Of a DNA stretch of 36,799 nt, positions 1-36,799 are shown one piece after another. Position numbers and translations under genes: made by a program. How positions within the stretch are numbered: the stretch's first letter is position 1; every line of letters begins with the position of its first letter. The notes under the pieces were generated by a model. That model was given only the letters and a program-made list of their open reading frames with translations. It was not told where the DNA came from and ran no database searches. This DNA comes from Armatimonadota bacterium (GTDB lineage: Bacteria > Armatimonadota > Fimbriimonadia > Fimbriimonadales > Fimbriimonadaceae): assembly GCA_025360125.1 (NCBI GenBank), contig JANYCU010000020.1, forward strand, positions 1-36,799, in the 5' to 3' direction.

Positions 1-135
1 ACTCTTTCACCAAACAACACCGACTACCGATCAGACCCAGAAACCGGATACGATGTAAACGGAATTCCTGGATTCTACTGGTGGGACGGATGCCACGCTT
101 GGTTGGCACGACCTGACTACGATTTCAGCCAATAG
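1..135 (+). CDS. 3' end of an unidentified gene (partial)
   Basis: Frame 1 is open from the window edge to a TAG at 133-135, giving 44 residues rich in Asp, Tyr and Trp and ending in DFSQ. A good intrinsic terminator lies 24 bases further on, which supports a real gene end. The composition (WWDGCHAW near the end) resembles the C-terminus of a prepilin-like or other secreted protein, but too little is present to identify a family. The 5' part lies outside the window. Confidence 0.5.
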   Translation, partial: TLSPNNTDYRSDPETGYDVNGIPGFYWWDGCHAWLARPDYDFSQ

Positions 136-158
136 GTTGAACCTCGTCTAAAATCTAA

Positions 159-186
159 GCCCCTCATGAAAATGAGGGGCTTTTTT
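159..186 (+). terminator. intrinsic terminator
   Basis: A perfect 9-bp stem (GCCCCTCAT / ATGAGGGGC) with a GAAA loop is followed by six T. It ends the partial gene that stops at 135. Confidence 0.9.
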
Positions 187-211
187 AGTGCATTTTTGTG
201 GCAATGCCCTG

Positions 212-217
212 TAAAAT
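212..217 (+). promoter_or_regulatory. -10-like TAAAAT directly before a start codon
   Basis: TAAAAT ends 6 bases before the ATG at 224, and no Shine-Dalgarno sequence is present. This spacing would place the transcription start at or next to the start codon (leaderless mRNA). It is one of several such cases in the window. Confidence 0.55.
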
Positions 218-223
218 AATCAA

Positions 224-406
224 ATGAAGAAAGTAACCCTCTTCGCAATCATTCTATCGTTATCATGTTTCTTCCTTGGCGGATGCTCAGGTGGAGCCGA
301 CACTACAAACGACGGCGTTAACATGGGATCCAAAATCCAGCCAGACAAAAACAAGCCTGCTGGAGTTGACAATCCAGGCGGTTCAAATACAGCTACTCCA
401 CAGTAG
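224..406 (+). CDS. small lipoprotein (60 aa)
   Basis: A 60-residue protein. It has a lysine-initiated signal sequence, a hydrophobic stretch, and the lipobox LGGC ending at Cys21, followed by a Gly/Asn/Pro-rich tail of about 39 residues with no recognisable domain. After lipidation the mature product would be a short, disordered, membrane-anchored peptide. The start is favoured because the signal sequence begins exactly there and a TAAAAT box lies 6 bases upstream. It precedes another lipoprotein gene on the same strand, but no shared function can be argued. I do not recognise the family. Confidence 0.75.
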   Translation: MKKVTLFAIILSLSCFFLGGCSGGADTTNDGVNMGSKIQPDKNKPAGVDNPGGSNTATPQ

Positions 407-462
407 TTTCAAAAATGTCCGCGCGAACTTGTTCGCGTGGACAACTTAAACCCCCAATCCAC

Positions 463-1107
463 ATGAAATATTTCGCTCCGCTCGCAGGCATCGCCTGTCT
501 GCTCGCCGTAGGTTGTGGCGACTCAAAAGCAGACAGCGCTCTCGCCAAAGTTCAAAACAAGAAAAACCCCGGCTACGTCCGAATTGTTAACCTGACTTCG
601 AAAAATATCGAATTTTGGTACAAAAATCGTATCGTATCGCCAACCCTACCCGGAATGGATGCAACCGACATGCTGCCAATCGGAACCGGTGACCAAACGA
701 TCCGAATTGAGCAAGAAGGAAAGAAGATCGAAGTCAAGTTAAAACTGACGACCGAAATTGGCAACACCGTTGTTCTCAACCCCGACCAAACCACCAGGGT
801 AATCGACAACGAGCAACGATATGCAACCGCAGATTCCAATGTCCGAGTCATGCCGATTGAAGATGGCGGAACGATGCCAGCTACCGTTAAACTCTCCGGT
901 GCAGACAGCAAGACCTTGACCGTCAAAGACGGCCTTATCAACTTGAACCAAGGAAGCATTAACCTGCCCGATGGAACAACCATGGTAGTGAAGGATAAAA
1001 TCGCCTACACACTGTTCATCATCGCAGCCAAAGATAAGGTTCACTACATCCTTGGCAAAAATGCAAGCGACAAAAAACCAATTGCCGCTGGTACTTCCGC
1101 CGCCTAG
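463..1107 (+). CDS. lipoprotein of unknown function, possible DUF4397-like fold
   Basis: The open frame extends upstream to 415, but the ATG at 463 starts a proper lipoprotein signal (MKYF..., lipobox LAVGC, Cys at residue 18), giving 214 aa. After the lipobox comes a beta-rich domain beginning NPGYVRIVNLTSKNIEF. A 'VRIVN' opening is reminiscent of DUF4397-type domains, which are surface or cell-wall associated; this is a weak resemblance only. Alternating hydrophobic strands and the lack of other TM segments fit an extracytoplasmic beta-sandwich. It ends 26 bases before nuoD, which has its own promoter-like box, so co-transcription is uncertain. Confidence 0.75.
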   Translation: MKYFAPLAGIACLLAVGCGDSKADSALAKVQNKKNPGYVRIVNLTSKNIEFWYKNRIVSPTLPGMDATDMLPIGTGDQTIRIEQEGKKIEVKLKLTTEIGNTVVLNPDQTTRVIDNEQRYATADSNVRVMPIEDGGTMPATVKLSGADSKTLTVKDGLINLNQGSINLPDGTTMVVKDKIAYTLFIIAAKDKVHYILGKNASDKKPIAAGTSAA

Positions 1108-1120
1108 TCAAACAATCAGC

Positions 1121-1126
1121 TAAAAT
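1121..1126 (+). promoter_or_regulatory. -10-like TAAAAT before nuoD
   Basis: TAAAAT ends 7 bases before the nuoD ATG (1134), with no Shine-Dalgarno sequence between. This is consistent with a leaderless transcript. Confidence 0.5.
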
Positions 1127-1133
1127 CTAAGTA

Positions 1134-2351
1134 ATGTCTCGCGAAACCTTCATGCCTTCGACCGAGACGATCTTTGAACGTGTTGGCGAAAACACGATGA
1201 TCGTTAACATGGGCCCGCAGCACCCGTCTACGCACGGCGTGCTGCGGGTCATTACCGAACTCGATGGCGAAACCATCGTCCAATGCAAGTGCGTAATCGG
1301 CTATCTCCACACTGGTATGGAGAAAGAAGCTGAATATCAGCAATACAACAAATGCGTCGTCATGACCGACCGCATGGACTATCTCAACGCAAACGGCAAC
1401 AACCTTGCCCATGCCCTAGCTGTCGAAAAGCTGCTCGAATGTGAAATCCCTCGACGCGCACAGTACCTCCGCGTCATCCTCGCCGAACTCAGCCGCGTCG
1501 CTTCACACCTCGTATGGCTCGGCACCCACGCCCTCGATCTCGGTGCGATGACCCCGTTCTTTTACGCCTTCCAGCAACGAGAACTCATCCTCGACCTATT
1601 TGAAATGTTCAGCGGCGTCCGAATGATGCCGTCATGGATCGTTCCCGGTGGACTCCGTGGCGATATGCCCGCAGAATTCGAACCCCGCCTTCGAACATTC
1701 CTCAAAGGCTTCGGCAGCGAACTCGAAGTCCTCGAAGGACTCCTCTCCGAAAACCCAATCTTTAAAGAGAGAACTTTCGACGTCGGAATCCTTTCCGCCG
1801 AACAAGCCCTCAACCTTGGTTGCTCCGGTCCAATCCTCCGCGCAAGCGGCGTTGCATTCGACCTGCGCAAGGACATGCCCTACAGCTGTTACGACGAATT
1901 TGATTTCGGCGTCCCTGTCGGCAAAACGGGCGATGTCTACGACCGCTATCTGGTCCGCGTCATCGAAATGAAGGAAAGTATCCGGATCATCCAACAAGCG
2001 ATCGACGGACTTCCCGAGGGCGATTTCCGAACCCAAGATCGAAAGATCTCCCCACCACCACGCGAAGAACTCGATACGTCGATGGAATCCCTCATCCACC
2101 ACTTCAAACTCTACACCGAAGGCTACCGACCAAAAGTCGGAGAAGCATACGCGGCGGTCGAAGGATCAAAAGGGGAACTAGGCTTCTACATCGTATCAGA
2201 CGGCACAAACCGACCCTACCGTTGGCATGAACGCCCTTCAAGCTTCATGAATCTAAAGTCCCTCGAAATACTCGCCGTCGGTCGAATGTTGGCCGATCTC
2301 GTCGCCATCATTGGTTCGATCGACATCGTCCTTGGCGAAATCGACCGATAA
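1134..2351 (+). CDS. nuoD: NADH-quinone oxidoreductase subunit D (complex I)
   Basis: A 405-residue protein of normal length for stand-alone NuoD. The conserved N-terminal GPQHPSTHGVLR (residues 27-38) lines the quinone site of the complex I peripheral arm. GYLHTGMEKEAE, DRMDYLNANGNN and the C-terminal LGEIDR are also typical. NuoD lies at the junction of the hydrophilic and membrane arms and helps reduce quinone. Its neighbours are lipoproteins, not nuoC or nuoE, so this copy sits outside a nuo operon. Split nuo loci are known in several phyla; whether another nuoD exists elsewhere cannot be seen. The 3' end is followed after 7 bases by the next gene. Confidence 0.97.
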   Translation: MSRETFMPSTETIFERVGENTMIVNMGPQHPSTHGVLRVITELDGETIVQCKCVIGYLHTGMEKEAEYQQYNKCVVMTDRMDYLNANGNNLAHALAVEKLLECEIPRRAQYLRVILAELSRVASHLVWLGTHALDLGAMTPFFYAFQQRELILDLFEMFSGVRMMPSWIVPGGLRGDMPAEFEPRLRTFLKGFGSELEVLEGLLSENPIFKERTFDVGILSAEQALNLGCSGPILRASGVAFDLRKDMPYSCYDEFDFGVPVGKTGDVYDRYLVRVIEMKESIRIIQQAIDGLPEGDFRTQDRKISPPPREELDTSMESLIHHFKLYTEGYRPKVGEAYAAVEGSKGELGFYIVSDGTNRPYRWHERPSSFMNLKSLEILAVGRMLADLVAIIGSIDIVLGEIDR

Positions 2352-2358
2352 AGCAACT

Positions 2359-3003
2359 ATGATATCCGTTGTCCTCGCCTCGATGCTCGCTCGCCCAATC
2401 GATGACACCGATGTCTTTCTTTCGAAAGTCAGAAGCACCTATCACGCCGTAACCTCAGCCCTATTCTATGTTCGATTCACCGCAACCGACTCGAAAGGAG
2501 TCGAGGGCCACGGTGAAGTTCGATACGAATACTTGGCACCAAACTGCATGAGGGGCGCATTCAAGGGCCTCGCAGGCGGAATGGCGGTTCTTCTCTGCGA
2601 CGGACATCGAATCGGAACCTTCGCTAGTGCCGGAAAGAGAAAAGTCGTCCCATTCTCCGTCGAGAGCTTGACCGCCCTCATTCCAACAAACGTTGAAACA
2701 CTAGCCTTCTTTAACGGAAATCATGTCCTCTCCCGCGAACGTGGATGCGAAATGTTCGGCAGCGAACTTTCTGTTTTGCCCAATCAAGATTGGCATTCAA
2801 AACACTGGACCGTCCTAAGAGAAATCAACCGAAAAGACGCCGTCCAAGTCGACTACTATATCGACCCCGAAACCAATTTCATCTGGCGAACCGTCGGCGA
2901 AGATCTCAAAACTCACAAGAAATTTACAGACACCGAGATCATCGAACTCAATACCAAGGCTAAACTCAACTCGACCCGATTCAAAATCCCCGAAAAAATA
3001 TAA
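2359..3003 (+). CDS. exported LolA-like protein of unknown function
   Basis: The frame is open from 2311 inside nuoD, but the ATG at 2359 starts a plausible short signal sequence (MISVVLASMLA) and avoids a long overlap; the product is 214 aa. The pattern is a helix (DVFLSKVRSTYHAV), repeated amphipathic strands, and a late D-P-E-T-N-F-I-W-R strand before a closing strand. This resembles the half-barrel of LolA/LppX-like outer-membrane lipoprotein-sorting proteins, which bind acyl chains in the periplasm. The gene starts 7 bases after nuoD and may be read with it. Family assignment is by fold pattern only. Confidence 0.65.
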   Translation: MISVVLASMLARPIDDTDVFLSKVRSTYHAVTSALFYVRFTATDSKGVEGHGEVRYEYLAPNCMRGAFKGLAGGMAVLLCDGHRIGTFASAGKRKVVPFSVESLTALIPTNVETLAFFNGNHVLSRERGCEMFGSELSVLPNQDWHSKHWTVLREINRKDAVQVDYYIDPETNFIWRTVGEDLKTHKKFTDTEIIELNTKAKLNSTRFKIPEKI

Positions 3004-3027
3004 GGCTATTCTAACAACCCATCTAGG

Positions 3028-3033
3028 TAGAAT
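3028..3033 (+). promoter_or_regulatory. -10-like TAGAAT before the barrel gene
   Basis: TAGAAT ends 9 bases before the ATG at 3043, with no Shine-Dalgarno sequence between. Confidence 0.35.
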
Positions 3034-3042
3034 CCTTCAATC

Positions 3043-3771
3043 ATGAAGTTCAAATCTGGACTCGCGCTTGCGCTGTTTGTGGGTATGGGGGTTGCGTCTT
3101 CCGCGCATGCCCATCACCGAGACTTTACATTTATTCGAGATTGGTACCTCCCCTTTGCTGGTGAGCGAGAAATCGAATCCCGAACGTCATACGAACCCAA
3201 GACTAAAGCACTTCAACAAGAGTTCGAATTCGAAATGGGTCTCACAAAGAACTTCGCAATCGAACCAGGTATCGGTTTCCACCAAGAACCCGGCAACAAA
3301 ACCCATCTTGACGAATGGGATATTGAACTTCGATTCAACTTCATGGATTTTGCCTATAACAAGGTCCTCCCCGCAATTAACCTCGAATACGAAAACCCAG
3401 CTGACTCCGCTGAATCAAAGAACGTCAAGCTCAAAATGATTGCGTCGGTCTACACCACAAGCGGTGAAGACTTCTCCGTCAACCTAAACTTGATGCAGAA
3501 CGTCAGCGTCGATCGAGCCAAGGATTCTGAATTCTTGTTCGGATATTCTCGACCGTTTGGCAAAGGCGTTGATGAAGAAACAAAGCGTGCCAATTTCCGC
3601 GGCGGATTCGAATATCTTATGAACCTAACCGCTCATGACCAGTGGTTCGGCCCGGTCTTTGCCGTCAAAGCTAGCGATCATCTCAACGGAATCTTCACCT
3701 ACATGTTCGCAATAAACCACAAAGATACAATCAACAATCAGTTGAAACTCATCTTTGAATGGGAATTCTAA
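3043..3771 (+). CDS. outer-membrane beta-barrel protein (transporter-like)
   Basis: A 242-residue protein with a clear signal peptide ending SSAHA and then HHRDFTF. The mature part consists of alternating polar and hydrophobic residues in about 8-10 amphipathic strands with short turns. It ends in LKLIFEWEF, the C-terminal aromatic residue being the typical BAM recognition signal of outer-membrane barrels. Wording such as EIESRTSYEPKTKALQQEFE followed by GLTKNFAIEPGIGF is common in small barrels annotated as transporters or hypothetical outer-membrane proteins. It indicates a diderm host. It is followed by a terminator shared with the convergent EpsI gene. Confidence 0.75.
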   Translation: MKFKSGLALALFVGMGVASSAHAHHRDFTFIRDWYLPFAGEREIESRTSYEPKTKALQQEFEFEMGLTKNFAIEPGIGFHQEPGNKTHLDEWDIELRFNFMDFAYNKVLPAINLEYENPADSAESKNVKLKMIASVYTTSGEDFSVNLNLMQNVSVDRAKDSEFLFGYSRPFGKGVDEETKRANFRGGFEYLMNLTAHDQWFGPVFAVKASDHLNGIFTYMFAINHKDTINNQLKLIFEWEF

Positions 3772-3791
3772 AAAGCATCGTCAGCTAAATG

Positions 3792-3830
3792 AAAAGGGAC
3801 AGGCGGTTAAACTGCCTGTCCTTTTTCATT
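3792..3830. terminator. bidirectional intrinsic terminator
   Basis: A long stem, AAAAGGGACAGGC (3792-3804) against GCCTGTCCTTTTT (3814-3826), has A and T tracts on its two sides. It lies between the convergent barrel gene and the EpsI gene. Confidence 0.85.
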
Positions 3831-3857
3831 TTCGGCTCTTGCCATTCGGCTGACGGG

Positions 3858-3906
3858 CAACGGCCAACGGCCAACGGCCAACGGCCAACGGCCAACGGCC
3901 AACGGC
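3858..3906. repeat. heptanucleotide tandem repeat, 7 x CAACGGC
   Basis: Seven perfect copies of CAACGGC occupy 49 bases. The last base is also the final base (plus-strand view) of the EpsI-gene stop codon. The unit length is not a multiple of three, but the array lies after the stop codon. Confidence 0.95.
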
Positions 3907-4559
3907 TAATAATATCCCTTACTCGTCGAAACCGCCTCGTCAATCCAATCCGAGGCGAACTGCTTAATCTTGTCCTCGTCCGATGGACCCTCCGGAATAA
4001 TCCGAATAAACGCGCCCTCGTCATCCTTCAGCAAATGAACAATCTTATGCTTGAGCATTTGGGTCTTAACCGTACTAAACTCGGCAAAATACCCTTCCGT
4101 CAGCTTCAAAAAGTAAAGGGCCGTGTGCTTCTCGCTTCCCTTCTCCATCTCAAATAATGTTATGGGAACCGTGCCACGAGACTTCGTCTCCACACTCGAT
4201 ACACGCTGGTTTGTCAACGTCCACCCTTGCGCCGTCAAACAAGTCTGCGGATCGTGAAAACTCTCTTTCCGGCGGCTCGCAATAGCGACCACTTCATATT
4301 TTTCAGGACCATTGGAAAAAGCCCGAGCGACAATCCCCCACGGATGCAAAACATCATAGTTCGATTGATCAAGCCGGTACGAGCAATATTGCCCGTTCGC
4401 CAGCTGTGCCGTAAAATTGTTCACCTTGAGGGGCAACATGGCGGCCACTTCCTCCTCCGTCCGCTCCTTTTGAGGGATCGAAGGTCCAAAGTGATTGACT
4501 ATCCCGCTGGTCAAAATGACCGCGCAGAGTATTCCGAGACGCTTACTTAATCCTTCCAT
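3906..4559 (-). CDS. exosortase-associated EpsI-family protein
   Basis: A 217-residue protein with an N-terminal TM segment (about residues 8-24) and then an extracytoplasmic domain. The motif H102-D-P-x-x-C107 followed by GW (112-113) is the hallmark of EpsI proteins, which accompany exosortases in exopolysaccharide/PEP-CTERM loci. The exact biochemical role of EpsI is not settled. The ATG lies 13 bases inside the exosortase gene and is preceded by AAGGA, so the two are very probably translationally coupled. The stop codon abuts the heptamer array. It was identified by motif and by gene context. Confidence 0.85.
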   Translation of the reverse strand: MEGLSKRLGILCAVILTSGIVNHFGPSIPQKERTEEEVAAMLPLKVNNFTAQLANGQYCSYRLDQSNYDVLHPWGIVARAFSNGPEKYEVVAIASRRKESFHDPQTCLTAQGWTLTNQRVSSVETKSRGTVPITLFEMEKGSEKHTALYFLKLTEGYFAEFSTVKTQMLKHKIVHLLKDDEGAFIRIIPEGPSDEDKIKQFASDWIDEAVSTSKGYY

Positions 4560-5479
4560 CCAAATATCCTTGCAAACTTAAAGAGAATGAAGAAACAAAT
4601 CAACAGCGTCAGATAGCCGCTGTAATCATGAAATGCCGCCGCCGCCTCGTGACCGCGAAGCTCGCCAACCACACCAATCAAAGCTATTCGCAAGCCATTG
4701 ATGGTAAGACAAAGCGGAACAATCAGCATAAACATCAGCAAATTAAACAAAAACTCCTTGCGAGCAATCAACACAAAATGGGTCGTAAAGCACGAAACTG
4801 CAACCATCAATTTAAGGCCGCTACAAGGCACCGCAACCGTAAGTGCATAGCTGTTTAATTGGATATCGGTTGGGCTCAATCGCCAAGGGCTAAATCCAAA
4901 AAGGGCCAACATCTTTTCTGCAACCGTAGTCGACCAGATCTGCAATTGGTTGGTATAACCATCGATCAAAGATCCCCAAATCGGCAACGCAAACAGCAAG
5001 AAGCAAACTGGCATCGCAATGAACCACGCCCGCTTGAACCCGAAAATAAGCCAAAGCGCCGCAAGCACCGCCGACACAAACATCACGCACTGCACAACCC
5101 AAAACTCACCAGTATAGGCGACGAACTGCAACAATGCAATTGGGATAAATACCCACAGGGACTTGTATCCTTCCGTAATCGGGATCCTCTCCCAATCCTT
5201 ATAACGCACCTTAAGCTGCCAAATCAGCAGCAACGGAACGATCCAGCCATGCGAATAATAATCGTCGTTCAACCATTTTTGCCCGGTGGTGACAATCAGG
5301 TTCGAAAACATGAGGATCAAGCCGACAAAGGTTCCAACTCCATACCAAAAAGCTGGAGTTCTCAAAAGAACACTCCAATTGACCGCCTTTAAATAGCCAA
5401 ATCCCTGACCCAGCATCGATTTGGCATCGTCTAAAAACGACGCGCCTTCTGGTTCTTTAGCTGAGATAGTTTGATCCAA
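4547..5479 (-). CDS. exosortase (PEP-CTERM sorting transpeptidase-like membrane enzyme)
   Basis: A 310-residue polytopic membrane protein with roughly eight TM segments. The catalytic set of exosortase/archaeosortase is present: Cys219 in PCSG, Arg264 in NGLR and His284 in FHDYSG. The early SHGWIVPLLLIW motif (76-87) is typical too. Exosortases recognise a C-terminal PEP-motif/TM/Arg-cluster signal, cleave it and probably attach the protein to the cell surface. A substrate (9149-9751) is present in this window. The start is a TTG with GGAG 6 bases upstream. The gene is divergent from rfbB across about 124 bases, which must hold both promoters. Confidence 0.92.
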   Translation of the reverse strand: MDQTISAKEPEGASFLDDAKSMLGQGFGYLKAVNWSVLLRTPAFWYGVGTFVGLILMFSNLIVTTGQKWLNDDYYSHGWIVPLLLIWQLKVRYKDWERIPITEGYKSLWVFIPIALLQFVAYTGEFWVVQCVMFVSAVLAALWLIFGFKRAWFIAMPVCFLLFALPIWGSLIDGYTNQLQIWSTTVAEKMLALFGFSPWRLSPTDIQLNSYALTVAVPCSGLKLMVAVSCFTTHFVLIARKEFLFNLLMFMLIVPLCLTINGLRIALIGVVGELRGHEAAAAFHDYSGYLTLLICFFILFKFARIFGWKD

Positions 5480-5589
5480 TCAGTTCTCCACAATCAACAA
5501 CGACCTATGCCGTGCAATAATTCCTTCATTATTGTTGGCACTTCTTACAGATAATATCGCCCCCACGGCAACGAAAAGAGAAAAAAGTC

Positions 5590-5595
5590 TATGAT
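5590..5595 (+). promoter_or_regulatory. -10-like TATGAT before rfbB
   Basis: TATGAT ends 8 bases before the ATG at 5604. No Shine-Dalgarno sequence is visible, so a very short or absent leader is likely. Confidence 0.5.
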
Positions 5596-5603
5596 TTAAG
5601 CGG

Positions 5604-6647
5604 ATGCACGAACTTGACAATGCTGTAGTGATGGTTTGCGGAGGGGCCGGATTCATCGGTTCCCACTTCGTTCGACTGCTCGCCGAAAAATATCCTCGCT
5701 CAAAAGTTGTCATTTTTGATGCCCTTACCTACGCGGGCAACCTCTCCACCATTCAAGATTTGCTCAGCGAACGCGTAACCTTCGTTCAAGGCAAAATCCA
5801 AGATCCAGCCACCGTCAACGGCGCCATCGAAGCCAACCACGTCACCCACATCGTCAACTTCGCCGCCGAAAGCCACAACGATCGCTCAATCCTCGACCCA
5901 GGGTCCTTTATTCATACGGACGTTTTCGGGGTCTTCGTTCTATGCGAAGCTACCAATAAATACAAAATCGCAAAATACGTCCAAGTCAGCACCGACGAGG
6001 TCTACGGCTCAATCGACCAAGGACGCTTCAACGAAGACTCCCCGATCATGCCAAATACGCCGTACTCGGCCAGTAAGGCAGGCGGCGACCTCCAGGCCAG
6101 AGCCCACCACATTACCTTCGGAACTCCCGTCTGCGTAACCCGAGGCGGAAACAACTACGGTCCCTACCAATATCCCGAGAAACTCATTTCCTTCTTCGCT
6201 GTGCGCTTACTTCAGGGCAAAAAAGTTCCCCTCTACGGCGACGGAACCCAGGTTCGAGAATGGATTCATGTTGCCGACCACTGCCGAGGCATCCTAACCG
6301 TCTTGCTCAGTGGAGTTCCCGGAACCGTTTACAATATCGGCGACGAAAACGAGCGTCAAAACAAGCAAATCGTTCGCATCCTACTCGAAGAGACTGGACA
6401 AAACGACGAGTTGGTCAAGCGAATCGAAGACCCACGAAAAGGAGCCCACGACAAGCGCTACTCGATGACCTCCGACCGAACTCGCGCACTCGGCTGGAAA
6501 CCGCAAGAAGATTTTGAAACTCAGGTAAGGAATACCGTCAAGTGGTACCGAGATAATGAGTGGTGGTGGCAGCCCATCATTGCCCTGCCCGTCTATCAGG
6601 ATTTCGTAAAGGCTTTTTATGGCCGATACCTAGGAGAAGACCTATGA
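5604..6647 (+). CDS. rfbB: dTDP-glucose 4,6-dehydratase
   Basis: A 347-residue extended SDR enzyme converting dTDP-glucose to dTDP-4-keto-6-deoxyglucose. The NAD-binding GGAGFIGS lies at residues 13-20. The catalytic TDEVYG (130-135, with Thr, Asp and Glu) and YSASK (154-158, Tyr and Lys) are intact. RGGNNYGPYQYPEKLI is the usual substrate-binding stretch, and HNDRSI replaces the commoner HVDRSI. The gene overlaps rfbA by ATGA. Only the first two steps of the dTDP-sugar pathway are encoded here; rfbC and rfbD are absent, so the final sugar cannot be named. Proximity to exosortase/EpsI fits a role in surface glycans. Confidence 0.95.
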   Translation: MHELDNAVVMVCGGAGFIGSHFVRLLAEKYPRSKVVIFDALTYAGNLSTIQDLLSERVTFVQGKIQDPATVNGAIEANHVTHIVNFAAESHNDRSILDPGSFIHTDVFGVFVLCEATNKYKIAKYVQVSTDEVYGSIDQGRFNEDSPIMPNTPYSASKAGGDLQARAHHITFGTPVCVTRGGNNYGPYQYPEKLISFFAVRLLQGKKVPLYGDGTQVREWIHVADHCRGILTVLLSGVPGTVYNIGDENERQNKQIVRILLEETGQNDELVKRIEDPRKGAHDKRYSMTSDRTRALGWKPQEDFETQVRNTVKWYRDNEWWWQPIIALPVYQDFVKAFYGRYLGEDL

Positions 6648-7702
6648 AAGCACTCATCCTCGCCGGCGGAAAAGGAACTAGACTCCGACCCATCACCTAC
6701 AGCCTCGCCAAGCAACTGGTCCCCGTTGCCAATAAGCCCGTCATCGAGTACGGCATCGATGCCATCGTTAACGCAGGGATCAAAGAAATAGGCATAATTG
6801 TCATCGAAGACAACAGCCCAATCGAAGAGTCCTGTGGAGACGGATCTCGCTGGGGAGCCAAGTTTACGTACATTGTTCAGCCCGATCCATTGGGACTTGC
6901 CCATGCCGTCGTCACCGCAAAACCATTCCTCGGTGATGACGATTTCATTATGTATTTGGGTGACAACTTAATCAAATCGTCACTCGGAGACCTCATCGCC
7001 GAGTTCCAAGAGTATCGTCCTGCCGCCACTGTTCTTCTCACTCCCGTCCCAGATCCGACCCAGTTTGGCGTCGCCGAGATGGAAGGAGATCAAGTCGTCC
7101 GGCTCGAAGAAAAGCCAAAAGAACCAAAGTCAAATCTGGCTCTCGTCGGCGTCTATCTGTTCGACAAAGTGATCCACGACGTAATCGCTCAACTCAAGCC
7201 AAGTGCCCGAGGTGAGTACGAAATAACCGAAGCTATTCAAGGTCTCATCGACCGAAAAATGACCGTCCGATCGCATATCGTGACGGGCTGGTGGAAAGAC
7301 ACCGGAACCGTTGAAGCCATGCTCGACGCAAACCGCCTAATCCTCGAAGACATCGAACCTTCACAACTCGGAACCGTCGAGGACTCACAAATCGATGGCC
7401 GAGTTAGCATCGCAAAAGGCGCACAAATAACCAATTCAAAAGTCCGCGGACCGGCCATCATCGGCGAAGGCTGCATCATCACCAATAGCTACATTGGTCC
7501 GTTCTCCGCGATCGACCGCAATACGATAATTACCGATTCAGAAATCGAACATAGCATCGTCCTACAAGATTGCGAAATTATCGGGGCCACCCGCATGGAC
7601 GGATGCCTCATCGGTCGGGGCGCAAAAGTAAAACAAGGCGTCCAAAAGCCATCAGTTCTACGCCTGGTCCTCGGCGATTCCAGCGAAGTAACCCTCCCTT
7701 AA
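6644..7702 (+). CDS. rfbA: glucose-1-phosphate thymidylyltransferase, long form
   Basis: The frame is open from 6560, but the ATG at 6644 is correct: GGAGAAG lies just upstream, it overlaps the rfbB stop as ATGA, and it opens with MKALILAGGKGTRLRP, the nucleotidyltransferase signature. The product is 352 aa. After the catalytic domain (about 1-240, LGDN metal motif near 110), a C-terminal left-handed beta-helix of hexapeptide-like repeats (about 250-345) marks the long-form enzyme type seen in archaea, actinomycetes and other phyla. It makes dTDP-glucose from dTTP and glucose-1-phosphate, the substrate of rfbB. Confidence 0.95.
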   Translation: MKALILAGGKGTRLRPITYSLAKQLVPVANKPVIEYGIDAIVNAGIKEIGIIVIEDNSPIEESCGDGSRWGAKFTYIVQPDPLGLAHAVVTAKPFLGDDDFIMYLGDNLIKSSLGDLIAEFQEYRPAATVLLTPVPDPTQFGVAEMEGDQVVRLEEKPKEPKSNLALVGVYLFDKVIHDVIAQLKPSARGEYEITEAIQGLIDRKMTVRSHIVTGWWKDTGTVEAMLDANRLILEDIEPSQLGTVEDSQIDGRVSIAKGAQITNSKVRGPAIIGEGCIITNSYIGPFSAIDRNTIITDSEIEHSIVLQDCEIIGATRMDGCLIGRGAKVKQGVQKPSVLRLVLGDSSEVTLP

Positions 7703-7969
7703 AAAATAGGGAGCGCACGGCACCCGTCGTAGCATGCTTAGCCGGCCACTACGAAGTTGAGTGTCTAAGCATGTTTGGCTAACCACTGGGAAGCAATTAG
7801 GCACCCACGGGTATCCAAGGATCGCTAGACCGAAGACCCTTGAAACAACTCGATCCCACGTTCCAGTGGTCCGATTGACCTCTTCGCAACCGCAAGGACT
7901 TCCTCAAACTAAAAGTCCCAATCAGAACAATCGCATATTTAAAACCGATCAACAGTGCCACACTGACAG

Positions 7970-8944
7970 GTGATCAAACCTTTTGCCATTCTTGGCCTCA
8001 TCATGCTCGGATCAATTGCCCTTCACGGATGTGGAGGCAGCGGAATCATCGCTCCAGCAGGATCAATCGTTTACGTTTCAAGCGATAACGGCCTCGCCAT
8101 CTCAAATGACAGCGGAGCAACGTTCAGCAATATGACCACCGCTGACGGACTCGGCAGCAATGCTGTGCAAAGCGTCACCACTCAAGGAACCAAAATCTTT
8201 GCCGCGACCGACGGAGGACTTTCCATTTCGACCAATGGTGGGGCAACCTTTACTAACAAGACCACGGCAAATGGGCTCGGTAACAATAACGTTAACGGGA
8301 CAGTTGTGACGGGTAGTACCGTTTATGCCGCGACCGACGGAGGATTTTCCATCTCAACCAACGGCGGAGCAACCTTCATCAACAAAACCACCGCGGACGG
8401 CCTGGGTAACAGTGGTGCTCGCGGAGTAGCCCTCCTCGGCTCCACGATCTTAGTTGCAACAAATGGCGGACTTTCTATCTCGACTAACGGAGGAACATCC
8501 TTCATCAACAAAACCACTGCCAACGGACTTGGAAACGATGTCGTTCGCGATGTGAGAGTCAGTGGAACCACGATCTACGCCGTAACCATTAACGGACTTT
8601 CAATCTCGACTGACGGCGGAACATCATTTGTTAACAAGACCGCGGCAAATGGGCTCGGAAGCGCCAACATTTTTCGCGTAGCGATCAGTGGGTCATTTGT
8701 CTATGTTGCCACCGCAGCCGGATTCTCGATTTCCACCGATGGTGGTGCATCATTTGTCAATAAGACAACCGCGAACGGTCTCGGAAGCAACAGCACTTGG
8801 GGCATCGCACTCAGCGGATCTAACGTCTACGTCGCAACGTCAGGTGGACTTTCAGTTTCTACCAATGGCGGAGGTTCGTTTACCAATCGAACGACCGCCG
8901 ACGGACTCGGAACCCTGTTCCTTGAAGATGTCGCGGTTAATTAA
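7970..8944 (+). CDS. seven-repeat Asp-box beta-propeller lipoprotein
   Basis: A 324-residue protein starting at GTG, with a signal sequence and lipobox LHGC (Cys21). It is built of seven near-identical 42-residue repeats: G(L/F)SIST(N/D)GGA(T/S)F.NKTTANGLG followed by a strand such as STVYAATDG. STNGGATF matches the Asp-box (SxDxGxTW/F) of BNR/sialidase-type propellers. The last repeat stops early at LEDVAVN, while the N-terminus supplies the missing strand (GSIVYVSSDN), as expected for velcro closure of a seven-bladed propeller. The DNA repeats of 126 bp are similar but not identical. It may bind surface or extracellular ligands; no enzyme signature is seen. Confidence 0.8.
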   Translation: MIKPFAILGLIMLGSIALHGCGGSGIIAPAGSIVYVSSDNGLAISNDSGATFSNMTTADGLGSNAVQSVTTQGTKIFAATDGGLSISTNGGATFTNKTTANGLGNNNVNGTVVTGSTVYAATDGGFSISTNGGATFINKTTADGLGNSGARGVALLGSTILVATNGGLSISTNGGTSFINKTTANGLGNDVVRDVRVSGTTIYAVTINGLSISTDGGTSFVNKTAANGLGSANIFRVAISGSFVYVATAAGFSISTDGGASFVNKTTANGLGSNSTWGIALSGSNVYVATSGGLSVSTNGGGSFTNRTTADGLGTLFLEDVAVN

Positions 8945-8961
8945 GTTTGCCGGGAAGTGAG

Positions 8962-8993
8962 AAAGAGGAGAGCCCTATGGCTCCTCCTCTTTT
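8962..8993 (+). terminator. intrinsic terminator after the propeller gene
   Basis: AAAGAGGAG-AGCC pairs with GGCT-CCTCCTCTTT with a small bulge, and T residues follow. It lies 17 bases after the stop. Confidence 0.75.
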
Positions 8994-9148
8994 ATCTAGA
9001 CTCCTTTCAAGTACTAGGTTTACGCCGAGATTCACCAAAGTTTTTACTAGGTGTGCTAACTTGAAGCTAACAAATTTTGTGAGGTTTGCGAATCCTTTCG
9101 TTTTGAACTGGATTCATGCATTGAGCAAGTTGTTTTGAAGGGTTATTT

Positions 9149-9751
9149 ATGAAAGGATTATTAAAGCCATTGGCTTTCGCATTCGTCATCGGGTCGGCCG
9201 TTGCCGCCCAAGCAGACGTGATTTTCAACTCATTTGGTACTACGACCGAATTTGATGCTGGAACTGGCTGGACGGTCAACTCGACCCAATCGATGGGTCT
9301 CCAATTTTCCGTATCATTTGGCACTTATACGTTGTCTGAGATCGATGTTGCTTTGTTCTCAATTGCGAATGACGGCTCCACAAAAGTAAATTTGTGCGCC
9401 AACAATGCGGGTTCACCTGGAACGGTCTTGGAAACCCTCAACGTTGTTGCGGCTCCTACTGGTACCAAGTACTTTCTAAATTCGGTTTTGCACCCAACTT
9501 TGACGATCGGAAACTATTTCTTAACCCTCACACCCGGTAACGCGAGTGCAGGTTCGGCTTGGTGCCAAAATGGCGACGGAGTTCAAGGTCCAATGATCTT
9601 CTCGACCAATGGCGGATCTACATGGGGTGGATTCACGAATACATATGGCGCGGCAACCGTCCAAGGAACCCTTGTTCCTGAGCCTGCTACATTTGCAGTT
9701 CTCGGACTCGGTGTCTTGGCGCTGGTTCGACGACGACGAACAGCCAAGTAA
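9149..9751 (+). CDS. PEP-CTERM sorting-signal protein
   Basis: A 200-residue secreted protein. It has a signal peptide (residues 1 to about 22, cleavage after AAQA), a beta-rich ectodomain, and a C-terminal sorting signal VPEPATFAVLGLGVLALVRRRR: PEP motif, TM helix and Arg cluster. This is the substrate signature of exosortases, and an exosortase/EpsI pair lies 4 kb upstream. The ectodomain pattern, with an FDAGTGWTV opening and three tryptophans, resembles 'choice-of-anchor' type domains common on PEP-CTERM proteins. Two cysteines (near NLCANN and AWCQNG) could form a disulphide. Its biological role is unknown. Confidence 0.9.
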   Translation: MKGLLKPLAFAFVIGSAVAAQADVIFNSFGTTTEFDAGTGWTVNSTQSMGLQFSVSFGTYTLSEIDVALFSIANDGSTKVNLCANNAGSPGTVLETLNVVAAPTGTKYFLNSVLHPTLTIGNYFLTLTPGNASAGSAWCQNGDGVQGPMIFSTNGGSTWGGFTNTYGAATVQGTLVPEPATFAVLGLGVLALVRRRRTAK

Positions 9752-9767
9752 GCCTGCTCCAAATTTC

Positions 9768-9803
9768 GCCCCGGCTTCCATAAAGAGGAGGCGGGGCCTT
9801 TTT
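9768..9803. terminator. intrinsic terminator between convergent genes
   Basis: A GC-rich stem (GCCCCG...CTTCC against GGAGG..CGGGGC) is followed by CTTTTT. It lies 16 bases after the PEP-CTERM gene stop and just beyond the end of the convergent gene. Confidence 0.75.
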
Positions 9804-9807
9804 GTGT

Positions 9808-10905
9808 TTACTTCGCCATCTTAAAGCCATCGGTCGAGATGCCAAGCTTGTTAATTTCACCCACCATTTCCATGAAAGAGTCCTCGCCAAAGCCAGCCGT
9901 TCGGTATACGATCTTGCCGCTTGGGTCGATGACATAGTTGGTTGGGCAGCCCTCGACTCCAAACGCCTTAAACGCCTTCTGACCATCAACTCCGCAGGGC
10001 ATCGTGATCTTGCCTGCCTTTAGGAATTTCTTAATGACCGCAGTTGAATCCTCACCAGAGTTGACGATGACCACGGCGAGGCCGTTCTTTTCGGCGACCC
10101 TGTACAGCTCTTGCAGATGAGGGAATTCCTTTTGGCAATAGCCGCACATGTAATACCAAAAGTTAACCAGTAAACCTTTCTTGCCTTGCATGAGAGCCTT
10201 CATATCAATCGGCTTTCCGGTCGGATCCCGGAATGTGAGCATCGGCGCATCGGTTCCCTTTTTGAGCAAGGTTGATACGTGCTTGACGTCTCTTAGGTTT
10301 ATCGCTCCCCGCGGCGGAGTCCAGTTGAACGACTCTAGTGGGAAGGTTTTGTCGGTCTCGATGTTCTTAAATATACCGAAGACGGACGAGTCTCCAGTGA
10401 CTTGCTCCCAACCCATCGGCAACCAGGTTTTTTCGTCAACGTAGACCCTGGCGACCAGGCCAGGAACCTCGGGTTCATCGCCCTCAATGCAGAGCGCGGG
10501 TTTGCCTTGGAAAGTCGCTCGATTAGCTCGCGAGTAGATAGGCTTGTAGATCGTTGGTGCACAGAAGCTAAGGAGTCCCGACCCTTCAGGCAGCCAATCA
10601 CCGTCGGGGTCAACTCGGTGGGTTATGTATTCAAGTTTGTCGGGATAGAACTCGTATGACACTTTTCCGTTGTTGTACCAGCACTGTTTGCTCGATTCTG
10701 CGTAGATGAGGTTTGGGCGCATGGCGCGGACTTTGATGGCCATGTGTGGCTTCTGCTTGCCCGCCTTAACAATGGTCGACATCACCTCGTACGAAAGCCC
10801 TTTCGCGGCGGCGATTCGGGCCGTGAGCTTCTGCAATATCTCGGCGGCATCGAGCTTGGTTTGAGGTGCGCTGATTGCCAAGGCGATGGCGAGAATATTG
10901 ATCAT
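9808..10905 (-). CDS. periplasmic LolA-like/TlpA-like thioredoxin fusion
   Basis: The frame is open from 10980, but the ATG at 10905 opens a signal sequence (MINILAIALAISAPQ), giving 365 aa. Residues about 20-220 form a LolA-like or DUF2092-like domain. Residues about 225-350 form a TlpA/ResA-type thioredoxin domain: NFWYYMCGYC with redox Cys254 and Cys257, and the cis-Pro loop GCPT near 320. A second cysteine pair member lies in MPCGV. Such fusions are exported thiol-disulphide oxidoreductases; the LolA-like part may bind a lipid or lipoprotein. No Shine-Dalgarno sequence is visible. The upstream side is the start of the repeat region. Confidence 0.85.
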   Translation of the reverse strand: MINILAIALAISAPQTKLDAAEILQKLTARIAAAKGLSYEVMSTIVKAGKQKPHMAIKVRAMRPNLIYAESSKQCWYNNGKVSYEFYPDKLEYITHRVDPDGDWLPEGSGLLSFCAPTIYKPIYSRANRATFQGKPALCIEGDEPEVPGLVARVYVDEKTWLPMGWEQVTGDSSVFGIFKNIETDKTFPLESFNWTPPRGAINLRDVKHVSTLLKKGTDAPMLTFRDPTGKPIDMKALMQGKKGLLVNFWYYMCGYCQKEFPHLQELYRVAEKNGLAVVIVNSGEDSTAVIKKFLKAGKITMPCGVDGQKAFKAFGVEGCPTNYVIDPSGKIVYRTAGFGEDSFMEMVGEINKLGISTDGFKMAK

Positions 10906-10984
10906 TCTGTGAGGATACTGAGAGGAGATCGACAAGAGTTCCTTCGTCGTTTGATTCGGCTCCATCAATTCGGCGAACAAATGA

Positions 10985-11193
10985 AGTGGGCAGGTAAAAA
11001 TTCTAAGGATGGGGTGGCCTGTCTAAGCGACCATGTGCGAACCTCCAAGCATAAGCATGGACAAACTGACCAAACTCAAACTCATTGCAACTAAATCGTT
11101 CACTAGCCTCCAAATTCCCAAGACCAGCACCAACGGTGCGTAACTGATTCAGCCCAGTTCGCAACGTGGTTTGTCGTCTCGACGTTGGGTAGA
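10985..11193 (+). repeat. dispersed two-hairpin repeat, copy A (divergent)
   Basis: It shares with copies B and C the stretch TAAAAATTCTAA..GGGGTGGCCTGT.TAAGCG, then TGCGAA.CTCC, the CCTCCAAATTCCCA block and the AGCCCAGT block. Hairpin I here is GCACC-AAC-GGTGC (11127-11139), with a compensated pair relative to GCCCC-AAC-GGGGC in B and C. Hairpin II (11151-11190) is degenerate. Confidence 0.75.
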
Positions 11194-11574
11194 AATCGCA
11201 TTATGTCACCGGCGTGAATTCGGGAGATAACGGCATCCTTAAGCTGTACTTCCACCGAGATTCCCCCGTCGGCAAATGCCCCCCGGCGGAATCATCCTTC
11301 TCGGAGGCGGACTCTGGTGGTACACCCGCAGCAGCCGAGCAAAGCTCGCCTAATTGATCTAGGACCAAGGATCAAAAACTAAATTTCGATTGTCATTGAC
11401 TTGCCACCAATTGCGACGAAAGTGTTGCAATCCTCCTAGTAGGCGCGTTCACTGGTGTGTGCCTTTGGCTTTGCCTACCGCGAAGCGGTTATACACATGT
11501 AGCCGTGGGTGCTTGCACCCACGGAAAGAGCATAGATATTTCCGACCCCGAAGCGGGTCGCACAAATCTATTCC
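11194..11574. other. gene-poor stretch with several hairpins and a possible gene remnant
   Basis: No convincing gene. A 25-codon frame ending at 11353 (LLGGGLWWYTRSSRAKLA at its end) looks like the membrane-anchored tail of a decayed gene. A different frame just upstream reads NGILKLYFHRDSPVGK, suggesting a frameshifted remnant. Hairpins include ACCGC-GAA-GCGGT (11477-11489), a perfect 9-bp stem at 11503-11524 directly behind GTAG, and CGACCC/GGGTCG (11543-11560). Confidence 0.5.
11499..11524 (+). repeat. REP-like element: GTAG plus perfect hairpin
   Basis: GTAG (11499-11502) is followed immediately by a stem CCGTGGGTG / CACCCACGG with a CTTG loop. A GTAG-type tetranucleotide beside a palindrome is the known signature of REP elements handled by TnpA-REP (RAYT) enzymes. 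No RAYT gene is in the window. Confidence 0.45.
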
Positions 11575-11817
11575 GCAAGCCACTGTGTGGACGGGGTAAA
11601 AATTCTAAATAAGGGGTGGCCTGTTTAAGCGAACACGTGCGAAGCTCCGAGCTTAAGCAGGGACAAACCTACGAACCTTAACCAAACTCCGATTCGTCGC
11701 GACTGATTCATTCCGTTGCTTCCAAATTCCCAGAACATAGCCCCAACGGGGCGTTTCAAATTAGCCCAGTCCGAGAGGCTTTTAACGTGTCAGCGTTAAA
11801 AGTCTCGCTGGGCTGGC
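11575..11817 (+). repeat. dispersed two-hairpin repeat, copy B
   Basis: A 243-bp unit starting GCAAGCCACTGTGTGGACGG. Hairpin I is GCCCC-AAC-GGGGC (11740-11752). Hairpin II runs 11763-11814, with AGCCCAG/CTGGGCT outside and CTTTTAACG/CGTTAAAAG inside. A further 11-bp pairing, CCTGTTTAAGC with GCTTAAGCAGG, lies in the 5' part. It is nearly identical to copy C over its first ~100 and last ~90 bases. Confidence 0.9.
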
Positions 11818-11899
11818 GAGATGCGCGCTTTGGATTTGGGAACGGGTATACCCATATTCCTAGAGAAGGAGTATTCAAGGCTCCGCTTCAGGTGGCACA

Positions 11900-12217
11900 A
11901 TGAACAGACTAAACTCCATGACCTTCGTTGCGGTACTTATATTGTCAGCATGTGGTAAGCCTGCACCACCCCATGACCTAACCAAGATGGCTACGAAAGT
12001 AACCATCGGTATGACGAAAGCGGAAGTCATTACAGCAATTGGGACACCTGACCGAGATAGCGAAACTGATAAAGAGTCAACCGGAAAATCGACTCCGGAA
12101 CACTTTGTACTCCTTTATAATGATTACCCAAAAATCTTGATTGTAACTTTCAGAGATAGTAAAGTTAACCGTATCGACAGTATGGGTGAGTCTGTGCGTA
12201 ACACTCCTGGCCCATAG
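11900..12217 (+). CDS. BamE/SmpA-like small lipoprotein
   Basis: A 105-residue protein with a signal sequence, lipobox LSAC (Cys18) and then KVTIGMTKAEVITAIGTPDRD. This is the BLIP/BamE-type helix motif (G-M-T-x-x-E-V, then G-x-P) shared by SmpA/OmlA proteins and many small outer-membrane lipoproteins. Two beta strands (HFVLLYNDY and KILIVTFRDSKVNRI) complete the small alpha/beta fold. It is the only gene between repeat copies B and C, which lie in the same orientation. That makes it look like a repeat-bounded cargo gene. Function is unknown; essential BamE itself would be expected in a conserved context. Confidence 0.75.
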   Translation: MNRLNSMTFVAVLILSACGKPAPPHDLTKMATKVTIGMTKAEVITAIGTPDRDSETDKESTGKSTPEHFVLLYNDYPKILIVTFRDSKVNRIDSMGESVRNTPGP

Positions 12218-12222
12218 CACAG

Positions 12223-12465
12223 GCAAGCCACTGTGTGGACGGGGTAAAAATTCTAAATAAGGGGTGGCCTGTTTAAGCGAACACGTGCGAAGCTCCGAGC
12301 TTAAGCAGGGACAAACCTACGAACTTGACCAAACTCCGATTCGTCGCACCTAAATCACTCACTTGCCTCCAATTCTCCAGAACATAGCCCCAACGGGGCG
12401 TTTCAAATTAGCCCAGTCCGAGAGGCTTTTAACGTGTCAGCGTTAAAAGTCTCGCTGGGCTGGGT
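12223..12465 (+). repeat. dispersed two-hairpin repeat, copy C
   Basis: The same orientation and almost the same sequence as copy B. Hairpin I lies at 12387-12399 and hairpin II at 12410-12461. It begins 5 bases after the stop of the lipoprotein gene. Its middle segment (CACCTAAATCACTCACTTGC) matches copy E rather than copy B, so the copies are mosaics. Confidence 0.9.
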
Positions 12466-12504
12466 TTAGTTCGTTATAGCCAAAAATCCGAGGAAGAGCC
12501 CTTG

Positions 12505-12534
12505 AAAATCCATGCCAATAGGGCATGGATTTTT
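12505..12534 (+). terminator. strong hairpin, terminator-like
   Basis: A perfect 12-bp stem, AAAATCCATGCC / GGCATGGATTTT, has a 5-base loop and a short T run. No gene ends directly before it, so it may belong to the repeat neighbourhood rather than to a transcript end. Confidence 0.5.
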
Positions 12535-12545
12535 GAGGTAGCGTC

Positions 12546-12660
12546 CCGGCAACTTAACCAGGGACAAACCTACGAACCTTGACCAAATTCAGATTCGTCA
12601 CGACTGAATCATTCCCGTGCCTCCAAATTCTCGTGTCGTGGCCCCAACGGCGGAACAAGT
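12546..12660 (+). repeat. dispersed two-hairpin repeat, copy D (partial)
   Basis: Only the central block is left: CAGGGACAAACCTACGAACC, then GATTCGTC.CGACTGA.TCATTCC, CCTCCAAATTCTC and GGCCCCAACGG. Hairpin II is missing. The 280 bases from here to 12942 hold no gene that I can support. Confidence 0.65.
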
Positions 12661-12942
12661 TACGAGTGAAGTTGGCAAGGGGCGAACCATTCAATTCCAA
12701 CAAGCTTCGCAGTCAACAGTCAGACCTAGATCTCATCGAATGAAGGCAGCGAATATGGAAGCGACGTTCAATGGACGTCTCATCAAACTCTTATCCTAGG
12801 AAATTTAACCCGGTCCACAATGCAGCTATCTGTCGGAAGATGGCTCATGGGCGTATCACTTGATTGGGGCGGTGGTGGACCTTTTGTTCGACATACCTGA
12901 TCGCCGAATGGACATCCAGGCTTTGTCATCGTCTCATAGTCG

Positions 12943-15282
12943 TTATGGGCCTTCAATTGCTTCGACTTCGACGGCGGCATGGAAGTCCGCTGTGGCGAGG
13001 TTTATTTGGCCGGATTGCTCGTACGCGAGAGCACGGTTTCGGAGTATTTTGACGTATTCACTTCGAATTCCTAAATGCCAGGAGCCAAGAGCAGACAAGG
13101 TCGCTCGGAGTTCGTCAGCAATACCGATTGCCGATGAAAAATCAGCAATTGCTTGACTAAAATCCAAGCGTATCGCGTAAACAATTGCTCTATTCATGTA
13201 AGCATAGGCAAGGTTGCTCTGGAACTGATGGTGCCAGTCGCCTTTCTCGAAAAGAGCTAGTCTGAGACTTTCCCTTATTTCGATGGCTCGGGTGTGGTCG
13301 GCAATCGCTGAATCCAGGTCCAGGCAAATCCTGTATGCTATACCTCGATCTATATAGACACTGGCAAGTTGGTTCCCGGCCTCTGGACTCAAATTAACAA
13401 TCTGTATGTAATTTTCGTGGATTAGAATGCTCTTAGTGAAGTCCGCAATCGCGGCACCCTGGTTAATTGCTCTGCCGTATGAGGAACCACGGTTTCTGTA
13501 GGCATATGCTAGAAAAAGCTGGAGCCCTAAATTTGACTTGGCGCCTTCGGCGAGGGACTCCAAAATTTCGACCGCTTGATTAATCACCTCGAAAGTATCT
13601 GACAAAGAGAACTTTTCGTAGATTTCGTCTGCTGACTTCCAGATTGTTTCCGAAAGTAAGCGTAAGTTAGATACATGTTCGTTTCGCTTCTTGATGTCGC
13701 TGAGCGAAGTTTCCGTCACGCGCTTGCGATAAAGCCTATGAACTGACCAAATTTCGTCGCTCTCGCCGAGTGGGCGGAGAATATCCCACTGCTTCAGTTG
13801 GTTGAGGTGCCAGTTGACGGGGTAGATTGCACCAAGCTTGTCGTTACCAACGTCCAATGGTTCAGTTTCAGACGTAGCATCGATGCCAAGAAGCCATTCC
13901 AACCACGACAGACGAATTCGATTTGGGGGGAGGATGGCAGCATACTCGAGGATGCGCAGTTGGGCAGGTTTGAGCTTAGCAATAAGGTCGTCCAGAATGA
14001 CGTTTGTTCGATTTGGGTAACCACTTTCCTTTTCATCTGGCAACGCTCCGGTATCGGCAGTTTTCAACCAGTTGGCGTACCGATTCCAGTCGTTGGGATC
14101 CGCGGCATCACGTTGCGAGCCACCTACCGCGGCAACCAGGACAGCAAGACCTTCAGTTTCCTCAAGGATAGTTTTCATTGCTTCATCATTCTCTGGCAAA
14201 AGGGCGGAGTCGGAGAATTTGGCAAGGAGACTGCGAGTCTCGTCAAGGGTAAGGTGATCGACCCTGATCGGTTCAAGTCCTGCTATGTTCTTGGCTCGAG
14301 TCGTGATAAGGATGTCACACGTCGGATACAAACCTGAGGTCTTGAACTCAAGCCATTGCTCATGAGAATCAACGTTGCCAAAAATCACAAGGGACTTCTT
14401 ACTAGCGAGGTGTGACCGGACGAACTGAACCTTTTCTGTAGTCGACATCTTTAAGGTTTCGTCGGTGCTGAGCAACAGTTCAGAAAAGGCTTCGGCGATG
14501 GCTCGGTTCTCGCAATTGACGAAATAGGCCCCACCTGGGTATTCGTTGCTGGCCAGAGCAGCTTGGGCATAGGCGGCGGCAAGGACGGACTTGCCGAATC
14601 CGCCGTGGGCAGTGAGTTGGGCTTGGAGAGAGACGCCTTTGTTGGATGCCAGGCTCGCTCGAATTTGGTTAAGGAGCTCGGTTCTTTCGATATAGTGAGC
14701 AAGACCGGGTGGAATGTTGGAAGTGATGATGGTTGGGCCTGAGAATAACGGGGATTGCGGCAAGTTGACCGTGATATTAGGTTCACTGGCCAAATTGATT
14801 TTGCCTAGCTTGCTAGCAATGATGTGTTGGATTTCCTTTTCATCGGACCAGAATTCGCAAATATAAGAATTCTTGACAGCGGCTAGAAATTTGTTAAATT
14901 TCTCTCCATGTTTTGTCTCGGCAGCATCTACTCCATGAAGCTTGACTTTGGCATTGAGTGCTTCAGGTTTTATGATGCAGTAGCACGGCTCCTTGCCTTG
15001 AGCATTCGCGTATTCGTACTCCATCTGAGTGAAACTTTTCTTGGTCTTTAGATACAACGTGCCGTACTTTCCACCAATGATGAGGATATAGACGTCGCAA
15101 TCATCAATCCACGCTTTGATGACATCCCAAGGCGGATCTCCGCCTGACGTAAAGTTTTCCATGCCGACAGGCATGTGTCCGGCTTTGAGGACGGCGTCGA
15201 AAGCGGCCTTCCGCTCAGCCTCAAGGTCTACCTTCGTCGAAGATATAAAGACCTTGAGAATTTTCTGTGCGCTACCTGCCAT
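12943..15282 (-). CDS. DUF4062 - STAND NTPase - TPR protein, candidate antiphage defence
   Basis: A 779-residue protein in three parts. Residues 8-110 are a DUF4062 domain: KVFISST, DLEAERKAA, a PVGMENF strand and DVYILIIGGKYG. Residues about 190-520 are an NB-ARC/STAND ATPase: Walker A HGGFGKS (226-232), Walker B-like LVIFGNVD (298-305), sensor ITTR (326-329), then a winged-helix region. Residues about 600-770 are TPR units (NRGSSYGRAINQGAAIADF, DRGIAYRICLDLDSAIADH and two more). This effector-switch-sensor layout matches STAND defence proteins such as the Avs family; DUF4062 has a TIR-like opening and is a plausible effector. It is flanked by repeat copies D and E, with no partner gene. Defence is inferred, not shown. 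Confidence 0.85.
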   Translation of the reverse strand: MAGSAQKILKVFISSTKVDLEAERKAAFDAVLKAGHMPVGMENFTSGGDPPWDVIKAWIDDCDVYILIIGGKYGTLYLKTKKSFTQMEYEYANAQGKEPCYCIIKPEALNAKVKLHGVDAAETKHGEKFNKFLAAVKNSYICEFWSDEKEIQHIIASKLGKINLASEPNITVNLPQSPLFSGPTIITSNIPPGLAHYIERTELLNQIRASLASNKGVSLQAQLTAHGGFGKSVLAAAYAQAALASNEYPGGAYFVNCENRAIAEAFSELLLSTDETLKMSTTEKVQFVRSHLASKKSLVIFGNVDSHEQWLEFKTSGLYPTCDILITTRAKNIAGLEPIRVDHLTLDETRSLLAKFSDSALLPENDEAMKTILEETEGLAVLVAAVGGSQRDAADPNDWNRYANWLKTADTGALPDEKESGYPNRTNVILDDLIAKLKPAQLRILEYAAILPPNRIRLSWLEWLLGIDATSETEPLDVGNDKLGAIYPVNWHLNQLKQWDILRPLGESDEIWSVHRLYRKRVTETSLSDIKKRNEHVSNLRLLSETIWKSADEIYEKFSLSDTFEVINQAVEILESLAEGAKSNLGLQLFLAYAYRNRGSSYGRAINQGAAIADFTKSILIHENYIQIVNLSPEAGNQLASVYIDRGIAYRICLDLDSAIADHTRAIEIRESLRLALFEKGDWHHQFQSNLAYAYMNRAIVYAIRLDFSQAIADFSSAIGIADELRATLSALGSWHLGIRSEYVKILRNRALAYEQSGQINLATADFHAAVEVEAIEGP

Positions 15283-15409
15283 TTACACTAGTCGTTAGTT
15301 TATCTACATTCGTCGCTTAATGGTGATTATGTCGTACACCTGAAAAAAGAGTGGAACTAGAGTTAGTGGCCTTTGATTACCCTAGGCCGTTCCTTATGTT
15401 GCAGCGAGC

Positions 15410-15600
15410 AACTATGTGGAAGTGACGCAGGGCGAAACCAGTGATCCTTACCTGACCTCAGATTCCTCGCACCTAAATCACTCACTTGCCTCCAAATTCC
15501 CATGACGTAGCCCAAACGGGGCGTTTCAAGTTAGCCCAGTCCGCAACGCTACTTGTCGTCTCAGCGACAATCAGCGTGAAGGGCTGGGTATAGTTCGTTA
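15410..15600 (+). repeat. dispersed two-hairpin repeat, copy E
   Basis: It shares CACCTAAATCACTCACTTGC, CTCCAAATTCCCA, hairpin I (GTAGCCC-AAAC-GGGGC, 15507-15522) and the tail GGGCTGGGTATAGTTCGTTA with copy C. Hairpin II (15533-15589) has a different sequence, ACGCT/AGCGT and TTGTCG/CGACAA, but still pairs. The 5' third differs from copies B and C. No gene lies between 15283 and this repeat. Confidence 0.8.
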
Positions 15601-15706
15601 ACTTAAAAGTCCAAGGAGCTCGCGACCCGGCGATTATCGCCGCAAAGCGAATTTTTCCGCTAGCCAAGACCCTTTGACTCCTTCACCCAGCATCGCCCCC
15701 CCCCGT

Positions 15707-15925
15707 AAAAAAATAACATAAGACTCAATGAGTTTGCAAGTCACACGATGGACCGTGGACTATGGCAACGAGACAAATCAGGAAGTTCGAGTCCCCCCTT
15801 GCATCGCGTTAAGAGAGCGGTGTTCGTTGGAAGGCCCCGCGATCTACAAGACCCTAACCGACGTTCCCGTTTCACCAAATTTTGTCATTGGTTCGCCTAC
15901 TTACAGCGAACTCCCCCTCCCGTAA
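15707..15925 (+). pseudogene. truncated, frameshifted tandem copy of the glycosidase 5' end
   Basis: It repeats the leader (CGTAAA..TAACATAAGACTCA) and the first ~50 codons of the gene that starts at 15942. The 65-codon frame at 15728-15925 begins MSLQVTRWTVDYGN and rejoins at EGPAIYKTL. Between these it has a scrambled, frame-shifted patch (PPCIALRERCSL against HAWRQEVDVRW). It loses homology after about 15880 and stops at 15925. A tract of nine C (15696-15704) precedes it. It is likely a duplication remnant and not a functional protein. Confidence 0.8.
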
Positions 15926-15941
15926 AGTAACATAAGACTCA

Positions 15942-18110
15942 ATGAGTTTGCAAGTCACACGATGGACCGTGGACTATGGCAATGGGACAATCAAGGAAGT
16001 AAGAGTCCCCCATGCCTGGCGTCAAGAGGTCGATGTTCGTTGGGAAGGCCCGGCTATCTACAAGACCCTAATCGACGTACCCGTTCGCCCAACAAAGCTG
16101 CGCTTTAACGGCGTCAGCTACGCCTGCAAAATCTTCATCAACGGAGTCCAAGTCCTTCGCCACGAAGGTATCTGGGATGCATTCGAAATCCCCCTCACCC
16201 CCTTCCGCGGCAAACGAGTCGAGATCGAAGTCCAAGTCATCAAGAACGGCGGCAAATCTTTCCCCGTCAAAAAGACCCTCAGCGGCTTCCTCCCCTACGT
16301 CTACCAAACCTTCGGTGGCATCTTCCGCCCCGTCGAAATTGTCGACGAATCAGATTCTCTAAACCAACAACCGCCAGATCGAGCCCCCTTCGATTCCTAC
16401 ATGCGCGGCATTCTCCACTGGGGCTGGTACCCCGAGTTCGGCCACTGCCATCCCGACGAATCAACGACCAACAAAGAACTCGATTACGTTCAATCCCTAG
16501 GCTTCAACACCGTCAAATTCTGCCTGTGGCTCCCCCCTCACCACTACCTCGAAGAAATGGCCAGCCGGGGAATGTTTGCTTGGATCGAACTGCCACTCTG
16601 GCTACCCGACGCATCTCTATTCGAATCGAGCGAAGTCGATGCCGAAATCGATGCCATCGTCCGTCAGTACGCCCACCACCCAAACATCGTCGCCTGGACC
16701 CTCGGATGTGAACTCGGAAACGCTCCAGCCGAATACCGAGAAAAATGGGTTAAAAAGCTTCAAGCCCTCACGAAGTGCCCGCTCATCAAGGACAACTCCG
16801 GCGGAGCCGAAATGTATGGCGGAGATCCTCGCGAATACGGCACCTTCTACGACTTCCACCCCTATGCCGATGCGCAGTTCTTCCCTGTTCTCGTCGACTC
16901 GCTTCAAACTGGTCCGCGCATCAAAGGAAAAGCATTCCTCGGCGAGACCCTCGACTACGATGTTCACCGTGACATCGAGCAAATTGGCGAAACCATGCCC
17001 TTTTGGGCCTCTGCCCTTGCCGAACTCAACGACAAAGGCGTTCGATGGCAATACGACCTCCCCACCTTTATCAGCGAAAACCGCTTTGCCAATGAAGCAA
17101 AGGTGTCTCGCCACAAAGAGCTCATGGCCACGAGCATCGACAAGGCCCTGTTTGTTCGCAAACATCTCGTTGAACAATTTCGGTCTAACTCTGATTTCGA
17201 CGGCTACGTCCTCACCGGACTCCGAGACACCCCGATCTCAAGCTCTGGCGTCCAGACCGACTGGGCCCGCGAACGCTATACCGCCGACCAATTTGAAAGC
17301 TGGAATTCCGAACGAGTCCTCTTCCTAATCCCCACTCGTAACCCTCGCTGGACAAGGGGAGGCAATCGAGTGGGATATTCAGATTTGTATAATTCTTTTG
17401 CTGATAAACCTGTACTCATCCGCATCGGATACGCCGGAGCTGAAACCAGCAGCAGCGCAATTTGGACCTTAAAGACAATCAATGGAAAACCAATCCAAGA
17501 GGGAATCGCCGAGCCAACATCAACTTGCGGACGCCCAATCCAAATCGCCAATGTCTTCCTCGATTCCCTCGACCCAGGCTCCTATGTTTTCCACTGCGAG
17601 TACGGCGGAGCTCAAAACACGTGGGAAATCCATTCCCACTTACCCCTCACCTTCGACGACTGCAACCTCAAGTTTCCTGACGACCGTTTCGAAGGGGTGA
17701 AGTTCGGCACCGCCGGATTACCGATCGTTGCTGGATGGCGCGAATTCCTTCGCGAGCGCCTCGGGCAGCCAATGATCGTCCTTGTCGATGGCCAAGGCGG
17801 CCTCGCCGCACCCTACTGGCGAGAATGTATTACTCAAGGCTTTGGCTTGTCATGGGAGGAGCGATTAGCCGTGTCTCCCGACCAAGTCCTCGACCCCGAA
17901 TGGATTGAACGCCTTGAAGGCGTCGAAATCCTAGAAACTCGAATTGATACCCGGACCTACGTTGAAAATGCGTATATTGCCCGAGTTGGAGAAACCATTC
18001 TCACGACTTACCGCCCCCACGGTGGACTCGGCACCCAACCAAACGGCTTATCCATTAATCCCGCGGGACAAACCCTCCTGCGCCGCCTCGTCGACTTGGT
18101 TCATTTTTAA
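15942..18110 (+). CDS. GH2-like glycoside hydrolase
   Basis: A 722-residue protein. Residues 1-135 resemble the N-terminal jelly-roll sugar-binding domain of GH2 enzymes (INGVQVLRHEGIWDAFEIPL, then YQTFGGIFRPVEIV). Residues about 150-460 form a TIM barrel with a GH2-type order of motifs. The acid/base strand reads AWTLGCELGN with Glu257 where GH2 enzymes usually have Asn-Glu. FLGETLDYD holds Glu335, a candidate nucleophile. The C-terminal 270 residues are beta-rich, then alpha/beta, and unassigned. There is no signal peptide, so it would act in the cytoplasm unless exported otherwise. The 5' end is tandemly duplicated upstream. The substrate cannot be told. Confidence 0.75.
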   Translation: MSLQVTRWTVDYGNGTIKEVRVPHAWRQEVDVRWEGPAIYKTLIDVPVRPTKLRFNGVSYACKIFINGVQVLRHEGIWDAFEIPLTPFRGKRVEIEVQVIKNGGKSFPVKKTLSGFLPYVYQTFGGIFRPVEIVDESDSLNQQPPDRAPFDSYMRGILHWGWYPEFGHCHPDESTTNKELDYVQSLGFNTVKFCLWLPPHHYLEEMASRGMFAWIELPLWLPDASLFESSEVDAEIDAIVRQYAHHPNIVAWTLGCELGNAPAEYREKWVKKLQALTKCPLIKDNSGGAEMYGGDPREYGTFYDFHPYADAQFFPVLVDSLQTGPRIKGKAFLGETLDYDVHRDIEQIGETMPFWASALAELNDKGVRWQYDLPTFISENRFANEAKVSRHKELMATSIDKALFVRKHLVEQFRSNSDFDGYVLTGLRDTPISSSGVQTDWARERYTADQFESWNSERVLFLIPTRNPRWTRGGNRVGYSDLYNSFADKPVLIRIGYAGAETSSSAIWTLKTINGKPIQEGIAEPTSTCGRPIQIANVFLDSLDPGSYVFHCEYGGAQNTWEIHSHLPLTFDDCNLKFPDDRFEGVKFGTAGLPIVAGWREFLRERLGQPMIVLVDGQGGLAAPYWRECITQGFGLSWEERLAVSPDQVLDPEWIERLEGVEILETRIDTRTYVENAYIARVGETILTTYRPHGGLGTQPNGLSINPAGQTLLRRLVDLVHF

Positions 18111-18140
18111 GTCTATCCGGTGCCTCTTAATGTAATTTGA

Positions 18141-18184
18141 TCGCGAAGCGATCCTTGGGAGTGGAGGAAGAGTTGCGAAGCAAC
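18141..18184. repeat. two GCGAAGC mini-hairpins
   Basis: GATCGC-GAA-GCGATC and GTTGC-GAA-GCAAC lie about 20 bases apart. Both have the GCGAAGC core, known to form an unusually stable DNA mini-hairpin. At about 18253-18280, CAGGGCGAACCACTGATCC matches part of repeat copy E (CAGGGCGAAACCAGTGATCC), so this spot may hold another decayed repeat. Confidence 0.5.
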
Positions 18185-18294
18185 CAAGTTCCCAGGGACC
18201 TGTCATCACTTTGGGCCTGCGAAGCCTGCTTCGCTGTATTTATTGAACTGATGGGTCAGGGCGAACCACTGATCCATCTCCAACGCTCCTCAAC

Positions 18295-18798
18295 CTACTG
18301 CGGCGGAAAACTCGGCGAAGTTCGAATCAAATGAACCTGCCCCTGGTGATACGCCGGATGAAATGCCAAACGCGTCAAAGCACCCTCACCCGTAATAATC
18401 GGTCCTAGCGCACTCTTGATTTCCTTGGTTAACAATTCTTCGAATGGATTTTCGATGTGCTCGCGAACATGTCCCTCGCCACGAGCAAACGCCCAAGCGA
18501 CCATCGCAGGACTAATCTCGTCCGCCTCGTAAGGAAATGGATTGTCATTAACGACCCCGTCAACTGCAGCTCGGGTGAGTCGAATTTCAGCCTGATTAAG
18601 GTCTAACCCAACGAGTTGCTGGATAAACCAAATCTCAACCCCAACCACATGAAGGGCCATCTCTCCCGGAGTCAAGACGCCGTCGTGCAATCGAAAATTG
18701 AGTTGGTCCTGGCTGAGGTCAGTCACGGATTCAGCAAATCGCTGCCGGCTCAGACGCCAAGATTTCGAGAAGTCAGTCATACGATTAATGGTACCCAT
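18295..18798 (-). CDS. DinB/YfiT-like four-helix-bundle protein
   Basis: A 167-residue protein with the DinB-superfamily pattern. His50 lies in EMALHVVGVE, and a late HPAYHQGQVH (His147, His151) provides the three-His metal site typical of DinB/YfiT-type putative metal-dependent hydrolases or thiol transferases. There is no signal peptide, so it is cytoplasmic. Two starts are possible: ATG at 18798 (used here) or ATG at 18780; neither has a Shine-Dalgarno sequence. A perfect 12-bp palindrome lies just upstream and may be an operator. Substrate unknown. Confidence 0.85.
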   Translation of the reverse strand: MGTINRMTDFSKSWRLSRQRFAESVTDLSQDQLNFRLHDGVLTPGEMALHVVGVEIWFIQQLVGLDLNQAEIRLTRAAVDGVVNDNPFPYEADEISPAMVAWAFARGEGHVREHIENPFEELLTKEIKSALGPIITGEGALTRLAFHPAYHQGQVHLIRTSPSFPPQ

Positions 18799-18801
18799 TG
18801 A

Positions 18802-18833
18802 AGCAATTTAGGTACTTTAGCACCTAAATTGCT
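18802..18833. promoter_or_regulatory. perfect 12-bp inverted repeat upstream of the DinB-like gene
   Basis: AGCAATTTAGGT (18802-18813) and ACCTAAATTGCT (18822-18833) are separated by 8 bases. It begins 4 bases upstream of the first possible start codon. There is no T run, so an operator or a 5'-UTR hairpin is more likely than a terminator. Confidence 0.6.
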
Positions 18834-18859
18834 CCAATTCTTCGATGTTTTCTCGATGT

Positions 18860-19255
18860 TTAATTGCGATGCTTCACAAACGAGTAGTAAGTCTGTCCAT
18901 TCTTATGAACCGTCTTTCGATCGTATCTCACGCCTTTGTGAGTGTAATGTGTTTGGCTGTAGAATGCCGCACGCTGACGTCTGGTCTTGTTTTGGCTCTT
19001 AGTATCCTCCTGCATTCGGTATGTGGAGTAAAGCGCAGTTCCCGCGCCAATGTAGGTCAACGCGTTATTCTTGGTAATTAGTCCAAGAAGCGCTGCCGCT
19101 CCGCTGATGTTGGCGGTCTTCTGCCAATCACCCTTTGTCTTTTGCCGTCTGGCGATTTCCTTTTGGGATTTGGTTTGGGCATTGATCGTCATCGGCATCA
19201 CCATTGCGCCAGTAACGAGTCCCAGGGTCACGAGTTTCAAAATATTGTTTTTCAT
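18860..19255 (-). CDS. secreted paralogue 1 of a three-gene family (short form)
   Basis: The frame extends upstream, but the ATG at 19255 has AAGAGGCG just before it and begins a signal peptide (MKNNILKLVTLGLVTGA..., cleavage after NAQ); 131 aa. The shared core follows: a helix W-x-K-T-A-N-I-S-G-A, a Gly/Ala-rich hydrophobic segment (ISGAAALLGLITKNNALTYIGAGTALYSTYR), then a basic segment with AAFYSQTHYTHKGVRYDRK and a closing YYSFVK strand. The segment is weakly hydrophobic and could be one membrane hairpin with a glycine-zipper look. It has no C-terminal tail, unlike its two paralogues. The function is not recognised. Confidence 0.75.
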   Translation of the reverse strand: MKNNILKLVTLGLVTGAMVMPMTINAQTKSQKEIARRQKTKGDWQKTANISGAAALLGLITKNNALTYIGAGTALYSTYRMQEDTKSQNKTRRQRAAFYSQTHYTHKGVRYDRKTVHKNGQTYYSFVKHRN

Positions 19256-19419
19256 ATCGCCTCTTAAACCTTCTGACGCGCGTTTGGGTCGATGTATCGC
19301 GGAACAGTCCGAAAGACCCACCGATCTAGCCTAAACAACAACCTAACAAACGGAAAAACCCCGCCCGATCTCTCGTGGCGAGGTTTCTAAATATCTCGGC
19401 TTTTCAGGTCGCAAGGAAC

Positions 19420-20043
19420 CTAGTCCCCGCCGCCATGTCCTTTACCGTTACCGTTACCGTTACCGTTACCGTTACCGTTACCCTTGCCCCGACCTTCGCC
19501 CTTACCTTTTCCAGTGTCCTTCGAGTTCCATTTGCCGTTCTCATCGTCATGATTTTTGTCGTTTTTCTTAGGTGGATGCTTGTCGTGGTTTCGGTTGTTG
19601 TTTTCGTTATTTCGGTTGTCGTGCAATCCCTCCGACTTCCAGTCTTGATGTGACTTAGGCGCCTTGTAAAATTGGTAGAACTTCTTTCCACCCTGAGTCA
19701 CGACTCGTCTGTCGTATCGAATTCCATCGCGATAGAAGTGATCCTTACTGAAATAAGCTGCCCGTGTTCGAGCCAGTCGATCCTTGCTCTTCGAGTCTTC
19801 ATCGTAACGGTACAAGGCATAAAGAGCGCCAGCGGCCCCGGCAAAGGTAAGCCTGTTGTCCTTCTTCAACACACCCAATAGGGCTGCTGCCCCGCTAACG
19901 GTAGCAATGGTCCTCCATTCATTTTGTGTTTGGTTGCGGCGCTGAATTTCGGTTTGAGCCGGACTACTTGCAGGCGTAATTGCAGGAATAGTAATCGCTC
20001 CAGCTACCAAAAAGATGCTTGTCAAATTCCAATATGTTTTCAT
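19420..20043 (-). CDS. secreted paralogue 2, with Asn/Lys/Gly-rich tail
   Basis: The ATG at 20043 is preceded by GGAG and opens a signal peptide; 207 aa (an ATG at 20055 is less likely). The core matches paralogues 1 and 3: NEWRTIATVSGAAALLGVL, LTFAGAAGALYALYRYDED, AAYFSKDHFYRDGIRYDRR and KKFYQFYK. Beyond residue about 125 comes a disordered tail of His, Asn, Lys and Asp residues, ending in Gly-Lys/Gly-Asn dipeptides. The Gly-Asn run is encoded by a hexanucleotide microsatellite (19442-19477). The tail could bind polyanions or surface polymers; that is a guess. Confidence 0.75.
   Translation of the reverse strand: MKTYWNLTSIFLVAGAITIPAITPASSPAQTEIQRRNQTQNEWRTIATVSGAAALLGVLKKDNRLTFAGAAGALYALYRYDEDSKSKDRLARTRAAYFSKDHFYRDGIRYDRRVVTQGGKKFYQFYKAPKSHQDWKSEGLHDNRNNENNNRNHDKHPPKKNDKNHDDENGKWNSKDTGKGKGEGRGKGNGNGNGNGNGNGKGHGGGD
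19442..19477. repeat. hexanucleotide microsatellite, 6 x TTACCG
   Basis: Six perfect copies lie inside paralogue 2 and encode Gly-Asn repeats on the minus strand. Gain or loss of units would keep the frame and only change the tail length. Confidence 0.95.
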
Positions 20044-20183
20044 TGTGTGCTCCAATTTTTTAATGACTCCAAGTTCATGAAGGATGTCTCATTCACTTTC
20101 TTCGGAGTCCGGCCCTACCTAGCCCTGGAATACTCTTCCCAAGGGCAAACGGGCGGTTCGGCTACTAGTGTTTTACATAGCGA

Positions 20184-20894
20184 CTAGTCGCCGCGTCCGT
20201 TGTCTCGATTATCTCGATTATCTCTGTCTCTTCGGTCATCGTCTCGATTTCGACCATTCCGGTTCCCGTTATCCCGGCTGTTGCCTCGATTTCCGTTGTC
20301 GCGATTTCGGTCATTTCGATGATCTCGATCCCACTTTTCTTGATCTCGGCGACGATCTTCTTCCCGTCGTCTCTCTTCGTCACGACGTCGAGATTCTTCC
20401 CGTCTTCGCTCTTCATCACGGCGTCGAGCTTCAGCCTCTCGTCGTTCTTCGGCACGTCTCCGGTCTTCCTGATCAAGGCGATCCCGATTTTGACGCCAGT
20501 CGCTTCCATGACTCCTCGAGTCATAGTCGCAATTCACGAATTGGTAGTATTTCACGCCATGTTGCCATACCTCTCGTCGCTCGAATCGGTGTCCGTCACG
20601 AATGAAGTATTCGCGATCAAAGTAGGCGGATCGAGCCCGGCAACGAGCGTCCCGGCTATTTCGATCCTGGTCGTACCGATAAGTTGAGTACAGAGCGCCT
20701 GCTGCTCCAGCAAATGCCAACGTATCATCGTGATTCAATGCCCCAAGCAATCCTAGCGCACCACTAATTGTCGCGATGGTCTTCCATTCGTTTGCGGTCT
20801 GGTCTCGTCTCCATTCCTGCGCGGTTGCAGTTCGAGGGGCGAGTATGGCACTTGCCATGAAGGCCAGAGTTCCTATCTTGATGATGTTTTTCAT
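20184..20894 (-). CDS. secreted paralogue 3, with long charged ER/K-like and Asn/Arg/Asp tail
   Basis: The start at 20894 aligns with the paralogues (20900 is also possible); 236 aa. The signal peptide ends TATAQ. The core is NEWKTIATISGALGLLGAL, LAFAGAAGALYSTYRYDQD, SAYFDREYFIRDGHRFERR and YYQFVNCDYD, with Cys residues not present in paralogue 1. From about residue 137 to 182 the tail is an Arg/Glu-rich run with i to i+4 opposite charges, typical of a single alpha helix or coiled coil. The last 50 residues are Arg, Asp, Asn and Gly repeats and surely disordered. A role in extracellular binding or assembly is possible; I do not recognise the family. Confidence 0.75.
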   Translation of the reverse strand: MKNIIKIGTLAFMASAILAPRTATAQEWRRDQTANEWKTIATISGALGLLGALNHDDTLAFAGAAGALYSTYRYDQDRNSRDARCRARSAYFDREYFIRDGHRFERREVWQHGVKYYQFVNCDYDSRSHGSDWRQNRDRLDQEDRRRAEERREAEARRRDEERRREESRRRDEERRREEDRRRDQEKWDRDHRNDRNRDNGNRGNSRDNGNRNGRNRDDDRRDRDNRDNRDNGRGD

Positions 20895-20974
20895 GTTCAT
20901 CTCTATGTAAAAACTTAACGCGTACAGCCAGTCAGCGTTTCGGAGAACGGACCTTCCTACCTAAATTCATGCTG

Positions 20975-20980
20975 TAAACT
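20975..20980 (+). promoter_or_regulatory. -10-like TAAACT before aroC
   Basis: TAAACT ends 9 bases before the aroC ATG (20990), and no Shine-Dalgarno sequence lies between. Confidence 0.35.
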
Positions 20981-20989
20981 GGTTCTAAG

Positions 20990-22084
20990 ATGTCAAGTAG
21001 CTTCGGACAGCTCTTTCGAATAACCACATGGGGAGAATCTCATGGCGGTGGAGTGGGAGTGGTGGTCGACGGCTGCCCATCGCGATTGCCAATATCAGCT
21101 GAAGAAATTCAAGTCGAGCTTGATCGTCGTCGACCCGGACAAAGCAAAATTGTAACCCAACGCAAAGAATCAGACTCGATTCAAATCCTCAGTGGCATCA
21201 ATGAAGATGGCTTAACACTTGGAACGCCAATTTCGATGCTGGTCATCAACGAAGACCAGCGAAGCGATGATTACAATGAAATGCAAACCAAGTACCGTCC
21301 GAGTCATGCCGATTACGCTTACGACCAAAAGTACGGAATTCGGGCTTGGCAAGGTGGCGGACGTTCCTCTGCACGAGAAACTATAGGAAGGGTCGCCGCC
21401 GGAGCGATAGCAAAAAAACTTTTAGCGACGATTGGTGTCGAGGTACTTGCTTTTGTTCAAAAGGTCCATCACATCGAAACTGATATCGATCCAGTTTCCG
21501 TGAAAATGTCCGAAATCGAAAACAACATCATTCGATGTCCCGATCCCGCAGTCGCCGAGCAAATGATCGCTCACATCGAAGAAATCCGCAAGGCGGGCAA
21601 TTCAGTTGGCGGCATCATCACTTGTGTCGTGAAGAACGTCCCCGCGGGTTGGGGAGAGCCAATTTTCGACAAGCTTGAGGCAGATTTAGGTAAGGCCATT
21701 CTCTCTCTTCCTGCCTGCAAAGGAATCGAATTTGGTGGAGGATTCGGAATGACTGACCACACCGGACTTGAAGTCAACGATCATTACTATTCAGTCGATG
21801 AGCAAAAAGCAAAGCGCACCGTCTACACCAGAAGCAATCACTCCGGCGGAATCCAAGGCGGAATAAGCAATGGCATGCCAATCATTCTCCATGCGGCATT
21901 TAAACCAACCGCAACCGTTTTAAGACCACAGCCGACCGTTGATAGTAATCACGATGAAACGACGCTCACGGGCCGAGGCAGGCACGATCCGTGTGTCCTC
22001 CCAAGAGCGGTTCCAATTGTTGAAGCAATGGTTGCCATCACTTTGGCAGACCATTATCTCCGACAAAGAGCCCTGAATCCGTAA
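20990..22084 (+). CDS. aroC: chorismate synthase
   Basis: A 364-residue protein, the usual length. It converts 5-enolpyruvylshikimate-3-phosphate to chorismate using reduced FMN, the last common step of aromatic amino-acid synthesis. The N-terminal GESHGGGVG (15-23), RRPGQSK, the [15 protein letters not shown] stretch and the late [20 protein letters not shown] all match the family signatures. It stands alone on the plus strand, with no other aro gene nearby. The upstream region faces the divergent paralogue 3 across about 95 bases. Confidence 0.97.
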
Positions 22085-22171
22085 TTTGAACGTGACACCA
22101 GCCTTAACAAAAAGCTAACATATATGGGGCACGATCATGTTAACGTGCCTGGCCTTCTCGAAAGAAATCTC

Positions 22172-22954
22172 ATGTCCGATACCGCAGAAGAAATAGTCGT
22201 GAGGCCCAAAATTGTGGCTGAGAACATCAATTTCCACTATGGGAAATTTCAGGCGCTAAAATCGGTCAACATCACCATTCCTGAAAAAAAAGTAACTGCG
22301 TTCATTGGTCCGTCCGGATGCGGTAAATCAACTTTCTTGCGATGCTTGAATCGGATGAATGATCTCATCGATGGCACAAAACTCGAGGGAAGCATCACGA
22401 TTGATGGCATTAACATTTACGACAAAGATGTCGATCCCGTAGCCCTCAGAAAAGATGTTGGAATGGTTTTTCAAAAGCCAAATCCATTCCCGATGTCGAT
22501 TTACGACAATATCACCTACGGTCCAAAACTACATGGAATCAAATCGAAGAGTGATTTGGACGCCATCGTGGAAAAGACCCTGAAGCAGTCTGCGCTATTT
22601 GAAGAAGTGAAAGACAAGCTGAAGAATTCAGCCCTCGAACTATCGGGCGGCCAACAACAACGCCTTTGCATCGCAAGAACCTTAGCCGTCGATCCAAAAA
22701 TCATTTTGATGGACGAACCTTGCTCGGCACTTGACCCCATCGCAACGTCCCGCATCGAAGACCTCATCTTCGAGCTCAAGCGCGAATACACAATCGTTAT
22801 TGTCACCCACAACATGCAGCAGGCACAACGGGCAAGCGACCGGACGGCGTTTTTCATGCTCGGAAAGCTAGTTGAAGAGAATTCAACCTCCAACATCTTC
22901 TTATTCCCTCAAAAAACCGAAACCCAGGGCTATATCTCCGGTCGATTTGGTTGA
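22172..22954 (+). CDS. pstB: phosphate ABC transporter ATP-binding protein
   Basis: 260 aa from the ATG at 22172, the usual PstB length; the frame is open from 22124, so a 276-aa form is possible. Walker [10 protein letters not shown] (46-54), the Q-loop [17 protein letters not shown], signature LSGGQQQR, Walker B IILMDEP and H-loop VTHNM are intact. [14 protein letters not shown] is specific to PstB. It would energise uptake of inorganic phosphate with PstS, PstC and PstA, none of which is in this window; PhoU is also absent. The following histidine kinase could be co-transcribed but has its own -10-like box. Confidence 0.95.
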
Positions 22955-22968
22955 TTCGGGTCCTGGAG

Positions 22969-22974
22969 TAAACT
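22969..22974 (+). promoter_or_regulatory. -10-like TAAACT before the histidine kinase
   Basis: TAAACT ends 6 bases before the TTG at 22981. This is the spacing expected for a leaderless transcript starting on TTG. Confidence 0.5.
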
Positions 22975-22980
22975 AACGGC

Positions 22981-24273
22981 TTGATCGACGTTAACGGAAG
23001 ACTGATCCGTGCAGTTCAGCTAGCAACTCATACGCTGTCCAGCCATGGCGAATTTGATACGCTTCTAAAGCGCGTTCTCAAGATTTGTGTGGAAGCAGTA
23101 GGCGCGGGTGGCGGAACTATCTATCTCCACGACCCCGCCACTAGTCGTCTCGTTTTTCAACACGTCGAGCCACCAGAGGTCGAGCCAAAGCTCCCTATGA
23201 AGGACATTGCCGACGATTTCGGAATGGCCGGAGCAGCGTTTCAGCAAAAGAGAACGATGCTTCGTGAAATCCCAGAGCGACCTGTGTCTGAGCTCAATCC
23301 TTTTGAATTGGCGACCGGAATCATTGTCCGAAGCATGGTTGCTACTCCACTGATGATGGAGGAAGAAGATCCTATCGGCGTGGTTCAACTTCTCAATAAA
23401 AAGGATGGTCCATTTTCGGAGATCGACGGAAGGGTCTTAGATACCATTGCGGCCGTCGCGACCATGGCCTACCATAACTACCGCCTTAGCGAAGAATCGG
23501 CTCGGGCATCGACATTGCTCGGTATGGGCAAAGTAAGCCACGATATTGGCAACCTGGCGGCAAGCCTCTATGCCAGTCTGTCTTTTTCCGAAATGGCTAT
23601 AAACTGTTTGAAAGAAAGCCTTGAGGGACATTCCCTTCCCGATGATGCAAAAGATAATCTGGTCTGCCTTGATCCAATGGTCGATGATCTCAAAAAGTCA
23701 GTTGACCGAATTGTAGGTTATTCTCGACTGATTTCAGACATGTCGGCAGGTCGGGAACTGAGGCCAAATTTTGTCTTGGGCAGTATGGCTGCCACCATTC
23801 AATTGGGTGCGGCATACCTTGAAAGCGAGAGTCGCTCCAAGCACATCAGTCTGCTCTACGAGATTGCAGAAAATGCGCCTGAAACCCTATTTGACGACCT
23901 TTTCGTTTTCCGAATTGTGCAGAATCTTGTCGGAAATTCAGTAAAAGCCGTTTACGAAGTTATTCCCGACGAATTAATTGAACAAGCCGAGGAAGGCGAA
24001 ACCTATGGTTCAGTCACCGTAATCTATCGCTTCGAAGATGGAGAACACCTCTTCGAAGTGACAGACACTGGTCCAGGGATGACCCAAGAAGTTGCCTCAC
24101 GAATTCTCGCTGGCAATGCCCGAAGTCAATGGTCAAAAGCAGGTGGAAGCGGCTGGGGAACCAAAATTGTTCTCGAATTGGCGGCAAGCCACGGCGGTAC
24201 AGTAGAAATCGACTCAAAAATTGGCCAAGGCTCGACTTTCCGAGTTCGGATGCCACATCGAGCCGAATCCTAG
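22981..24273 (+). CDS. cytosolic GAF-domain sensor histidine kinase
   Basis: A 430-residue protein starting at TTG. Residues about 20-170 form a GAF domain (TIYLHDPATSRLVF through GVVQLLNKKDGPFSEID). The H-box is VSHDIGN with the phospho-acceptor candidate His187, followed by an unusual helix-rich dimerisation part. The catalytic domain has an N-box (RIVQNLVGNSVKAV), G1 (DTGPGM) and G2 (GGSGWGTKIV). There are no TM segments, so it senses a cytoplasmic or diffusible signal. No response regulator gene is adjacent, and pairing with PstB is only positional. It ends 2 bases before the convergent TolB-like gene. Confidence 0.92.
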   Translation: MIDVNGRLIRAVQLATHTLSSHGEFDTLLKRVLKICVEAVGAGGGTIYLHDPATSRLVFQHVEPPEVEPKLPMKDIADDFGMAGAAFQQKRTMLREIPERPVSELNPFELATGIIVRSMVATPLMMEEEDPIGVVQLLNKKDGPFSEIDGRVLDTIAAVATMAYHNYRLSEESARASTLLGMGKVSHDIGNLAASLYASLSFSEMAINCLKESLEGHSLPDDAKDNLVCLDPMVDDLKKSVDRIVGYSRLISDMSAGRELRPNFVLGSMAATIQLGAAYLESESRSKHISLLYEIAENAPETLFDDLFVFRIVQNLVGNSVKAVYEVIPDELIEQAEEGETYGSVTVIYRFEDGEHLFEVTDTGPGMTQEVASRILAGNARSQWSKAGGSGWGTKIVLELAASHGGTVEIDSKIGQGSTFRVRMPHRAES

Positions 24274-24275
24274 GT

Positions 24276-25211
24276 CTAAGGCGCAGGAATCGTCGTCAGC
24301 GTCGACGAGGTTCGTCGACTAAAAAGTATTCTCTTGCCATTCGGCGACCACCGTGGATTCGTGCTGTCTCCGAGCAAATCCGTTAGCTGAATGAACCCAG
24401 TTCCATCGGCATTCATCACACAGATGTTCAGCTTCTTGCGGGCGTCTCGACGCACGAAGCAAACCCGCTTATTATCGGGTCCCCAAGAGGGCCAGCCATC
24501 CTGGTTGTTGTCGCCACTAATGTTATGATCGCCAGTACCATCAGCATTCATCACCCAGATTTGCGACCGTTCTCCAATCGAGCGACGATGGATAATTTGC
24601 TTGCCATTGGGAGAATAGAAGGCATAGGTGTAACCACCATTCTTGGTTAGCCTCTGCCAATCCGATCCGTCCGGAGCGGTGGTTACTAAGTCGATGAAAT
24701 TATCTTGAGGTTCCCCGATTTTCGGATCTCCCGACTTTATGTGCCGATTCTTTCGATTTTCGGTTTCATAGAAAGTGGTGTTAAAGAGAATTTGCTTCCC
24801 GTCCGGACTCCACGCAGGATGAATATTATTCCCTTTCCCGTTCGTTATCTGCTTAATCTCGGTTCCGTCTGGCTTCATCGTGCAAATTTCTGATACACCG
24901 TTTCGAATTGAGACAAACGCGATCGTTTTTCCGTCAGGCGACCATGCTGGAGAATCCTCCTCCGACTCGCCAAAAGTGATCTGCTTCATGAGATAGCCTC
25001 CATCATCGTTGTGGTCAAGGCTAAGAATATGGAGTTTAAGTCCACCGTGCCGACTTGAAATTAATGCAATTTCTCGTCCTGTCGGTGACCAATATGGCTC
25101 GTAGTCAATGACATAGGTAAAGGGTTCTCGCTCCTTGATTGGATAGGTCACCTTTTGAGCCTTCCCTTGATCGCTTGAAAGGAATGATACTAAGACGATG
25201 GATGATAACAT
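24276..25211 (-). CDS. exported TolB-like PD40 beta-propeller protein
   Basis: A 311-residue protein with a short N-terminal signal (MLSSIVLVSFLSS). Repeats of the PD40/TolB type are spaced about 45 residues apart: YEPYWSPTGREIALIS, DSPAWSPDGKTIAFVS, IHPAWSPDGKQILFN, AFYSPNGKQIIH, GWPSWGPDNKRVCFV and NPRWSPNGKRILFS, giving six blades. Connecting strands read MNADGTG. TolB itself carries an N-terminal alpha/beta domain that is missing here, so this is a TolB-like propeller with no proven Tol role. It shares a tail-to-tail boundary with the kinase. Confidence 0.88.
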   Translation of the reverse strand: MLSSIVLVSFLSSDQGKAQKVTYPIKEREPFTYVIDYEPYWSPTGREIALISSRHGGLKLHILSLDHNDDGGYLMKQITFGESEEDSPAWSPDGKTIAFVSIRNGVSEICTMKPDGTEIKQITNGKGNNIHPAWSPDGKQILFNTTFYETENRKNRHIKSGDPKIGEPQDNFIDLVTTAPDGSDWQRLTKNGGYTYAFYSPNGKQIIHRRSIGERSQIWVMNADGTGDHNISGDNNQDGWPSWGPDNKRVCFVRRDARKKLNICVMNADGTGFIQLTDLLGDSTNPRWSPNGKRILFSRRTSSTLTTIPAP

Positions 25212-25287
25212 GGTTTAGCATGCCTTATATTTGGCTGTTTTGCCCGTAGAATCTGGGCTTCAATGGGCTGGGAGGTGGTGAGGATCC

Positions 25288-26379
25288 ATGCATTTTCTGC
25301 CGTCATCTATAATAGAAGGAACGCACGTTAAGGAAGGCGTGTTGAATCAACCAGCAAATCAACTCAGGTCAAGGATGCAACCGCAGGAAACCACCAAAAT
25401 CCCTTTGCGAGAACGGGAAAAGCTGAAACCTTCGCCTTGGCGAAAGATTTTTGGCATCGTTTCTTATTCCATTTGGGTTGCTCTGTTCCTAATCGGCGGC
25501 GCCGTTTACGGAATGTTCGGCAAAAATGACGCTGCAAGGGCAGTTCTGCACGCGGTCGTATTCAATGTAAAAGCCGAAGAAGTTTTTAAGCAGGACACCA
25601 TGAACATCCTGCTATTGGGATGCGATGAAGATCTTGCACCGGGCGGTCTTAAGGTTCTCAAGCAAGCTGGTCGAGCCGACATGATCATGGTTGCTCACCT
25701 GGACTTCAAGAATAAAACCATTACCGGAATCTCAATTCCTCGAGACACACGATGCCAACTTCCGGGCCAGCCTTCGCACAAGCTGAATGCCTATCACAAC
25801 TTGGCCAAGCCTTCGGAAGCAAAGCAAAAGCAGGAAGAAGCGGTTGAGTATTTAACCGGAATCAATATTGACCGGACGATTGTTTTGGACTACGTCGCCT
25901 TTCAGCAACTGATTGACTCCGTTGACAAAGTCACGGTCATGATAACCGACAAAATGGACTATGACGACAATGCAGGAATGCTGCACGTTCACTTCAAGCC
26001 AGGACTAAAAGACCTCGACGGCTACGATGCGATGTGTTATGTCCGCTTCCGAAAAGATAATGGCGGGGATTTTAAACGAACGGAACGACAGCGTCAGCTA
26101 CTGATGGCATTTAAGTCAAAAGTCATCAAGAAATGGCAGGACCTACCTGGGATTATCCAGCAGGGCGTCAAAGTCTTGGGGCCGGACACCTTTACCAACG
26201 ACGAAGTCGCCGCCCTTGCGGTCTTCAGTAAGGGCGTCACCCAGGCGAACATCAAGATGTTAAGACTTCCCACCACCCAAGGAGAAGGAAGCTTCGAGGA
26301 ACTCGATAAGAGTGGAGCCACGAAGCTACTAAGCGCAAACGGCTTTCTCACACAAGACAAACAAAAGGAAAACGACTAA
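25288..26379 (+). CDS. LytR-CpsA-Psr (LCP) family protein
   Basis: A 363-residue protein with a cytoplasmic N-terminus of about 55 residues, one TM helix (about 57-76), then an extracytoplasmic LCP domain. The domain has MNILLLGCDED, RADMIMVAHLDFKNKTITGISIPRDTR, an HKLNAYHNLA motif and RFRKDNGGDFKRTERQRQLL. LCP enzymes move undecaprenyl-linked glycans onto peptidoglycan or surface acceptors. The ATG at 25288 has GAGG close upstream; a TTG near 25341 behind AAGGAAGG is an alternative start. The next gene starts 3 bases after the stop, so the two form an operon. Confidence 0.9.
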   Translation: MHFLPSSIIEGTHVKEGVLNQPANQLRSRMQPQETTKIPLREREKLKPSPWRKIFGIVSYSIWVALFLIGGAVYGMFGKNDAARAVLHAVVFNVKAEEVFKQDTMNILLLGCDEDLAPGGLKVLKQAGRADMIMVAHLDFKNKTITGISIPRDTRCQLPGQPSHKLNAYHNLAKPSEAKQKQEEAVEYLTGINIDRTIVLDYVAFQQLIDSVDKVTVMITDKMDYDDNAGMLHVHFKPGLKDLDGYDAMCYVRFRKDNGGDFKRTERQRQLLMAFKSKVIKKWQDLPGIIQQGVKVLGPDTFTNDEVAALAVFSKGVTQANIKMLRLPTTQGEGSFEELDKSGATKLLSANGFLTQDKQKEND

Positions 26380-26381
26380 GG

Positions 26382-27218
26382 ATGAGCGAAAACACAGCAT
26401 TTGATCCATCAGCCCCAGAGGGTTCGAAGGGGCCAGGCGGCGGTCAATACATGACCCGAAAAGACTTTAAGATCATTGTCATAATCACGATTGTATTGAC
26501 CATAGCCATGATCCCGCTGTATCTCATCATGCGCGAAAAAGCCTATAAGGCCACTTGTGTCAAGAACATAAACGGGATGATGGAAACGCTGATGATTTAC
26601 TCGGCCCAGCACGACGATCGGTATCCGCCACTGTACTATACAGATGACAAGGGCCAACCAGACATTAGCAAGGATGGAATTGCATACACTTGGATTAGCG
26701 ACATCTTTCCTTTGAAAGCGGATCGAATTGACTTCACGTGCCCGACTGCGAGCGCCGAAGATATCGCTTACTCGGCAAATCCAAAGGGTGGAGCTCCAAT
26801 TCCGTCGACCTATGGATTCTATGCCCCATACGCCAGCTACTCAACCGAGCTAGTCGAGAACCCCGACACCGTCGTGATCCTTGCCGAGACTTCAAACCAT
26901 GGCGCAAATATGAGCTATGATCCGCTTCCCTTTACGGGCAAATACGATGGATTTGTCATAGGGTGGCAAAACACGAACGACTGCGTGGAAAGCAATGATG
27001 GAATTCACTCCGTTACCCGCCTTGCCTTTCCAGGAACTCAAGACGGAAAACCCGACCTAGGTATCGGTCGACACGACAAGACCATCTATGGCATCAGTGC
27101 GAGTCGATTACGCCTCACATTAACGCCAAAGGATATGGCAACAGAATACAATCCGGCAAAGTCACTGCTGACCGGGCACTGGCTGGAACCGTTGAGAACA
27201 AAATCGAAGAAACAATAG
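26382..27218 (+). CDS. prepilin-like membrane protein
   Basis: A 278-residue protein with a Pro/Gly-rich N-terminus, one TM helix (about 30-50, IIVIITIVLTIAMIPLYLI) and then KATCVKNINGMMETLMIYSAQHDDRYPPL. This post-TM stretch is typical of pseudopilin and DUF1559-like proteins of Armatimonadota and Planctomycetota (CxxNxxQLxxAxxxYxxDxxxxxP). The canonical Gly-Phe-Thr-Leu-Ile-Glu prepilin peptidase site is absent, and instead there is TRKDFK before the TM, so processing is doubtful. It is coupled to the LCP gene, suggesting a shared cell-surface role. Confidence 0.7.
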   Translation: MSENTAFDPSAPEGSKGPGGGQYMTRKDFKIIVIITIVLTIAMIPLYLIMREKAYKATCVKNINGMMETLMIYSAQHDDRYPPLYYTDDKGQPDISKDGIAYTWISDIFPLKADRIDFTCPTASAEDIAYSANPKGGAPIPSTYGFYAPYASYSTELVENPDTVVILAETSNHGANMSYDPLPFTGKYDGFVIGWQNTNDCVESNDGIHSVTRLAFPGTQDGKPDLGIGRHDKTIYGISASRLRLTLTPKDMATEYNPAKSLLTGHWLEPLRTKSKKQ

Positions 27219-27272
27219 TCCGAGTTCGGTTGCTGTTCATCATTACCGTCGAAATCGGTAAACTTGCGATCA

Positions 27273-28559
27273 ATGGCAACCGCGATTACGATGACCCCAC
27301 AGGGGCTCAATGTTCCTAACGACCCAATCATCCCATTTATTGAAGGCGATGGCACGGGGCCTGATATTTGGCGAGCAAGCGTCCGAGTATTCGACGCCGC
27401 CGTTGAGAAAGCCTACGGCGGCACCAAGAAGATCGCCTGGAAAGAAGTCCTTGCGGGTCAGAAATCATTTGACCAAACAGGCAGTTGGCTACCCGATGAA
27501 ACCTTAGCCGATTTCAACCAGTATTTGGTCGGCATCAAAGGACCTCTGACGACTCCAGTTGGCGGCGGCATTACTTCGCTCAACGTTGCCCTACGACAAA
27601 TTCTCGACCTTTACGTTTGTATTCGACCCGTTCGATGGTTCACGGGTGTACCAAGCCCGGTCAAACGACCTGAGGATGTTGACATGATCATTTTCCGAGA
27701 GAATACGGAGGACATCTACGCCGGGATCGAATTTCCTGCGGGATCGGAAGGCTCCGAAAAGATGCTTAACTTCATCAAGGAAAATTTCCCCAAGAGCTTC
27801 GAGAAAATTCGATTTGGCACAGCGGAGAAAACAGAAGCATGGAGCAAGTCAGTTCACGATGGACCTGATAAGAACGTTCTCGTTGGCATCGGCATCAAGC
27901 CAGTCTCAAAGCAAGGATCACAACGCCTGATTTATAGCGCGATTGAATTTGCCATTGCGCAAAAGAAGAAGAGTGTAACGCTCGTTCACAAAGGCAACAT
28001 CATGAAGTTCACGGAGGGTGGATTCCGAGATTGGGGCTACGAAATGGCGAAGGAACTCTTTGGTGCCGTCGAGATCGATGGTGGACCATGGTGCCAGATT
28101 CCTGAAGGAAAGCCTGGCGCAGGATTGATCATCAAAGACTCAATCGCTGACATTACGCTTCAGCAGGTTCTCACCCGCCCGCTCGATTTTGATGTCATCG
28201 CGACTTTGAACTTGAACGGCGACTATTTGTCGGATGCATTGGCCGCCCAAGTTGGTGGAATTGGAATCGCACCGGGCGCAAACATCAATTACATCTCGGG
28301 TCATGCAATTTTTGAAGCAACTCACGGTACGGCACCAAAATATGCTGGCCTCGACATGGTCAACCCATCGTCGGTTATCCTTAGCGGCGAAATGATGTTC
28401 CGCTATATGGGCTGGGGCGAAGTCGCAGACCTGATCCTCAAGGGAGTTGAGGGCGCGATTGGAGCTAAGAAAGTTACCTATGACTTCCACCGATTGATGG
28501 AAGGTGCAACGAAGCTAAAGTGCTCAGAGTTCGGCGACGCGATCATCGCGAATATGTAA
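27273..28559 (+). CDS. icd: isocitrate dehydrogenase (NADP+)
   Basis: 428 aa from ATG 27273; the frame also has a TTG at 27264. It matches classic bacterial Icd: [34 protein letters not shown] (with the Ser homologous to the AceK-phosphorylated Ser113 of E. coli), [16 protein letters not shown] contact residues, [20 protein letters not shown] and [17 protein letters not shown]. The C-terminal region ([24 protein letters not shown]) is closer to the Bacillus wording. A segment of about 20 extra residues ([20 protein letters not shown]) sits between KIRF and GIGIKP. It catalyses the oxidative decarboxylation of isocitrate in the TCA cycle. The upstream neighbour is unrelated. Confidence 0.96.
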
Positions 28560-28593
28560 ATTAGCTTTCGGCTTTCGGCTGTCAGCTTTTAGA

Positions 28594-28632
28594 AAAATGC
28601 CCGAAGAGAACTCTTGGGGCATTTACTTTTTC
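28594..28632 (+). terminator. intrinsic terminator after icd
   Basis: AAATGCCC.AAGAG pairs with CTCTT.GGGCATTT with one mismatch, and a T-rich run follows. Just before it lie two copies of CTTTCGG. Confidence 0.85.
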
Positions 28633-28648
28633 ACGTCACAATAAATCT

Positions 28649-28849
28649 ATGCCATCGATCGAATTTAACCAAGACGATTTTGACTTTCTGAAGGAGCAAT
28701 CCGGAAGGGATGGGGTTTCGATCGAGGAATACATGTCGATGATGGTCGATCGCCAACGCGTGATTGTCAAATATCCGCCGAGTTCGAAAACCGAGGGCAA
28801 CAAGCCGACTTCCAATCTCGAACCACCTCATCGCAAATGGGGGATGTAA
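28649..28849 (+). CDS. small acidic-basic protein of unknown function (66 aa)
   Basis: A 66-residue protein beginning MPSIEFNQDDFDFLKEQ with a following helix SIEEYMSMMVDRQRV. The strand-helix-helix look is like a ribbon-helix-helix DNA-binding N-terminus, but the second helix lacks clear RHH signatures. The C-terminal third is Lys/Pro-rich and probably disordered. No partner toxin is adjacent. Coding probability is moderate: it lies just after the icd terminator and has a plausible codon pattern, but no ribosome binding site is visible. Confidence 0.5.
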   Translation: MPSIEFNQDDFDFLKEQSGRDGVSIEEYMSMMVDRQRVIVKYPPSSKTEGNKPTSNLEPPHRKWGM

Positions 28850-28913
28850 CGCGTTCCCATCGGTTTTTCACGAACTCATTTGGTCAAATATCGAACTTCG
28901 AGCCAAACGGGTG

Positions 28914-28919
28914 TAAGAT
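28914..28919 (+). promoter_or_regulatory. -10-like TAAGAT before the thioredoxin-like gene
   Basis: TAAGAT ends 7 bases before the ATG at 28927, with no Shine-Dalgarno sequence between. Confidence 0.45.
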
Positions 28920-28926
28920 ACTTTCA

Positions 28927-29403
28927 ATGAAATCTTTGGCATCTATCATCGCCCTTCTCGCCGTCACCGTCGCTTTTGCCCAGGGCGGACAAACGAATCA
29001 TCCAGCCGTCAATATGTCGGAAAAGATTTTTGACCCAGCTCGGGATTCGGCAAAAGACATTGCCGATGCAGTCAAGTTGGCGACTAAGGAAAATAAGCAC
29101 ATTCTGCTTGACGTCGGCGGCAACTGGTGTCCTTGGTGCCACAAACTAGATAGCCTATTTAATTCCGATAAAGACATTGCAACTCTTCTCAAGCAATACG
29201 TCGTTGTTAAGGTCGACTTTAGCCAAGGACACGAAAACAAAGAAGTCCTGGCCAAGTATCCAAAGGTAGCTGGCTATCCTCACCTTTTCGTTATCGATAA
29301 GTCAGGCAAGCTCATTCAGTCGCAAGACACTGGCAAGCTCGAGTCGGGCGATCATCACGATCCAGCCAAAGTCACCGAATTTCTGAAGAAATACGCAAAG
29401 TAA
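28927..29403 (+). CDS. exported thioredoxin-fold protein (CPWC)
   Basis: 158 aa from the ATG that opens a signal peptide (MKSLASIIALLAVTVAFAQ); the frame itself is open from 28837. The active-site motif NWCPWCHKLD (Cys68 and Cys71) is followed by VVVKVDF and a YPKVAGYPHLFVID cis-Pro loop. This is a Thioredoxin_7/DUF255-like periplasmic oxidoreductase. The 3' end overlaps the convergent acetyltransferase gene by 49 bases. Confidence 0.9.
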   Translation: MKSLASIIALLAVTVAFAQGGQTNHPAVNMSEKIFDPARDSAKDIADAVKLATKENKHILLDVGGNWCPWCHKLDSLFNSDKDIATLLKQYVVVKVDFSQGHENKEVLAKYPKVAGYPHLFVIDKSGKLIQSQDTGKLESGDHHDPAKVTEFLKKYAK

Positions 29404-29975
29404 GCCTTTAGGAATAGTGCTTGTGGATATTTGGCTCGGTTTTCCCACCACTCTTCGGCGGTTAATTCCCAGACCTCTTCGGGGTAAACGCCGCCGACAA
29501 ATTCAACTTCAGGAATAATTTCGACCAAGACAGCACCTGAACGCTCTTTCAGTTTTCGGGAACCAATATTTGGCAACGCGTTGCCGAGCCGCATCGAAGG
29601 CATCTCCAGCACTTTAAATGCAAAGTCATTAACCGCGGTTACGGCCTCGGTCATGAATCCCTTTTTATGATGTTCGGGGATAAGCCAGAAGCCACGATGG
29701 AATGCATCGTCGGATGCAAGTTCGATTAGTCCAACCAACATATCATCGCTTGCATCCGTAATCGTGATAGCCCAAATGAATCGCTTTCGCAGGTTAATCT
29801 CTGATAAGGCAAACGACAGAAATTCTTCGGCTCCATTTTCAGGATATGGCCAAGGAACGGAGGCATTGAGAAACTCGACAATCTCCATGCAGGGAAATAC
29901 CGCCTGGATGCGATGCGCATCATCCGCCCGGATCGGCCTGAGCGTGAGCCGTTTGGTGTGAAAGGTTGGAACGAT
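29355..29975 (-). CDS. GNAT acetyltransferase, non-standard or lost start codon
   Basis: From the first ATG (29888) it encodes 177 aa. Homology-type sequence continues upstream in the same frame, IVPTFHTKRLTLRPIRADDAHRIQ, the classic N-terminus of RimJ/Acetyltransf_3 GNATs (TxRLxLRPxxxxDA). The frame is open back to a TAA, but contains no ATG, GTG, TTG or CTG before 29888. The best start would be ATC at 29975. The rest (GFWLIPEHHKKGFMTEAV, acetyl-CoA loop region; MRLGNALPNIGSRKLKERSGA) fits GNAT enzymes acetylating a protein N-terminus or a small amine. Either it uses a rare start or the gene is damaged. Confidence 0.8.
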   Translation of the reverse strand: MVPTFHTKRLTLRPIRADDAHRIQAVFPCMEIVEFLNASVPWPYPENGAEEFLSFALSEINLRKRFIWAITITDASDDMLVGLIELASDDAFHRGFWLIPEHHKKGFMTEAVTAVNDFAFKVLEMPSMRLGNALPNIGSRKLKERSGAVLVEIIPEVEFVGGVYPEEVWELTAEEWWENRAKYPQALFLKAYFAYFFRNSVTLAGS

Positions 29976-30045
29976 CTTATTATTTTAACCGTTTGATCTG
30001 CATAGCAATAGCGTCGGATTCACAAAGTCTGATTCGTTAGGTGGC

Positions 30046-30051
30046 TATACT
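30046..30051 (+). promoter_or_regulatory. -10-like TATACT before the BSP-like gene
   Basis: TATACT ends 6 bases before the ATG at 30058. This is the clearest leaderless arrangement in the window. Confidence 0.6.
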
Positions 30052-30057
30052 TTGACT

Positions 30058-30675
30058 ATGGTTCCCTTACTCTTGCTGAGCGCATCTCTTCGATTTCAAG
30101 ATTCAAAAGTTGAATTTGATACAAAGCAACTTGAGAATTTGGCAAAATTCACCAAAGAGGCCCAACGCCTCGCGAAAGAGGAATATCCCAAAACGGCCGA
30201 TGTCCTTGGAATTCCCCGTTCGTCGCTCCCGAACGCCAAGGTGATTATCGATTTCAATGCGACGGGCGTTGCGGCGACAAGTGGCACAACGATTCGAGTA
30301 GCAGCCAAGTACGCTTCCGCCCATCCTGATGATACGGGACTCGTTGTTCATGAGCTTTGCCACGTTGCTCAACAATATCCAAAATACGACCCGGTTTGGC
30401 TCGTCGAAGGGATTGCTGATTATGTTCGATGGTTCGCGTTTGAGCCTCTCGATAAGCGACCAAAGATAACCAAAGCAAAAGCCAACGCTCGAGCCAGTTA
30501 CCGAACCACCGGAGCGTTTTTGGACTGGACTCTTCGAACTTATGACAAAAACATCGTCAAAGAAATGAATAAGGCTTTGGTTGACTCAACTTATACCGAA
30601 GACCTTTGGAAAACGCTGACGAAACATACGCTCGATGAATTGAACGAAGAGTGGAAAGCCAGCTTGCCTGAATAG
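30058..30675 (+). CDS. basic secretory protein-like metallopeptidase
   Basis: 205 aa from ATG 30058 (a TTG lies two codons upstream). It starts with a short hydrophobic signal, MVPLLLLSAS. The zinc motif HELCH (98-102) is followed by WLVEGIADYVRW with Glu117, the HExxH...E arrangement of gluzincin-like 'plant basic secretory protein' peptidases (BSP family), whose bacterial members are poorly studied. The N-terminal and C-terminal helical parts fit the family length. It ends 6 bases before the radical SAM gene and could be co-transcribed with it. Confidence 0.8.
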   Translation: MVPLLLLSASLRFQDSKVEFDTKQLENLAKFTKEAQRLAKEEYPKTADVLGIPRSSLPNAKVIIDFNATGVAATSGTTIRVAAKYASAHPDDTGLVVHELCHVAQQYPKYDPVWLVEGIADYVRWFAFEPLDKRPKITKAKANARASYRTTGAFLDWTLRTYDKNIVKEMNKALVDSTYTEDLWKTLTKHTLDELNEEWKASLPE

Positions 30676-30681
30676 GAATTC

Positions 30682-32202
30682 ATGATAGCTCCTCGACCCT
30701 ATACGATTGAGGAATATACGCGCAGTGTATGCCCTCATTGCATGGCAAAGGGCGGAGTGCGATCCGACGACGACAACGTGTTTGTCGACGCTATGCTCGT
30801 CGCTCATTCCGGTTCAATCTGGATGCGCCGTTGGTGCCCAGGGCATGGCGAAACCGAATCACTTTACGAGGAAGATGCTGAGATTTGGCGGTCACGAATT
30901 GGTTGGCAGACTCCGACTCTCGCCGTAACGCCGGATCGGACGGATAACTTCGCGGGATTCCCGGATGGCTACCGAGAAGGGTTACCCGCCAGTCATGGCC
31001 AACACTCATGCATTTTGCTGCTCAATTTGACCGAGCATTGCAACTACAAGTGTCCGACCTGCTATGCGACTGCTTTAGAACCCGGAACCCCTGCTCCTCA
31101 ATCGGAAAAGCCTTCACTTCCCGAGCTGTTGCATACGGTTGATACGATGATTGAACGAGAAGGTGGGAAGATCAGCGTTGTCATGCTCAGCGGTGGCGAG
31201 CCGACCCTTCGTCGAGATTTAGAAGCATTGATTGAGGAGTTGGTTCGAAGGCCCGTCACTCGGGTCTTGCTGAACACGAATGGGCGGCGGATTCTGAAGG
31301 ATAAAGCCTTTCAGAAATTCTTGCATCAGCACCGAGGCAAGGTGGAAGTTTATTTGCAATTTGACGGCCTCAAGGATTCCACCTATGAACATCTGCGGGG
31401 CGCTCCGTTGGCACAAGAGAAGCTCGACACGCTGGCCATTTTGAATCAGCTCAAAGTTTTTGTGACGTTGGTTGCCACGCTGAAAAAGGGGGTCAATGAG
31501 GATGAAATCGACGATTTGCTTCAGCTTGGCCTCGCTACTCCCTATTGCTCGGGACTTGCCTTGCAGCCTGTCTTTGGGTCGGGTCGCAATAGCGGAATCG
31601 ACCCAATGAGTCGGGTCACTCCGACTGGAATTATTCGCCGGACCAAGAAGCCGGATGACTTTATTCCCCTTCCCTGCTCGCATAAGGATTGCTGTGATAT
31701 CGCCTATTTCATCCAAGACGACAAGGGCGATTGGAATTCACTTGTCTCGTTAATTGGACGGGATGAGTTGAAGAAATGGATTCATTTGGCAAGCAATTCA
31801 ATTTCCTTCGAAAACGTCCATGAATCACTGAAGGAGATGATCAAGGATGGGACATTGCAGCGAATTTTGAGTGAACAGCAGCGCGCTTCGTCCTTGCAGG
31901 TTGCAGGCGACCTCTTCAAAATGTGCGACTGCATTCCGGGGCTGACGGATTTGATGGGGGGAATATGGAAGGCATTTGGTGGTGAAGATCGCCTGCTCGA
32001 AACCATGGCGATGAAGACATTTCGGGTTACGGTCAAGATGTTTATGGATGCTCATACGTTTCATGAGGCCCGGATTCGACAATGCTGCGTTCACGTCGGG
32101 ACATTTGAAGAAGATCCTCGACGATATTCATTTTGTTGGAGGTGGTTGTTTGAGGACGCTCAAGACTTTCCCGCCCGCAAATCAACCCTGAAGATGGTAT
32201 GA
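30682..32202 (+). CDS. radical SAM enzyme of tetraether-synthase (Tes/MJ0619) type
   Basis: A 506-residue protein. Its N-terminal metal knuckle has C17PHC20 and C52PGH55G. The radical SAM cluster motif is C120NYKC124PTC127Y, with SGGEPT at 170-175. Several C-terminal cysteines occur, including CDC and QCCVHVG...FCW. The N-terminal CPxC...CPxHG followed by a CNxxCPxCY cluster is the layout of archaeal Tes (MJ0619 relatives), which joins lipid tails carbon-to-carbon to make membrane-spanning tetraethers; bacterial relatives are suspected in bacterial membrane-spanning lipids. Substrate here is inferred. The ATG has AGGA upstream, and the gene overlaps the next by ATGA. Confidence 0.85.
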   Translation: MIAPRPYTIEEYTRSVCPHCMAKGGVRSDDDNVFVDAMLVAHSGSIWMRRWCPGHGETESLYEEDAEIWRSRIGWQTPTLAVTPDRTDNFAGFPDGYREGLPASHGQHSCILLLNLTEHCNYKCPTCYATALEPGTPAPQSEKPSLPELLHTVDTMIEREGGKISVVMLSGGEPTLRRDLEALIEELVRRPVTRVLLNTNGRRILKDKAFQKFLHQHRGKVEVYLQFDGLKDSTYEHLRGAPLAQEKLDTLAILNQLKVFVTLVATLKKGVNEDEIDDLLQLGLATPYCSGLALQPVFGSGRNSGIDPMSRVTPTGIIRRTKKPDDFIPLPCSHKDCCDIAYFIQDDKGDWNSLVSLIGRDELKKWIHLASNSISFENVHESLKEMIKDGTLQRILSEQQRASSLQVAGDLFKMCDCIPGLTDLMGGIWKAFGGEDRLLETMAMKTFRVTVKMFMDAHTFHEARIRQCCVHVGTFEEDPRRYSFCWRWLFEDAQDFPARKSTLKMV

Positions 32203-32897
32203 ATTCGGTCGTATTAGGTTCACTATTTAACGCGATTGGTTATGCGGTTGGAGCCTGGCTTTATTGGTTTGAGGCGAAACGTCGGAAGCTTGCGACACCG
32301 GGAATATCTCGAATCGTTATCATTGGGGCGATTGCAGGAGTTCTTTTGGCAAGGGTCGTTGAGAGATTAGCGGAGGGCAGCAACTTCGGATCCTTGCTTG
32401 ATCCATCTAGCGGTGGGCGCACCATTTTGGGAGGTGTTATTGGCGGTTGGATTGCGGTTGAGATCGCGAAGCGACGAATGGGAATTCGAGCATCAACTGG
32501 TCCGATGTGGGCGGTTGCTTTGCCTGCCGGAGAGTTCCTTGGCCGAATAGGATGTTGGTTTAATGGCTGCTGCTTCGGACGAGTTTGTACGCTGCCTTGG
32601 GCGGTTCGACAGCACGGAGATTTGCGACACCCGACCCAGATGTACTTGGCGGCGAGCGCGGCGGTTATCTTTGGAATTGTCTGGTGGGCTCGGGATCGAA
32701 CTCGCGTCTTTCCGCTCTATCTCCTGCTTTGGTCATCGAGTCGATTTGTCATTGAATACTTTCGGGAGTCAGCCAAGCCAGGGGGGAGCATTAGCATTGC
32801 TCAATGGGCATGTTTAGGGGTGTTTGCGTTGGGAATCACCTTGTACGTCAAACCAGTTTCGGATAATCGGGTCGAAGTTATAGAGGGTCCAAAATGA
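32199..32897 (+). CDS. Lgt-like membrane protein (prolipoprotein diacylglyceryl transferase paralogue)
   Basis: A 232-residue polytopic protein with about six TM segments and the Lgt signatures GRIGCWFNGCCFG (115-127), RHPTQMY (143-149) and RFVIEYFRE (182-190). The region that reads HGG in true Lgt is GRTILGGVIGG here (73-83), so the catalytic-type His is missing, and GRIGNFxNxE is altered with two Cys (C124, C125). It is therefore unlikely to be the housekeeping Lgt. It starts on the radical SAM stop (ATGA overlap) and its own stop overlaps the next start. A role with a phosphatidylglycerol-type lipid is an inference. Confidence 0.8.
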   Translation: MNSVVLGSLFNAIGYAVGAWLYWFEAKRRKLATPGISRIVIIGAIAGVLLARVVERLAEGSNFGSLLDPSSGGRTILGGVIGGWIAVEIAKRRMGIRASTGPMWAVALPAGEFLGRIGCWFNGCCFGRVCTLPWAVRQHGDLRHPTQMYLAASAAVIFGIVWWARDRTRVFPLYLLLWSSSRFVIEYFRESAKPGGSISIAQWACLGVFALGITLYVKPVSDNRVEVIEGPK

Positions 32898-33193
32898 GTT
32901 CGTCGGAAATACCAGGTCATCTGCCTGATGTTGTTTGTGAAAAGTGTGGGAGGTCGATGCCAGCCCGTTCAGCTTGGTGTCCTTATTGCGGAAACGGAAA
33001 GGTACTGGCCCCTAAATCAAAACTTTGGCTATGGATCCTCATTTGCTTTTTCTTGATTCCTCTCGCGTCGTGCGGAGGATGCGTTGCATTTGATAGTGGT
33101 ACTGGCGTTACCATTTTCCTTTCAATAACGGGAATTTCTTTCATTGTGGGAATTGTTCTTATCGTCAGAAATGGGCCGTACGGAGAGCAATAG
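32894..33193 (+). CDS. zinc-ribbon, two-TM small membrane protein 1
   Basis: A 99-residue protein with an N-terminal zinc ribbon (VCEKCGRSM...WCPYCG), then TM1 (about 44-58) that ends in PLASCGGC. A short loop follows and then TM2 (about 70-91). The Cys-rich LASCGGC after TM1 matches a lipobox pattern although it is internal. It overlaps the Lgt-like gene by ATGA, so translation is coupled. The zinc ribbon would face the cytoplasm if the hydrophobic part is anchored as a hairpin. No known family; two paralogues follow. Confidence 0.75.
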   Translation: MSSSEIPGHLPDVVCEKCGRSMPARSAWCPYCGNGKVLAPKSKLWLWILICFFLIPLASCGGCVAFDSGTGVTIFLSITGISFIVGIVLIVRNGPYGEQ

Positions 33194-33240
33194 CGTCTGA
33201 GATCGACGAAAAGGTTTAAACTGAGTTAGGGGGAATTTAA

Positions 33241-33549
33241 ATGAACGATCTACAGCCGAGAGCTCAATTTCCATGTCCGAAATGCGGAAATCTCACTCAA
33301 GTTGGGTCTGAGACCTGCCCAACTTGTCGTCATGATTTTCGGCAATACGCTCAGACGGGTGGTGCCACAGGCAAGTATCCGTTCTCGTTTATTTGGTTTG
33401 CGGCATTATTTTTCATCGTGCCGCTTGGAGCATGCGGCGGATGCATTGTCGATTTTCGGATTGCTTCGTTCTCGGCGGTAACGATGTTGGTCTCGGCGGT
33501 GGCTGGACTTTGCTTATTGTTTTATAACGGTATCAAGGGTCGCCAATGA
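33241..33549 (+). CDS. zinc-ribbon, two-TM small membrane protein 2
   Basis: A 102-residue protein with a zinc ribbon FPCPKCGNLTQ...TCPTCRHDF, then TM1 ending PLGACGGCIVD and TM2 (about 77-96). The ACGGC motif at the end of TM1 repeats that of protein 1. Unlike its neighbours it has its own Shine-Dalgarno sequence (GGGGGAA, about 8 bases upstream) and a 47-base gap, so it may get extra translation or a separate start. It overlaps the next gene by ATGA. Confidence 0.75.
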   Translation: MNDLQPRAQFPCPKCGNLTQVGSETCPTCRHDFRQYAQTGGATGKYPFSFIWFAALFFIVPLGACGGCIVDFRIASFSAVTMLVSAVAGLCLLFYNGIKGRQ

Positions 33550-33833
33550 GTTCAGATTCGGTTGAGTTTAAGTGTCCTTACTGTGGACAGATGGTTTCCG
33601 CTCAGACTTTGTGGTGCTCAGAGTGCGGGACAAAGATTCAACCGTCACCTGGAAAATATCCCATTTCGACCGCTTGGATTGTTGTGGTTATGTTGATTCT
33701 GCCGTTTGCCATTTCCAGTGGATGCGCGGTCGAAAACGGCAAGTATTTCGGCGACTTTCTTGCCCTTGCTATAGTTGGATTCATCGCAGTTTTTTGGATG
33801 ATTGCTCATAACTTAAAGGCGGGTCGAAAATGA
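33546..33833 (+). CDS. zinc-ribbon, two-TM small membrane protein 3
   Basis: A 95-residue protein with a zinc ribbon FKCPYCGQMVS...WCSECGTKI, then TM1 (about 42-59) ending ISSGCAVENG and TM2 (about 70-90). It keeps the same architecture as proteins 1 and 2, but the Cys motif after TM1 is reduced to SGC. It shares GKYP and TAWIVV-like wording with protein 2. It overlaps its neighbours by ATGA on both sides. Confidence 0.75.
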   Translation: MSSDSVEFKCPYCGQMVSAQTLWCSECGTKIQPSPGKYPISTAWIVVVMLILPFAISSGCAVENGKYFGDFLALAIVGFIAVFWMIAHNLKAGRK

Positions 33834-34129
33834 GCGAAGAAGCAGTCAAGCCAGAGCCGACAGAGAATAAATTGGGGCGACTTGCCTTTGCGTATTGCAA
33901 GATCGCAACCTTCTCATTGTTGGCAGGTCGATACACGTTGCCGCTGGCCGCTTTTCTGTCCGCGATGTTCTTCTTGGTAAGTTATTCGAAGGGGAAAAAG
34001 GATACGAAATGCTACTTGCGGTACCCATTGCTGGCAGCGACGTTTTGGATCATTGTTCTGGTAGTTTGGGTGTTGATTCAGGTCTTTCCCGACAATGTTC
34101 CGCCGTGGATAAAGTTCTTACATCATTAA
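33830..34129 (+). CDS. small two-TM membrane protein without zinc ribbon
   Basis: A 99-residue protein with an N-terminal acidic stretch, TM helix about 36-53 and TM helix about 68-86, and only two Cys (AYCK and TKCYL). It is coupled to the preceding gene by ATGA and probably ends the operon. No T-run terminator is seen in the following 150 bases, which hold nothing that I can name. Unknown family; the context suggests it is a component of the same membrane assembly. Confidence 0.7.
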   Translation: MSEEAVKPEPTENKLGRLAFAYCKIATFSLLAGRYTLPLAAFLSAMFFLVSYSKGKKDTKCYLRYPLLAATFWIIVLVVWVLIQVFPDNVPPWIKFLHH

Positions 34130-34284
34130 TGGGCTTGTTGGGCGTCATTATTAGTGGGAACTCTCGCCCGCGTTTGGAGGTTGGAATTTGTATCCCACTA
34201 TTCGATCGCTGAGTTCATTAGCGTTTTCGAGTGGTGAGGCTAGAGCAATTTTCCCCCGACAATACATTAGGGCATTACCGTTAA

Positions 34285-35409
34285 ATGGAATCTGAACTTA
34301 ATCCAATGCATAATACTGACTCTGAAGAGCCAAATTTGACCATCGTAGACGGTGAGTCGTCTGTCGATATCCCAGCCGAGTCATCGATTGTTCCCAATGC
34401 GTTTGAGACGGTTTTAGCCCAATATGATGAGGCCAAAGCGCCTAAGTATGTTGAACCAGAGGCACCAGCTTATAAGAATCGGGCATTCATTGCGGCGATT
34501 TGCATTGTTGGCGGAATTATTGCTGGCCGATTGACAACCCAGCCTAAGATTGAAACGAGGGTGGTCACGAAGGATGCACCGATAACTGCGACGCAAGGTA
34601 CTCCGGTTGCGTCTGTCGCTAAAGTCGACAACGCTTTTCGAGATTTGGACGACCTCAAAGATTTTGACCCTTGGCAGCCGATGAACGGTGGTTTTCCACT
34701 TCCGCCAAAGGCAACTCAGGCGAATATTGTCTCTCGCGGCGGATCTTCAAATTTTGAGCCCGCTCCTCCTTCACTGCAAGGCAATATTACTCCGATGAAT
34801 CCCAATGATGTCGTTGGGCCATTGCCACAAGTTGGTGGACCGGGGATTAGCTTGCCCGCGAACCCAGAGCCAGGCGGAAAAACATCGACGAAAACATCGA
34901 CAGAAAATGGTAAAGTCGTCGTAGTAGATGCTACTAATAAGGCCGATTTGGGCCGTGAAAAATATATTTCGATGAACGTAAGCGGATCCGATCCAATTCA
35001 AGGACAGTCGAGTTTAACGAAACTGGCGAGTTCCCTTGGAGGTAGTGCGCGGACGTTTTCTCACATGCTCGAAGATGGGACTGCAGAGAGTCAGGGCGTC
35101 TTGATGATCATTCCAGCTTCAAAATTTGAAGCCGCAAGATCTAAAATCGAGGCTCTTGGTGGGGCAACGATTGATGCGAATGTTGATGGCATTGCATCGG
35201 GCGAGCAGACTCGAATTCAGAGCATTTTTACGGCGCGATTGACCCGATTGCGCGAAAAGCAGAAGGACTTGTTGGTCGACTTTTTGGAAGACGCTCAGCC
35301 AGTTAAGCAGGTCAAGGAAGCGATTGATCTTGAATCGCGAGCGGTGGCGGCGACTCGGTTGCCGGGCGGGCTTGCGGGCAAGGTCGTTATTCGCGTAATG
35401 CTGAAATAG
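34285..35409 (+). CDS. single-pass membrane protein with DUF4349-like C-terminal domain
   Basis: A 374-residue protein with an acidic cytoplasmic N-terminus, one TM helix (about 69-86), a long Pro/Gly/Asn/Ser-rich linker (about 110-225), and a C-terminal globular domain. The domain reads LMIIPASKFEAARSKIEALGGATIDANVDG followed by a long helix with RLREKQKDLL. This pattern resembles DUF4349, which is found in bacterial membrane proteins of unknown function. It is preceded by 155 bases without a gene. A TACCGT box lies just before the ATG, but no clear promoter is seen. Confidence 0.7.
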   Translation: MESELNPMHNTDSEEPNLTIVDGESSVDIPAESSIVPNAFETVLAQYDEAKAPKYVEPEAPAYKNRAFIAAICIVGGIIAGRLTTQPKIETRVVTKDAPITATQGTPVASVAKVDNAFRDLDDLKDFDPWQPMNGGFPLPPKATQANIVSRGGSSNFEPAPPSLQGNITPMNPNDVVGPLPQVGGPGISLPANPEPGGKTSTKTSTENGKVVVVDATNKADLGREKYISMNVSGSDPIQGQSSLTKLASSLGGSARTFSHMLEDGTAESQGVLMIIPASKFEAARSKIEALGGATIDANVDGIASGEQTRIQSIFTARLTRLREKQKDLLVDFLEDAQPVKQVKEAIDLESRAVAATRLPGGLAGKVVIRVMLK

Positions 35410-35490
35410 AGATAGGGGCTCGGGGATCGGGGCCATTATTCACACTGGCAGTCCTCGGTATTACTTATAAATTTAGGATTCAGCCCCCTC

Positions 35491-35540
35491 GTCAGGCGAA
35501 TCGCTGCGTAGTCCAAATTTCTCGGAACGATTCGCCTGAC
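35491..35540. repeat. 13-bp perfect inverted repeat
   Basis: GTCAGGCGAATCG (35491-35503) and CGATTCGCCTGAC (35528-35540) are separated by 24 bases. They lie between the DUF4349-like gene and the IS left end. There is no T run, so a simple terminator is unlikely. Confidence 0.6.
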
Positions 35541-35623
35541 ACTCCCCCTTTCAAGGTGGAGAGCTTGGTTTGAAGTGCGTGGAATTAGTTGGACACCTAC
35601 TTTATCCGTAGGAGAAAATAGAG

Positions 35624-35935
35624 ATGGTGTCTCGCAGAAGTTATAGTCGTGAGTTTAAGTTGGGCATTTGCCAAGGGATTCAATCTGGTGTTATGTCCAA
35701 ATCCCAGGTATGCCGTGAGCATGGTTTGTCTCCGGGGATGCTGGATCGTTGGGTAGACCAGTTCAGAGTATTGGGTTCTGAGGCCTTCCCGAATTCGGGT
35801 GGGGTTTCGGCTCCGAAAGACTTCGACCGTATGAAGGAGTTGGAGGCTTTGGTTGGCCGCTTGACTTTAGAGAACGAGTTTTTGAAGGCTGCGGTAAAAA
35901 AAGGGCTCGAACTCCGGGAGAAAGAGTCATTGTGA
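35624..35935 (+). CDS. IS3-family transposase OrfA
   Basis: A 103-residue protein with a helix-turn-helix (FKLGICQGIQSGVMSKSQVCREHGLSPGMLDRW) and a C-terminal leucine-zipper-like coiled coil (MKELEALVGRLTLENEFLKAAV). It binds the IS ends. The slippery run of seven A (35896-35902) reads A_AAA_AAA in this frame. A -1 shift there continues without a stop into OrfB, giving the OrfAB transposase. Confidence 0.93.
   Translation: MVSRRSYSREFKLGICQGIQSGVMSKSQVCREHGLSPGMLDRWVDQFRVLGSEAFPNSGGVSAPKDFDRMKELEALVGRLTLENEFLKAAVKKGLELREKESL
35896..35902 (+). promoter_or_regulatory. -1 programmed frameshift slippery heptamer
   Basis: Seven A residues sit in X_XXY_YYZ phase with OrfA. The -1 frame from here to the OrfB start at 35932 has no stop codon (I read it codon by codon). 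This is standard for the IS3 family. Confidence 0.8.
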
Positions 35936-36771
35936 TTCATTCTCTTCGCTCGGAGTTTTCCCGTCTTTCGGTCCACCGGATGGCTCAACTTCTTGGAGTT
36001 CCTCGTTCACTGGTGTATCGTCCAGTTGCGGTTGTATCTCCAAGTCCGGTTCTCATTCGAGTGCAAGAAATTGTGCTGAGGTTCATGGGTTATGGCTACC
36101 GGCGGGTTCGTTTAGCTTTGGCCAGCCAGGGACATTCGGTGAGTGAGCACCACGTTCGCAAGTTAATGCGTGAATACGGGCTTTCGGCACGTCGCCCGAG
36201 AAGTAAGGGCTGTACGAGACCCAGCGCCAAAGACAAGCGTTTCGGGAACTTGGTGAAAGGCGTCGTTCCGACCGGTGTGAACGAGATTTGGGTCGCGGAC
36301 ACAACGCAGTTTGCCGCCGGTGGAATGCGTTTGTACCTGGCTGCAGTAATGGACCTGCATTCACGTATGGTGGTGGGATGGAGCCTTTCCAGACGAAACG
36401 ACGAGGAACTGGTGAAATCCTGCTTGAAGAGAGCATTGGAATCTAGAAGACCTGGTCTAGGCTGGATCCACCACTCAGACCAAGGCTCGACGTATTTGGC
36501 TCAAGGATATGCGACTCTCGTGAAGCAGTTCGGTGGAAGACAAAGCCTCTCGGCGCCAGCAACGCCAAGAGACAATGCCCATATGGAAAGCTTCTTCAGG
36601 ACCCTCAAACTCGAAGAAGTCGACCGTAACCGTTACGAATCGTTCTTGGAAGCAAAGGCTTCGCTGGAAACTTATATCCATGAAATCTACAACCAAGAAA
36701 GAATGCACTCGTCACTCGGCTACATCAGCCCACAACAATTCGAGTCGCGTCTAAACGGAGAGACGCGATGA
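35932..36771 (+). CDS. IS3-family transposase OrfB (DDE domain)
   Basis: A 279-residue protein (GTG start at 35932, overlapping OrfA) with the rve/DDE integrase fold. The catalytic residues lie in WVADTTQF (first Asp), IHHSDQGSTY (second Asp) and DNAHMESFFRTLKLEE (Glu); the last two are 35 residues apart, as in IS3. HTH_21-type text (GYGYRRVRLALASQGHSVSEHHVRKLMREYGL) precedes it. It is normally made as an OrfAB fusion. The copy looks intact and could be active. Confidence 0.95.
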   Translation: MIHSLRSEFSRLSVHRMAQLLGVPRSLVYRPVAVVSPSPVLIRVQEIVLRFMGYGYRRVRLALASQGHSVSEHHVRKLMREYGLSARRPRSKGCTRPSAKDKRFGNLVKGVVPTGVNEIWVADTTQFAAGGMRLYLAAVMDLHSRMVVGWSLSRRNDEELVKSCLKRALESRRPGLGWIHHSDQGSTYLAQGYATLVKQFGGRQSLSAPATPRDNAHMESFFRTLKLEEVDRNRYESFLEAKASLETYIHEIYNQERMHSSLGYISPQQFESRLNGETR

Positions 36772-36799
36772 AGGTGTCCGAAATTTTCACCGCATTTCA

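Follow-up and report, generated by a model that had tools for sequence, protein, structure and literature searches.

A conserved gene module linking a Tes/TrsS-type radical SAM enzyme, an Lgt paralogue and small membrane proteins in Armatimonadota

Results and discussion

Comparison of gene neighbourhoods shows that a radical SAM (rSAM) enzyme of the Tes/TrsS type is linked to a dedicated paralogue of Lgt (prolipoprotein diacylglyceryl transferase), and that small membrane proteins with a lipobox-like cysteine usually accompany the pair. The module, found here in a soil bacterium, is undescribed as far as the literature could be searched: in the literature searchable without subscription, we found no descriptions of Lgt together with an rSAM enzyme and a zinc ribbon, or with tetraethers, the only match being a review of the archaeal cell envelope. 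We tentatively favour, at somewhat less than an even chance, a lipid-handling module, in which the Lgt paralogue would diacylglycerylate the small membrane proteins and the rSAM enzyme would modify lipid tails.

Operon structure and conservation

The operon occupies positions 30682-34129 of the window, the whole analysed stretch of 36,799 nucleotides, and comprises six plus-strand ORFs. Neighbouring ORFs overlap by 4 nt (ATGA) at four of the five junctions, while the third and fourth ORFs are separated by a 47-nt gap, in agreement with the initial annotation, which had described six linked genes, most of them overlapping in this way.

The Lgt paralogue is present in 40 of 291 Armatimonadota genomes, and the rSAM gene occurs in every one of these 40 (Fisher p about 5e-44, not corrected for relatedness). 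The gene for TM4, the product of ORF6, is found in 37 of the 291 genomes, nearly all of them with the rSAM gene. The modules vary, with three gene orders, and extend to at least five genomes outside Armatimonadota. The initial annotation had named a conserved neighbourhood in relatives as a check, and such a neighbourhood was found: since the linkage of the rSAM gene, the Lgt gene and ORF6 recurs in dozens of genomes, it is beyond chance. Thus, the operon is a genuine one with a strongly conserved core. In one locus (L087), AAA and DUF4276 genes lie between the rSAM and Lgt genes and look like an insertion.

The radical SAM enzyme

ORF1 (30682..32202, plus strand; 506 aa) encodes an rSAM enzyme of the Tes/TrsS (MJ0619-like) group, falling into tree clade c1, with Pfam (Radical_SAM, 1.3e-19; Zn_ribbon_HMPTM, 2.4e-12), NCBIfam and PDB matches by both sequence and fold. 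The cysteine layout initially reported, CPxC...CPxHG plus CNxxCPxCY, is indeed seen, as CPHC...CPGHG and CNYKCPTCY. The first part forms a rubredoxin-like iron site, C17-x2-C20...C52-x2-H55 (30730..30846), equivalent to C9/C12/C33/H36 of GDGT-MAS (ligands from PMC9433317), and the second is the radical SAM cluster motif C120-x3-C124-x2-C127 (31039..31062); both are invariant in 25 relatives. Alignment to the M. jannaschii GDGT-MAS further points to C468, C469 and C485 (32083..32136) as probable ligands of a C-terminal auxiliary cluster. The predicted fold matches 7tom (E 2.3e-25, TM 0.65 over 502 columns; the model has a mean pLDDT of 72, with values below 50 in the C-terminal 50 residues), and in the fold search GDGT-MAS is matched over its full length with E 2e-25, the next family being MoaA with 5e-10. 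Thus, both sequence and predicted fold identify the protein as homologous to archaeal GDGT-MAS/Tes over its full length.

The NCBIfam criterion excludes the protein from Tes. The profile comparison proposed in the initial annotation went against a Tes identity, as the protein scores 164.4 bits with the Tes model (NF045702), below the equivalog cut-off of 450. The TrsS model (NF045646) is preferred over Tes and is the best-scoring named model for every module rSAM protein scanned, yet at 214.6 bits the window protein is below the cut-off of 490 here as well, and hence is assignable to neither named family. In the alignment to GDGT-MAS, equivalents of the N-terminal [4Fe-4S] ligands C73/C77/C80 are missing in the window clade and kept in clade 3. 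For the window enzyme, two [4Fe-4S] clusters and one Fe are predicted, rather than three clusters. Met439 and Tyr459, which are fully conserved in archaeal GDGT-MAS homologues and non-essential in mutants, M439A and Y459F/L retaining activity (PMC9433317), are replaced by Lys452 and Val472.

These observations bear on bulk synthesis of membrane-spanning lipids, in which the rSAM enzyme would join the tails of two free phospholipids into products of the iso-diabolic-acid or brGDGT type, with the Lgt paralogue and the small proteins handling or presenting lipids. The nearest solved structure and fold are those of GDGT-MAS, the enzyme keeps the radical SAM motif as well as the probable cysteines of the C-terminal cluster, and brGDGT synthesis has been proposed for bacterial Tes homologues (PMC8941075). 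Nevertheless, we consider this alternative rather unlikely, given the score below the Tes cut-off and the loss of the N-terminal ligands and of the Met439 and Tyr459 equivalents (the latter tempered by the active mutants). In addition, no Lgt gene adjoins the true Tes genes (548 and 593 bits) of other phyla in the stretches examined, and the conserved lipobox-like cysteine would be left unexplained. Membrane-spanning lipid synthesis is a possible activity of the module, and tail-to-tail coupling is one option among several.

The Lgt paralogue

ORF2 (32199..32897, plus strand; 232 aa) is a member of the Lgt family (PF01790, 2.9e-35; 122.2 bits against a gathering score of 24.9), in line with the Lgt-like assignment made earlier. 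Its predicted structure has 5azb as the top fold match (TMq 0.66, with an E-value of only 1e-3). With the equivalog model lgt (TIGR00544) it scores 61.3 bits, below the cut-off of 118.9, and in the tree the module and housekeeping Lgts form separate branches with support 98/97, the rows from genomes G362 and G710 being long-branched and of uncertain placement.

The Lgt signature motif G115RIGCWFNGCCFG127 (32541..32579) contains R116, equivalent to R143 of the E. coli enzyme (numbering from PMC4728403). R182, E186 and R189 (32742..32765), corresponding to R239, E243 and R246, are found in 37/37, 36/37 and 36/37 module Lgts, respectively. The module Lgts, as aligned, therefore keep the catalytic Arg/Glu/Arg residues; K91 and G101 are also near-invariant in them.

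The initial annotation had noted GRIGCWFNGCCFG and RHPTQMY in ORF2 together with the absence of the HGG histidine. Both motifs are present and the histidine is absent: H103 of the HGGL motif has no equivalent in the aligned paralogue, which reads TILGG. The absence is not discriminating, because the housekeeping Lgt, encoded separately in the same genome, reads SFGGF at this position, likewise has no histidine, and also has GRIGCLLNGCCHG. We thus ruled out the loss of the histidine as a sign of an altered Lgt.

Small membrane proteins and the lipobox-like cysteine

As initially described, ORFs 3-5 each encode one CxxC...CxxC zinc ribbon and two hydrophobic segments, and ORF6 has no ribbon. On the plus strand these are ZnR1 (32894..33193; 99 aa), ZnR2 (33241..33549; 102 aa), a third zinc-ribbon protein (33546..33833; 95 aa) and TM4 (33830..34129; 99 aa), whose alignment shows conserved FxxCK (C23, K24), C61, P66 and W73. 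Of the ribbon proteins, ZnR1 carries LASC (33062-33073), which fits the lipobox [LVI][ASTVI][GAS]C after a hydrophobic stretch, ZnR2 carries LGAC (33424-33435), which nearly fits, and the third carries SSGC (33714-33725), which deviates.

A [GAS]-Cys at the end of a membrane helix was observed in 40 of 60 module small proteins and in 16 of 122 control ORFs, with candidates chosen without preference for [GAS] and unannotated ORFs as the control set; as the 60 proteins are partly paralogues, the p-values for this difference are too small. G, A or S precedes the cysteine in 55 of 90 cases, against a background of 34%. Lineages examined after the idea had been formed also carry such cysteines (clade 3, FGAC; G558, FGAC, MGAC and FGSC; G362, SSGC; G710, AGGC). 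The fit is poor in Armatimonadota clade 2, where the cysteine is present and [GAS] precedes it in only three of nine proteins, and some operon ribbon proteins have no lipobox-like cysteine. High-scoring ribbon proteins are located at the module locus or beside TM4. Hence a lipobox-like [GAS]-Cys motif occurs on most module small membrane proteins, in several lineages and phyla, and is first described here. As most of these proteins carry it, they seem better read as candidate acceptors for the Lgt paralogue than as the scaffold suggested in the initial annotation.

The small proteins could instead be substrates of the rSAM enzyme itself, with the Lgt paralogue lipidating the matured product. 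Being present in multiple copies, evolving fast and having their genes next to that of the enzyme, they resemble the substrates of peptide-modifying rSAM enzymes. Yet such maturation seems improbable to us: the enzyme matches the TrsS and Tes models best, with no SPASM-type maturase near the top, the fold is that of a lipid enzyme, and no core peptide common to the small proteins was found beyond the ribbon and the cysteine motif.

We give similarly little credence to a non-protein acceptor. In that case the Lgt paralogue would take a lipid or a glycerol compound as its acceptor and, aided by methylation of the PEMT/ICMT type, contribute to the synthesis of an unusual polar lipid, the small-protein cysteines having a metal or redox role. 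PEMT/ICMT methyltransferase genes do lie within the module in clade 3, in family f30 and in other phyla, and the peptide-binding HGGL motif is missing from the paralogue. On the other hand, the histidine is likewise missing from the genome's housekeeping Lgt, and the excess of G/A/S before the cysteine would be needless for a metal ligand.

TM4 itself has no convincing match in a PDB search with its alignment. A relation to PEN-2 (a Pfam match with E 0.014 that does not reach the gathering score) was treated as chance, and TM4 as a shortened DUF4395 was rejected (hhalign probability 3%) despite a common FC[KR] motif and seeming mutual replacement.

Proposed mechanism

Under the favoured lipid-handling interpretation, the Lgt paralogue would transfer diacylglycerol from phosphatidylglycerol to the cysteine of the small proteins, which would become membrane-embedded lipoproteins. 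The rSAM enzyme, whose overall architecture is that of a lipid-tail enzyme, would abstract hydrogen from an alkyl tail, either on the donor lipid or on the lipid attached to the protein, so that the tail is modified or coupled. TM4, or PEMT/ICMT and DUF4395 proteins, which occur in modules without TM4, may assist or complete the modification. The lipid-pathway reading of the initial annotation holds in part: the Tes-like fold of the rSAM enzyme, the paralogous Lgt and the conserved neighbourhood are supported; a Tes identity is not, and the scaffold role seems less likely than an acceptor role. In a more specific version, the Tes-family rSAM enzyme would modify the diacylglycerol tails on the lipoprotein cysteine, or couple them to a lipid in the opposite leaflet, yielding protein-anchored membrane-spanning lipids in bacteria by an undescribed pathway; this is a doubtful extension, to which we assign a low probability.

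Besides the poor fit in clade 2 and the ribbon proteins with no such cysteine, two points run against the model. The paralogue has not retained HGGL, the motif with which E. coli Lgt binds peptides, and the rSAM enzyme (cytosol) and Lgt (outer face) would need a common lipid pool.

Surveys count bacterial relatives of tetraether synthase as candidate makers of brGDGTs, lipids used in palaeoclimate work (PMC8941075, PMC11868695). One branch of the wider Tes-like group accompanies an enzyme of protein lipidation and proteins that are its likely acceptors; therefore, Tes-like matches need not mean membrane-spanning lipids. The module is a concrete test case for an unassigned rSAM group and for a second, specialised Lgt branch, and since the culturable Fimbriimonas ginsengisoli Gsoil 348 carries it, the prediction can be tested.

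Comparison with known systems

The membrane-spanning lipid synthase Mss and Ger (Sahonero-Canavesi 2022, cited after PMC11868695, where Mss matches in Armatimonadota MAGs are reported) represent a candidate bacterial tail-coupling route; they are set beside the module by description only, and the matches of the window enzyme are to the Tes/TrsS group. TrsS, the top named model, appears in PMC13188914 simply as a family of selenoproteins to which no role is given, and the window protein falls short of its cut-off. GDGT-MAS/Tes (MJ0619; PDB 7tol, 7tom) shares with the window enzyme the overall fold, the rubredoxin-like CxxC...CxxH, CX3CX2C and the FMDA...CC...FC C-terminal region, whereas the window enzyme has no C73/C77/C80 equivalents, has both Met439 and Tyr459 replaced, is linked to an Lgt paralogue and reaches 164 bits against the required 450. 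Similarly, the paralogue shares with Lgt (PF01790, TIGR00544, PDB 5azb) the predicted fold and the R143/R239/E243/R246 equivalents, and differs from the housekeeping enzyme in being a second copy beside the normal Lgt, on a separate branch, with 61 bits against 118.9 and with its own near-invariant lysine and glycine.

Organization of the locus

Six plus-strand ORFs at 30682-34129, with ATGA overlaps at four of the five junctions, encode a radical SAM protein with Zn_ribbon_HMPTM at its N-terminus (ORF1), a membrane protein of the LGT family (ORF2), three proteins each comprising a ribbon and two helices (ORFs 3-5), and a small membrane protein, TM4 (ORF6). The sole other Lgt of this genome, the housekeeping one, is located on a different contig. 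A BSP-family (PF04450) peptidase-like protein (30052-30675) ends 6 nt ahead of the radical SAM gene; as its relative in locus L059 flanks the opposite side of the operon, we place this gene outside the module. On the 3' side, 34285-35409 encodes a protein anchored in the membrane and weakly matching DUF4349, whose L059 relative (49% identity) is also downstream. An IS3-like transposase pair (35624-36771; ORFs of 103 and 279 aa, judged from their translations) occupies the contig end, the contig and the window both stopping at 36799.

Conservation and gene order

Radical SAM relatives (E < 1e-40) were found in 47 of the 291 phylum genomes. The initial annotation had proposed examining relatives for a conserved neighbourhood, and such linkage is indeed observed: all 40 genomes with the Lgt paralogue (at least 216 bits against profile A1; remaining Lgts, at most 168) are among these 47. 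Seven genomes have the radical SAM gene and no complete paralogue: G032, G010 and G118 are cut off by a contig edge, the copy in G132 is broken, the radical SAM proteins of G256 and G165 lie outside the module clade, and G160 is the genuine exception. The co-occurrence gives a Fisher p of ~5e-44 (45 module-type genomes); as the genomes are related, hence not independent, this value is not to be read at face value. TM4 is present in 37 genomes, 33 of them with the radical SAM gene; in the other four (G044, G051, G113, G122) the TM4 cluster is close to a contig edge, and in one of these a radical SAM fragment adjoins it. Module-type ribbon proteins score highly only at the module locus or beside TM4 (22 genomes tested). 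The radical SAM gene, the Lgt paralogue and TM4 occur together in the cultured Fimbriimonas ginsengisoli Gsoil 348.

In the radical SAM tree, clades c1 (with the window protein), c2 and c3 each lie on one side of a strongly supported branch, and jointly are separated from other Tes/TrsS-like proteins (99/94). The gene order is radical SAM, Lgt, ribbon proteins, TM4 in c1; Lgt (a ribbon protein close by), radical SAM, TM4 in c2; and radical SAM, PEMT/ICMT methyltransferase, DUF4395, Lgt, ribbon-less small protein in c3. Family f30, within c1, has PEMT and DUF4395 upstream of the radical SAM gene, TM4 being absent or on a separate contig. Outside the phylum we observed radical SAM with Lgt (G305) or TM4 (G353, G354), and the orders small protein, radical SAM, Lgt, ICMT (G362), small proteins, radical SAM, PEMT, DUF4395, Lgt (G558), and Lgt, small ORF, radical SAM (G581, G710).

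The ICMT-like methyltransferase of G362 (L171:7534-8520) carries a Cys-rich C-terminal extension resembling the DUF4395 end, and is possibly a fusion. Many further genomes have TrsS-like radical SAM genes without a nearby Lgt. In other phyla these also form adjacent tandem pairs, again with no Lgt nearby (L198, L199, L200, L202, L203, L205, L208, L211); a pair in L172 lies downstream of acyl-carrier and dehydrogenase genes.

Lgt paralogue and small membrane proteins

The assignment of ORF2 to an Lgt paralogue holds. Module Lgts (n = 37) are separated from housekeeping ones (n = 20) by a 98/97 branch, with the placing of G362 and G710 uncertain. R116, R182, E186 and R189 are conserved in both groups and correspond to R143, R239, E243 and R246 of E. 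coli Lgt, which are mutation-sensitive (PMC4728403); hence, judging from sequence, the paralogue is likely an active diacylglycerol transferase. The module group is marked by K91 (34/37) and G101 (37/37).

Profile A4 of the small proteins has a single near-invariant Cys beyond the ribbon ones, at the first-helix end (P-x-x-x-x-G-x-C); in the window the motif sites are LASC-GGC, LGAC-GGC and SSGC. Helix-end FGAC, MGAC, FGSC, SSGC and AGGC occur in ribbon-less c3 proteins and in small proteins of G558, G362 and G710. At the compared loci, with all helix-end Cys taken without preference, [GAS]C is found in 40 of 60 module proteins, which include non-independent paralogues, versus 16 of 122 other, unannotated small membrane ORFs. 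The residue preceding the helix-end Cys is G, A or S in 55 of 90 cases (34% expected). The acceptor idea originated with c1; c2 proteins fit poorly (3/9), and several ribbon proteins lack a helix-end Cys.

Four ribbon-bearing small proteins precede radical SAM-PEMT-DUF4395-Lgt in G558 (L195:3790-6737), three with FGAC/MGAC/FGSC near the C-terminus. The largest expansion seen is a row of seven ribbon-type ORFs between Lgt and TM4 (L067:10500-13206).

The motif, the linkage and the conserved catalytic residues suggest that the Lgt paralogue would lipidate the helix-end Cys; a non-protein acceptor seems improbable.

Radical SAM enzyme and comparison with known systems

The predicted structure (mean pLDDT 72, the C-terminal 50 residues being unreliable) matches archaeal GDGT-MAS (7tom) over the whole length (E 2e-25, TM 0.65), whereas the next fold family, MoaA, matches in the core only (5e-10); a PDB sequence search also retrieved GDGT-MAS (1.9e-29). 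Most likely, along with Cys lipidation by the Lgt paralogue, the radical SAM enzyme would, as its modelled fold suggests, act on lipid tails, be they still on the donor phospholipid or already transferred. Bulk lipid tail coupling by the same enzyme is rather unlikely, and a role as a peptide maturase even more so. All components belong to known families; a literature search of open papers retrieved no description of their combination or of the candidate acceptor set.

Compared with GDGT-MAS (ligands and numbering from PMC9433317), the window protein retains the rubredoxin-like C17/C20/C52/H55, the radical SAM C120/C124/C127 and the C-terminal CC...FC cysteines, but c1 has lost the N-terminal cluster C73/C77/C80, with Met439 replaced by Lys and Tyr459 by Val. 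Vice versa, c3 has the N-terminal cluster motif and lacks two C-terminal cysteines. The scores against NCBIfam TrsS (214.6 bits; cut-off, 490) and Tes (164.4; cut-off, 450) are below threshold. Thus, the Tes likeness originally proposed stands for the full-length fold and not for family membership: the protein has the Tes-family build but falls outside Tes in its defined sense.
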